Part shown: positions 1 to 48,290 of the stretch, piece after piece
How the letters are laid out: every line of letters starts with the position of its first letter
How positions within the stretch are numbered: position 1 is the stretch's first letter
DNA from: Ignavibacteria bacterium
GTDB taxonomy: Bacteria; Bacteroidota; Ignavibacteria; Ignavibacteriales; Ignavibacteriaceae
Direction: 5' to 3'
DNA: 48,290 nt
Assembly: GCA_030684555.1 (NCBI GenBank)
Contig: JAUXVN010000145.1
Coordinates: forward strand, 1-48,290
Program-made: the position numbers and the translations under genes
Notes under the pieces: generated by a model
What the model was told of the DNA's origin: nothing
The model's database searches: none
What the model saw: only the letters and a program-made list of their open reading frames with translations

Positions 1-1
1 G

Positions 2-295
2 AAAGATGGGACGGATCAAACAGAAAGAATAACCGAGTACAAATTAGAGCAGAATTACCCTAATCCATTCAATCCAGTGACCACAATAACCTATCAGATT
101 AAAGAAAAAGGGTTTACCACTTTGAAGATATATGATTTACTTGGCAAACTAGTAACCACACTTGTAAATGAAGAAAAGGAGAACGGAAAATACAGTGTCG
201 AATTTAACGCATCAAAACTTTCAAGCGGTGTATATATTTACGAAATGCGTTCGGGAAATTTTCTGGCAACGAAGAAGTTTATTATGTTAAAATGA
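2..295 (+). CDS. C-terminal fragment of a T9SS-secreted protein (type A sorting domain)
   Basis: Only the last 97 codons of this gene lie in the window; the frame is open from base 2 and the true start is to the left. The fragment reads as a type IX secretion sorting domain. The hallmark NYPNPFNP motif is followed by a beta-rich segment (KIYDLLGKLV), then the LSSGVYIYEM stretch and a basic, hydrophobic end (KKFIMLK). In this family the domain directs export across the outer membrane by the T9SS and is then removed or processed. A GTG at 77 could be mistaken for a start, but it lies inside the motif. The passenger domain is unknown because it is outside the window. PorX, a T9SS regulator, is encoded at 19.6 kb. 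Confidence 0.93.
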   Translation, partial: KDGTDQTERITEYKLEQNYPNPFNPVTTITYQIKEKGFTTLKIYDLLGKLVTTLVNEEKENGKYSVEFNASKLSSGVYIYEMRSGNFLATKKFIMLK

Positions 296-339
296 TTATT
301 TTAGTAAAATAGAAGTGCATTTATTTTATGGAGTTCTTT

Positions 340-951
340 ATGAAAAAATATTTATTATCCTTTTTAGTTATAGTTTACTCATTTACCTTTTTCACAGGCT
401 GTGCAAACGACCCTGAACCCCAGGATCAATATGACAATTATGTGCGTGACGGATGGACTGCTTTTCAGGGTAAAAACTATAATCTCGCAATTCAAAAATT
501 CAATAGTGCAAAGGGTGTTTATTCAAATCGAGGAGCTGCATATTTGGGTCTCGGCTGGTCTTATATGCTAATCGATAGTTTAAATGATGCAGTTGGCGAA
601 TTTTCTGATGCGGAAAATTATGGAGAGCTTACCACAAATCTTTTTGCCGGATGGGCAGTTGCATTAAATGCACTAAAGCGTTTTGATGAATCAAATTTCA
701 GAATAGCTCAGGTTTTTCAACGCGATACCGGTTGGGTTTTTCAATACGATACGCGTTATACAACAAATGATTTGAACATTCTTTCGGCAGAAAATTATTT
801 TTTGCTTGGAGAATTTAGCAAAAGTCTTGACCAAATTCGTCTTGTCAATCCAGCGTTTACTGCAGATATTTTGACACCGGAAGGATTGATTGCATTAGCT
901 GCTGAAATCGAAAGGCAGAAGAGAACAATATTCGTTGGCAAAAGAAAATAA
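340..951 (+). CDS. TPR-like outer-membrane lipoprotein
   Basis: Predicted lipoprotein of 203 residues. A signal peptide (MKKYLLSFLVIVYSF) ends in the lipobox FTGC, so the mature protein would begin at a lipidated cysteine. The rest is helical and resembles tetratricopeptide repeats: Y-x-G-W-x-A-F/A-L-G-x-A patterns recur about every 34 residues (for example around GAAYLGLGWSYM and NLFAGWAVALNA). An in-frame ATG lies 12 bases upstream at 328. I prefer 340 because GGAG at 330-333 sits six bases before it and the signal peptide then begins with MKK. It stands alone, between the T9SS fragment and a terminator. No enzymatic motif is visible; a scaffold or protein-interaction role is likely but the partner is unknown. 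Confidence 0.8.
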   Translation: MKKYLLSFLVIVYSFTFFTGCANDPEPQDQYDNYVRDGWTAFQGKNYNLAIQKFNSAKGVYSNRGAAYLGLGWSYMLIDSLNDAVGEFSDAENYGELTTNLFAGWAVALNALKRFDESNFRIAQVFQRDTGWVFQYDTRYTTNDLNILSAENYFLLGEFSKSLDQIRLVNPAFTADILTPEGLIALAAEIERQKRTIFVGKRK

Positions 952-974
952 GAATTATATTTCTAACCGTTATG

Positions 975-1006
975 AAGAAGATTATCCTATCGATAATCTT
1001 CTTTTT
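975..1006 (+). terminator. Rho-independent terminator
   Basis: A 12-bp stem (975-986 with 992-1003) with a 5-base loop is followed by a T run. It lies 24 bases after the TPR lipoprotein gene and separates it from the amidohydrolase gene. Confidence 0.75.
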
Positions 1007-1038
1007 ATTTACACATCATTAAACAATTATATATCGTT

Positions 1039-2691
1039 ATGAAGATCACAAAAGTTTTTATTATTTGTTTACTACTTTCAATTTCAATCATATCTCAAAC
1101 AAAAACAATTTTTCGAAACGGAAAGATTTATACTGTAAATCCAAAATTACCACAGGTCGAAGTTGTTATCGTTTTGGAGAACAGAATATTATTTGCCGGT
1201 TCCGAAAAGGAAGCAGCAAAGTATATCGAAAAAGAAGATAAAATTATTGATTTGAAAGGGAAGTTGATGCTTCCAGGATTTATTGATAATCATACTCATT
1301 TTATTAGTGGCGGGATGTATTTAAATGGCATCAATCTGCGTGAGGCAAAATCTGCCGATGAGTTTATTTCTTTGATTAAAACTTATACAAAAGAAAAAGA
1401 AGGAAGATGGATTCAAGGTGGTAATTGGGACCATGAAGCATGGGATTCAAAAAAACTTCCTTCAAAAGAAATGATCGATGAGTTTACAAAAAATACTCCG
1501 GTTTTACTAGATCGATTGGATGGTCATACTGCTCTTGCAAATTCGTATGCATTAAAACTTGCAGGTATTGATAAAAATACGCCAAATCCGGATGGAGGTT
1601 TAATTGAAAAAGAGCAATCTACAGGTGAACCGACTGGAATATTAAAAGATAAAGCTATTAATCTTGTCATTAAAATAATACCCGATCCAACTGAATCAGA
1701 AAATGAAGATGCACTAATTACCGCATTAAATGAGGCTAAGATTAATGGTGTAACTTCTGTTCAGGATATCACTTATAAAAATGATTTGAAAATATTTCAA
1801 AAATTTGAACTGGACAATAGATTAACCTGCAGAATATATACCCGCCTTCCGATAAAGGATTATAAATTTTTAACTGATCTTGGCATTAGAGCCGGATTCG
1901 GAAGTGATAAAATAAAATTAGGTTCATTAAAAGCATTTGCGGACGGTTCTTTAGGTTCATCAACCGCATGGTTTTGGGATTGTTATGCAATGGATACAAC
2001 AACCCACGGACTTCCGATGGATATAATCACCAACGGCAAACTTCGTGAATGGGCTTTAGATGCAGACAAAAACGGTCTTCAACTTTCTGTACATGCAATT
2101 GGTGATAGGGCTAATAGTTATATGCTTGATTTGTATGAAGAAATTACAAAAACTAATCCAAAGTGGGATAGACGTTTTAGAATTGAACATGCTCAACATG
2201 TGAGATTTGAAGATATTCCAAGATTCAAAGAAATTGGTGTGATTGCATCTGCTCAAGCATTGCATCTTCTTGATGATGGTGAATGGGCAGAAAAGAGAAT
2301 TGGTAAAGAGAGAATAAAATATACATATCCATTTAAAACATTTCTTAAAGAGGGAGTTCATCTCTGTTTTGGAAGCGATTGGGCGGTAGCTCCACTTAAA
2401 CCGATATTGGGTATCTATGCAGCCGTTACAAGGAGAACCCGTGATGATAAAAATCCAGATGGCTGGGTATCCGAACAAAAAATTTCAGTTGAAGACGCTA
2501 TCAAAGCTTACACAATAAACAATGCGTATGCATCATTTGAGGAGAATGAAAAAGGGAGTATTGAAGCCGGGAAACTCGCTGACCTAATTGTTCTTTCAAA
2601 GGATATCCTTACCATTGATCCAATAAAAATAAAAGATGTAAAAGTAGTTATGACCATCTTCGATGGGAAAATAATTTATGAAGCAAAGTAG
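1039..2691 (+). CDS. exported amidohydrolase (YtcJ-like, amidohydrolase family 3)
   Basis: Metal-dependent hydrolase of 550 residues. An N-terminal signal peptide (about residues 1-20, ending IISQ) puts it in the periplasm or outside. The metal-binding HxH motif is at H85/H87 in LPGFIDNHTHF. Further family signatures are HAIGDRA, RIEHAQHV and FGSDWAVAPL, which supply the remaining metal ligands and the catalytic Asp of the TIM barrel. The C-terminal GSIEAGKLADLIVL stretch is the usual end of the beta-sandwich domain. Length and motif order fit the YtcJ/AepA group, whose substrates (amide or carbamate bonds) are mostly unknown. The gene is a single unit: a terminator precedes it and a 410-base gap follows. 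No Shine-Dalgarno is obvious, but the signal peptide supports this ATG. Confidence 0.88.
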   Translation: MKITKVFIICLLLSISIISQTKTIFRNGKIYTVNPKLPQVEVVIVLENRILFAGSEKEAAKYIEKEDKIIDLKGKLMLPGFIDNHTHFISGGMYLNGINLREAKSADEFISLIKTYTKEKEGRWIQGGNWDHEAWDSKKLPSKEMIDEFTKNTPVLLDRLDGHTALANSYALKLAGIDKNTPNPDGGLIEKEQSTGEPTGILKDKAINLVIKIIPDPTESENEDALITALNEAKINGVTSVQDITYKNDLKIFQKFELDNRLTCRIYTRLPIKDYKFLTDLGIRAGFGSDKIKLGSLKAFADGSLGSSTAWFWDCYAMDTTTHGLPMDIITNGKLREWALDADKNGLQLSVHAIGDRANSYMLDLYEEITKTNPKWDRRFRIEHAQHVRFEDIPRFKEIGVIASAQALHLLDDGEWAEKRIGKERIKYTYPFKTFLKEGVHLCFGSDWAVAPLKPILGIYAAVTRRTRDDKNPDGWVSEQKISVEDAIKAYTINNAYASFEENEKGSIEAGKLADLIVLSKDILTIDPIKIKDVKVVMTIFDGKIIYEAK

Positions 2692-2915
2692 AATGTTCAT
2701 TAACAATTAAATAAAACGAAGCAAAATTTTTAACCTTCTATTTTTACTATTAATTTTATTCATCGGACCAATCTTTTAAAAAGAGGGAAGTTGGGATGAT
2801 GAGAAAACAAAGAGACTTGTCAGATTAATTATCTCAAAATTAAATCTCCGATCAAACAAACCTGATTTGGTCAACTGAATTTTTAATTGTCAATTATTTA
2901 CCATCATAAAGTACC

Positions 2916-2932
2916 ATTTGCATTTAGTAAAT
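2916..2932. promoter_or_regulatory. operator-like palindrome, copy 1, upstream of hydCBA
   Basis: The 17-mer ATTTGCATTTAGTAAAT is an imperfect palindrome of form ATTTGC-N5-GYAAAT. It matches copy 2, 77 bases downstream, at 15 of 17 positions. Two near-identical palindromes in one leader are typical of transcription factor sites; the factor is unknown. Confidence 0.4.
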
Positions 2933-2992
2933 ATTTTAAACCTCTCGATTTTGCTTTCCAAAGTGAGAAAAAAAGTCCAATTATTAGGAATA

Positions 2993-3009
2993 ATTTGCAA
3001 TTAGCAAAT
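2993..3009. promoter_or_regulatory. operator-like palindrome, copy 2, upstream of hydCBA
   Basis: The 17-mer ATTTGCAATTAGCAAAT is a perfect inverted repeat around a 5-base centre, and extends by one base on each side. A third partial copy (TTTGCAATTA) lies at 3035-3044. The site is 92 bases before the hydC start codon, where a regulator of the hydrogenase operon could act. Confidence 0.45.
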
Positions 3010-3101
3010 TTTAACCTCAAAATCTCTATGAATTTTTGCAATTAATCCAATATTCCATGGCACTTAATTTGTAAATAGAAGACAAACTCATTGAGGAAAA
3101 A

Positions 3102-3596
3102 ATGCACGAAAATATATTTGATCATTACGAAAAAAAAGATAAAAGTTCTTTAATCCCTCTTTTGCAAGATGTCCAGGCAATTTATGGTTACCTTCCTGAA
3201 GACGCATTACAAGAGATTTCCGATTATGTCGGACTCCCGTTAAGCAGAGTTTATGGAGTGGCAACTTTTTACAATCAATTCAGATTAACCCCACTTGGTA
3301 AAAATGTAGTCAGAATTTGCCGCGGAACTGCTTGTCACGTTAAAAATTCAGCTAACATATTATACAGCGTTGAGACTGAACTTGGAATTCAAGCCGGACA
3401 AACTACCCGGGATAAATTATTCACTATTGAAACTGTAGCCTGTATTGGTGCATGTAGTATTGCACCGGTGATCAACATTAATGAAGAATATTATGGAAGG
3501 GTGACAACAAAAGAGATTCCTAAAATTATTAAAAAATATCGAAGTGAAGTTCAAAAAGAAACTGCGTCCGGGAAAGTTACTGAAGGTGTGAAATGA
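3102..3596 (+). CDS. hydC: NADH-dependent [FeFe] hydrogenase gamma subunit (HydC/NuoE-like)
   Basis: Thioredoxin-like [2Fe-2S] protein of 164 residues, the NuoE-type subunit of soluble [FeFe] hydrogenases. An N-terminal helical domain (LIPLLQDVQAIYGYLPEDAL) precedes the ferredoxin fold. Its four cluster ligands are visible as C73, C78, C114 and C118 in the pattern C-x4-C and CIGAC. In the Thermotoga-type trimer this subunit relays electrons near the NADH site. It is the first gene of hydC-hydB-hydA and overlaps hydB by four bases (ATGA), implying translational coupling. GAGG lies a few bases upstream of the ATG (TTGAGGAAAAAATG). It could be mistaken for complex I nuoE, but the following hydA settles the context. 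Confidence 0.92.
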   Translation: MHENIFDHYEKKDKSSLIPLLQDVQAIYGYLPEDALQEISDYVGLPLSRVYGVATFYNQFRLTPLGKNVVRICRGTACHVKNSANILYSVETELGIQAGQTTRDKLFTIETVACIGACSIAPVININEEYYGRVTTKEIPKIIKKYRSEVQKETASGKVTEGVK

Positions 3597-5569
3597 AATC
3601 GTTCTTAGAAATTAAATACAATATTGAGAACCACACTCCTGTTAATCCGAAAGAAGACTTTATTGCAAAATGTACTAATCCGAAATTAAATCCGGGACAA
3701 GAAAATGAAGTTGAGCAATTCAATAAAGAATTAAGATATGAAATTAATGATGTTCCGGTGATATTTATCGGGATGGATACAAGCGCACTCGCTTCAGGCG
3801 CCGGAAAAGTTAAAGCAGCTTTTGAAAAGGAGCTGAAAGAGAAGAACATCGAAGCGAAGATTGTCGCCACAGGTGGAATCGGCTTCGGAACTCTTGAACC
3901 ATTTGTTGATATAAAACTTCCGGGTGAAGATCGAGTAGTCTATTCTCAAATAAACGAAAAAGATGTTCCAAAGTTGGTAGAATCAGTCTTGATTAAAAAG
4001 GAAGTATTCACCAAAAAAGTTTTTGCAACTTATGGTAAAGGTACTGATACTCTTCCAAACATTAACGAAACCCCATTCTTTAAACCTCAATTGCGTGTCG
4101 TTTTGGAAAATTGTGGAATCATAAAACCGGAATCGATAGATGAATACATCGCTTGGGGAGGCTTCAAAGCTATTGATAAAGCACTTCGTTTATTAACCCC
4201 AGCAGAAGTTGTAAACGAAATATTAAAAAGTGGTCTTAGAGGACGGGGCGGTGGAGGTTTTCCTGCCGGGAAAAAATGGGATTTAGCACTAAAACAAAAA
4301 TCAGAAATAAAATATTTAGTCTGTAATGCTGATGAAGGTGATCCAGGTGCCTTTATGGATAGATCTGTTTTGGAAAGTGATCCATACAAATTAGTTGAAG
4401 GTATGATGATTGGTGCTTATGCAATTGGCGCATCGTACGGATATATTTATTGCCGTGCAGAATATCCGCTTGCTATTGAAAGGCTTCAAAAAACAATTGA
4501 TAAATGTAAAGAATATGGATTACTTGGAAAGAATATTCTTAACTCAGGATTCAATTTCGAATTAAAAATTAAAAAAGGAGCCGGAGCTTTTGTTTGCGGT
4601 GAAGAAACTGCTCTTCTCGCATCAATCGAAGGGAAACGCGGAATGCCTAAACCACGTCCGCCATATCCTTCAATTGCCGGATTATGGGGTAAACCAACTG
4701 TTATTAATAACGTTGAAACATTAGCAAATATTTCCTCTATAATTAATCGCGGTTCTGATTGGTTCTCTTCAATCGGTACTGAAAAAAGTAAAGGAACAAA
4801 AGTATTCGCTTTGAGCGGAAAAATTACTAACAGCGGATTAGTAGAAGTTCCAATGGGAATTACTCTCGAAGAAGTCGTCTTCAATATCGGCGGCGGAATT
4901 CCTGACAATAAAAAATTCAAAGCTGTGCAAATTGGCGGTCCCTCCGGCGGTTGCTTACCTGAGAGTGTTATTAAAACCCAGGTTGATTACGAGTCGCTTA
5001 AGGGAGTCGGCGCAATGATGGGTTCAGGTGGATTTGTTGTGATGGATGAAGATACTTGTATGGTTGATATTGCAAAATTTTTCTTAACATTTATTCAGAG
5101 TGAATCATGCGGTAAATGCGTTCCCTGCCGTGAAGGTACAAAACGTATGCTTGAAATCATTGAAAGAATTCCTAAAAGTTATAAGGGTACAACAAATAAA
5201 CTTGATGAACTTCAAAGGTTCAAAGGAATTATTTATCTTAATCGATTATCTAATGTTATCAGAGACACTTCTCTTTGCGGCTTAGGGCAATCGGCTCCTA
5301 ATCCGGTTTTATCAGGACTTCAATACTTCAAAGATGAATATGAAGAACATCTTTATGAAAGAAAATGCCGCGCCGGTGTCTGCAAAGATTTGTTGACATA
5401 TTCAATCGATAATACTATTTGCAGTGGTTGCGGAGTATGTGTAAGAAAATGTTCAACAGAAGCGATAATAGGAGAAAAAGGGCAGGCACATTATATAATT
5501 CAAGATAAATGTATTAAGTGCGGTATGTGTTTTGAAGCGTGCAGATTTGACGCTGTATCGGTAAATTAA
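3593..5569 (+). CDS. hydB: NADH-dependent [FeFe] hydrogenase beta subunit (HydB/NuoF-like)
   Basis: Flavoprotein of 658 residues that holds FMN and oxidises or reduces NAD(H). Domain order: an N-terminal thioredoxin-like [2Fe-2S] fold (about 52-135); the NuoF core with GRGGGGFPAG (217-226, FMN/NADH binding) and GAGAFVCGEETAL; an SLBB segment; the N3-type [4Fe-4S] site with C506, C509, C512 and C562; and a C-terminal 2x[4Fe-4S] ferredoxin (C610/613/616/620 and C640/643/646/650). Oddly, the N-terminal domain has lost its ligands. Where homologues carry C-x4-C and C-x3-C, this protein has G60 and A65, and G95 and G99, so it probably holds no cluster. The 4-base overlap with hydC and 24-base gap to hydA indicate one operon. 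Confidence 0.93.
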   Translation: MKSFLEIKYNIENHTPVNPKEDFIAKCTNPKLNPGQENEVEQFNKELRYEINDVPVIFIGMDTSALASGAGKVKAAFEKELKEKNIEAKIVATGGIGFGTLEPFVDIKLPGEDRVVYSQINEKDVPKLVESVLIKKEVFTKKVFATYGKGTDTLPNINETPFFKPQLRVVLENCGIIKPESIDEYIAWGGFKAIDKALRLLTPAEVVNEILKSGLRGRGGGGFPAGKKWDLALKQKSEIKYLVCNADEGDPGAFMDRSVLESDPYKLVEGMMIGAYAIGASYGYIYCRAEYPLAIERLQKTIDKCKEYGLLGKNILNSGFNFELKIKKGAGAFVCGEETALLASIEGKRGMPKPRPPYPSIAGLWGKPTVINNVETLANISSIINRGSDWFSSIGTEKSKGTKVFALSGKITNSGLVEVPMGITLEEVVFNIGGGIPDNKKFKAVQIGGPSGGCLPESVIKTQVDYESLKGVGAMMGSGGFVVMDEDTCMVDIAKFFLTFIQSESCGKCVPCREGTKRMLEIIERIPKSYKGTTNKLDELQRFKGIIYLNRLSNVIRDTSLCGLGQSAPNPVLSGLQYFKDEYEEHLYERKCRAGVCKDLLTYSIDNTICSGCGVCVRKCSTEAIIGEKGQAHYIIQDKCIKCGMCFEACRFDAVSVN

Positions 5570-5593
5570 TTTTGATTCTTTACGGAGATAATA

Positions 5594-7333
5594 ATGGTTG
5601 AGTTAACAATAAATAATATAAAAGTAAAAGCTGAAGAGGGAATGACAATTCTTGATGCAGCTAAATCTGTTGGTATCGCTGTGCCGACTTTATGTCACCT
5701 CAAGGATTTAATTCCTTCAGGTGCTTGTAGAATTTGTTCGGTTGAAGTTGAAGGGCAGAGAGGTCTAATTCCTTCATGTGCATATCCTATTTATGAAGGG
5801 ATGGTTGTAGAAACTAATTCCCCTCGTGTACGTGTTGCAAGAAAAACTATAGTTGAACTTTTAATTGAAAATCACCCTCAAGACTGCTTAATATGTGTTC
5901 GTAACGGTAACTGCGAGTTGCAGGATTTATCTGAAAAATACAGTATAAGAGAACACAGATATAAAGGAGAACATAAAGATCATGCTGTAGATATTTCATC
6001 AGCATCACTTGAAAGAGATCCAGCTAAATGTATTTTATGCGGAAGATGTGTAAGAGTATGCGGTGAAATACAAAAAGTCGGAGCTATCGATTTTATTAAT
6101 CGAGGATTTACGAGTATAGTCTCAACCCCATATAATAAAGGGCTGAATGTCAGCGATTGCATTCTCTGCGGACAATGTATCCTTGTATGTCCAACAGCTT
6201 CGCTAAGAGAAAAAAGTTCTCTAAAAACAGTTTCGGATGCACTTAATCATAGGAAAAAATATACTATAGCTCAAATAGCCCCGGCTGTTAGAGCTACTCT
6301 TGGTGAAGAATTCAATATGCCGCTTGGCACAGATGTTACCGGGAAATTAGTTACAGGTTTACGCCGATTAGGTTTCAAACGCGTTTTTGATACTAACTTT
6401 GCAGCAGACTTAACAATAATGGAAGAAGCACATGAATTGATCAAAAGAATTACAACAGGCGGAACATTACCTATGTTTACAAGCTGTTGCCCCGGTTGGG
6501 TAAAATACCTTGAACAAAATTATGGTGACTTACTCGAAAACTTATCAACTTGTAAATCACCCCATGAAATGGAAGGAGCTTTATTAAAAAGTTATTTTGC
6601 AAAGAAAATGGGAATTGATCCAAAAGATGTTTTCGTTGTTTCAATAATGCCATGTACAGTAAAAAAATATGAATCCGCACGACCTGAACTAAATGTTGAA
6701 TCTTTAACTGAAGTTGATGCTGTTTTAACAACGCGCGAATTGGTTAGATTTTTTAACATTGCCGGAATTGAGTTTGCTGATTTAGGTGAATCAGAATTTG
6801 ATAATCCCTTAGGTGAATCAACAGGTGCTGCAGCAATATTTGGAACAAGTGGTGGTGTGATGGAAGCGGCACTTAGAACCGCTTATTATCAATTAACCAA
6901 TACTCATTTAGAAAATGTCGATTTTGAACAAGTGAGAGGATTACAAGATATTAAGGAAAGTACAATCTCAATTAATGGATTAGACCTTAATATTGCAGTT
7001 GTAAATGGAATTGGAAATGCCGCACAAATTCTTGATGAAGTTCGTGAAGGTAAATCAAAATATCATTTTGTTGAAGTAATGGCATGCCCCGGTGGCTGTA
7101 TTAATGGCGGCGGGCAACCGATTCATCAGAAAATTGATAAAGTCATAGAACGTATGAAAGCACTTTATGAGATTGATAAAAAAATGTTGTTAAGAAGATC
7201 TTATGAGAACGAATCTATAAAGAAACTTTATGCTGAATTTCTCGGAGAACCGGGAAGTCATGTTAGTCATGAAATTCTTCATACTCATTACATAGATAGA
7301 CGTAAAACCCGGAAAATTGTAAATCCAAAATAA
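5594..7333 (+). CDS. hydA: [FeFe] hydrogenase catalytic subunit (HydA)
   Basis: Catalytic subunit of 579 residues that interconverts protons and H2 at the H-cluster. Domain order: N-terminal [2Fe-2S] (C34, C45, C48, C62); a His-ligated [4Fe-4S] site (H94, C98, C101, C107); a 2x[4Fe-4S] domain (C146-C156 and C189-C199); then the H-cluster domain. All three signatures are intact: L1 TSCCPGW (C298, with proton-relay C299), L2 MPCTVKKYE (C354), L3 MACPGGC (C498, C502). The small-subunit tail ends in the usual HTHY. It lacks the extra C-terminal [2Fe-2S] domain of Thermotoga HydA. With HydB and HydC it should form a cytoplasmic NAD-linked, possibly electron-bifurcating, hydrogenase. Maturases HydE/F/G are not in the window. 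GGAG lies just upstream of the ATG. Confidence 0.95.
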   Translation: MVELTINNIKVKAEEGMTILDAAKSVGIAVPTLCHLKDLIPSGACRICSVEVEGQRGLIPSCAYPIYEGMVVETNSPRVRVARKTIVELLIENHPQDCLICVRNGNCELQDLSEKYSIREHRYKGEHKDHAVDISSASLERDPAKCILCGRCVRVCGEIQKVGAIDFINRGFTSIVSTPYNKGLNVSDCILCGQCILVCPTASLREKSSLKTVSDALNHRKKYTIAQIAPAVRATLGEEFNMPLGTDVTGKLVTGLRRLGFKRVFDTNFAADLTIMEEAHELIKRITTGGTLPMFTSCCPGWVKYLEQNYGDLLENLSTCKSPHEMEGALLKSYFAKKMGIDPKDVFVVSIMPCTVKKYESARPELNVESLTEVDAVLTTRELVRFFNIAGIEFADLGESEFDNPLGESTGAAAIFGTSGGVMEAALRTAYYQLTNTHLENVDFEQVRGLQDIKESTISINGLDLNIAVVNGIGNAAQILDEVREGKSKYHFVEVMACPGGCINGGGQPIHQKIDKVIERMKALYEIDKKMLLRRSYENESIKKLYAEFLGEPGSHVSHEILHTHYIDRRKTRKIVNPK

Positions 7334-7355
7334 CATCCACATTTGAACTTTCTTA

Positions 7356-7389
7356 ATGGCTCTGATAAATAATCGGAGCCATTTTTTTT
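7356..7389 (+). terminator. Rho-independent terminator of hydCBA
   Basis: An 11-bp stem (7356-7366 with 7372-7382, one G-T pair) and a 5-base loop are followed by a run of eight T. It lies 23 bases after the hydA stop. Confidence 0.85.
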
Positions 7390-7539
7390 AAGTCAAGTTA
7401 CTGCTTCTTGAACCCTTTATTACCAAGGATATCTGTTGTCTTTTAATTTTTTATTATTTACGTTTCCACTGTATTTTATTTTCATTTAATTACTTGACAA
7501 ATTAGAAGATTCAAAATAATGAATTTTAAGGAGGAGAAA

Positions 7540-9378
7540 ATGTCACGTAAATTGTATTTATTAGCTGTAATTTTTCTATTCACATTGTTTATTGGTTGTG
7601 AAGAAACAACTAATACAGAAGATCCAAAAGGCGATCCAGCCGGTGCTCAAGTAAAAGTGCAATTAGCAAATCAATCGCTTGAGTCAACATTCGTTACCTG
7701 GTCATCAAGTTCATTCAATAACGCAAACGACTTTGACAGGTTAAATTTTACCACTTCAAACACACTCTATAAAGAAGCTTTGGTTTTAGATCCTTCTAAT
7801 ACACAAGCAAGTTTTGGTGCTGCTCTTACTGAAATTCTATCTGCATATGCTGATCCAGACATCAATGCTATGATAAAAAAAATGGAATCATCTGCAGATT
7901 CGGGATTTTTTGGAAAAGCCCTTTTTAACATCGGACTCTTTCACTCTACTTCACAGATGAAAGTTCCTGTTGAACAAATTGCAACGAATTCATTTTTTAT
8001 GTTTCAAAAAGCTATAACAGACCCTCCACTTATAAGTGAAGTTCAAACAGTTTTGAAGAACAAACTTATACCGAGAGTTGTTTACGCAATCGACAGACTT
8101 AACCATGTTGCTTCAACTGATACCTTCCGTTTTGAAGTTACCGGAAGAATGCAGGGTGATCAAAATAGAAGTTCTGTTTATCTCTATCCTGCTGAAGCAC
8201 ATTTCTTCTCAGCCGCCGTCAATGGTATTAATTCTATGCTTGAAGGTATGATGGTTTACAAATTTGAGATGGCTGATTATTCACAGGCAAGTATTGTGGC
8301 TGCATTAAATCAAGATAATCCTAACTTTTTCGGACTCGCATCTGATGGAACTACTAGATCAGCAAATGCTAAAGGTTCGATGAATGAGATGATAAATAAG
8401 TTACTTTCCGGTATTCAGAAATTAGAAACCATTTCAGGTAACAAAACAGATGCAGTTATTAAATTGGGAAATGACGGGATTCGACAAAGTGATTTAGACA
8501 CTGTGAAAACTTATCTGAATAAAATGAAAACCGCCATGACTCAACCAGTCTCCATACATATCGAAAATGGTGATAGAGATGGGAATAGTTATGACATTCA
8601 AGTTTTTCTCGGGAAATTCTTTGATAATCCGGTTGCAAATCCTAAAAAATCTTTCTTACCTGCCTATACTGTCGAACCTGATGGTGAAAAGGGAATTCAG
8701 ATGCATTTTAATGCGGATACCTATGATCAATTTATTTTCCCGGATCCTACTTTCGGTGGTGTTTTCCCGGGTATGACAAATGATAAATTGAAAAAATTAA
8801 TGAGAATTGATGAAGAATTTGCATATCAATTAGCCGGAAGTATCCAAGATAATGGTTCACAAATGATTACAATTACTCCGAGGTTAAGGATTGTAACTCC
8901 TTCAAAGAATTATGAAATAACTGCTTCTCGATCATTTAATGGTTGGGAATATTACTATGAGTATGAATTTTTCATAATGGATCAAAATAATCAGGCTTAT
9001 ACTATTTTTATTGATTACGGTCAAGGTTATAAAGAGCTTAACAGTGCAGATCCTTTAGTAATTAGAGCGAAGGATCATATCTGGAAACAAATTTCATTCT
9101 ACAATCCCGGACAACTTTCTGCGTTTGCTTATTCTAATCCGGCAAGAGTTACTTTGAACTGGTCTAATTGGTTAGAAAAATGTGTAATTCAGAGAAGTAT
9201 TGGAAGCGGAACATTGGCAGATTATCAAAATCTTGATTATGCTTACTACTTCGAAGATTATAACGTAAGTACGGGAGTTACATATAACTATCGTGTAAGA
9301 ACATCAACTGTTCCAAACAATTGGCAGTTTGTACTGAAAGATCCTTTGTACTCAAATACAGTTACAATAACTCCATAA
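7540..9378 (+). CDS. large exported lipoprotein with C-terminal Fn3-like domain, unknown function
   Basis: I do not recognise the family. The protein has 612 residues from the chosen ATG, which follows a near-perfect AAGGAGG (7528-7534) by five bases; an ATG at 7519 lies upstream of that site and is less likely. The N terminus is a signal peptide ending in the lipobox FIGC. The middle is helical with a TPR-like opening (ALVLDPSNTQASFGAALTE). The C-terminal 90 residues (from about NPARVTLNWSNW to YRVRTS) look like a fibronectin type III module. A downstream gene for a predicted outer-membrane barrel begins one base after the stop, so the two are surely co-transcribed and probably co-translated. 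A cell-surface complex is a reasonable guess only. Confidence 0.75.
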   Translation: MSRKLYLLAVIFLFTLFIGCEETTNTEDPKGDPAGAQVKVQLANQSLESTFVTWSSSSFNNANDFDRLNFTTSNTLYKEALVLDPSNTQASFGAALTEILSAYADPDINAMIKKMESSADSGFFGKALFNIGLFHSTSQMKVPVEQIATNSFFMFQKAITDPPLISEVQTVLKNKLIPRVVYAIDRLNHVASTDTFRFEVTGRMQGDQNRSSVYLYPAEAHFFSAAVNGINSMLEGMMVYKFEMADYSQASIVAALNQDNPNFFGLASDGTTRSANAKGSMNEMINKLLSGIQKLETISGNKTDAVIKLGNDGIRQSDLDTVKTYLNKMKTAMTQPVSIHIENGDRDGNSYDIQVFLGKFFDNPVANPKKSFLPAYTVEPDGEKGIQMHFNADTYDQFIFPDPTFGGVFPGMTNDKLKKLMRIDEEFAYQLAGSIQDNGSQMITITPRLRIVTPSKNYEITASRSFNGWEYYYEYEFFIMDQNNQAYTIFIDYGQGYKELNSADPLVIRAKDHIWKQISFYNPGQLSAFAYSNPARVTLNWSNWLEKCVIQRSIGSGTLADYQNLDYAYYFEDYNVSTGVTYNYRVRTSTVPNNWQFVLKDPLYSNTVTITP

Positions 9379-9379
9379 G

Positions 9380-10750
9380 TTGAAATTACTTGTTCTTTCA
9401 GTTCTAATTTTTTTTTCGGGGATTTGGGAAACAATGTTTTCTCAAATCCCTGTTAATCCGGCTGATGATTCCTTCATCAGTTGTCAACTAAACTACAACT
9501 ACTTTGACTTGTACAGAAGTGAAAGTAAATCCTCATATTTTAAATCATACCTTTCAACAAAATCTTTAAGCATCGATTATAAAAAGAATAGTTTCTTATT
9601 ATCATTTTCAATGCAAGACCCCAAACTTTACATAACCAATAAAAATAATCGCGATGATAATTTCGCTTTCAATGGTATTTTTGGCAGAAGGAGTATTCAG
9701 CCCAAAATAGATTATGAAAATGATATTGTTAACCTTGGCAGCGAATTCACAATTTATGAAAATAGGAGATTAGCAGAATCATCTTTTAATTCTTATGTTG
9801 AATTTAAATTCAATACCACAATAATAAACCGTTTCAAAATTGGACTTGCAAAAGAAAGTGAATCACTCTTTACGGATATTTCATATTCTACCGAACGAAT
9901 ATTATTCGATAATGATCTCAAATTTTATAAACTGACACAATCATTTGAGGTTGGCAAAATATTTAATTCAAAATGGAGATTTGAAACATTCCAGCAATGG
10001 AAGTTTGATGAGGGGAATATTTCACAAACTCACCATTTAAATAATTCAGGTAATTTTTATGGTGCAAATATTTCTGCTGAATTTCTCGATAACAAATTAA
10101 GTCTTTCGTCAAACTACTTTGCAGGGGATGGTAAATTAATTTTTGAATATGATAAAAATATTTATGGCGAAGAAAAATTTTCAGACATTGTTTTTTTTAG
10201 AGGAGAAATAATTTCAACCCTTCTTTCTACTTATAATTTAATTGATGAATTTAAAGTCGGCTTTATGAATTTTCGAGGCAAATCTACCGGTGAAATTCAA
10301 TCATGGCCTTTTACAGATGTAATTACTTCAGCAATTGCTAATCGAATTTATTTTCGGGCAAATTTTAATATTCAAAATTATTACTTGCAGTTCAAAAAAC
10401 AATTCAAAATATCTTCATTCGAAATTACTCCTGAGATTTTATTTCTTCACCTTGTTCCCAAAGGAGAGTTTGAAAATTGGCAGCCACTATTTTTAGTTTT
10501 TGGAGTTAAGGACTTTAAACAATCAAAAATTTCATATAAGAATGCTGGATTTGCACATCTAACACTTCAGTTTTATATAGAAGTGGAAAAATATCATCTA
10601 ACAATTTCCGGTGGACAACTAATACCGATATATCAAAATAAAATTGAATCAAGTAGTATTGGTGGACCCATAACCACCTCATCAGAAAAAGTTAAATCTG
10701 ATGGCGGCAGATGGATTGAATTAAGTCTAAAGTATATAATTGGATTCTAA
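9380..10750 (+). CDS. predicted outer-membrane beta-barrel protein, unknown function
   Basis: Protein of 456 residues with a TTG start one base after the preceding lipoprotein stop, indicating translational coupling. A signal peptide (MKLLVLSVLIFFSGIW) ends near MFSQ. The remainder is dominated by alternating hydrophobic/polar and aromatic strands (for example YLQFKKQFKI and FGVKDFKQSKISY) and ends in YIIGF, a terminal aromatic as in many outer-membrane barrels. No recognised family motif is present. The pairing with a lipoprotein suggests a surface complex of unknown substrate. No clear terminator follows immediately; a strong inverted repeat starts about 150 bases downstream. Confidence 0.65.
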   Translation: MKLLVLSVLIFFSGIWETMFSQIPVNPADDSFISCQLNYNYFDLYRSESKSSYFKSYLSTKSLSIDYKKNSFLLSFSMQDPKLYITNKNNRDDNFAFNGIFGRRSIQPKIDYENDIVNLGSEFTIYENRRLAESSFNSYVEFKFNTTIINRFKIGLAKESESLFTDISYSTERILFDNDLKFYKLTQSFEVGKIFNSKWRFETFQQWKFDEGNISQTHHLNNSGNFYGANISAEFLDNKLSLSSNYFAGDGKLIFEYDKNIYGEEKFSDIVFFRGEIISTLLSTYNLIDEFKVGFMNFRGKSTGEIQSWPFTDVITSAIANRIYFRANFNIQNYYLQFKKQFKISSFEITPEILFLHLVPKGEFENWQPLFLVFGVKDFKQSKISYKNAGFAHLTLQFYIEVEKYHLTISGGQLIPIYQNKIESSSIGGPITTSSEKVKSDGGRWIELSLKYIIGF

Positions 10751-10897
10751 ACTTCTCACATCTTAGAAAACCTTCCCGAAATTTGAAACAAATCAAAATT
10801 ATATTCCAATCAGCAATAATTATCATTCGAAAATCGAATAAAATCAGGAAATAAGCCCTTTAGATTCGGTGGCATGAATTGTGCTAAAATAAAGCCG

Positions 10898-10982
10898 AAA
10901 AAGGGAAGAATTACTGGGGGAATGAAATTCGAGTTTTATTACCAGATTTTATGACGGATTTCAACATAATTCTTCCCTTTTT
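10898..10982 (+). promoter_or_regulatory. nested inverted repeat (structured leader or terminator) upstream of ccoI
   Basis: A 16-bp perfect inverted repeat (10898-10913 with 10967-10982) encloses a second 9-bp stem (10923-10931 with 10955-10963, one G-T pair). The outer stem starts with an A tract and ends in a T tract, so an RNA copy would resemble a terminator with a large structured loop. It sits in the 306-base gap 10751-11056, which otherwise holds no gene, and ends 74 bases before the ccoI start. It may be the terminator of the outer-membrane gene, a conditional leader of the cco operon, or a relic of a small palindromic mobile element. Confidence 0.55.
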
Positions 10983-11056
10983 TCCTACAGAGGGAGCTTC
11001 AAATAAAAAATTCTACTATATTTAACACGTAAATTTCTTTAGGGTGCTACTAAAAA

Positions 11057-13474
11057 TTGGAAATTAGCGAAGCGATAGTTTGCTTTCATTGCGGTGAAGA
11101 ATGTGATAATGACTCAATTCACAAGGAAGAAAAATATTTCTGTTGTGAAGGGTGTAAAATGGTCTTTGAGATTCTTGACGAAAATAATCTCTGTTCCTAC
11201 TATTCCTATGACCAAAATCCGGGTATAAACCAAAAATCTGTTGTTGCTAAAAACAAATATGAGTTTTTAGATGACGAGGATGTAAAAAAGCAGCTCCTCG
11301 ATTTTACCGATTCAAAAATTAGTACGGTAACTTTTTTTATACCGGATATGCATTGTGCATCGTGCATATGGTTACTTGAAAACCTTATAAGATTAAATCC
11401 TTCAATACAAAATTCACGTGTTAATTTCCTTTCAAAAAAACTTTCAGTTTCATTTTTAACTCAAGAAATATCTTTAAGAAAAATTGTCGAGTTACTAACT
11501 GCAATCGGTTATGAACCATTGATCAGTTTTGATGATTTGGAAAAGAAGGACCTAACTGATTCAAATCGCAAATTATATTACAAAATCGGGATTGCCGGAT
11601 TTTCTTTCGGTAATATAATGTTGTTAAGTTTTCCTGAATATCTCTCAATCGATACTTCGAGTGAAATTTTAAAGCAGACTTTCGCATTTGTAATTTTACT
11701 TTTGTCCCTGCCGGTTTTTTTCTATTGTAGTTGGGATTATTTTGAATCCGCATATAATGGTATCAAACAAAAATTTATTAATATTGATGTTCCATTGGCA
11801 ATAGGTATTCTGGCATTATTTGGCAGAAGTCTTTATGAGATTGTCATGGGTTATGGACCCGGATATATGGATTCCTTCGCGGGATTAATTTTCTTCTTGT
11901 TATTGGGGAAAATATTTCAACAAAAAACATTTGACATCCTAAACTTCGATCGAAATTATAAATCATATTTCCCGATTTCAGTTACGATTATTAAAGGGAA
12001 AGAAGAGAAAGTGATTGCTTTATCGAAGTTGAAAATCGGGGACAGAATAGTTTTGAGAAATGGGGAACTTATTCCGGCTGATTCAATCCTTTTTAACGGA
12101 AATGGCAGTATTGATTATAGTTTTGTTACGGGAGAATCTGCTCAAGTAGAAAAAATGCCGGGAGAAATGCTTTTTGCAGGTGGAAGACAAATCGGAAGTA
12201 AAATTGAAATCGAAGTTTTAAAAGAGGTTTCTCAAAGCTATTTGACACAATTATGGAATAATTTTTCGTTCGATAAAAGGAATGAAGGTGGAATCACACT
12301 ATTCGCTAATAATGTTAGTAAATATTTTACTGTTGTAATTTTGTTAATTGCTGCCGTTTCATTTTTTTACTGGCTTCCACAAAATATTGATACAGCTACA
12401 ACAGTATTTATTGCAGTTCTAATTGTAGCTTGTCCTTGTGCATTAGCATTATCAACCCCATTTACAATGGGAAACAGTTTAAGAATTTTCAGTAAAAATA
12501 ATTTTTTTGTGAAGAATATTGGTGTAATCGAAAAAATTGCAAAATTAAATACAATAGTCTTTGATAAAACCGGCACAATAACATTCCCATCTCGTTCTGA
12601 TGTTGAATTTGTTGGGGACAGTTTAACCGATTCTGAGATGGAGAGAATTATAACTCTCATGAAAAATTCATCCCATCCACTGAGTAAAAAAATATCAGAA
12701 TTTTTTGGTTTCAATTCGGAAATTAAGATTGAGAATTTTAAAGAAATTGCTTCTTTAGGAATTTCCGGTGAGGTGGACGGTTTAAGAATAAAAGCCGGTT
12801 CACCAAAATTTCTCTCAGATGATTTAATCGGTGATAAATTAGAAACAGATTCTGTTGGACATAGTTCTTCCAAAGTTTACATATCTATAAATAAAGAAGT
12901 TCGTGGATTCTTCAAAATAAAGAATGTTTATCGTGTTGGCATAAAAGAGATGATTAGATTATTAAGCAAAAATTTTGATTTGCACATTCTTTCAGGAGAT
13001 AATTCTTCAGAAAAAAATAATCTAATGGAGATATTCCCGGGTTCATCCAATCTATTGTTCAATCAGTCTCCATTTGATAAGCTTGAATTTATTAGGAAAC
13101 TTAAAGCAAACGGAAAAAAAGTTCTAATGGTTGGTGATGGTCTGAATGATGCCGGTGCATTATCTGAAAGTAATGTCGGTATATCAATTGCTGAAGATAT
13201 TACATCATTTACACCTGCAAGTGATGCAATATTGAAAGCATCAGAATTAAATAGATTCGCAGATTTTATAGACTTCTCAAAAAAGAGTTTGAAAATAATT
13301 TATTACAGTTTCGGTATTTCGGTTGTGTATCATATAGTAGGTCTTGGCGCAGCAGTTCAAGGACTTTTATCGCCACTATTTGCAGCAATATTAATGCCTT
13401 TAAGCTCAATAACTGTTGTGGTTTTTACTACAGTTTCAACTACACTAATTGCAAAGAGAAAAGGGTTCTTGTAA
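11057..13474 (+). CDS. ccoI: copper-translocating P-type ATPase for cbb3 oxidase assembly (CcoI/FixI-like)
   Basis: P1B-type ATPase of 805 residues that exports Cu(I), here most likely to load the binuclear centre of cbb3 oxidase. The N terminus is a cysteine-rich metal-binding module (CFHCGEEC and CCEGC, residues 9-33) typical of CcoI-type pumps. A heavy-metal-associated domain follows, with MHCASC (C100, C103). Membrane helices come next. The Cu-binding CPC motif is at 459-461, the phosphorylated Asp at D503 in DKTGT, the SHPL motif in the N domain, and GDGLNDAGAL in the P domain. The start is a TTG; the zinc-finger-like N terminus supports it. ccoS begins immediately after the stop, so ccoI leads the cco operon. 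Confidence 0.92.
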   Translation: MEISEAIVCFHCGEECDNDSIHKEEKYFCCEGCKMVFEILDENNLCSYYSYDQNPGINQKSVVAKNKYEFLDDEDVKKQLLDFTDSKISTVTFFIPDMHCASCIWLLENLIRLNPSIQNSRVNFLSKKLSVSFLTQEISLRKIVELLTAIGYEPLISFDDLEKKDLTDSNRKLYYKIGIAGFSFGNIMLLSFPEYLSIDTSSEILKQTFAFVILLLSLPVFFYCSWDYFESAYNGIKQKFINIDVPLAIGILALFGRSLYEIVMGYGPGYMDSFAGLIFFLLLGKIFQQKTFDILNFDRNYKSYFPISVTIIKGKEEKVIALSKLKIGDRIVLRNGELIPADSILFNGNGSIDYSFVTGESAQVEKMPGEMLFAGGRQIGSKIEIEVLKEVSQSYLTQLWNNFSFDKRNEGGITLFANNVSKYFTVVILLIAAVSFFYWLPQNIDTATTVFIAVLIVACPCALALSTPFTMGNSLRIFSKNNFFVKNIGVIEKIAKLNTIVFDKTGTITFPSRSDVEFVGDSLTDSEMERIITLMKNSSHPLSKKISEFFGFNSEIKIENFKEIASLGISGEVDGLRIKAGSPKFLSDDLIGDKLETDSVGHSSSKVYISINKEVRGFFKIKNVYRVGIKEMIRLLSKNFDLHILSGDNSSEKNNLMEIFPGSSNLLFNQSPFDKLEFIRKLKANGKKVLMVGDGLNDAGALSESNVGISIAEDITSFTPASDAILKASELNRFADFIDFSKKSLKIIYYSFGISVVYHIVGLGAAVQGLLSPLFAAILMPLSSITVVVFTTVSTTLIAKRKGFL

Positions 13475-13669
13475 ATGAGTGTAATAATTATTTTGATTTT
13501 ATTCAGTATTCTAATTGCAGGTGGATTTTTAATCGCTTTTCTATGGGCGGTAAAATCAGGACAGATGGACGACAAATATACTCCATCAGTTAGGATACTT
13601 TTTGATAATGATGAAGAAACAAAAATTAACAAAGAGAATAATAATTCAAACAAAAACGTATCCAAATAG
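13475..13669 (+). CDS. ccoS: cbb3-type cytochrome oxidase assembly protein CcoS
   Basis: Small single-span membrane protein of 64 residues. The N-terminal helix (VIIILILFSILIAGGFLIAF) is followed by the family pattern FLWAVKSGQMDD, then a charged, Asn/Lys-rich tail. CcoS is needed to insert heme and copper cofactors into CcoN; it is known to act with CcoI. It abuts the ccoI stop with no gap and is followed 15 bases later by ccoN, with an AGGAGAAA Shine-Dalgarno in between. Confidence 0.9.
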   Translation: MSVIIILILFSILIAGGFLIAFLWAVKSGQMDDKYTPSVRILFDNDEETKINKENNNSNKNVSK

Positions 13670-13684
13670 ATAGGAGAAACATTC

Positions 13685-15811
13685 ATGCAAATGGAAACAT
13701 TTAGCTACGACAATAAAATTGTAAAAGATTTTGCTGTCGCCACAGTCTTCTGGGGTTTAATCGGGATGATAGTTGGATTGCATATAGCAATTCAATTATA
13801 TCTTCCGGCATTAAATTTTGGTATCCCGTATACTACCTTTGGAAGAATTCGTCCGTTACACACCAACGCCGTTATTTTTGCTTTTGTAGGTAACGGAATT
13901 TTTATGGGAATTTATTACTCATTACAACGTCTTTGTAAAGCCAGGATGTTTAGTGATTTCCTAAGTAAAATCCATTTTTGGGGCTGGCAAACAATTATAG
14001 TTCTTGCTGCAGTTACATTACCATTAGGAATAACTTCTTCCAAGGAATATGCAGAATTAGAATGGCCAATTGATATTTTAATTACTCTTATTTGGGTAGT
14101 TTTTGCTATTAATATGTTTGGAACGATAATCAAAAGACGTGAAAAACATATGTATGTAGCAATTTGGTTTTACATTGCTACAGTAGTTACTGTTGCGGTT
14201 TTGCATATTGTAAATTCAATTGCAATACCGGTTGAATTATTCAAAAGTTATTCTGCTTATGCAGGAGTACAGGATGCTTTAGTTCAGTGGTGGTATGGTC
14301 ATAATGCGGTTGCTTTCTTTTTAACAACACCTTATCTCGGTTTGATGTATTACTTTTTGCCAAAAGCCGCTAATCGTCCGGTATATTCTTACCGTCTTTC
14401 AATTATACATTTTTGGGCATTAATATTTATTTATATATGGGCTGGACCGCATCATCTTCTTTATAGTGCTTTACCCGATTGGGCTCAATCATTAGGAACA
14501 GTTTTTTCATTAATGTTGATTGCTCCTTCATGGGGAGGTATGATTAACGGATTGCTCACGTTACGTGGTGCATGGGATAGAGTAAGAGAAGACGCTGTCT
14601 TGAAGTTTATGGTGGTTGCCGTAACAGCTTATGGTATGTCTACTTTTGAAGGTCCGATGCTGTCTCTGAAAAATGTAAATGCACTAATGCACTTTACAGA
14701 TTGGATAATCGCACATGTTCATATCGGAGCATTGGGTTGGAATGGATTTTTAACATTCGGGATTTTATATTGGTTAATCCCAAGATTGTATAAGACTCAA
14801 CTCTATTCAAAAAAATTAGCAAACTTCCATTTTTGGATTGGCTTTTTGGGAATTGTATTTTATGCCTCATCAATGTATTGGTCAGCATTAACCCAAACTT
14901 TAATGTGGAAACAATTCACTCCTGATGGTTTGTTACAATATCCTAATTTTCTTGAGACAGTATTACAAATTGTTCCAATGTATATTATCCGCTCTATAGG
15001 TGGACTTCTTTTCATCGTTGGAGTTTGCGTAATGATATATAATCTTTTCAAAACTGCAAAGCAAGGTAAGCTTGAGCCAAATGAAGAGGCATCCGCACCT
15101 GCATTGGTTTCATCTTCAGATAAATATAGAAAAGGACTTGGACACCGTTGGCTCGAAAGCAAACCAATTCAATTTACAGTATTGTCGCTTATAGCAATTT
15201 TAATTGGTGGAATTATTGAGATTGTTCCGACTTTTCTAGTAAAAACAAATATCCCGACAATCGCTGCTGTAAAACCTTACTCACCGTTGGAATTACATGG
15301 ACGGGACATTTACATTCGTGAAGGATGTAATTCTTGTCATTCACAACTTGTAAGACCTTTCAGAAGTGAGACTGAGCGATATGGTGAATATTCTAAAGCG
15401 GGAGAATATGTTTATGACCATCCATTTTTATGGGGTTCAAAGAGAACCGGACCCGATTTGCATAGAGTTGGTCAAAAATATCCAAACTTATGGCATTATC
15501 ATCACATGATGGATCCACGCTTAATGTCTCCGGGTTCAATAATGCCTCCTTTCCCTTGGTTAACTGAAAATATTTTAGATATCTCTACTACCGGAGCTAA
15601 AATACGAGCATTGCAAAAACTTGGCGTTCCTTATCCTGGTGGATATGACCAAACGGCAAATACAGATGTTCAGAAACAAGCTGAGGGAATCGCAATAGAT
15701 CTTCAATCTAATGGGATAGCAATAGACAGTGATAAAGAAATTATTGCTTTAATAGCTTATCTCCAAAGATTGGGGACTGATATAAAAGTTAAAAATACAG
15801 TAATCAAGTAG
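13685..15811 (+). CDS. ccoN: cbb3-type cytochrome c oxidase, fused subunits I and II (CcoN-CcoO)
   Basis: A 708-residue fusion of the catalytic subunit CcoN (about residues 1-475) and the monoheme cytochrome c CcoO (about 490-708). The CcoN part has about 12 membrane helices. Heme and CuB histidines are visible in RPLHTNAV, WWYGHNAVAFF, AGPHHLLYS and HVHIGALGWNG, and the cross-link Tyr candidate in RPVYSYRLS. After another membrane helix (VLSLIAILIGGIIEIVPTF) the CcoO domain binds heme c at C548-x2-C551-H552 in the conserved EGCNSCHSQLVRPF context. The enzyme reduces O2 to water with high affinity and pumps protons. Subunit fusion is common in Bacteroidota. Neighbours before and after are all cbb3 genes. 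Confidence 0.95.
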   Translation: MQMETFSYDNKIVKDFAVATVFWGLIGMIVGLHIAIQLYLPALNFGIPYTTFGRIRPLHTNAVIFAFVGNGIFMGIYYSLQRLCKARMFSDFLSKIHFWGWQTIIVLAAVTLPLGITSSKEYAELEWPIDILITLIWVVFAINMFGTIIKRREKHMYVAIWFYIATVVTVAVLHIVNSIAIPVELFKSYSAYAGVQDALVQWWYGHNAVAFFLTTPYLGLMYYFLPKAANRPVYSYRLSIIHFWALIFIYIWAGPHHLLYSALPDWAQSLGTVFSLMLIAPSWGGMINGLLTLRGAWDRVREDAVLKFMVVAVTAYGMSTFEGPMLSLKNVNALMHFTDWIIAHVHIGALGWNGFLTFGILYWLIPRLYKTQLYSKKLANFHFWIGFLGIVFYASSMYWSALTQTLMWKQFTPDGLLQYPNFLETVLQIVPMYIIRSIGGLLFIVGVCVMIYNLFKTAKQGKLEPNEEASAPALVSSSDKYRKGLGHRWLESKPIQFTVLSLIAILIGGIIEIVPTFLVKTNIPTIAAVKPYSPLELHGRDIYIREGCNSCHSQLVRPFRSETERYGEYSKAGEYVYDHPFLWGSKRTGPDLHRVGQKYPNLWHYHHMMDPRLMSPGSIMPPFPWLTENILDISTTGAKIRALQKLGVPYPGGYDQTANTDVQKQAEGIAIDLQSNGIAIDSDKEIIALIAYLQRLGTDIKVKNTVIK

Positions 15812-15822
15812 GAAATAAATAA

Positions 15823-16005
15823 ATGTTTAGTAACTATTTGTCATCAATCGAAGATATATCAATTTATCCGTTAATCGGATTGTTCATCTTCGTTCCAATT
15901 TTTACACTATGGTTGATTTATGCTCTTCGCCTCGATAAAAAAGAAATCGAAGAACTTGAAAATCTTCCATTGGATTCATCAACTAATGAAAATAATCAAA
16001 AGTAA
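15823..16005 (+). CDS. ccoQ: CcoQ/FixQ-like small subunit of cbb3 oxidase
   Basis: 60-residue single-span membrane protein. One helix (YPLIGLFIFVPIFTLWLIYAL) is followed by the short charged motif RLDKKEIEELENLPL, as in CcoQ proteins that stabilise the interaction of CcoP with the CcoNO core. Sequence conservation in this family is weak, so the call rests mainly on size, topology and position between ccoN-O and ccoP. Confidence 0.8.
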   Translation: MFSNYLSSIEDISIYPLIGLFIFVPIFTLWLIYALRLDKKEIEELENLPLDSSTNENNQK

Positions 16006-16017
16006 AGGGCTTTTACA

Positions 16018-16896
16018 ATGTTGATTAAAAAGAAAATTAAAGAAAGTACGAAGGTAAAAAAACACTTTGAATTAAATTTCAAATTGATTTTTACAATTCT
16101 GTTTCTATTTCCCTTCGTCCCAATATTTGCACAAGGGGGAGAAATAGATATGGTCGCTTACACAGATACTGCATTTCTCATTCTATTCCTTTTTATGATA
16201 TTTCTTACAATTGTTTTTATGGTTTATCATGTTGGAATTCAAAAAATACCGGGGGAGGTTTCTCTCTGGGCTAAGTTTATGGATTTACTGATTGACGCAA
16301 AACCGATTGAAAATGAAAAAGAAATATTACTTGATCACGACTATGATGGTATTAAAGAACTGAACAATAATCTTCCGCCCTGGTGGAAATATCTTTTTTA
16401 CATAACAATTGTCTGGTCAATAATTTATATGCTTGTCTTTCACGTTTTTGATATCGGTAAACTTATGGAAGCCGAGTATGCAGAAGAAATTGAATTAGCT
16501 GAATTACAAAAGGCACAATTCTTAGCAGGCGGTGAGTTTATTGATGAAAATAATGTTAAAGTTTCCATGGACCCAGGTACATTATTCAGCGGTAAAGAAA
16601 TTTTTGTGAAATACTGCGCTGCTTGTCACGGTAACTTTGGAGAAGGATTAGTTGGTCCTAATTTTACTGATGAATATTGGATTCATGGTGGTGACATTAA
16701 GAATTTATTCTTAATAATTAAAAACGGTGTTCCTGAAAAAGGAATGATCAGTTGGAAATCACAACTTAACCCGAAAAATATGCAGGAAGTAGGAAGTTAT
16801 ATTCTATCACTGCAAGGAACAAATCCCCCGAATCAAAAACCACCTCAAGGTGAAAAATGGGTTGTTCCTGCTGATACTGCTGCTGTTACACAATAA
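16018..16896 (+). CDS. ccoP: cbb3-type cytochrome c oxidase subunit III (CcoP), single heme
   Basis: 292-residue membrane-anchored cytochrome c that passes electrons to CcoN-CcoO. Order: a hydrophobic, signal-like N terminus (about 20-39, ending IFAQ), a first helix (about 47-67), the CcoP motif NNLPPWWKYLFY opening the second helix (about 120-143), then one cytochrome c domain with C200-A-A-C203-H204 and a likely Met ligand in GMISW. Most proteobacterial CcoP subunits carry two hemes; only one CxxCH is present here, as in many Bacteroidota. The long N-terminal extension before the first helix is also unlike the proteobacterial form. It is separated from ccoQ by 12 bases. Confidence 0.92.
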   Translation: MLIKKKIKESTKVKKHFELNFKLIFTILFLFPFVPIFAQGGEIDMVAYTDTAFLILFLFMIFLTIVFMVYHVGIQKIPGEVSLWAKFMDLLIDAKPIENEKEILLDHDYDGIKELNNNLPPWWKYLFYITIVWSIIYMLVFHVFDIGKLMEAEYAEEIELAELQKAQFLAGGEFIDENNVKVSMDPGTLFSGKEIFVKYCAACHGNFGEGLVGPNFTDEYWIHGGDIKNLFLIIKNGVPEKGMISWKSQLNPKNMQEVGSYILSLQGTNPPNQKPPQGEKWVVPADTAAVTQ

Positions 16897-16907
16897 ATGA
16901 ATTGATT

Positions 16908-16929
16908 AGGTCGGGGTAATTCCCGACCT
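16908..16929 (+). other. GC-rich hairpin between ccoP and ccoG
   Basis: An 8-bp perfect stem (16908-16915 with 16922-16929) with a 6-base loop lies 12 bases after the ccoP stop. No T run follows directly, so it is more likely an mRNA stabiliser or partial terminator separating oxidase subunits from downstream assembly genes. Confidence 0.55.
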
Positions 16930-16961
16930 TGTTATTGAAATATTTTTTAATGCTGAATATT

Positions 16962-18368
16962 ATGGATGAAGTAAAAGAACAAGAAGCCTATCGGGATACC
17001 ATTTCAACTATCAACACTGATGGTAAACGAGCCTGGATATATCCCAAAAAACCAAGTGGTCGCTATTATAATGCAAGAAATATTGTAGCAGTCATTTTAT
17101 TATTGATACTTTTTATAACCCCCTTCATAAAAGTACACGGACAGCCACTTATTTTACTCAATTTACTTGAAAGACAATTTATTCTCTTTGGAGTAACTTT
17201 TGGACCGCATGATTTTTACATTTTCGTACTGCTTTTCATTACTACGATTGTATTTGTAATTTTATTTACAGCAATATATGGAAGAATTTTTTGTGGTTGG
17301 ATTTGTCCTCAAACTATTTTTATGGAAATGGTTTTTCGTAAAATTGAGTATTGGATTGAAGGTGATTTCAACAAACAGCGTTCACTTGATGCCCAAGAAT
17401 GGAATAATGAAAAATTATTCAAAAAGGGAACCAAACACATCATCTTTTTCAGTCTCTCATTTATTATCTCAAATTTATTTCTTTCTTATATAATCGGGAT
17501 TGATCAATTATTTAAAATAATTACTGATCCTCCGATGGAACATCTTACCGGTTTAATAGCTATCACAATATTTTCATTCCTCTTCTACTTTGTTTTTGCA
17601 AAGTTTAGGGAGCAAGCATGCACAATTGTTTGCCCATATGGAAGATTACAGGGTGTATTGCTTGATAAAAATTCTCTCGTTGTTGCTTACGATCATGTTC
17701 GGGGTGAGCCTCGAGGAAAATTAAAAAAGAATGAAGAAAGAAGTTCAGGTGATTGCATAGATTGCCATCTGTGTGTTGATGTTTGTCCGACCGGAATCGA
17801 TATCAGAAACGGTGTGCAACTTGAATGTGTTAACTGCACAGCTTGTATTGATGCGTGTGACAATGTGATGGATAAAATTGATAAACCGCGAGGTTTGATT
17901 AGATACGATTCACTTAATGGCATAATTGACCGCATCCGGTTTAAAATTACTCCAAGGATAATCAGTTATTCAACGGTACTTGCAGTTTTACTAATTATAG
18001 TGACGGTACTCCTCTTTACACGGGAAAATATCTCGGTAAATATTCTGAGGACACCGGGAATGCTTTTTCAGGATCAACCAGAAAATAAAATAAGTAATTT
18101 GTATAATATTAATATTGTTAATAAGACTTTTGAGACAATTCCAATTAATATAAAAGTTAAAAACATTGATGCCAATATTGTTGTACTTGGAAATGCTTAT
18201 TCAATTGAACCTCATCAAGTATTTGATGGTAAATTTATGGTTGTATTAGAAAAGGACAAAATTGATAAATTGAACATGCCTTTAGAAATTGGTGTGTATG
18301 AAAAAGGTGTCGAAGTCGCATCAATTAAAACATCATTTTTATCACATTTTAGGACAAAAGTTAAATGA
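16962..18368 (+). CDS. ccoG: cytochrome cbb3 oxidase accessory protein CcoG (RdxA/FixG)
   Basis: 468-residue membrane iron-sulfur protein. CcoG reduces Cu(II) to Cu(I) for oxidase assembly. Several helices carry the FCGWICPQTIFMEM motif. After these come a polyferredoxin segment with VCPYGR and two [4Fe-4S] motifs (CIDCHLCVDVCP and CVNCTACIDACD), a further helix, and the FixG-type Ig-like C-terminal domain. An upstream TTG at 16929 would make it 11 residues longer, but that codon lies in the hairpin after ccoP. I chose the ATG at 16962; 16950 is also possible. The gene ends in a 4-base ATGA overlap with ccoH. Confidence 0.9.
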   Translation: MDEVKEQEAYRDTISTINTDGKRAWIYPKKPSGRYYNARNIVAVILLLILFITPFIKVHGQPLILLNLLERQFILFGVTFGPHDFYIFVLLFITTIVFVILFTAIYGRIFCGWICPQTIFMEMVFRKIEYWIEGDFNKQRSLDAQEWNNEKLFKKGTKHIIFFSLSFIISNLFLSYIIGIDQLFKIITDPPMEHLTGLIAITIFSFLFYFVFAKFREQACTIVCPYGRLQGVLLDKNSLVVAYDHVRGEPRGKLKKNEERSSGDCIDCHLCVDVCPTGIDIRNGVQLECVNCTACIDACDNVMDKIDKPRGLIRYDSLNGIIDRIRFKITPRIISYSTVLAVLLIIVTVLLFTRENISVNILRTPGMLFQDQPENKISNLYNINIVNKTFETIPINIKVKNIDANIVVLGNAYSIEPHQVFDGKFMVVLEKDKIDKLNMPLEIGVYEKGVEVASIKTSFLSHFRTKVK

Positions 18369-18814
18369 AGAAACGACTAAGCTGGGGAACGGGGATAGCA
18401 ATCTTTATTATCGGATTTTTAATACTGAACGTAATCTTTGTTTTTTTCGCCTTCGGTGAAAAAGTAGATTTGGTTACAGATAATTATTATGCCCAGGAAT
18501 TAAAGTATCAAGAAGAAATTGATAAGCAGAATAAAACTGCTTCACTTGATACCCAAATCCAATTCATTACTTCAGAAAGTTCTTTAAGTTTCAAATTCCC
18601 ACCTCAATTACTTTCAAACGAGATTAAAGGTGAAGTTCATTTTTATAGACCTTCTAATTCTACTTATGATAAAATTTTCCCATTGGAGTTAAATTCATCG
18701 GGTGAATTTGTTATTCCGACTAATTCATTCAAAAAAGGTTTTTGGAAGATCAAATTGAATTGGGAGTACGACTCGGAAAAATTCTTTAAAGAAGAAAAGA
18801 TCTTTATAAACTGA
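18365..18814 (+). CDS. ccoH: FixH/CcoH-family protein
   Basis: 149-residue protein with one N-terminal membrane helix (GIAIFIIGFLILNVIFVFF) and a beta-rich periplasmic domain. The conserved FixH feature is the segment VDLVTDNYYAQELKYQEEID just after the helix. FixH/CcoH proteins are required for cbb3 assembly and stay associated with the complex. Four-base overlap with ccoG upstream and one-base overlap (TGATG) with the next gene show tight coupling in the assembly part of the operon. Confidence 0.88.
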   Translation: MKKRLSWGTGIAIFIIGFLILNVIFVFFAFGEKVDLVTDNYYAQELKYQEEIDKQNKTASLDTQIQFITSESSLSFKFPPQLLSNEIKGEVHFYRPSNSTYDKIFPLELNSSGEFVIPTNSFKKGFWKIKLNWEYDSEKFFKEEKIFIN

Positions 18815-19530
18815 TGGAATCTGTTCATATCACTGCCGGATTTATTCTTGGACTATTAGGAAGTCTGCATTGTCTTGGAATGTGTGGACCAATAGCATTA
18901 GCCTTACCATTAAATCAAACTACAAAAGCATCTTTTATCCTCAGCCGGTTTTTATATAATTTCGGTAGAGTTATTAGTTACTCTTTAATGGGATTGGTTT
19001 TCGGATTATTGGGAGATAGATTAAAACTTATTGGGTTGCAGCAGTTTGTTTCAGTTGGAGCCGGAATAATAATTTTAGTGTATGCACTTTTCCCTCAAAA
19101 AAGTGAAGCCTTAGTTCTCTCGATTCCATTTATGAAAAATGTTTTAGGGAAAATAAATAAAATTATTGCTCCATTATTTAAAGAGAAATCTGTTTACGCT
19201 CTTCTGAAAATTGGAATACTAAATGGATTTCTACCCTGTGGCTTTGTTTATGTGGGAATTGCCGGAGCAATAAGTACCGGAAGTCCTTTAAATGGGATGC
19301 TGTTTATGATGTTGTTTGGGTTCGGAACTATTCCATTAATGTTTACTGTTACACTTTTCAGTTCGGTAATTAATTTAAAAGCGCGTTTGAAACTTAGAAA
19401 AATTGTTCCTGCATTTGTAGTTGTACTTGCCATACTTTTTATTCTTCGTGGACTTGGTCTTGGTATTCCATATCTTAGTCCGAAATTAAATTCAGCTGCC
19501 TCCGGACATGATGTTGAGTGTGTGCACTGA
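18814..19530 (+). CDS. TauE/SafE or DsbD_2-like membrane protein of cbb3 operon
   Basis: 238-residue integral membrane protein with about six helices. The opening helix carries LGSLHCLGMCGPIALAL, whose C-x3-C spacing recalls metal-handling membrane proteins of the sulfite-exporter-like/DsbD_2 family. A second motif, NGFLPCGFVYVGIAGA, places another Cys-Gly in a later helix. Members of this family regularly follow fixH in cbb3 clusters and are thought to help copper delivery or cytochrome maturation; the exact substrate is not established. The C terminus (HDVECVH) has extra His and Cys residues that could bind metal. It is the last gene of the operon; no good terminator is visible in the 94 bases that follow. 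Confidence 0.8.
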   Translation: MESVHITAGFILGLLGSLHCLGMCGPIALALPLNQTTKASFILSRFLYNFGRVISYSLMGLVFGLLGDRLKLIGLQQFVSVGAGIIILVYALFPQKSEALVLSIPFMKNVLGKINKIIAPLFKEKSVYALLKIGILNGFLPCGFVYVGIAGAISTGSPLNGMLFMMLFGFGTIPLMFTVTLFSSVINLKARLKLRKIVPAFVVVLAILFILRGLGLGIPYLSPKLNSAASGHDVECVH

Positions 19531-19624
19531 CTTATACAGGGTAGAGAATTGTAGCTTCTAACTATTAATAAATCTTATTAGTTTTACTCTTCAAAAATTA
19601 ATCAATACTGGAAAGTCATTCTTG

Positions 19625-21193
19625 ATGAAAAAGAAAAAAATTTTATGGATAGATGATGAGATTGACCTGTTCAGATCTCATATCATTTTTTTATCTGAAA
19701 AAGGATATGATGTTTCTACAGTAACAAATGGTGAAGATGCACTTCACTTATTAGATGAAGATGAAATCGATTTGATTTTCCTTGATGAGATGATGCCGGG
19801 TATGGGTGGTCTTGAGGTTCTAGGAAGAATAAAAGAAAAGCATTCTAATATTCCTGTAGTGATGGTGACCAAGAGTGAAGAAGAATCTTTAATGGATGAA
19901 GCCATCGGAGGTAAAATTAAAGATTACCTTACTAAACCTGTTAACCCAAGCCAGATACTTCTTGTTTGTAAAAAGATTTTAGAAGGTAAACGGATATCTT
20001 CTCAATTTGTGACTAAAGATTATCTCCAGGATTTTAATCAAATCTCAATGTTGTTGCAAAATAATTTAGATCACAATGAGTGGATTGATCTTTATCTTAA
20101 ACTTTGCGCATGGGATATTGAACTCGATGTTCATCCTGAAACGGGTTTAAGACAATCTTTGAATGAACAAAAAAAAGAATGCAACAAAGAATTTTCACGA
20201 TTTATTGAGAAAAATTATGTCAAATGGTTGAACACTTCAACTCGTGAAAATCGTCCGACTCTAACTGTTGATATTTTAAATGATCATGTAATTTCATCTA
20301 TCGAAGAAGAGAATAAAACAATTTTCTTTTTTGTACTTGATTGCTTACGTCTTGATCAATGGTTAGTAATGGAAAAGCACTTAATTGATATGTTCAAAAT
20401 CTCGAAGGAATATTATTATTCGATTCTTCCAACTGCAACTTCTTATGCCCGAAATGCCTTATTTGCCGGACTTTTCCCGTCTGAAATTGAAAAATATTAT
20501 CCCGATCTATGGCACGGTGCTGATGAAGACGAACGAAGTATGAATAAATATGAAAAGGAATTTCTGCAACTATTCTTGGACAGAAAAAGAATCAAGTTAA
20601 AAAATGACTTTAAGTATATTAAGATTATTGATCCTGAAGTAGGACGTAACTTCGAACAAAATATTATGTCATATCAGAACAATCAGTTAACTGCAGTTGT
20701 TGTAAACTTTTTGGATATGATGGTTCATGGGCGATCTGACTCAGAATTACTAAAAGAAATTGCACCGGAAGAATCAGCATTCCGTTCATTAACAAACAGT
20801 TGGTTTACACATTCATCTTTACTTTCAACATTTCGATCTCTTTCTAAGATGAAAAATGTAAAAATAGTTATAACTACTGATCATGGAAGTATTCGTGCGA
20901 TGCGTGGCGCTAAGGTTTTGGGAGATAAGGAAACTTCAACAAGTTTAAGATTTAAGTACGGCCGTAATTTGAAGGTTGATGAAAAACATGCAATTTTTAT
21001 AAAAGACCCATTAGCTTATAAACTCCCAAGAAGAGGAATTACTATAAATTATATTATTGCAAAAGAAGATTATTATTTTGTCTATCCGACTGATTATCAT
21101 CGTTTCCTAAGTTACTATAAAGATACTTTCCAGCACGGTGGAATTTCAATGGAGGAAATGATTTTACCGGTAATTACAATGGAACCAAGATAA
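19625..21193 (+). CDS. porX: PorX: response regulator with PglZ phosphatase domain (T9SS regulator)
   Basis: 522-residue two-domain protein. Residues 1-120 are a receiver domain with the acidic pair in LWIDDE, the phosphoacceptor Asp in LIFLDEMMPG (about D54), and the switch Lys in LTKPVN. A helical linker follows, then a PglZ-type alkaline-phosphatase-superfamily domain. Its likely metal and nucleophile residues are in FVLDCLRLDQW, LPTATSYARNAL and VITTDHGSIR. This architecture is that of PorX, which with sensor PorY controls type IX secretion genes and acts as a Zn-dependent phosphodiesterase on oligoadenylates. A TTG at 19622 precedes the chosen ATG by one codon. No sensor kinase is adjacent, as is usual for porX. 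tsaE starts directly after the stop. Confidence 0.9.
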   Translation: MKKKKILWIDDEIDLFRSHIIFLSEKGYDVSTVTNGEDALHLLDEDEIDLIFLDEMMPGMGGLEVLGRIKEKHSNIPVVMVTKSEEESLMDEAIGGKIKDYLTKPVNPSQILLVCKKILEGKRISSQFVTKDYLQDFNQISMLLQNNLDHNEWIDLYLKLCAWDIELDVHPETGLRQSLNEQKKECNKEFSRFIEKNYVKWLNTSTRENRPTLTVDILNDHVISSIEEENKTIFFFVLDCLRLDQWLVMEKHLIDMFKISKEYYYSILPTATSYARNALFAGLFPSEIEKYYPDLWHGADEDERSMNKYEKEFLQLFLDRKRIKLKNDFKYIKIIDPEVGRNFEQNIMSYQNNQLTAVVVNFLDMMVHGRSDSELLKEIAPEESAFRSLTNSWFTHSSLLSTFRSLSKMKNVKIVITTDHGSIRAMRGAKVLGDKETSTSLRFKYGRNLKVDEKHAIFIKDPLAYKLPRRGITINYIIAKEDYYFVYPTDYHRFLSYYKDTFQHGGISMEEMILPVITMEPR

Positions 21194-21622
21194 ATGGAGT
21201 TGGTTCTGGAAAAGCATATTCATTCTGAAGATGAAATGACAGAGTTTGCACAAAATTTTGCTTCATCTTTATCAGATGGGGCAGTAGTAATATTAAATGG
21301 AAATTTGGGTGCGGGAAAAACATTCATTGTAAAAGCGATTGCAAAACTATGGAAGATTGAAAATGTTACAAGTCCAACATTCGCATTGGTAAATGATTAT
21401 ACCGGGACAAAACGGGTTATTCATTTTGATTTTTATCGTGTTGGTGAAGAACAAGAATTGTATGATATAGGTTTTGATGAATATCTTTCAGATGAAAATG
21501 CAATCAAATTTATTGAGTGGGGCGAGTTGTTTCCCTTTATTTTACCGAATAAAAGAGTTGAATTAAAAATAATTATTGGCGATGGTGATTTCAGAACAAT
21601 TACAGTTTTCAAATATGAATGA
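21194..21622 (+). CDS. tsaE: tRNA threonylcarbamoyladenosine biosynthesis ATPase TsaE
   Basis: 142-residue P-loop ATPase with the Walker A sequence NGNLGAGKTF, the SPTFALVNDY motif, the HFDFYR motif and a terminal FIEWGE, all typical of TsaE. It drives turnover of the TsaB-TsaD complex that makes t6A at position 37 of ANN-decoding tRNAs. The ATG follows the porX stop directly; the 3' end overlaps tsaB by eight bases. tsaD is at 41.3 kb. Confidence 0.93.
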   Translation: MELVLEKHIHSEDEMTEFAQNFASSLSDGAVVILNGNLGAGKTFIVKAIAKLWKIENVTSPTFALVNDYTGTKRVIHFDFYRVGEEQELYDIGFDEYLSDENAIKFIEWGELFPFILPNKRVELKIIIGDGDFRTITVFKYE

Positions 21623-22271
21623 AAAACCGATACTGGCAATCGAAACATCGGATAAACTTTGTGGAGCCTCGGTTTATTTTAACAATGAAAAATATTCGGA
21701 AACTATTTTGATGTTGAAGAATAGTCATTCTGAAAAAATTTTTAATTGTGTAGATGTTTCACTCAAGCAAATTGGTGTTGAACTAAAAGATTGCAAGGTA
21801 ATTGCGGTTTCTTCAGGACCCGGTTCTTTTACAGGATTGAGGATTGGTTTATCATCTGCTAAAGGTTTGGCTATGGGTTCCGGTCTGCCGATTGTACTTG
21901 TCCCAACTTTTGAAGCACTCGCTCTTGAGCTTCTACTTTCTACCAAACCGGGAGATGAATTTGTAATAGCAAATAAAGTGAATATTGAAGAAATATATTA
22001 TGCAAGATTTAAAAATGACGGAAATATTTATAAATTTGTAGAGGATTTGAAATTAATTCGACAAGATGAATTAGAAAATCTCTCAAAGGGAGTATTAGTT
22101 TTCGGAAATGTAGTTAATTCAAATTTGAAAATTATTAATAAGTTTGCCCCTTCACCAAAAAGTATTGCGGAATGGTGCATGAGATTTGGTCAAAATCTGT
22201 TAACATATGAGTATGATTATCTTGAACCAAAATATTTAAAATCTTTTAGTATAAACAGGAAAGTTAAATGA
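21615..22271 (+). CDS. tsaB: tRNA threonylcarbamoyladenosine biosynthesis protein TsaB
   Basis: 218-residue ASKHA-fold scaffold protein of the t6A complex. It opens with ILAIETSDKLCGASV and has the family signatures SSGPGSFTGLRIGLSSAKG and VLVPTFEALA. TsaB dimerises with TsaD and does not itself bind the metal ligand. The open frame extends upstream to a non-ATG codon at 21576, but homologues begin at MNEKPILAIE, so the start is the ATG at 21615 overlapping tsaE by eight bases. The end overlaps the next gene by four bases (ATGA). Confidence 0.93.
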   Translation: MNEKPILAIETSDKLCGASVYFNNEKYSETILMLKNSHSEKIFNCVDVSLKQIGVELKDCKVIAVSSGPGSFTGLRIGLSSAKGLAMGSGLPIVLVPTFEALALELLLSTKPGDEFVIANKVNIEEIYYARFKNDGNIYKFVEDLKLIRQDELENLSKGVLVFGNVVNSNLKIINKFAPSPKSIAEWCMRFGQNLLTYEYDYLEPKYLKSFSINRKVK

Positions 22272-22993
22272 AGCGATTAATTTTATTTATGTTAGTTGTA
22301 ACTAATGTTCTTCTATTTGCACAATTGCAGAGTCCAAAAATATTTGTGCCTAGTGACTCGTTTGATTTTGGAAATATACCTGAAGGACAATCAGTAATAC
22401 ATAACTTTATTATTGTTAATACAGGCGGCGATATGCTTAAACTTGGACAAGTTATCTCTTCCTGTGGTTGCACAGCAGCAGAACCTGAAAAGAAAGAATT
22501 AAAACCGGGTGAAAGTACAACAATGAAAGTCGAGTTTAATTCGGTAGGTAGAGCGGGGAAACAGGTAAAACAGATTTCCGTTTCGTCAAATGACCCTGTT
22601 ACTCCAAGAGTTAAATTTGTTATCTCCGGAAATGTAGTTGATGCTGTCACTTTTGCCGAACAAGCAACCGGGCCAAAGATAATCTTTGAGAAAAATCAGC
22701 ACGATTTTGGAAAAATTTATGAAGGTAAAATTGTAGAATATACTTTCAAATTTAAAAATGCGGGCAAAGGTGTTCTCAATATTAAAGACGTGAAAACCAC
22801 TTGCGGATGTACTGCCGCGGTAGTAACCGGAAAAAAATTAAAACCGGGTGAAGAAGGGTCAATCAAAATTGAGTTTGATTCATCAAATCGTTTTGGCAGA
22901 ACAAGCCGCAACATAATCGTTTCGTCTAACGATCCTGATGAAGCAATCAAAACATTAACTATTTACGCCGATATCTTAAAGAAAGAAAGCTAA
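22268..22993 (+). CDS. exported DUF1573 protein, two Ig-like repeats
   Basis: 241-residue exported protein. A signal peptide (about 1-18, ending LLFAQ) is followed by two DUF1573 repeats (about 30-125 and 140-235). Each repeat has the pattern FDFG/HDFG, a GCTAA motif (SSCGCTAAEP and TTCGCTAAVV, with one base of variation in the second as TCGCTAA within KTTCGC), then KPGE and a closing VSSNDP. The fold is Ig-like. The family is abundant in Bacteroidota; its function is unknown and the paired cysteines may form disulfides. The 4-base overlap with tsaB places it in the same transcript, and accD starts one base after its stop. Confidence 0.82.
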   Translation: MKRLILFMLVVTNVLLFAQLQSPKIFVPSDSFDFGNIPEGQSVIHNFIIVNTGGDMLKLGQVISSCGCTAAEPEKKELKPGESTTMKVEFNSVGRAGKQVKQISVSSNDPVTPRVKFVISGNVVDAVTFAEQATGPKIIFEKNQHDFGKIYEGKIVEYTFKFKNAGKGVLNIKDVKTTCGCTAAVVTGKKLKPGEEGSIKIEFDSSNRFGRTSRNIIVSSNDPDEAIKTLTIYADILKKES

Positions 22994-22994
22994 T

Positions 22995-23834
22995 ATGGCT
23001 TGGTTCAAAAGAGCGAAAGAAAATATCTCTTCTGATTCACAGAAGAAAGAACTCCCGGATGGGTTGTGGGAAAAATGTCCTTCATGCGGCGAAATAATTC
23101 ATAAAAAGCAACTTGAAATTAATCACTGGTGTTGTTTAAAATGTAATCATCATTTTAGAATCGGGAGTGATGAATATATTAAAATTTTATTGGATGATGA
23201 TTCATTCAAAGAGATAAACAAAAAAATGCGCTCTGCAAATCCATTGAATTTTGTCGATACAAAAAAGTACAACGATCGAATTGAAGATACAATAAAAAAA
23301 ACTAATCTCTTCGACGCAATTAAAACCGGAACCGGAAAAATTAACAATCGTGAAGTTGCTTTTGGATGTATGGATTTTAAGTTTATCGGTGGTAGTATGG
23401 GCTCGGTTGTTGGTGAGAAAATTGCTCGTTTAATTGATAGGGCAATTAAAAATAAGATTCCACTCATTCTGATTTCCGCAAGTGGTGGTGCTAGAATGAT
23501 GGAAGGGGCTTTATCATTGATGCAAATGGCTAAGACAAGTTCACGACTCGCAAAATTAGCAGATGAAAAGATTCCATATATCTCAATTTTGACTGATCCG
23601 ACTACAGGTGGAACAACCGCAAGCTATGCGATGCTCGGAGATATAAATATTGCTGAACCAAAGGCGTTAATCGGTTTTGCAGGACCTAGAGTAATTAAAC
23701 AAACAATTGGAAGAGATTTACCTGTTGGATTTCAAAAATCTGAATTTCTATTAGAACATGGTTTTGTTGATACTGTAATTGCCCGCAAAGATATGAAGAA
23801 CACAATTTCTACATTTTTAGATTTGGTAAGCTGA
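22995..23834 (+). CDS. accD: acetyl-CoA carboxylase carboxyltransferase subunit beta
   Basis: 279-residue carboxyltransferase beta subunit that with AccA transfers CO2 from biotin to acetyl-CoA, the first step of fatty acid synthesis. The N-terminal zinc ribbon has four Cys (CPSCGE and CCLKCNHH). The crotonase-like core contains ISASGGARMMEGALSLMQM, the TGGTTASYAMLGD motif and FAGPRVIKQT. Full length for the family. accA is not in the window. Biotin ligase (birA) lies 1.6 kb downstream on the other strand. Confidence 0.95.
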   Translation: MAWFKRAKENISSDSQKKELPDGLWEKCPSCGEIIHKKQLEINHWCCLKCNHHFRIGSDEYIKILLDDDSFKEINKKMRSANPLNFVDTKKYNDRIEDTIKKTNLFDAIKTGTGKINNREVAFGCMDFKFIGGSMGSVVGEKIARLIDRAIKNKIPLILISASGGARMMEGALSLMQMAKTSSRLAKLADEKIPYISILTDPTTGGTTASYAMLGDINIAEPKALIGFAGPRVIKQTIGRDLPVGFQKSEFLLEHGFVDTVIARKDMKNTISTFLDLVS

Positions 23835-23859
23835 GGAAATTATAAAAGTTATTACATCA

Positions 23860-24699
23860 ATGTTGGAAATGCAGCAATATTCCAACAAGTTGCGATCCGA
23901 AGGTAAATCAATTGGATTTGTACCGACAATGGGTTATTTGCATGAAGGTCATATCTCATTACTTCGTGCAAGTAAGAATGAGTGTGTTGTTTCTGTAGTT
24001 TCGATTTTTGTAAACCCGACTCAATTTTCCCCTAACGAAGATTTAGCAAAATATCCGCGTGATTTCGAAAGAGATTTTTCTTTACTTGAAAAAGAAGATT
24101 GCGATATTCTTTTTTATCCTGAACCATCAGAAATATACCCTCCAAATTATCAAACTTATGTTGTGGTTGATGGGATAACCAATGTTCTTGAGGGACAATA
24201 CCGCCCAACTCATTTCAGAGGCGTAACTACAATTGTAAATTTATTATTCAATATTGTACTTCCGCATAAAGCATATTTCGGACAAAAAGATGCACAGCAA
24301 TGTGCAGTGATTTTAAAAATGGTAAATGATTTACGAATGAATCTCGAAGTTAGAATATGCCCGATTATAAGGGAGTCAGATGGACTTGCGATGAGTTCTC
24401 GAAATATCTATTTAAGTGATGCGGAGCGGATCGATGCTTTAGTATTATCTCGTGCAATAATTACTGCAAATGAATTAATAATTTCCGGGGAAAGGAATGT
24501 CGCTGAAATTTTAAATGCAATGGTTGCGATAATTAATCGTGCAAAATCTTCATCATTAGATTATATCGAGATTGTAGATTTTTTCACGTTTGAAAAAGTT
24601 GAAAAATTATTTAAGGGGAAGAAATATCTTATTCTCATAGCATGTAAAATTGGAAAGACACGTTTAATTGATAATGATATTATTACAATCAATAGTTAA
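23860..24699 (+). CDS. panC: pantothenate synthetase
   Basis: 279-residue ligase that condenses pantoate and beta-alanine with ATP hydrolysis. Signatures include FVPTMGYLHEGH (the nucleotide-binding HIGH-like motif), SIFVNPTQF, FRGVTTIVNLLFN, YFGQKDAQQ and AMSSRNIYLS, all intact. The first conventional start is the ATG at 23860, but it has no Shine-Dalgarno at proper distance. In-frame codons just before it read I-K-V-I-T-S, matching the usual MK-V/I-I start of the family, and GAGGA (23833-23837) lies four bases before the ATA at 23842. A non-canonical start at ATA 23842 is therefore possible. The end overlaps the convergent coaX gene by four bases. Confidence 0.93.
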   Translation: MLEMQQYSNKLRSEGKSIGFVPTMGYLHEGHISLLRASKNECVVSVVSIFVNPTQFSPNEDLAKYPRDFERDFSLLEKEDCDILFYPEPSEIYPPNYQTYVVVDGITNVLEGQYRPTHFRGVTTIVNLLFNIVLPHKAYFGQKDAQQCAVILKMVNDLRMNLEVRICPIIRESDGLAMSSRNIYLSDAERIDALVLSRAIITANELIISGERNVAEILNAMVAIINRAKSSSLDYIEIVDFFTFEKVEKLFKGKKYLILIACKIGKTRLIDNDIITINS

Positions 24700-25427
24700 C
24701 CCATTTTTTCAGCCACACTTAAAATTCCGATCAACACTAAATCCTTTTCATACATAATATTTTTATCGAGATAGGGAAGAAGTTTTTTACTATTTCCGCC
24801 TGTAATAAATATGCTCGCATTTGTCTCATATAGCTTCTCAATTTTATTTATACTATGGCTTATGAAACCGAGTGTAGCATTAACAACTCCGGAAACAATA
24901 GAAGTTTCTGTTGAATTGCCTATAAATTCTGTATAACTATCAAAATTCAATTCCGGTAGTAGAGAAGTGTTTTTGTTTAGTGAGGAAAACATTGTAGAAA
25001 TACCGGGAGCGATTAGTCCACCAATGAATGAATTTTGATACAACACATTAATTGTAGTTGCTGTACCACAATCGATAGTAATAATTAAATCAGATTTATG
25101 TGAATTTAATTGAGCTAATTTTTTTGCTCCAAGAATTCCACAAACCCTATCTATACCAAGTGTTTGCGGTGTTTTGTAAAGTATATCGATTCCTAAATTC
25201 GGATTAATATTTACTTCAAAAATTTTCTTTGTTTCAACACATCCCAATAATTCTGCAGATTTGCTCGGAACTACAGATGAAAAAAATATTTTTTCAACTA
25301 TACCTAACTCATTTAAAAGTTCGTTAAATGAATTTGAAGTATTAATCGAAAAAGTCTTATCAATATTACTCTCTTTTACTATACCGACTTTTGTTCTTGA
25401 ATTCCCAATATCAATTAAGGCAATCAT
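24696..25427 (-). CDS. coaX: type III pantothenate kinase
   Basis: 243-residue kinase that phosphorylates pantothenate in the first step of CoA synthesis. The ASKHA fold shows the phosphate loop DIGNSRTKVG at the N terminus, GIDRVCGILGA (pantothenate-binding region), TIDCGTATTINVL and the C-terminal ITGGNSK. It lies on the minus strand, convergent with panC, the preceding enzyme of the same pathway, and overlaps it by four bases. The birA stop and the coaX start share one base, so the two minus-strand genes form an operon. Confidence 0.94.
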   Translation of the reverse strand: MIALIDIGNSRTKVGIVKESNIDKTFSINTSNSFNELLNELGIVEKIFFSSVVPSKSAELLGCVETKKIFEVNINPNLGIDILYKTPQTLGIDRVCGILGAKKLAQLNSHKSDLIITIDCGTATTINVLYQNSFIGGLIAPGISTMFSSLNKNTSLLPELNFDSYTEFIGNSTETSIVSGVVNATLGFISHSINKIEKLYETNASIFITGGNSKKLLPYLDKNIMYEKDLVLIGILSVAEKMG

Positions 25428-26212
25428 TAATAAACACTCACATCACCAAAACTAATTTTTTCAATTCCATTTTTACTTTTTAAAAGTAAATATCCCTCAT
25501 CATCAATGTCCTCAAAAATTCCATGTTTGGTTTCTTCAAGTTGAATTACTGAAATTTTTTCACCAATCAATTTGCAGCTCTTTCGCCATTCTTTTAGAAT
25601 TGAATCCGGATCAGATTTCAATTTGTATAACATGCCTTCATAATTATTCAATAATTCGGCTAATAATTTTTCACGTTCAATAAACTGCCCATACTCATGT
25701 TTAATTGAAGTTGGTTGAATATTGTATTGCCCTTGAAAAATAGTTTGATTAACATTCACACCAATACCAACAACCAATTTTATCATTTTATTTCCTGACG
25801 AAACTGATTCCAGCAAGATTCCGGAGATTTTTTTTCCGTTAATCAGAACATCATTTGGCCATTTTAATTCAGGCTTTAATTGAAAAAGATTTTCTATCGT
25901 TTGGGCAACAACAACTGAAGAGCCTAAATTTAGCAAGTTAATCGACCTTCCAAATGATGCCGTTTTCGTTAAAAGAATTGAGAATGTAAGATTTTGTCCT
26001 TTAGTGCTATACCATTGCCTATCAAATCGCCCTCTCCCTTTGTTCTGTTTTTCTGCAAGTAATACAGTTCCGTCTGTTGAGATCTCATTCTTTTTATCAA
26101 GTAAGAAAGAGTTTGTTGAGTCAAGTTCTTCGATAAAAAGGAAGTTTCTTCCAATCCAATTTGTATCGAGTTTAATATCAAATTTTTCAATTGTGAATAC
26201 AGTTGTTTCCAT
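25427..26212 (-). CDS. birA: biotin--[acetyl-CoA carboxylase] ligase
   Basis: 261-residue class I biotin protein ligase that attaches biotin to AccB. Motifs: DSTNSFLLDK, the biotinyl-AMP loop KGRGRFDRQW, LKWPNDVLING (catalytic Lys) and KLVVGIGVNVNQT. It has no N-terminal winged helix, so it should not act as a repressor. It is the first gene of the birA-coaX minus-strand pair and is divergent from the hsp20-dnaK operon across a 225-base gap. Confidence 0.92.
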   Translation of the reverse strand: METTVFTIEKFDIKLDTNWIGRNFLFIEELDSTNSFLLDKKNEISTDGTVLLAEKQNKGRGRFDRQWYSTKGQNLTFSILLTKTASFGRSINLLNLGSSVVVAQTIENLFQLKPELKWPNDVLINGKKISGILLESVSSGNKMIKLVVGIGVNVNQTIFQGQYNIQPTSIKHEYGQFIEREKLLAELLNNYEGMLYKLKSDPDSILKEWRKSCKLIGEKISVIQLEETKHGIFEDIDDEGYLLLKSKNGIEKISFGDVSVY

Positions 26213-26325
26213 AAATTCTCTATTTTGTCATAAAAAATGTCGTTTTTGTCAATGTGAAGTCAATATGGCAGCTTTCCATGTCGTATTGGCAAACAAAGAC
26301 TTTTGTTAATAATATTCATAACTTA

Positions 26326-26391
26326 TTGTTTTATAAGCTGTTACCCATGATAATTAACTTTGGCATAATGGTTGTTAATATAATGCCAAAG
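26326..26391 (+). promoter_or_regulatory. putative promoter and inverted-repeat operator of hsp20-dnaK
   Basis: A sigma70-like promoter, TTGTTT (26326-26331), 17 bases, GATAAT (26349-26354), places the transcript start near 26361. Right there a 9-bp inverted repeat (CTTTGGCAT at 26358-26366 and ATGCCAAAG at 26383-26391, 16-base spacer) begins, as expected for a repressor site. It is not the CIRCE sequence. The same GGCAT strand could alternatively pair with TATGCC just before the hsp20 start codon if transcription begins slightly upstream. Confidence 0.4.
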
Positions 26392-26437
26392 ATGAATAAG
26401 TAACGATACAAAAATAAGAATAAAAGGAGAATATGCC

Positions 26438-26887
26438 ATGAGATTTATAAATTTTGAACCGGTTAATTTTGATTCAGTTAAAAACCTAAAATTTTACGGT
26501 GATGGAATCAAAAGTTTATTAGATGAATTTTCGGGATTACAATTCGAAAATACTTCAACCTTTAGTCCTAAATTTGATATTTCTGAAGATAAAAACAAAC
26601 TCTTTTTTGAAGCTGAAGTTCCGGGAATTGCTAAAAACGAAATTAAAATTTCAATGCAAGATAATGTACTGACCATCTCCGGTGAAAAAAAGAGAGCTGA
26701 AGAAGTTAAAGAGAAAAATTATTTTAGAACTGAAAGAACTTATGGATCGTTCAAAAGAAATTTTACTTTACCTTCAGATATTGATGTTGAAAAAACAGAA
26801 GCAAAATTTGAAAACGGAGTTTTAACGATTTCTATTCCGAAATATTCAGTTGAAAGAAACGTTGAAAAAATGATCGAGATTAAATAA
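26438..26887 (+). CDS. small heat shock protein (Hsp20 family)
   Basis: 149-residue ATP-independent chaperone with an alpha-crystallin domain (about residues 45-140). Typical features are the AEVPGIAKNEIKISMQDNVLTISGEKK core, here split across strands, the FRTERTYGSFKRNFTLPSDID segment and the late strand KFENGVLTISIPK. It holds unfolding proteins for DnaK, encoded next. An AAGGAGA site lies just upstream; the ATG at 26438 gives MRFINFEP. A weak hairpin separates it from dnaK. Confidence 0.92.
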   Translation: MRFINFEPVNFDSVKNLKFYGDGIKSLLDEFSGLQFENTSTFSPKFDISEDKNKLFFEAEVPGIAKNEIKISMQDNVLTISGEKKRAEEVKEKNYFRTERTYGSFKRNFTLPSDIDVEKTEAKFENGVLTISIPKYSVERNVEKMIEIK

Positions 26888-26900
26888 CATTATTTATAAT

Positions 26901-26917
26901 AGCGGTATACTGCCGCT
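26901..26917 (+). other. small hairpin between hsp20 and dnaK
   Basis: A 7-bp stem (26901-26907 with 26911-26917, one G-T pair) followed by TTCTTT. Weak as a terminator; it may lower or process read-through between hsp20 and dnaK. Confidence 0.4.
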
Positions 26918-26939
26918 TTCTTTATAGGAGAATAATAAA

Positions 26940-28877
26940 ATGGGAAAGATAATTGGAATTGATTTAGGAACTACAAACTCTTGCGTCTCAGTGATGGAAG
27001 GAAATGATCCTGTTGTTATTCCGAATTCAGAAGGTGGCAGAACAACACCATCTGTTGTAGCATTCACTAAATCAGGTGAGCGGTTAGTTGGGCAGCCTGC
27101 AAAACGTCAAGCTGTTACAAATCCTAAACATACTATTGCGTCTGTCAAAAGATTTATGGGAAGAAATCTTAATGAAGTTATGGACGAAATTAAAAAAGTG
27201 CCATACGAAATTGTAGCGGGAGATAATGGTTCAGCAAGAATTAATATTAATGACAGAACTTATTCGCCTCCAGAAATAAGTGCGATGACTTTGCAAAAAA
27301 TGAAAAAAACAGCCGAGGAATATCTTGGACAAGAAGTTTCTGAAGCAGTAATTACAGTTCCTGCATATTTTAATGATGCACAACGTCAAGCTACAAAAGA
27401 TGCCGGTGAAATTGCAGGACTTAAAGTAAGAAGAATTATTAATGAGCCGACAGCAGCAGCTCTTGCTTACGGGCTTGATAAGAAGCATAAGGAACAATTA
27501 GTCGCAGTTTATGATCTTGGTGGTGGTACATTTGATATTTCAATTCTTCAAATTGGTGAAGGTGTATTTGAAGTTAAATCGACCAACGGTGATACTCATC
27601 TTGGTGGTGATGACTTTGATCAGAACATAATTGATTTCCTTGCTGATGAATTTTTAAAACAAGAAAGTGTTGATTTACGCAAAGATCCAATGGCTCTTCA
27701 AAGATTAAAGGAAGCTGCAGAAAAAGCTAAAATCGAATTATCATCATCTAATTCTACAGATGTAAATTTACCCTTCATCACTGCAAATCAAGACGGACCA
27801 AAACACTTGAACATTGCAATTACACGTGCAAAGTTTGAACAACTTGTTGACAATCTTATAGAAAAAACCAGAATCCCATGTGAACGTGCAATTAAAGACG
27901 CTGGTGTTTCTGCTTCTCAAATTGATGAAGTTATTCTCGTTGGTGGATCAACTAGAATACCGAAAGTACAAGAACTAGTCAAAACTATTTTTGGAAAAGA
28001 ACCACATAAAGGTGTTAATCCGGATGAAGTTGTTGCAATTGGTGCAGCTATTCAAGGTGCAGTATTATCAGGCGAAGTCAAAGATGTTTTGCTCTTGGAT
28101 GTAACCCCACTCTCACTTGGTATTGAAACTCTTGGTGGTGTTATGACTGTATTGATTACTTCGAACACAACTATTCCAACAAAGAAAAGTGAAATATTCT
28201 CAACTGCTGCTGATAATCAACCATCAGTTGAAATTCATGTTTTGCAAGGCGAAAGACCAATGGCTACTGATAACAGAACACTTGGAAGATTTCATCTTGA
28301 TGGATTTCCTCCTGCTCCACGCGGAGTACCTCAAATTGAAGTATCTTTTGATATTGACGCTAATGGAATAATGCATGTAATGGCAAAAGATAAAGCTACT
28401 AATAAAGAGCAAAGTATCAGAATAACTTCTTCAAGCGGACTTTCACAAGATGAAGTAGAAAAAATGAAACGTGATGCTCAAGAACATGCGGCTGAAGATA
28501 AAAAGAAGAAAGAATTGATAGATATCAGAAATCAAGCTGACAGTCTGGTATTCCAAACTAAAAAACAACTTGATGAACTGGGTGATAAAGTTACACCTGA
28601 CGTAAAAAACAGATTAGAATCTGAAATGAAAAAGATTGAAGATGCACTTACAACCAATAATGTTGATACTATTAAAGCAGCAGTTGATTCGATGAATAAA
28701 GTATGGAATGAAGTTGCTTCATCTTTGTATGCTCAAACCGGTCAACAAGGACCTGATGCTCATCAAAGTGAGACTCATGATCCGGCAAGCGGACAACAGC
28801 AATCTGCATCCGGTGCCGGTAAAGAAAAAGAAGTTCAAGATGCATCTTACGAAGTAGTTGATGATGATAAAAAATAA
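26940..28877 (+). CDS. dnaK: molecular chaperone DnaK (Hsp70)
   Basis: 645-residue Hsp70. The nucleotide-binding domain starts [13 protein letters not shown] and contains [25 protein letters not shown] and [12 protein letters not shown]. The linker is [19 protein letters not shown] substrate-binding domain follows, then a helical lid and a Gln/Gly/Ser-rich tail ending EVVDDDKK. It refolds proteins with DnaJ and GrpE, which are not in the window; pairing of dnaK with hsp20 genes on both sides instead is notable. AGGAGA precedes the ATG and a strong terminator follows. Confidence 0.98.
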
Positions 28878-28898
28878 ATAATTTCTTAAGAATAGTGA

Positions 28899-28945
28899 CG
28901 GGCATCTTTATCGAATAATTTGCAGAGCAGATGCCCGGATTTTTT
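28899..28945 (+). terminator. Rho-independent terminator after dnaK
   Basis: A 9-bp GC-rich stem (28899-28907 with 28929-28937) with a 21-base loop is followed by a T run. Confidence 0.8.
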
Positions 28946-28989
28946 CTAAGAAGATTTGCCTAATATTAATAACATAAGGAGATTTAGTC

Positions 28990-29388
28990 ATGGTAGATAA
29001 CAAAGAAATGATCAAAGTTGAAAATGCAAATACACAATCATGGGAAGAAAGACTAGAAAAAGAGGTGGTCTATTCTCCGGCAGTTAATGTTTTTGAAAAT
29101 TCAGAAGAATATGTTTTAATTGCGGATATGCCGGGAGTTGAAAAAGAAAACATAAAAATTAAGCTGCACAAGCGCGAATTAACAATTGTTGGTTTAATCA
29201 ATTTTGATGAAGCTGTTAATAGAAAATATGTCCTTCGTGAAATTTCTATCGGAAATTATTATAGAAAATTTAACCTTTCCGATTGGATTGATGAGGATAA
29301 TATTAATGCCTCGTATCAGAATGGGCAACTTAGATTAATACTCCCAAAACATGAAAGAGTAAAACCGAGAGACATTCAAATATTATAG
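28990..29388 (+). CDS. second small heat shock protein (Hsp20 family)
   Basis: 132-residue alpha-crystallin-domain protein, clearly divergent from the hsp20 upstream of dnaK. It has VLIADMPGVEKENIKIKLHK and NASYQNGQLRLILPKHE, which are the family's central and C-terminal strands. The N-terminal arm is short. AAGGAG lies seven bases before the ATG. Terminators on both sides make it a separate unit; two unlike sHSPs often form mixed or stress-specific assemblies. Confidence 0.88.
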   Translation: MVDNKEMIKVENANTQSWEERLEKEVVYSPAVNVFENSEEYVLIADMPGVEKENIKIKLHKRELTIVGLINFDEAVNRKYVLREISIGNYYRKFNLSDWIDEDNINASYQNGQLRLILPKHERVKPRDIQIL

Positions 29389-29396
29389 CCAAACTC

Positions 29397-29420
29397 AACC
29401 CGTCCTAGGAAGGGTTTTTT
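29397..29420 (+). terminator. Rho-independent terminator after second hsp20
   Basis: Stem AACCC (29397-29401) with GGGTT (29412-29416) and a 10-base loop, then a T run, nine bases after the stop codon. Confidence 0.65.
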
Positions 29421-29476
29421 ATGTATAATACTCTCAAATTTCTTTTGAAATGAATAAGAAAAAAACACTCAGATTC

Positions 29477-29506
29477 TTGCTTCTAAGAACAGATTCTGCT
29501 TATATT
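29477..29506 (+). promoter_or_regulatory. putative promoter of the tRNA-Leu/tRNA-Val unit
   Basis: TTGCTT at 29477-29482, an 18-base spacer and TATATT at 29501-29506 would start RNA near 29513, 17 bases before tRNA-Leu. The overlapping TATATTTG also fits the Bacteroidota -7 element TAnnTTTG. An inverted repeat (29463-29471 with 29521-29529) flanks the promoter. Confidence 0.45.
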
Positions 29507-29529
29507 TGTATCTCATTTTTTGAGTGTTT

Positions 29530-29615
29530 GCCGGGATGGCGGAATTGGTAGACGCACAGGACTTAAAATCCTGTGGGAAGTTTTTCCCGTGCCGGTTCGA
29601 CTCCGGCTCTCGGTA
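29530..29615 (+). tRNA. tRNA-Leu (anticodon TAA)
   Basis: 86-base tRNA. Acceptor stem 29530-29536 pairs with 29608-29614 (two G-T pairs), with A29615 as discriminator. The anticodon stem CAGGA/TCCTG encloses ACTTAAAA with anticodon TAA. A long variable arm (GTGGGAAGTTTTTCCCGT) marks a class II tRNA. The T arm is GCCGG-TTCGACT-CCGGC. CCA is not encoded. Confidence 0.95.
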
Positions 29616-29617
29616 CG

Positions 29618-29672
29618 AAAATGTAGAATGTAAAATTAAAGTTTTATCACTTTGTTTTGTGTTCTACATTTT
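29618..29672 (+). other. inverted repeat in the tRNA spacer
   Basis: An 11-bp perfect inverted repeat (29618-29628 with 29662-29672) with a 33-base loop fills the gap between the two tRNAs. It would fold as a spacer hairpin in the precursor, possibly a processing signal. Confidence 0.5.
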
Positions 29673-29681
29673 GCTTTAAGA

Positions 29682-29755
29682 GGGTTCTTAGCTCAGTTGG
29701 TTAGAGCGTCTGCTTGACGTGCAGAAGGTCATAGGTTCGAATCCTATAGAGCCCA
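29682..29755 (+). tRNA. tRNA-Val (anticodon GAC)
   Basis: 74-base tRNA. Acceptor GGGTTCT (29682-29688) pairs with AGAGCCC (29748-29754), discriminator A29755. The D arm contains AGCTCAGTTGGTTAGAGC. The anticodon stem CTGC/GCAG encloses TTGACGT with anticodon GAC. The T arm is ATAGG-TTCGAAT-CCTAT. CCA is not encoded. Confidence 0.95.
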
Positions 29756-29763
29756 CAATTATT

Positions 29764-29786
29764 CGGAGGCAACTCCGTTTTTTTTT
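29764..29786 (+). terminator. Rho-independent terminator between tRNA-Val and thrS
   Basis: Stem CGGAG/CTCCG with a stable GCAA tetraloop, then nine T. It follows tRNA-Val by eight bases and ends only 16 bases before the thrS start, so read-through across it may feed thrS. Confidence 0.8.
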
Positions 29787-29802
29787 ATTAAGTAGTGAAT
29801 TT

Positions 29803-31728
29803 ATGGAAGATAAAATTTTAATATCGTTTCCGGACGGAAATTCAAAAAAATTTCCAAAAGGAGTAACTGCATTTGAGATTGTTAAAAGCATTTCAAATAG
29901 ATTAGCTGAAGAAACTTTGGTTGCTGAAATTAATGGAAAAGTGAAAGATCTTAATTCAAAAATAACAACCGATTCTTCAGTGAAGTTTTATACTTTCGAT
30001 GATCCTAAAGGAAAAGAAGTATATTGGCATTCATCTTCACACTTGATGGCTCATGCGGTTCAATCAATTTTTCCTGAAGCGAAATTTGGTGTCGGACCTG
30101 CAATTGATGCAGGATTTTATTATGACATAGATATTAATACAAAACTTACGGAAACTGATCTCGACAATATCGAAAAGAAGATGTTAGAAATTTCTCACGA
30201 GAATAATTCTTTTCAACGTGTAGAATTGTTGAAAGAAGAAGCAATTCAATTCTTCAAAGAAAAAGGGGATCAATATAAATTAGAAATTCTTTCAGATATT
30301 ATCCGTGATGAAGACCAGGTAAGTCTTTATCATGAAGGTTCATTTACGGATCTTTGTACCGGCCCACATTTACCGGGTGCCGGAAAAATTAAACATGTTA
30401 AACTCTTAACTGTTTCCGGCTCATATTGGCGTGGTGATGAAAAGAATAAACAACTCCAAAGAATTTATGGAATTACCTTCCCTAAGAAAAAACAATTAGA
30501 TGATTATCTGACTTTCCTTGAAGAAGCTAAAAAAAGAGATCATAGGAAATTAGGAAAACAATTAGATTTATTTAGTATTCATGAAGAAGCCGGTGCCGGT
30601 TTAATTTATTGGCATCCTAAAGGTTCACGTATCAGAAATACAATCGAAACTTTTTGGCGTAAAGAACATTTAGATAATGGTTATGATCTTTTATATTCTC
30701 CTCATATGGGGAAAAGCTGGTTATGGGAAAAAAGTGGACATCTCGGTTTTTACAAAGAGAGTATGTACTCTCCAATGAAAATTGATGATCAAGACTATTA
30801 TGTCAAACCTATGAATTGTCCTTTTCACATTATGATTTATAAATCTCAACTTAGATCATATAGAGACTTACCTTTACGTTGGGCAGAATTAGGGACAGTA
30901 TATCGTTACGAGAAAAGTGGAGTATTACATGGATTACTTCGCGTAAGAGGATTTACTCAAGATGATGCACATATCTTCTGTACCCACGACCAAATGGAAT
31001 CGGAAATTATTGAAGTTGTTCGATTTTCAAGATACATGCTAAAATCATTTGGCTTCGAAGAATTAGCATTTTATGTGGCAACAAAACCTGAAGGCTCGGT
31101 TGGTGATGATGAAACCTGGGAAACAGCAACCTCTTCTCTGAAACACGCTCTTGAAAAAGAGAATTTAAAATATGAGATGGATGAAGGTGGGGGAGCTTTT
31201 TACGGACCTAAAATTGATATTAAAATCAAAGATGCATTAAATCGTGAATGGCAGTTGAGTACAGTACAATTTGATTTTAATTTACCGCAGCGTTTTGAAA
31301 TGAAATATATCGGTGAAGATGGTAAAGAGCATCAGCCTTTTATGGTTCATCGTGCTTTACTTGGTTCAATTGAACGATTTATGGGAATTTTAATTGAACA
31401 CTATGGCGGCTCATTCCCTCCATGGCTGGCTCCCGTACAAGTTGCTGTTATTCCGGTATCACAAAATTATTTTGAATACGGGAAATTGGTAGTTGAGGAA
31501 CTGAAAAAGCATGATTTAAAAATTGAATTTGATCAAAGAAATGAAAAAATCGGTTATAAAATTCGTGATTGGGAAACTCAAAAAGTTCCCTATATGATAA
31601 TTGTCGGTGAAAAAGAGAAAGAATCAAATTTGATTTCTGTTCGTCAACATAAAAAAGGTGACCTCGGTTCTTTTGGATTAACCGAGTTTATTGATAAATT
31701 ACAGTTTGAAATAAATCAAAAAAATTAG
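29803..31728 (+). CDS. thrS: threonine--tRNA ligase
   Basis: 641-residue class II synthetase. Order: TGS domain (FPDGNSKKFPKGVTAFEIV), the editing domain with HSSSHLMAHAVQ and CTGPHLPGAG, the catalytic core with the zinc ligands in MNCPFHI and HIFCTHDQ, motif 2 (RYEKSGVLHGLLRVRGFTQ), motif 3 (HRALLGSIERFMGILIEHYGG, given in part) and the anticodon-binding domain. The open frame runs back through the tRNA-Val gene, so upstream codons are not real; the ATG at 29803 gives the normal N terminus. No Shine-Dalgarno is evident. It leads thrS-infC-rpmI-rplT-pheS-pheT, the same order as in enterobacteria. Confidence 0.97.
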   Translation: MEDKILISFPDGNSKKFPKGVTAFEIVKSISNRLAEETLVAEINGKVKDLNSKITTDSSVKFYTFDDPKGKEVYWHSSSHLMAHAVQSIFPEAKFGVGPAIDAGFYYDIDINTKLTETDLDNIEKKMLEISHENNSFQRVELLKEEAIQFFKEKGDQYKLEILSDIIRDEDQVSLYHEGSFTDLCTGPHLPGAGKIKHVKLLTVSGSYWRGDEKNKQLQRIYGITFPKKKQLDDYLTFLEEAKKRDHRKLGKQLDLFSIHEEAGAGLIYWHPKGSRIRNTIETFWRKEHLDNGYDLLYSPHMGKSWLWEKSGHLGFYKESMYSPMKIDDQDYYVKPMNCPFHIMIYKSQLRSYRDLPLRWAELGTVYRYEKSGVLHGLLRVRGFTQDDAHIFCTHDQMESEIIEVVRFSRYMLKSFGFEELAFYVATKPEGSVGDDETWETATSSLKHALEKENLKYEMDEGGGAFYGPKIDIKIKDALNREWQLSTVQFDFNLPQRFEMKYIGEDGKEHQPFMVHRALLGSIERFMGILIEHYGGSFPPWLAPVQVAVIPVSQNYFEYGKLVVEELKKHDLKIEFDQRNEKIGYKIRDWETQKVPYMIIVGEKEKESNLISVRQHKKGDLGSFGLTEFIDKLQFEINQKN

Positions 31729-31750
31729 CGAATAATTTAAGAGGTTAAAA

Positions 31751-32290
31751 ATTAGTCAAGCAGAAGAAATTCGTATAAATGAAGAAATCCGTGTTCCTAA
31801 AGTACGAGTATTATCAGAAGACGGAACCCAGATCGGAATTTTTACAATAAAAGATGCCCTCAGAATGGCAGCAGAGAAAACTTTAGATTTAGTTGAAATT
31901 GCTCCTAAAGCTGAACCACCGGTTTGTAAAATTATTGATTTCGGAAAATTTAAGTACGAACAGCAAAAACGTGATAAAACCCAAAAGAAAAATCAAAATG
32001 TTTCCGTCTTAAAGGAAATAAGATTTCACCCTAACACTGATGTCCATGATTTTGAGTTTAAAACAAAACATGCAATAAATTTCCTTGAAGAAGGGAATAA
32101 GGTAAAAGCAGTTGTTATGTTCAAGGGAAGAGAGTTAGCCTATACAAATAAGGGAGAAGAAATTCTCACTCGCTTTTCAGAACGTCTTGAAGATTATGCA
32201 AAAGTTGAAAGTCCTATCAAAATGGAAGGACGAAATATGAGTTTGATTATGGTACCACAAAAAAGTAAGAAAAAAACAACTAATCAATAA
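31751..32290 (+). CDS. infC: translation initiation factor IF-3 (ATT start)
   Basis: 179-residue IF-3, which binds the 30S subunit and rejects wrong start codons. The N domain reads INEEIRVPKVRVLSEDGTQIG; the C domain contains KEIRFHPNTDVHDFEFK and the end GRNMSLIMVPQK. The reading frame has a TAA at 31733 and no ATG, GTG or TTG before residue 39 (ATG 31865), which would delete the whole conserved N domain. GAGG at 31741-31744 lies six bases before ATT 31751, so initiation at ATT is almost certain. AUU is the well-known infC start through which IF-3 represses its own synthesis in E. coli. Confidence 0.93.
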   Translation: MSQAEEIRINEEIRVPKVRVLSEDGTQIGIFTIKDALRMAAEKTLDLVEIAPKAEPPVCKIIDFGKFKYEQQKRDKTQKKNQNVSVLKEIRFHPNTDVHDFEFKTKHAINFLEEGNKVKAVVMFKGRELAYTNKGEEILTRFSERLEDYAKVESPIKMEGRNMSLIMVPQKSKKKTTNQ

Positions 32291-32310
32291 CAAAAGGATA
32301 GATTAAAACT

Positions 32311-32502
32311 ATGCCAAAAATGAAGAGCAACCGCGGAGCCAGAAAGTCTTTACGTGAGACTGCTTCCGGTCAATTCAAAAGAAAAAAGGCTTATAAAAGC
32401 CATATTTTAACATCGAAAAGCAGAAAAAGAAAGAGAAACTTGCGCAGCGCAACATTAGTTTCCTCTGCCGATGCCAAACGCGTTTTAATAATGATGCAAT
32501 AG
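32311..32502 (+). CDS. rpmI: 50S ribosomal protein L35
   Basis: 63-residue, strongly basic ribosomal protein beginning [13 protein letters not shown]. It contains the usual [20 protein letters not shown] stretch. It lies 20 bases after infC and 12 before rplT, the conserved order. Confidence 0.96.
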
Positions 32503-32514
32503 GAGGAATGAACT

Positions 32515-32862
32515 ATGCCAAGATCTAAAAATAAAGTTGCATCTAAAGCACGTCGTAAAAAAATTCTTTCAATGGCTAAAGGCTATTGGGGAACAAGAAA
32601 AAATGTTTTCACAGTAGCTAAAAATCATGTCGAAAAAGGTTTGCTTCATGCTTACCGTGACAGAAAACTTAAAAAAAGAAATTATCGCAGTCTCTGGATT
32701 ATTAGAATTAATGCTGCTGCAAGGCAACATGGAACTACTTATTCTCAATTAATGCATTCCTTAAGTTCTAAAGGAATTGGTATTAACAGAAAAGTACTTG
32801 CAAGTCTCGCAGTTGATAATCCAACTGTCTTTGCTGAACTTGTTTCTTTTGCAACTAAATAA
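32515..32862 (+). CDS. rplT: 50S ribosomal protein L20
   Basis: 115-residue basic ribosomal protein beginning [18 protein letters not shown]. Typical segments are [31 protein letters not shown] and [16 protein letters not shown] lies just upstream. L20 is an early-assembly protein and in other bacteria represses translation of rpmI-rplT; I did not identify an operator. A terminator follows. Confidence 0.97.
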
Positions 32863-32872
32863 ATTATTCTTG

Positions 32873-32912
32873 CCCTCTTTTATCTTAATGACTTTGATGA
32901 AAGAGGGTTTTT
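32873..32912 (+). terminator. Rho-independent terminator after rplT
   Basis: A 12-bp stem (32873-32884 with 32896-32907, one G-T pair) and an 11-base loop precede a T run. It divides thrS-infC-rpmI-rplT from pheS-pheT, which may be expressed by read-through. Confidence 0.8.
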
Positions 32913-32932
32913 CTATTTAAACCGGATTTTGT

Positions 32933-33943
32933 ATGATTGAGAAAATAGAGAAAATTAAAATTGATTTTGAAAATGACGTTAATGCTGTAGTTTCTGTAAA
33001 AGAATTAGAAGATGTACGCATCAAATATCTGAGTAGAAATGGATCTATTGCATCTTTATTTGAGGAATTGAAATCAGTTCCAAAAGAAGAAAAACCTGCA
33101 CTTGGAAAAGAATTGAATTCATTACGTAATTTTGCACAGACGAATTTCGATATTCGAAAAGAGGGTATTGAAAAAAATAATTCATCCTCAAAAAGTAAGT
33201 TGGATTTATCCTTACCCGGAAGAGAATATCTTCTTGGAAACAAGCACATTCTGACTCAAACATTAAACGACATTAAGAGTATTTTCAAATCACTCGGTTT
33301 TTCTGTTAAAGAAGGTCCTGAGTTAGAATCCGATTATTACAATTTTGAGGCACTTAATTTTCCGGCAAATCATCCGGCAAGAGATATGCAAGATACATTT
33401 TTTGTATCGAAAGATTTTCTTCTTCGCACACACACAACACCGGTTCAAATTAGAATTATGGAAAAACAAAAACCACCAATACGTGCAATAATGCCCGGTA
33501 AGGTTTTTCGAAATGAAGCAGTTAGTGCAAGAAGTTATTGTTTGTTTCATCAAGTGGATGGAATTTACATTGATGAAAATGTCTCCTTTGCTGAATTAAA
33601 TGGAACGCTTGTAGCATTCGCAAAGCAGTTTTACAATGAAGATTTGAAATACCGTTTTAGAGCAAGTTACTTTCCTTTTACTGAACCAAGTGCGGAGATG
33701 GATATTACTTGTTTTCTATGCAAAGGAAAAGGCTGCCGTGTGTGTAAACATTCCGGATGGTTAGAAATTCTTGGATGCGGAATGATTGATCCAAATGTAT
33801 TTAAGTCGGTTAATTATGACAGTGAAAAAATTACCGGTTACGCTTTCGGAATGGGAATAGAGCGTATCGCTTTATTAAAATATGGTATAAATGATATTCG
33901 GTTATATTTTGAAAATGATTTTAGATTCCTTAAACAGTTTTGA
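32933..33943 (+). CDS. pheS: phenylalanine--tRNA ligase subunit alpha
   Basis: 336-residue catalytic subunit of PheRS. An N-terminal coiled coil precedes the class II core: motif 1 region GPELESDYYNFEALNFPANH, the ARDMQDTFF motif, motif 2 (FRNEAVSARSYCLFHQVDG), the FTEPSAEMD motif and motif 3 (GFGMGIERIALLKYG, here AFGMGIER). Four extra Cys occur in CFLCKGKGCRVC, a metal-site-like pattern found in many PheS. The ATG lies 20 bases after the rplT terminator and pheT follows 12 bases after the stop. Confidence 0.96.
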   Translation: MIEKIEKIKIDFENDVNAVVSVKELEDVRIKYLSRNGSIASLFEELKSVPKEEKPALGKELNSLRNFAQTNFDIRKEGIEKNNSSSKSKLDLSLPGREYLLGNKHILTQTLNDIKSIFKSLGFSVKEGPELESDYYNFEALNFPANHPARDMQDTFFVSKDFLLRTHTTPVQIRIMEKQKPPIRAIMPGKVFRNEAVSARSYCLFHQVDGIYIDENVSFAELNGTLVAFAKQFYNEDLKYRFRASYFPFTEPSAEMDITCFLCKGKGCRVCKHSGWLEILGCGMIDPNVFKSVNYDSEKITGYAFGMGIERIALLKYGINDIRLYFENDFRFLKQF

Positions 33944-33955
33944 TTCGGAGTTGTA

Positions 33956-36364
33956 GTGAAAATTTCTCTTAATTGGTTGAAAAATTTTATTGATCTCAAT
34001 GGAGTATCTGTTGATGATATTATCGCAAAGTTAACTATGTCCGGACTTGAAGTAGAAGAAGTTATTGATCAAACAAAATTATATGAAAATTTTGTTGTCG
34101 GTCTTGTAATAGAAAAATCAAAACATCCGAACGCTGATAAACTATCTTTTTGTAAAGTCTCTACTGGAAATTCCATTATTGAAGTAGTGTGTGGCGCACC
34201 GAATGTTGAAGCCGGACAAAAAATTGTACTTGCTAAAACCGATGCTGTTGTTCCACAATCAGGATTCAAAATAAAAAAAATAAAAATTCGTGGTGTTGAA
34301 TCAAATGGAATGATTTGCTCAGAAGCAGAATTAAATTTGAGTAATGATCATTCTGGAATTATGGTTCTTCCGAATGAATTAACAGAAGGAGAACCGATCT
34401 CTTCAGCTTTGAATTTGAACGACGTAATATTAGAAATTGCTATCACACCAAATCGTCCTGATGCATTATCCCAAATTGGAGTTGCACGTGATATTGCTGC
34501 TATATTCGGACTAAATGTTAATCTGCCAGAAATAAATATTGATAAAAATAATATTTCAAATAGTGAGATAAAATCACTTGCATCTATTGAAATTATGGAC
34601 ACCGTTAATTGTCCTCGTTATTCAGCAAAAGTTGTAACAGACGTAACTGTTAAAGAATCACCATTGTGGTTAAAGAAACGTATTGAATCTGTGGGACTCC
34701 GTTCAATAAATAATATTGTTGATGTGACTAATTTTATTCTTTATGAATTAGGACAACCCCTTCACGCCTTTGATCTTGATAAATTAAGTGGTAGTAAAAT
34801 TATTGTTAAACAAGCAGGTTCTGAAAAAGTATTCACAACACTTGATTCAAAAATAAGAAATTTGCAAGATGAAACTTTAATGATTTGTGATTCTGAAAAA
34901 GCTGTTGCTATTGCAGGAGTTATGGGGGGAGAAAATTCGGAAGTTTCGTTGAACACTAAAAATATTCTTATTGAGAGCGCTTATTTTAATCCGATAAGTA
35001 TTCGAAAAACTTCTAAGTTATTAGCATTAAGTACAGATGCTTCCTATCGATTTGAAAGAGGAACAGATCCGAATATCACATTATTTGCAGCTCAGAGAGC
35101 AGCTCAATTGATTCAGGAAATTGCAGGAGGAAAAATTGTTTATGGTGAAATTGACATTTATCCAACCCCGATAGTCGAGAAGAAAGTTCAACTTAGATAT
35201 AGCCGGGTGGATAAAATTCTTGGATACAAAATTCATCAAGAATCCATTCATAAAATATTGACAGCTCTCGGTTTTCAATTAGATAATTATAAAGAAGATT
35301 CAGTTGATGTAACCATCCCAACTTTTAGACCTGATGCAGAACGAGAAATTGATCTTATTGAAGAAATTGCACGAATTGACGGATATGATAATATTCCTAC
35401 CGTACCACGCGTTTCTATTGCGATAAAAAAACAAGAAGATGAAACCTCTTATAACGATGATATTCGTGAGATTGCAACTGGTCTCGGTTTTTTTGAAATT
35501 ATCTCTAACTCTTTGCAATCAGAAAAGATTGCCGGAATAACCGGACATCCAATTAAAATGTTAAACCCTCAAAGTGCTGATATGGCATTTTTAAGGACTT
35601 CACTAATTCCCGGAGCGCTCTTAATACTAAATAAAAATATCAACTCCGGACAAAAGGATCTAAAACTTTTTGAAATCGGAAAAGTTTTCAATCAGCTTAA
35701 TCCACAAATAACTTCCTTCGAGGACTTTGATGAAAGTGAAAGAGTATTATTTCTTTTAACCGGAAAATCTTCCAACAAGGAATGGTATGTTCAAGAAAAA
35801 AATTATGACTTTTACGATTTAAAAGGTTTAATAAATAGCTGTTTATACAAAAAATCACTTGACTCTGTTTTAAATGATTCATATAATCACGAAGGAAATA
35901 ATATATTTGAATATTATTTAACAAAAAGTTACAATAATTCAGTTATTGGTACCGGTGGAAAGTTAAAAAAAGATGTTCTTTCAGTTTTTGGTCTTGATCA
36001 AGATGTTTTTTGTTTCGAGTTTATCGTTGATCATTTAAAACAAATTCCAATAAAAGAGAAGAAGTATTCGGAATTGTTGAAATATCCAAAAGTTGTAAGA
36101 GATTTAGCTTTTGTGGTAGATATAAATATTCAATTTGTTGAGATTCAAAATTTCATTACGAAGAACGCTTCAAAATTGCTGAAGAATATTTCATTGTTTG
36201 ACAAATATGAAGGTGAACAATTAGGACTCGACAAAAAGAGTCTTGCGTTTTCTTTAGAATATTTTGATAATGAGAGAACATTGACAGACGAAGAAGTTGA
36301 GAAAGATTTCTTCACTATAATTGAAAAAGTAAAAAAAGAATTTAATGCTGTATTAAGAGGATAA
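33956..36364 (+). CDS. pheT: phenylalanine--tRNA ligase subunit beta
   Basis: 802-residue beta subunit with a GTG start preceded by CGGAG. Domains: N-terminal tRNA-binding fold (FVVGLVIEKSKHPNADKLSFC), the B3/B4 editing region (RFERGTDPN at its end), the B5 domain (KVQLRYSRVDKILGYKI), the catalytic-like core (EIDLIEEIARIDGYDNIP) and the C-terminal ferredoxin-fold anticodon-binding domain (KYPKVVRDLAFVVD). Full length for the family. The next gene starts one base after the stop. Confidence 0.96.
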   Translation: MKISLNWLKNFIDLNGVSVDDIIAKLTMSGLEVEEVIDQTKLYENFVVGLVIEKSKHPNADKLSFCKVSTGNSIIEVVCGAPNVEAGQKIVLAKTDAVVPQSGFKIKKIKIRGVESNGMICSEAELNLSNDHSGIMVLPNELTEGEPISSALNLNDVILEIAITPNRPDALSQIGVARDIAAIFGLNVNLPEINIDKNNISNSEIKSLASIEIMDTVNCPRYSAKVVTDVTVKESPLWLKKRIESVGLRSINNIVDVTNFILYELGQPLHAFDLDKLSGSKIIVKQAGSEKVFTTLDSKIRNLQDETLMICDSEKAVAIAGVMGGENSEVSLNTKNILIESAYFNPISIRKTSKLLALSTDASYRFERGTDPNITLFAAQRAAQLIQEIAGGKIVYGEIDIYPTPIVEKKVQLRYSRVDKILGYKIHQESIHKILTALGFQLDNYKEDSVDVTIPTFRPDAEREIDLIEEIARIDGYDNIPTVPRVSIAIKKQEDETSYNDDIREIATGLGFFEIISNSLQSEKIAGITGHPIKMLNPQSADMAFLRTSLIPGALLILNKNINSGQKDLKLFEIGKVFNQLNPQITSFEDFDESERVLFLLTGKSSNKEWYVQEKNYDFYDLKGLINSCLYKKSLDSVLNDSYNHEGNNIFEYYLTKSYNNSVIGTGGKLKKDVLSVFGLDQDVFCFEFIVDHLKQIPIKEKKYSELLKYPKVVRDLAFVVDINIQFVEIQNFITKNASKLLKNISLFDKYEGEQLGLDKKSLAFSLEYFDNERTLTDEEVEKDFFTIIEKVKKEFNAVLRG

Positions 36365-36365
36365 T

Positions 36366-36683
36366 TTGAGCGAACTAACTAAATACGAGATTGTTCTAAA
36401 TGAACTAATATCGCTTGAAGTTCAAGTTTCTGCTTTAATTGAAAAAACTGATCTTTTAAAAAAGCATAAAAAGGAACAAGAACAAAAAATCATTACTCTC
36501 ACAAAGGAAAATGAACTTTTGGTCTTGAAATTAGCAGCATTGGAAAATGAAATTAATAATCATAAATCCGGTAAACCGGGTTTATCTTCTTCCATCCAGT
36601 TGGATGAGAAGGAAAAAGAAAATATTAAAAACAAAATACATGAGTTAATCAACAAGATTGATTATCATGTTAAAAGTTCTTAA
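36366..36683 (+). CDS. small coiled-coil protein between pheT and zapA
   Basis: 105-residue, highly charged protein with a TTG start one base after the pheT stop. Residues about 5-60 form a continuous heptad-like coiled coil (KTDLLKKHKKEQEQKII and LENEINNHKSG), and a second helix (KENIKNKIHELINKID) ends the protein. No catalytic motif. Position directly before zapA, and the ZapB-like size and coiled-coil character, suggest a cell-division partner, but similarity to ZapB itself cannot be shown by eye. Confidence 0.65.
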   Translation: MSELTKYEIVLNELISLEVQVSALIEKTDLLKKHKKEQEQKIITLTKENELLVLKLAALENEINNHKSGKPGLSSSIQLDEKEKENIKNKIHELINKIDYHVKSS

Positions 36684-36713
36684 GTAAGTGGTTCGATTAA
36701 TTGGAACGGCATA

Positions 36714-37007
36714 ATGTCTGAAAAAAAGAAGCTAAGAGTTAAAATTTTCGATAAAGAGTATTCTTTGCTGGTTGATAATGAAGAGTTAGCAAGAGAACTT
36801 GCACTTTATGTTAACAAAGTTATGGAAGAAACAAAAGATGAGTTACCGGATCAACCGGCTCAAACAATAGCGATTATTGCAGCATTAAATATAGCTTATG
36901 ATTTCTTTCTCGAAAAAAATAAAAATAAAGAATTTTTGATTCAAGCAATAGATAAAGTCAAAAAAATCAAGCTTCTGGTAAACCAATCGGAATTATCGCC
37001 GCCATAA
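36714..37007 (+). CDS. zapA: cell division protein ZapA
   Basis: 97-residue protein with the ZapA pattern: an N-terminal beta-hairpin (KLRVKIFDKEYSLLVDNEE), the EELARELALYVNKVMEE helix region, and AIIAALNIAYDFF leading to a C-terminal helix. ZapA cross-links FtsZ filaments at the division ring. It follows the coiled-coil gene by 30 bases. The 238-base gap after it holds the probable 6S RNA, as in the zapA-ssrS arrangement known from proteobacteria. Confidence 0.9.
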   Translation: MSEKKKLRVKIFDKEYSLLVDNEELARELALYVNKVMEETKDELPDQPAQTIAIIAALNIAYDFFLEKNKNKEFLIQAIDKVKKIKLLVNQSELSPP

Positions 37008-37010
37008 TAA

Positions 37011-37223
37011 TTTTCCGCACTACCGGTGATGAAAACAAAAAAGAACTAACTTTACGCTCATAGGGAGATTGACTTACGGCGAGTAAGGCAGGCCTTAATT
37101 TGTTGAGTTCGCTCAACAAATATGCTTCGGCAACAGAGGAAGCAAGAAACGTTCGGGCTGTTTCCCACACTGATTATGATAGGGTTCTTTCCCTGTTTAG
37201 TCAGTCCCGGTAGTTGCGGTTTT
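37011..37223 (+). ncRNA. ssrS: probable 6S RNA
   Basis: The gap between zapA and rny contains no gene but has strong pairing potential end to end. The 5' arm CCGCACTACCGG (37015-37026) pairs with CCGGTAGTTGCGG (37207-37219) with a single bulge, and TTTT follows. Moving inward, ACTAA (about 37054) can pair with TTAGT (about 37198), and AGGGAGA (about 37062) with TTTCCCT (about 37189). The middle carries a perfect hairpin TTTGTTGAG-TTCG-CTCAACAAA (about 37099-37121). A long interrupted rod of about 205 bases with a terminal hairpin fits 6S RNA, which sequesters sigma70-RNA polymerase in stationary phase. zapA-ssrS linkage is known in other phyla. I could not score a covariance model. Confidence 0.65.
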
Positions 37224-37245
37224 AATCTGGAATAATGGAGGTACT

Positions 37246-38808
37246 ATGGATCTATGGCTAATAATTGTTACTAATGTTCTGCTGGTAGCCATTTTCTTTT
37301 ATTTAGGTTGGATTTTTAATTCTAAAGTCGGCAAAAAAAGTATTCTTGCTTCTGAAGAGAGATCGAAACTGATTATCAGTGATGCACAAAAAGAAGCTAA
37401 TAATATTAAACGTGAAAAACTTCTCGAAGTTAAAGATGAGTGGTATAAGAAAAAAATTGAATTTGATACCGATGTAAATCAAAAACGACAAAAAATTCAA
37501 CATACTGAAAAACAACTACTAAACCGTGAAGAAACAGTTGACAAAAAATTAGAACAATCAATTAAAAAAGAAAAGGAATTTCGTCAACTTGAAAAGGAAT
37601 TAACGGATTTCAAGAAATCAATTGACCAGAGAAATTTAGAAGTTGAAAAACTTGAGAAAGAACAGAATCTTAAACTCGAAAAAATTTCAGGTCTAACTTC
37701 TGAAGAAGCAAAAAGAATGTTGATGGACAACATGGTCCAAACTGCACAAACAGAGGTGACTAAGATTGTCAAAGAAGTTTATGAAAAGGCAAAATTAGAA
37801 GCAAAAAAAGAAGCTCAAAAAATTATTGTTCAGGCTATTCAAAGAACAGCTGCAGATCATTCAGTTGAAACTACAGTTTCCGTAGTTCAAATTCAAAATG
37901 ATGAACTTAAAGGTAGAATCATCGGAAAAGAAGGCAGGAATATACGTGCATTCGAAGCAGCAACCGGAGTTGATGTTATAGTTGATGACACGCCTGAAGC
38001 AGTTATTCTATCATCATTCGATCAGTTCAGAAGAGAAGTTGCAAGAATTTCTCTAGAAAAACTTATTGCTGATGGAAGAATTCATCCTGCAAGAATCGAA
38101 GAGATTGTTGAAAAAACTAGAACTGAACTTGAAGAAGAAATGTTTAAAGAAGGTGAGAACACTGTCCTTCAATTGGGTATACATGGTATGCGCCCGGAGA
38201 TGATTAAATTTGTAGGTAAAATGCGATACCGCTCAAGTTACGGACAAAATCTTCTTCAACACAGTGTTGAAGTTGCATATCTTTGCGGAATTATGGCATC
38301 CGAACTTGGAATTGATCCTGTTCTTGCGAAACGTTCCGGTTTACTTCATGACGTTGGAAAAGTTGTCGATAAAGAAGTCGAAGGTCCTCACGCTCTAATC
38401 GGATTTGAATTGGCGAAGAAAAATAAAGAAAATCCAATTGTTTCAAATGCTATTGGATCACATCATGACGATATGGAAATGGAACATCCTATTGCCGCAT
38501 TAGTTCAAGCTGCTGATGCAATTAGTGGTGCAAGACCCGGTGCAAGACGTGAACCTATTGAAGGTTATGTTAAAAGATTAGAGACTCTTGAAGCATTAGC
38601 AAAATCATTCGAAGGTGTTGCTAAAACTTATGCTATTCAAGCTGGCAGGGAAGTAAGGGTTGTGGTTGAACACGAAAAAGTGGATGATATTTTTGCTGAC
38701 AAATTAGCTTATGACATCGCTCAAAAAATTGAGGCTGAAATGGAATATCCGGGACAGATAAAAGTGACTGTTATTCGTGAAGTTAGAAAAGTTAGTTATG
38801 CAAAATAA
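37246..38808 (+). CDS. rny: ribonuclease Y
   Basis: 520-residue membrane-anchored endoribonuclease that starts bulk mRNA decay. One N-terminal helix (LWLIIVTNVLLVAIFFYLGW), a long charged coiled coil (about 30-190), a KH domain (GRIIGKEGRNIRAFEAATG), and an HD domain with LLHDVGKVVDKE and SHHDD metal ligands. The ending VTVIREVRKVSYAK is typical. GGAGG precedes the ATG and a terminator follows. Confidence 0.96.
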   Translation: MDLWLIIVTNVLLVAIFFYLGWIFNSKVGKKSILASEERSKLIISDAQKEANNIKREKLLEVKDEWYKKKIEFDTDVNQKRQKIQHTEKQLLNREETVDKKLEQSIKKEKEFRQLEKELTDFKKSIDQRNLEVEKLEKEQNLKLEKISGLTSEEAKRMLMDNMVQTAQTEVTKIVKEVYEKAKLEAKKEAQKIIVQAIQRTAADHSVETTVSVVQIQNDELKGRIIGKEGRNIRAFEAATGVDVIVDDTPEAVILSSFDQFRREVARISLEKLIADGRIHPARIEEIVEKTRTELEEEMFKEGENTVLQLGIHGMRPEMIKFVGKMRYRSSYGQNLLQHSVEVAYLCGIMASELGIDPVLAKRSGLLHDVGKVVDKEVEGPHALIGFELAKKNKENPIVSNAIGSHHDDMEMEHPIAALVQAADAISGARPGARREPIEGYVKRLETLEALAKSFEGVAKTYAIQAGREVRVVVEHEKVDDIFADKLAYDIAQKIEAEMEYPGQIKVTVIREVRKVSYAK

Positions 38809-38826
38809 ATTTTAATGGATAGTATT

Positions 38827-38858
38827 AAAACCCCTGACCAAATACGGCAGGGGTTTTT
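38827..38858 (+). terminator. Rho-independent terminator after rny
   Basis: A 10-bp stem (38827-38836 with 38848-38857) containing AACCCCTG/CAGGGGTT, with an 11-base loop and a T run, 18 bases after the rny stop. Confidence 0.88.
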
Positions 38859-38882
38859 GTTTTAAAACCAAAAATAGTAAAC

Positions 38883-39509
38883 ATGAGTAATCCCAAAAAA
38901 AATAAACTTAAAATTGCTGTTACCGGTGGAATTGGTTCCGGTAAATCTACTTTCTGCGACTATTTATCTAACGAAGGTTTTTTCGTTCTGAAAGCAGATG
39001 ATTTAGCAAAAGAGTTATTGAATTCAGACAACATTATTAAATCTAAAGTTATTAGAGCCTTTGGAGTAGATGCTTACACCGGGAATTCTGTTAATAAGAT
39101 TTTTCTTGCAGAAAAAGTTTTTTCGAATCCACATTCAGTTCAAAAGATTAATGCAATTATTCATCCTCGTGTAATTGAGGAAACTGTTAAAGTCATCGAT
39201 GAACAACTAAAAACAAATGATCTTGTTTTTGTTGAAGCCGCGCTGATTTTTGAAGCTAAAATGGAAGATCTATTTGATTACATAATAGTCATAACTTCAG
39301 ATTTGGAAAAAAGAATTGAGAGAATTATAAAAAGAGATAATGTTACACGGGAAGAGGTTTTAAAAAGAATGGAAAACCAGTTATCCGAAGAAACGAAGCG
39401 AAAAAAAGCTGATTTTGTATTTATCAATAATGGTAATCAAGGGTTACTTAATCAAAATGCTAAATTTTTAATTTCTATTCTCCCTAATTTGAAAAAAAAA
39501 CATGACTAG
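38883..39509 (+). CDS. coaE: dephospho-CoA kinase
   Basis: 208-residue P-loop kinase that completes CoA synthesis. Walker A is VTGGIGSGKSTFC; the DDLAKELL segment and IHPRVIEE follow the family, as does VVFVEAALIFE-like LVFVEAALIFEAKMEDLFD (quoted in part). The lid contains RIIKRDNVTREEVLKRM. pheA begins eight bases before its stop, so the two are coupled. panC and coaX at 23.9-25.4 kb serve the same pathway. Confidence 0.94.
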   Translation: MSNPKKNKLKIAVTGGIGSGKSTFCDYLSNEGFFVLKADDLAKELLNSDNIIKSKVIRAFGVDAYTGNSVNKIFLAEKVFSNPHSVQKINAIIHPRVIEETVKVIDEQLKTNDLVFVEAALIFEAKMEDLFDYIIVITSDLEKRIERIIKRDNVTREEVLKRMENQLSEETKRKKADFVFINNGNQGLLNQNAKFLISILPNLKKKHD

Positions 39510-40335
39510 AGTTGCATTTCAAGGTGAACATGGTGCTTTTAGCGAAATTGCCGCGAAGAGATTTTTCGGTGATAAAACTTTGCTATTTCCGTCTGCTACA
39601 TTTAATGAAGTATTTTTGAAGATTAAAAAAGGGACAACAGATTTTGGAATTGTTCCGGTAGAAAATTCTTTATACGGAAGTATTTTCGAAACCTTCGATC
39701 TTCTACTCAAATATAAATTTTATATACATGCCGAGTTAAGATTAAAGATAAACCATCATTTATTAGCAAAAAGAAATCTAAATGTTAATAAAATCGAAAA
39801 AGTAATTTCGCACCCACAAGCACTTGGACAATGTTCAAATTTTTTAAGTTGCATAAAAAATGTTGAAATAACACCTTCATACGATACAGCCGGTTCAGCT
39901 AAATATTTGTTGGAGAACCCTGATGCAAAATGGGCAATTGTAGCAAGCGAACAAGCGGCAAAAGTATATAACTTGAAAGTGCTTAAAAAAAATATTCAAA
40001 ATAATCAGGAAAATTTTACACGTTTTCTTGTCATTTCAAAAAAGAAAAATCCGACAAAAATTTCTCTCCCAAAGTCATCGATATGTTTTGAATTAAAGAG
40101 TATGCCGGGGGCATTATTTAAAGCATTAAGTGTGTTTGCTTTAAGAGAGATAGATTTGTTAAGAATTGAATCAAGACCAATCCCGCAAAAACCTTTCCAA
40201 TACAGATTTTACTGTGATTTTAAAGGTAATCTAAAAGATGAATTAATTAAAAATGCGATAAAACATCTTAACGAAATATCACTTTCAATTTATAAGTTTG
40301 GAAGCTATGAAGAGGGGAAAACTTTTCTAAAATAA
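39502..40335 (+). CDS. pheA: prephenate dehydratase
   Basis: 277-residue enzyme converting prephenate to phenylpyruvate. The dehydratase domain begins VAFQGEHGAFSEIAA and contains VPVENSLYGSIFETFDLL, SHPQALGQC, the YDTAGSAKYL motif and the TRFLVISKK motif that carries the catalytic Thr. An ACT domain follows, with the phenylalanine-binding region FELKSMPGALFKALSVF and IESRPIPQKPFQYRFYCDF (in part). It lacks an attached chorismate mutase; such a domain is found instead on the MltG protein encoded 2 kb downstream. It overlaps coaE by eight bases. Confidence 0.94.
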   Translation: MTRVAFQGEHGAFSEIAAKRFFGDKTLLFPSATFNEVFLKIKKGTTDFGIVPVENSLYGSIFETFDLLLKYKFYIHAELRLKINHHLLAKRNLNVNKIEKVISHPQALGQCSNFLSCIKNVEITPSYDTAGSAKYLLENPDAKWAIVASEQAAKVYNLKVLKKNIQNNQENFTRFLVISKKKNPTKISLPKSSICFELKSMPGALFKALSVFALREIDLLRIESRPIPQKPFQYRFYCDFKGNLKDELIKNAIKHLNEISLSIYKFGSYEEGKTFLK

Positions 40336-40406
40336 ATTGATATTCATTATTCTTGTAAGTTATTGATAGTTGAACTAATTTTGATTAATAATTTATTGGA
40401 GTTTCT

Positions 40407-41306
40407 GTGTCGTACATTAATAACCTTATTGTGACCTTTGTTCAACTACTCCCGAAATCTATAGTACGTGTTTTTTCAGGAAAATATATTGCCGGTGATA
40501 CTTTACAAGATGCTGTTTCACTAACTCTGGAACTTAATAAAAAAGGCATTTACACTACAATTGATGTTCTAGGTGAAGACATATCTACAAGAGATGAAGC
40601 CATTTATGCAAAAAATGAATGTTCAAAAATTCTTGATGCAATTAAGAAATTCAAACTTAAATCTAATCTTTCAATTAAACCAACACAAATGGGGTTGATG
40701 CTAGATTCAGATTTTTGTTATCAGCAATTATCAGAGCTGCTTGATAAAGCTGTTGCAATAGATAATTTTGTCCGTATAGATATGGAGGATTCCAACACTA
40801 CGGATAAGACTTTCGCTCTCTACAAAAGGCTGAGACAAAAGTACAATAATGTCGGAGTCGTTGTTCAATCATACTTAAAGCGGACATTACCCGATGTTAA
40901 ATCACTTTTACCGTTTAAAACAAATTTTCGTTTGTGCAAAGGAATTTATATTGAACCGGAAGAAATTGCATTTAAAAGTAAAAACGAGATAAGGAAAAAT
41001 TATCTCGATTCGCTCAGATTCATGCTTCAAAATGACCTGTATGTTGGAATAGCAACACATGATGAGTATCTTGTTAATGAATCCTACAAGATGATAAAAG
41101 AATTAAATGTTTCAGTAAACAAATTCGAATTCCAAATGTTACTTGGTGTTAGGGAAGATTTAAGAACCAAAATAAATGAGGATGGTTATAAAGTTAGAGT
41201 TTATGTTCCATTTGGAAAAGATTGGTATGCTTATTCGATTAGAAGATTAAAAGAAAATCCGCAAGTTGCTGGTCATATAGTTAAAAATCTATTTGGTCTC
41301 AAATAG
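40407..41306 (+). CDS. proline dehydrogenase (monofunctional)
   Basis: 299-residue FAD enzyme that oxidises proline to pyrroline-5-carboxylate. TIM-barrel motifs include GDTLQDAVSLTLELNKKG at the start, SIKPTQMGL, FVRIDMEDS, VQSYLKR, FRLCKGIYIEPEEIAF, ATHDEYLVN, FEFQMLLGVRED and the end RVYVPFGKDWYAYSIRRLKENP. This short form, without the aldehyde dehydrogenase module of PutA, is usual in Bacteroidota. The start is GTG with TTGGAG upstream. tsaD starts immediately after its stop. Confidence 0.92.
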   Translation: MSYINNLIVTFVQLLPKSIVRVFSGKYIAGDTLQDAVSLTLELNKKGIYTTIDVLGEDISTRDEAIYAKNECSKILDAIKKFKLKSNLSIKPTQMGLMLDSDFCYQQLSELLDKAVAIDNFVRIDMEDSNTTDKTFALYKRLRQKYNNVGVVVQSYLKRTLPDVKSLLPFKTNFRLCKGIYIEPEEIAFKSKNEIRKNYLDSLRFMLQNDLYVGIATHDEYLVNESYKMIKELNVSVNKFEFQMLLGVREDLRTKINEDGYKVRVYVPFGKDWYAYSIRRLKENPQVAGHIVKNLFGLK

Positions 41307-42317
41307 ATGAATGTAATTGGTATCGAAAGTTCCTGTGATGAAACATCTGTTGCAATAATATCTAATGGTGAATTAAAAACTAACTTAGTTTCGTCGCAGG
41401 ATTTTCATATTGAATATGGCGGTGTAGTTCCTGAACTATCAAGTCGCGCTCATCTGCAAAGAATCAATCCACTTGTTAAAGATGCTTTAATTAAATCTCA
41501 ACTCACTCTTGAAAATATTGATTTAATAACTGCAACCGCCGGACCCGGATTAATCGGAGCTTTGCTGGTTGGTTATACTTATGCTAAAGGATTGGCGTAT
41601 TCATTAAAAAAAACTTTTGTTCCGGTGAATCATATTGAGGGACATATTTTCTCCGGCTTTTTGATGGAAGACAAACCCGAATATCCGATTTTAACACTTG
41701 TTGTTTCAGGTGGGCATACATTACTACTTATTGCAGAAAGTCCGATTAAAATAAGGATATTGGGAACTACAATCGATGATGCCGCCGGTGAAGCTTTTGA
41801 TAAAGTAGCCAAGATGATTGGACTCGGTTATCCCGGTGGTCCAAAAATTCAATCCGTAGCATCAAAAGGAAATAAAGATGCGATTAATTTCCCCATAGCT
41901 GAATTAAAGCAGCAGTATCATTTTTCTTTTAGTGGATTGAAAACCGCTGTACTACGTTACATACAGGCTTTGACAAAAAATGGTGAATTAGGTGAGTCAC
42001 AGTTGAATGATATCGCCGCCTCGTTTCAGAATGCTGTTGTGAAAGCGTTAAGCAGACAGGTTAAAAAAGCCATACAAAATTTTCAAGTAAAATCGATTTC
42101 TTTAGTTGGTGGTGTTGCAGCTAATAAAGCAATTAGAGAAGAAATAATTAATATCGGAAACAAACACGGTCTTAAAGTAGTTATTCCAAATTATGAATTT
42201 TGCGGTGACAATGCAGCAATGATAGCACTTCGTGGTCAAATGTTATATGAATCTGGCGAGAGATTTTCACTTGATACCCCACCTTTCCCATCATTGAAAT
42301 CGAAATATTTTATTTAA
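41307..42317 (+). CDS. tsaD: tRNA threonylcarbamoyltransferase TsaD
   Basis: 336-residue catalytic ASKHA protein that transfers the threonylcarbamoyl group to A37 of tRNA. Opening IGIESSCDETSVAII; metal ligands in VNHIEGHI; LVVSGGHTLLL; GEAFDKVAKMIGLGYPGGP; VGGVAANKAIRE; and the terminal FCGDNAAMIA with the third ligand Asp. Together with tsaB and tsaE at 21.2-22.3 kb it completes the core t6A set apart from TsaC. It abuts the proline dehydrogenase gene. Confidence 0.96.
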   Translation: MNVIGIESSCDETSVAIISNGELKTNLVSSQDFHIEYGGVVPELSSRAHLQRINPLVKDALIKSQLTLENIDLITATAGPGLIGALLVGYTYAKGLAYSLKKTFVPVNHIEGHIFSGFLMEDKPEYPILTLVVSGGHTLLLIAESPIKIRILGTTIDDAAGEAFDKVAKMIGLGYPGGPKIQSVASKGNKDAINFPIAELKQQYHFSFSGLKTAVLRYIQALTKNGELGESQLNDIAASFQNAVVKALSRQVKKAIQNFQVKSISLVGGVAANKAIREEIINIGNKHGLKVVIPNYEFCGDNAAMIALRGQMLYESGERFSLDTPPFPSLKSKYFI

Positions 42318-42354
42318 TGTTTTCTGCAAATATTGATTTGATTATCTTTGTTTA

Positions 42355-43746
42355 ATGGAAAACATTTATAAGAAAATTGAAAAAGATCTTCATTCATTAT
42401 CAACAGATGAACGAAACGAAATTTTATCTCGATTAAGGAAAGAAGTTGATTTTGTTGATAAAGAACTTGTTAGACTTCTTAGTAAGAGAACTCTCCACTC
42501 GGTTTTAATCGGAAGAGTGAAAAGATCTATGGGACTTGCAACCTATTCACCGCAACGTGAAAAAGATGTAAGTAAAAAAGTTAGTTCATTTGCTGAAGAA
42601 CCACTTAGACCCGAGGCTGTGTTAAGAATCTATGAACGTATACTTGATGAATCGAGAGCAATTCAAAGAGAGGAAGCGAACAAAGGCAATTTGTATAAAA
42701 TATTTAATTCAAGAGATAGAATTCCATTTAATAAATTATTATCAAGAAAAGAATTCCTGATTGTATTTTTTCTGTTCATTTCATTAATGACCTGGTTTTA
42801 TTGGATATTCTTTTCACCTAATTATTACAGCGGAGAAGAACCAAAAGTTATTAAAATTACTAAGGGAATGTCTTTCGGACAAGTAACTGATACTTTAATT
42901 GCTAACGATGTTGTAAAAAGTAAAATTGCTTTTAAAATTGCGGGATTCATTTACGATGCTGAATCTAATATTAAGTCAGCTAGATATAAGATACCGAATG
43001 GCTTAAGTTATCTTGATCTTCTTGATATGCTGAAAGAAGGGAGAGGTGATCAACTTCGTGAAGTCAAAATTTATAATGGGATTTCGTTAAAAGGTCTTCA
43101 GAAGAAACTTAAAGCGGAAAATATAATTCTTAACAATAACATTGATAGTCTTCTAAAATCTCAAACAACTATCCGAACATTCGACCCAATAATCAAATCA
43201 CTTGAAGGCTACTTTCTCCCCGGATATTATCATTTCTATGAAAATTCAGAAACGTTAGAGATATTGCAAATAATGAATGATTCACTTAGAGTATTTATTT
43301 CTGATACATTGATTAGTACAATCAAACGAAAAGGTTTATCAATTCATAGCGTACTCACAATGGCATCTATTATTGAGGGTGAAACTAATTTAACGGAAGA
43401 AATGCCTACCATCTCAGGTGTTTATTATAATCGCTTAAAAATTGGGATGAGACTGCAAGCCGATCCAACACTTCAATATTTGCAAGAGGGGGGATGGAAA
43501 AGATTATTATATTCTGATCTCAAAATTGATAGTCCATATAATACTTACAAGTACATTGGATTGCCTCCCGGTCCAATTAATAATCCCGGGAAGCAAGCAA
43601 TTTTGGCTGCGATTTTCCCTCAAGATAATAACTATATATTTTTTGTGGCAAACGGTATGGGGGGGCATATGTTTGCAAGAAATTATTCTGAACATTTAAA
43701 AAACGTAAGTGAATATCGAAAATGGTTAAAGACTCAAAAAAAATAA
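42355..43746 (+). CDS. mltG: chorismate mutase domain fused to MltG-type endolytic transglycosylase
   Basis: 463-residue fusion. Residues about 20-105 are an AroQ-type chorismate mutase: LRKEVDFVDKELVRLLSKR, IGRVK, YSPQREKD, and IYERILDESRAIQ. By alignment to the E. coli enzyme, R28, R45, K56, R68, E69, S100 and Q104 match the active-site R11, R28, K39, R51, E52, S84 and Q88; the residue matching D48 is S65. A membrane helix (about 133-155) leads to the periplasmic MltG domain with catalytic E341 in MASIIEGETN, GVYYNRLKIGMRLQADPT and the DSPYNTYKYIGLPPGPI motif. MltG cuts nascent glycan strands. The mutase would face the cytoplasm. One uninterrupted frame; the next gene overlaps by 25 bases. 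Confidence 0.88.
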   Translation: MENIYKKIEKDLHSLSTDERNEILSRLRKEVDFVDKELVRLLSKRTLHSVLIGRVKRSMGLATYSPQREKDVSKKVSSFAEEPLRPEAVLRIYERILDESRAIQREEANKGNLYKIFNSRDRIPFNKLLSRKEFLIVFFLFISLMTWFYWIFFSPNYYSGEEPKVIKITKGMSFGQVTDTLIANDVVKSKIAFKIAGFIYDAESNIKSARYKIPNGLSYLDLLDMLKEGRGDQLREVKIYNGISLKGLQKKLKAENIILNNNIDSLLKSQTTIRTFDPIIKSLEGYFLPGYYHFYENSETLEILQIMNDSLRVFISDTLISTIKRKGLSIHSVLTMASIIEGETNLTEEMPTISGVYYNRLKIGMRLQADPTLQYLQEGGWKRLLYSDLKIDSPYNTYKYIGLPPGPINNPGKQAILAAIFPQDNNYIFFVANGMGGHMFARNYSEHLKNVSEYRKWLKTQKK

Positions 43747-45410
43747 TTATTCTAATCTTAACTTTGATTAGTATGATGTTAGTCGGTTGTGCAAATCAAT
43801 TACCGCCCGGAGGTGGAGAAATTGATTTAATTCCACCTGAAATTATTTATGTCCTTCCCGAATCAGGAACTACTAATTATAAAGAAGCATTCATAGAATT
43901 TGAATTTTCAGAATATGTAGATAAGAGAAGTTTTAAAGAAGCGGTTTTTATTTCACCTTCAATTGATGGAGATTTAGAAATTAACTGGAGTGGTACGGGA
44001 TGCAGAATCTATTTCCCTTCCAAGTTAAAAGAAAATATTACTTATACTATAACGATAGGGACAGATGTAGTCGATTTCAATAATAAAAATAGAATGGCGG
44101 AATCTTTTAATTTAGTTTTCTCGACCGGTGAAAAAATTGATTACCGTCGTATTGAAGGGAATGTATATTTTGAGAAACCTAATGGCATTATGCTGTTTGC
44201 CTATAAGATTGAAGATCACGATACAATAAATCCATCCAAAGTTAAACCTGATTATGTTTCACAATCAGGAGATTTAGGGCAATACTCAATAGCGGGTTTA
44301 GCAAAAGGAAGTTATAGGGTTTTTGCAGTTAAAGATGAATATAAAGATTTTCTTTTCCAGGCAGAACAAGATCTGGTGGGTGTTCCGACACAAGATGTTT
44401 ATTTATCAGAGGAAGATTCATTATTCTCAGGATTGAACTTCTACTTATCCAAAATTGATACGATAAAACCAAGAATACTCTCTGCACTAATGACTGACAG
44501 AAATCATATTCTATTGGGTTTTAGTGAAGAAATTGATCTTACAAAATTATCAAAAGAAAATTTTAAGTTTGTCGATTCAACAGAAAATCTTGAATACAAG
44601 TTGAGGCATATCTATAAGGGAAGAACCAAAGTTAACGAGGCTGTTGTCACATTATCAGACTCTTTACCTATTGAAAACAGAATTTATTTAATCGTAAATA
44701 ATTTTCACGATCTGATTGGAAATATTAGTAAATATGATTACACAGAAGTCACTGTTTATGATAAGTTAGACACAACATCAGTTATGCTAGTATCTACAAC
44801 ACCAGATCGTGGTAATGATCAAGTTGATTTTATCGATACGAAAATATTATTCTCTTTTGATGATGCATTTGATATTGACCCTGTAAGAAAAGGAATAACT
44901 TTCTCAGATACTAGCAAACAAAATTTACAATTTGACGTTGAGCGAATTGATGATGCTTCTTTTTATTTCATTCCCAAAAATCAGTTGAAACCACAAACTT
45001 TTTATAACATCAATATAAATTTTAACTATTTTAAAGATGTCGCAGGTAATTCGATTGATTCAATTTATCTCTATAATTTCAAAACATTTAATGGACAAAA
45101 TTTTACAGGATTATCAGGTTCGGTTATTTATGTAGAGCTTGACAAGAATCCAATTTTGGTTTTAGAGGATATTAAAGATAAAAATAACACGTATAGATTG
45201 AATCTTACCAAATCAAAATTTGAATTTGCAAGAGTTAAACCAGGTGAGTACAAAATTTCTTGTTTTTATGATGAGAATAAAGATGGAAAGTACTCTTATG
45301 GTTTTCCGTATGAGTTTATTCCGGCAGAGAAATTTTTTATTTCCACAGCAGACTTGAATTTGCCACCACGCTGGTCGGTAAGTGATTTTGAGTTTGTTAT
45401 TATAAGATAA
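43722..45410 (+). CDS. Ig-like domain lipoprotein (Big_5-type)
   Basis: 562-residue lipoprotein. A signal peptide (KIIILILTLISMML) ends in the lipobox LVGC. The first module, directly after it (LPPGGGEIDLIPPEIIYVLPESG, given in part, through YTITIGTDVVDFNNKNRM), is the SbsA/Big_5 Ig-like domain common in Bacteroidota; a related module recurs near residues 355-455 (VSTTPDRGNDQVDF through FKTFNG). The C terminus (GEYKISCFYDENKDGKYSYG) resembles a carboxypeptidase-regulatory-like fold. Substrate and partners are unknown; a cell-surface role is likely. It overlaps mltG by 25 bases, so co-expression is likely. No obvious terminator follows. Confidence 0.82.
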   Translation: MVKDSKKIIILILTLISMMLVGCANQLPPGGGEIDLIPPEIIYVLPESGTTNYKEAFIEFEFSEYVDKRSFKEAVFISPSIDGDLEINWSGTGCRIYFPSKLKENITYTITIGTDVVDFNNKNRMAESFNLVFSTGEKIDYRRIEGNVYFEKPNGIMLFAYKIEDHDTINPSKVKPDYVSQSGDLGQYSIAGLAKGSYRVFAVKDEYKDFLFQAEQDLVGVPTQDVYLSEEDSLFSGLNFYLSKIDTIKPRILSALMTDRNHILLGFSEEIDLTKLSKENFKFVDSTENLEYKLRHIYKGRTKVNEAVVTLSDSLPIENRIYLIVNNFHDLIGNISKYDYTEVTVYDKLDTTSVMLVSTTPDRGNDQVDFIDTKILFSFDDAFDIDPVRKGITFSDTSKQNLQFDVERIDDASFYFIPKNQLKPQTFYNININFNYFKDVAGNSIDSIYLYNFKTFNGQNFTGLSGSVIYVELDKNPILVLEDIKDKNNTYRLNLTKSKFEFARVKPGEYKISCFYDENKDGKYSYGFPYEFIPAEKFFISTADLNLPPRWSVSDFEFVIIR

Positions 45411-45867
45411 AAAGCTGTCGTATTGTAAACTAAACCCGTTAAATAAAATTCCAGAATTTTAGTTACTTATTAAATAATACTGCCAATCGTAAATAAAACC
45501 ACGTATTCTGAAACTCATCAATATTTATTTACTTCTAAAATCTCCACCTTTGCATTGGTGTTTATAGTTTAAATTGGAGAAGTCAATCATTACAGAAATG
45601 GGCTGACTGAGTCATTTGACTTGATACTCGTTATTGGACTTACTCTCACCGTAATATTTTATTCCACAAGTGCCAAAAACTAATAATGATGTTACACAAT
45701 AATATTTGCAAAGTTTCATTCAGAATTGAAGTCGGGTGGGGATTAACCTCACATTTTTCAACTTACGAGATTTTCAAGAGATAAAAAAAATTAGCTCACT
45801 GTTGACTTTTAAAAATAACCTTCATATAATTATACCTAAAATAATAATTATTATAATAATAATAAAA
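45411..45867 (+). other. intergenic region before the P-loop ATPase gene
   Basis: 457 bases without a supported gene. An open frame extends back to 45736, but its first 44 codons cover the promoter and an AAT-type triplet run (about 45838-45866) that would encode eight isoleucines in a row, so they are untranslated. The only clear element is the promoter at 45802-45830. Confidence 0.65.
45802..45830 (+). promoter_or_regulatory. consensus sigma70-type promoter
   Basis: TTGACT (45802-45807), a 17-base spacer and TATAAT (45825-45830) match the classical -35/-10 consensus at 11 of 12 positions. The transcript should begin near 45837, about 30 bases before the ATG at 45868, which supports that start. 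Confidence 0.65.
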
Positions 45868-47322
45868 ATGCAATTTTATCTTCGAGAAAAAGAACTAAAA
45901 CAATTAGTGAATGTAGTTGATGATAAACATCAAGAGAGTAAGTTCATTATAGTCTCCGGTAGTAGAAAAGTAGGCAAGACTACATTAGTAAATACTCTTG
46001 TGAAACAAAAGAATGGGATTTACATTACTATCAGTGCAAAAAGCAGTTCAATGCAGTTGAATGATATAAGTGATTACTTGCGTGAAATTAATCCCCCCGG
46101 AACCTTCATCCCGAGATTTGAAAATTGGAAGCATCTGTTTGAGTATTTTTTTATGCTTGCACATGAAAAGTCGGTTATTGTTGTTCTTGATGAATTTCAT
46201 AACCTTTGTAATATCGATTCGGATGTATTTATCGACTTTAGGACAGTCTGGGACATACATGCTTCTAAATCTAAGTTATGTTTAATCTCTGTTACTTATG
46301 ATCTCAACTTTATTAAAATGAACTTCCATAATGAAGATAGTCCTTTATATAGAATCATGAATTTTTCTTTACGGCTTACTCCATTCACACTGATTGATGT
46401 CATATCATTATTCAAATTGAATAAATCGAACATTCCGATAAATGAAATTATAGATCTATATATTGTATTTGGCGGGTATCCCAAATATTACCATTTGTTT
46501 GATTTATTTAATCTTTGGGATAAAAACCTCCAGGAGATTCTCAGAATTCTTGTTTTTCAAGCTTATGCTCCACTTGCAAATGAACTTAACGATATTATTA
46601 TCAATCTTTTCACACGAGAGAATAAGGTATATATTTCAGTTCTTCAATCAATAGCACTTAACAACCATACAATAACTCACATTGCAGATAGCATAAATAT
46701 TAAAGCAACTACCTTATCTAAATATCTTTTAGAACTAGAGAAAAAGAAACATATAATCAAAAGAAAACAGCCGATTAATGTTTCATATGTGGAGAATTCC
46801 AAATTCGGTATGTATTACATAAGTAGTTATTTCGAAAACTTTTGGTTCAGGTTTATTCAACCGGATATAATAAGTTTCGAAAATGGACAGTATGATAGAA
46901 TGCTTCAAAATATCAGTCAAAACTTTGATGAGTATCGTAAACAAAGGATACCATTAGTAATTAGAGAATTAATGCAATATTCCAAGGAGATTGAAAACCT
47001 AAATGCTATTTTCCCTTATGATGTAACATCTGTGGGCTCTTTATGGAATCGTAAAAAGATGGTAGACATTGTTGCGATTAACGACGAAAAGAAAAAACTT
47101 CTTCTTGGATCTGTTTATACCGGAAATAGCACCATGAAAGTTGAAACAATCAATGAACTTTTTTCGACTATGACTGAATTTGAAAAACAATTTGTTGGTT
47201 ATGAAATTAGAAAAGTATTATTCCATAACTCAACTATTAGTCTTGATTTGTGGAACCAATTAAAAGATAAAAACCAAAACATTTTTTCTTACTCAAAATT
47301 ATTAAAGCAAATTTATGATTAG
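45868..47322 (+). CDS. archaeal-type P-loop ATPase with DUF234-like C terminus
   Basis: 484-residue ATPase of the family that pairs an archaeal-type AAA/STAND module (PF01637-like) with DUF234. Walker A is GSRKVGKTT (G31-T39) and Walker B is VVLDEFHNL (D108, E109). A winged-helix segment follows (about residues 265-315, HITHIADSINIKATTLSKYL). The C-terminal VDIVAINDEKKKLLLG matches the nuclease-like fold of DUF234, but where relatives have a GExK-type motif this one has GSVY, so the nuclease-like site looks dead. The function of the family is unknown. It stands alone, between core genes and an IS junction, and may have been acquired. No Shine-Dalgarno is visible before the ATG. Confidence 0.75.
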   Translation: MQFYLREKELKQLVNVVDDKHQESKFIIVSGSRKVGKTTLVNTLVKQKNGIYITISAKSSSMQLNDISDYLREINPPGTFIPRFENWKHLFEYFFMLAHEKSVIVVLDEFHNLCNIDSDVFIDFRTVWDIHASKSKLCLISVTYDLNFIKMNFHNEDSPLYRIMNFSLRLTPFTLIDVISLFKLNKSNIPINEIIDLYIVFGGYPKYYHLFDLFNLWDKNLQEILRILVFQAYAPLANELNDIIINLFTRENKVYISVLQSIALNNHTITHIADSINIKATTLSKYLLELEKKKHIIKRKQPINVSYVENSKFGMYYISSYFENFWFRFIQPDIISFENGQYDRMLQNISQNFDEYRKQRIPLVIRELMQYSKEIENLNAIFPYDVTSVGSLWNRKKMVDIVAINDEKKKLLLGSVYTGNSTMKVETINELFSTMTEFEKQFVGYEIRKVLFHNSTISLDLWNQLKDKNQNIFSYSKLLKQIYD

Positions 47323-47363
47323 ATTATTTAAAACTTATCTCATTGTGTTCAGGCTCCGGTAAT

Positions 47364-48092
47364 ATGGAACAACTCCAAAATAGAATTTCGATCAAATTCT
47401 TGAATAGTTATGAAGCTCATTACGGTTATACTTTCATTAAAAAATCGATTGATATCTCTCTTTCATTAATTCTTCTAATCCTTCTATTTCCGCTCCTTCT
47501 GTTGATATTATTTATTGTGTCTGTCGAGACTAAAGAAAATCCACTCTTTATTCAAAAACGGGGATTGACATTGACTGGAAAAATATTCCATATCTATAAA
47601 ATTAGGACTCTTAAATCTGAACATCACAAAAAAAATATTCATAGTGAAACTGTTTTTATAAAACCCGATTACTACACAGCTCTGACGATTTCAGGAAAAT
47701 TCTTACGCAGAACAGGTCTGGATGAATTACCGCAACTTATTAATGTGCTTCTCGGCGATATGTCCTTTATAGGTCCAAGACCATTATCATTACACGACCT
47801 TAACCTACTTCAAAAAAACGAATACAATCTTTATAGAAGGAGAGAAAATATTAAATCTATTCCCGGTATTTCCGGCTACTGGCAGATTTTTGGCAACAGA
47901 AACGCCGGTCTGAAAAACTTAATTGAACTTGACGAATATTATGATTCGAACAAATGTATTAACCTGGATATTTTTTTAATGATGTTGACAATCCCGGTTG
48001 TTCTTTTTGGTAAGCATAGTGATGCAATTGCAAATAGCGAAACAAATAAAAAGTATGCTACAACCCCAGACTTCAGTCTGAGAAAGAAATAA
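47364..48092 (+). CDS. bacterial sugar-phosphate transferase (PglC/WcaJ-type)
   Basis: 242-residue monotopic phosphoglycosyl transferase that moves a sugar phosphate to undecaprenyl phosphate to begin a polysaccharide. A hydrophobic segment (ISLSLILLILLFPLLLLILF) is followed by KIFHIYKIRT, the catalytic Asp-Glu in RTGLDELPQLINV, GDMSFIGPRPL and PGISGYWQIFGN. Relatives of WcaJ have extra N-terminal helices; this is the short form. A TTG at 47343 could add seven residues, but the ATG at 47364 gives a cleaner start. The last 12 residues (YATTPDFSLRKK) are encoded by the palindromic repeat downstream, so the native C terminus was probably altered. No other polysaccharide gene is visible, but the locus may continue beyond the IS. 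Confidence 0.88.
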   Translation: MEQLQNRISIKFLNSYEAHYGYTFIKKSIDISLSLILLILLFPLLLLILFIVSVETKENPLFIQKRGLTLTGKIFHIYKIRTLKSEHHKKNIHSETVFIKPDYYTALTISGKFLRRTGLDELPQLINVLLGDMSFIGPRPLSLHDLNLLQKNEYNLYRRRENIKSIPGISGYWQIFGNRNAGLKNLIELDEYYDSNKCINLDIFLMMLTIPVVLFGKHSDAIANSETNKKYATTPDFSLRKK

Positions 48093-48150
48093 TGCAACAA
48101 CCCCAGACTTTAGTCTGGGAGCAAAAAGAATGCAACAACCCCAGACTTTA
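48057..48150. repeat. three tandem copies of a palindromic repeat
   Basis: Copies start at 48057, 48094 and 48132 (periods 37 and 38). Each reads GCAACAACCCCAGACTTT or nearly so, and the first two continue as AGTCTG, giving the palindrome CCAGACT-TT-AGTCTGG (copy 1 has TC in the loop). Copy 3 is cut at 48150 in the palindrome centre by foreign sequence. The pattern resembles REP-type intergenic repeats. Confidence 0.75.
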
Positions 48151-48290
48151 GAGGCTGTGTGAAAAATATTAGTCAAGCAGTACAAAAATAATATGAATGT
48201 AGAAAAGAAATCAATAATTTTGCAAGAAAAATTTTGGTTAGAAAATGAAATACATAGAGTCGGCCGATAGACAACAATACCAACTGATGA
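48151..48290 (+). mobile_element. 5' end of an insertion sequence (IS1182-like), truncated by window edge
   Basis: Repeat copy 3 breaks off at 48150 and GAGGCTGTGTGAAAAA begins, a sequence of the kind found at the ends of IS1182/IS5-type elements. A transposase-like start codon follows 95 bases later. The junction within an otherwise regular repeat is direct evidence of insertion. The other end is outside the window. Confidence 0.55.
48245..48290 (+). CDS. transposase N terminus (partial)
   Basis: Only 15 codons are present: MKYIESADRQQYQLM. The opening MKYI-x3-DR-x-Q is similar to IS1182-family transposases, where it precedes the SLDDLI-type segment. The gene runs off the right edge. An earlier ATG at 48193 leads to a stop after 25 codons and is not the transposase start. 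Confidence 0.5.
   Translation, partial: MKYIESADRQQYQLM

Follow-up and report, generated by a model that had tools for sequence, protein, structure and literature searches.

A chorismate mutase domain joined through a membrane helix to an MltG transglycosylase in Ignavibacteria

We describe a single open reading frame in which a complete AroQ chorismate mutase (CM) domain is followed by a transmembrane helix and an MltG endolytic transglycosylase domain. The frame lies in the window, by which we mean the whole analysed stretch of 48,290 nucleotides from an Ignavibacteria bacterium (contig JAUXVN010000145.1). The gene quite probably encodes a bifunctional membrane protein, the product of merged neighbours, in which an active mutase supplies prephenate for PheA and TyrA on one side of the membrane and MltG works on the other. 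What carries this reading, all of it visible in sequence, is one frame with both domains complete, the active-site residues, the lack of any other recognisable CM in the genome, the fused relatives, and a conserved gene pair. Under this explanation, the cytoplasmic N-terminal domain would convert chorismate to prephenate, which would be used by TyrA and by the PheA encoded 2.0 kb upstream among closely packed genes; the single helix would place the transglycosylase on the periplasmic side; and the fusion would have come about by loss of a stop codon or a merging of frames between neighbouring aroQ and mltG genes.

Layout, active site and fold of the fused protein

The fused gene occupies positions 42355..43746 of the + strand, from an ATG start through 463 amino acids and a stop codon. 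The CM domain (residues 27-105, 42433..42669), assigned by Pfam, active site and model fold, is preceded by an N-terminal part ahead of the profile match (residues 1-26, 42355..42432) that is delimited by the model and an alignment. Then come a basic linker, predicted to be cytoplasmic (residues 106-133, 42670..42753), a transmembrane helix identified by hydrophobicity (residues 134-153, 42754..42813), and the Pfam-assigned MltG/YceG domain (residues 166-452, 42850..43710), all on the + strand. The CM_2 match (PF01817) scores 65.9 bits against a cut-off of 27 (E 3.9e-18) and spans the entire Pfam profile, positions 1-80 of 80; the YceG match (PF02618) scores 259.5 bits against 32.4 (E 4.9e-77). 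Amongst the NCBIfam models, the protein passes the MltG model TIGR00247 (223.1, cut-off 103.4) and misses the cut-offs of the CM models, the best being TIGR01807 with 46.6 against 69.55; its scores for TIGR01801, TIGR01805 and the other listed CM models are also under theirs. A preliminary description of this DNA, made from its letters, had read the frame as an AroQ-like domain, a membrane helix and MltG, and Pfam together with the one hydrophobic stretch agree. It had also put the mutase at the inner face of the membrane. The net charge is +4 in the 20 residues preceding the helix and +1 in the 20 following it, a pattern that fits a predicted topology with the CM half in the cytoplasm and the MltG half in the periplasm.

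On the MltG side, E343 aligns with E218 of E. coli MltG and does not vary among 15 aligned fused sequences; E218Q is used as the inactive form of the E. coli enzyme (PMC8135044, which we cite from excerpts, as we do PMC12329711, PMC10520331 and PMC7481392). On the CM side, the structure model has an N-terminal helix at residues 2-14 that precedes the CM core, and K7, L12, L15 and S16 are invariant across 15 aligned fused sequences, the window's included (alignment A1).

The seven positions of the E. coli mutase active site that had been reported as matched are recovered in our alignment: R28, R45, K56, R68, E69, S100 and Q104 of the window protein correspond to R11, R28, K39, R51, E52, S84 and Q88 of E. 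coli PheA. The acidic residue is absent, as also reported, at the place of E. coli Asp48, which is occupied by S65. A loss of catalytic residues in relatives was looked for, and what we find is conservation: all 69 CMs adjacent to mltG, and 37 of the 38 fused ones, retain R11, R28, K39, R51 and E52. The sole fused exception on these core residues is genome G258, with a CM shortened to about helix 1. The remaining positions vary more in the 38 fused CMs, with Ser (20) or Asn (17) at the D48 place, Ser (36) at the S84 place, and Gln (22) or Glu (15) at the Q88 place. Ser at the Asp48 position is thus typical of the clade. We do not treat Asp48 as defining, because, in the excerpted text of PMC12329711, 57% of AroQ sequences have Asp at this place, the contact is made by the backbone amide of the residue, and the salt bridge that it forms with Arg11' is termed not imperative in PchB. 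Catalytic decay through S65 was considered and ruled out, given Ser or Asn in 37/38 fused CMs and the five core residues kept. Judged by its residues, the domain would be a catalytically active mutase.

The full-length structure model has a mean pLDDT of 71.4 and a pTM of 0.49. Because its CM part is poor (as are residues 369-409), we used a separate CM model made with more sequences: residues 1-112 as a single chain, with 24 aligned sequences and a mean pLDDT of 89.4. A structural match to AroQ is present in this model, both to 2d8e (Z 11.0, rmsd 1.0-1.2, the value of 1.2 being over 87 residues, TM 0.89 on the target) and to 1ecm (1ecm_A; Z 10.8, rmsd 1.4). Residues 1-112 are accordingly predicted, in the model, to adopt the three-helix AroQ fold.

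The only recognisable chorismate mutase of the genome and its neighbours

A profile search of the genome, which is 99.97% complete, finds one PF01817 match, in the fused gene, and no match to the AroH class (PF07736), so that the free-standing mutase we looked for is not found in either class. The genome's frames for chorismate synthase (AroC, L178) and TyrA (L177) include no CM, and TyrA is on a contig other than the window's. Because this is the sole CM by two classes, PheA and TyrA, on the routes to phenylalanine and tyrosine, need prephenate from the fused domain, unless the genome holds an unrecognised CM. In the window's genus, the sister species G337 (86% complete) has a TyrA match and no CM or PDT match at all.

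The likely user of the product is pheA (39502..40335, +), 2.0 kb upstream on the same strand. The preliminary description took it to have no mutase of its own, and Pfam assigns it prephenate dehydratase (PDT) and ACT domains only. The suggestion that the fused domain may supply its prephenate is supported by the sole CM, the kept residues and the AroQ fold of the model. From coaE to the fused gene, five genes run consecutively, all on the + strand and with no gap longer than 71 nt: coaE (38883..39509, +), which overlaps the start of pheA by 8 nt, pheA, a proline dehydrogenase gene (40407..41306, +), tsaD (41307..42317, +), which ends 37 nt upstream of the fused gene, and the fused gene. From this arrangement we infer co-expression of the fused gene with pheA. 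Downstream, a frame with Big_5 and DUF2141 matches (43722..45410, +), when read from its first ATG, would share 25 nt with the fused gene. Elsewhere in the window we observe an AAA ATPase with a DUF234 C-terminus (ATPase_2 type) at 45736-47322, downstream of the fused gene, and genes with Complex1_51K and iron-only hydrogenase domains at 3593-7333, probably an NADH-linked hydrogenase.

The spacing of pheA and the CM recurs in the family. Amongst 27 family genomes with a stand-alone PDT and a fused or mltG-linked CM (matched manually, in a few cases from frame length only), 25 have the two on one contig, 2.3-2.8 kb apart with a median of 2.4 kb; the other two, G303 and G316, have them on separate contigs. 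G334, in which the PDT is beside a second CM, is omitted from this pairing.

Distribution of the aroQ-mltG pair and history of the fusion

Across 294 genomes of the class, CM_2 is found in 161, PDT in 142 and MltG in 286. CM and PDT occur together in 138 genomes, CM only in 23, PDT only in 4, and neither in 129, in tallies uncorrected for relatedness; CM presence follows PDT, not MltG. In three of the PDT-only genomes (G219, G284, G293) there is no MltG match, and in the fourth (G112) the contig opens with the MltG match, from base 4 on; this is what a CM lying in an unassembled mltG stretch would produce. A CM linked to mltG occurs in at least 74 class genomes of 7 families, 26 of them fused and 48 adjacent among the matches listed. 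PDT is present in 69 of these 74, again among the matches listed, the five without it being G045, G157, G245, G272 and G290.

We classified 206 distinct CM-bearing frames with our own profiles, among the matches listed (16 of the 161 CM genomes fall outside this classification), and checked 9 representatives, 3 of them fused, against Pfam. In 69 frames the CM adjoins mltG and in 38 it is fused to MltG. The remaining frames carry PDT and DAHPS (48), DAHPS (18), AroC (17), PDT (8), or a CM alone or at a contig edge (8). In 43 of the 48 frames with PDT and DAHPS the CM comes first. One example of that type is L080:2979-5051 (+), with 47 others in families f2, f1 and f25; read from the N-terminus, its 691 amino acids hold CM, PDT, an ACT-like domain and DAHP synthase. 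Three class genomes (G125, G130, G165) carry such a frame plus an mltG-linked CM. The 17 distinct frames with AroC and a C-terminal CM, from families f13, f14, f20 and f31, join an enzyme to the next enzyme of the pathway; they include the Pfam-checked L161:1958-3316 (+) and L084.

The search for MltG proteins with an N-terminal PF01817 domain, which had been proposed as a check, gave the 38 distinct fused frames, with a linker that can be aligned in 15 fused sequences. The named fused relatives come from metagenome-assembled genomes (MAGs) recorded as Ignavibacteria, Ignavibacteriales, Ignavibacteriaceae, Bacteroidetes or Bacteroidota. In 13 fused loci (L032-L044), identity to the window is 68-77% in the CM and 46-53% in MltG; in L046, L048 and L056 the CM is also the better conserved, by a smaller margin. 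When the two domains are compared in 18 near-relative pairs, the CM is the better conserved in 11 and MltG in 6, four of these in genus g9, with a tie in the remaining pair.

A possible mltG start codon lies inside the aroQ frame in 43 of 69 adjacent pairs, and a start giving a 4-nt overlap exists in 15 of 69, with starts counted mechanically in both cases. A quick tree built from 107 MltG domains shows at least 13 changes between the fused and the separate state; many of its branches are weak, some long branches come together, and the tree does not tell gains from losses. Within genus g46 there are 8 fused and 4 separate cases. Elsewhere in the phylum, in other families, a CM gene is directly upstream of mltG in 39 of 40 chosen loci, and fusion is found in none of the 40; L292 is the locus without a CM gene upstream of mltG. 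These loci were hand-picked among the matches listed, not sampled at random, and scored for pairing, not for active-site residues. Other classes have frames of 450-545 aa that were taken as candidate fusions and dropped when their DNA showed separate genes, so we claim the fusion within the window's class only.

The pair is not peculiar to one genus: it is conserved, and would have switched between separate and fused repeatedly. The CM-MltG pairing looks old and real. Since there are 38 fused frames, and aroQ lies directly upstream of mltG in many other genomes, the most likely history is that an old aroQ-mltG pair merged on more than one occasion.

Several genomes do not fit a simple metabolic reading. 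An mltG-linked CM occurs without any PF00800 or PF02153 match in G157 (fused, 99% complete; L220), G329 (99%; L217), G330 (92%; L218) and G339 (95% complete, 8% contaminated; L223), and in the less complete G332 and G340. Chorismate synthase is found in G157, G329, G330, G332 and G340, with no match in G339. The linked CMs of these six genomes are more diverged, scoring 49-82 bits with our own profile, and their active-site residues remain; the other 101 linked CMs have a median of 124 bits, with 88 at 110 or more. In the three pairs among G329, G330 and G332, dN/dS is 0.11-0.27 for the CM and 0.06-0.13 for MltG, with synonymous changes near saturation. Because G157, G329, G330 and G339 keep the CM and show no PheA or TyrA match, it may serve another use there; these four may also reflect recent losses or a prephenate user that goes unrecognised. 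Conversely, in genus g10 six genomes have AroC and no CM, PDT or TyrA match, and G176, the only one of them scanned for MltG, has MltG; MltG can therefore do without a CM. Eight genomes keep both a second CM and an mltG-linked one (G125, G130, G165, G295, G299, G331, G334, G335), the linked CMs being partly diverged, at 60-116 bits, with their core residues intact. The shortened CM of G258 is at locus L229 (G258:C57), where roughly the first CM helix is all that is left in front of MltG, and a stand-alone PDT is encoded in the same genome; this remnant may be a relic or a dimerisation stub.

Alternative readings, and comparison with known systems

Two alternatives can be set aside with little doubt. 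That a missed stop or an assembly error merged two genes might be suspected from near relatives with separate genes, but it is contradicted, and ruled out as an artefact, by the 38 distinct fused frames in different assemblies and the alignable linker; with 38 of 206 CM frames fused to MltG, we take the fusion as real. An isochorismate-pyruvate lyase of the PchB type, whose structures have the common fold (Z 9.5-9.6 against the CM model), is hardly credible for this domain. In the excerpts of PMC12329711, PchB has Val where mutases carry the Glu that contacts the 4-OH, and here Glu69 is kept, on which we rule out the lyase identity; a lyase would also leave PheA and TyrA with no other recognisable CM to serve them. 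Somewhat less remote, and still very improbable, is a frame with two products, in which an internal start yields a free MltG so that CM and MltG act apart. The linker does hold one in-frame TTG, at aa 113, just ahead of its basic stretch, which could start a separate MltG and so counts against the bifunctional protein, and separate genes are the commoner arrangement amongst linked CMs (69/107). The linker has no ATG, however, and no clear ribosome site before the TTG, and the frame is open through linker and transmembrane helix in all 38 fused frames.

Two further alternatives carry somewhat more weight. The CM could owe its retention chiefly to MltG, serving as an obligate dimerisation or regulatory domain whose catalysis is secondary or in places lost. 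In E. coli the AroQ domain consists of two intertwined protomers (PMC10520331, from excerpts), so a fused CM would be expected to pair two MltG units; the MltG of S. pneumoniae likewise bears an additional cytoplasmic domain (PMC8135044, from excerpts); the six genomes with no PDT or TyrA match keep the CM, with the dN/dS values given above; and in G258 a CM reduced to about its first helix is still fused to MltG. We nevertheless consider this unlikely: the five catalytic residues are near-invariant, and a mere clamp would not need them; MltG persists in G176, one of the six g10 genomes with no CM match; and 69 of the 107 linked CMs are separate proteins. The other possibility is a functional coupling, in which CM activity or chorismate occupancy informs or tunes peptidoglycan cutting, or a membrane-bound CM steers chorismate between amino acids and quinones made at the membrane. 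It would account for a pair that extends beyond the class (the 39 of 40 chosen loci) and for the many changes of state on the MltG tree, weak as its branches are, and E. coli mltG follows a gene of the chorismate branch, pabC. Yet conserved gene order and gene fusion are also seen where no biochemical coupling exists, and other class genomes carry their CM on AroC, DAHPS or PDT, so we give coupling a small chance. A sensor that is also an enzyme, with chorismate or prephenate binding, or dimerisation, in the CM or its neighbouring partner setting the state of MltG across the membrane, strikes us as doubtful to a similar degree. If true, it would link the state of the chorismate pool to the place where glycan strands are made or to their length, and the spread of the pair over several classes of the phylum, its repeated fusion, its survival in genomes with no PheA or TyrA match, and the pabC-mltG order of E. 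coli would be traces of a chorismate-MltG link. Against the bifunctional protein that supplies prephenate stand the six genomes that keep a CM without PF00800 or PF02153, the 5 of 74 linked class genomes without PDT, G337 without a CM or PDT match, and the six near-relative pairs in which the CM is the less conserved half; it remains in our judgement the probable explanation.

Other associations of mltG with chorismate metabolism may be placed on record. In E. coli K-12, pabC lies directly before mltG (L250:3301-5135). The solved MltG relative of the window protein, 2r1f, is still named a predicted aminodeoxychorismate lyase. In actinobacteria mltG is linked to aroE, a link for which we found nothing in the open-access literature.

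The finding matters in several ways. The AroQ mutase gains a partner outside metabolism, and an enzyme at a branch point of primary metabolism can be the genome's only recognisable copy while fixed to a cell-wall enzyme. The separate, overlapping, fused, truncated and pathway-less cases form a natural series on which pairing and repeated fusion can be tested as signs of functional coupling. For annotation, a gene labelled MltG alone may cause a genome to be wrongly reported as lacking chorismate mutase.

Among the open-access papers listed for the CM-MltG pairing, none describes it, and neither MltG nor transglycosylases appear in the main text of a paper on frequent metabolic fusions (PMC4921024); the excerpts of PMC7481392 name MltG and, separately, TyrA as protease substrates. 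As a partner fused to a known enzyme domain MltG is new, and a broad pairing of the two genes lies behind the fusion, which domain databases may list; a coupling of the mutase to the cell-wall enzyme may exist.

Amongst known systems, PheA (CM-PDT), TyrA (CM-PDH) and DAHPS-CM have the AroQ domain and active-site layout in common with the window protein, and in PheA the CM is likewise N-terminal. The closest solved matches of the window CM are DAHPS-linked CM domains and free CMs. The bifunctional AroQ proteins have pathway enzymes as partners, however, and here the partner is a cell-wall enzyme across the membrane. Fusions of CM to pathway enzymes are common, and exported fusions of CM to cyclohexadienyl dehydratase are rare, found in nine species where they coexist with a cytoplasmic CM (excerpts of PMC10520331). 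The latter resemble our case as an AroQ CM in an unusual envelope fusion, but their partner is the next enzyme of the pathway, whereas the window CM is predicted to be cytoplasmic and is the only one found. From the other end, the MltG/YceG proteins of E. coli and B. subtilis have, like the window protein, a full YceG domain, the catalytic Glu and one N-terminal transmembrane helix; unlike them, the window MltG has a folded enzyme domain on its predicted cytoplasmic side. S. pneumoniae MltG comes nearest to this arrangement in having an added cytoplasmic domain, of unknown function in the excerpts of PMC8135044; in the window protein, the added domain is a chorismate mutase.
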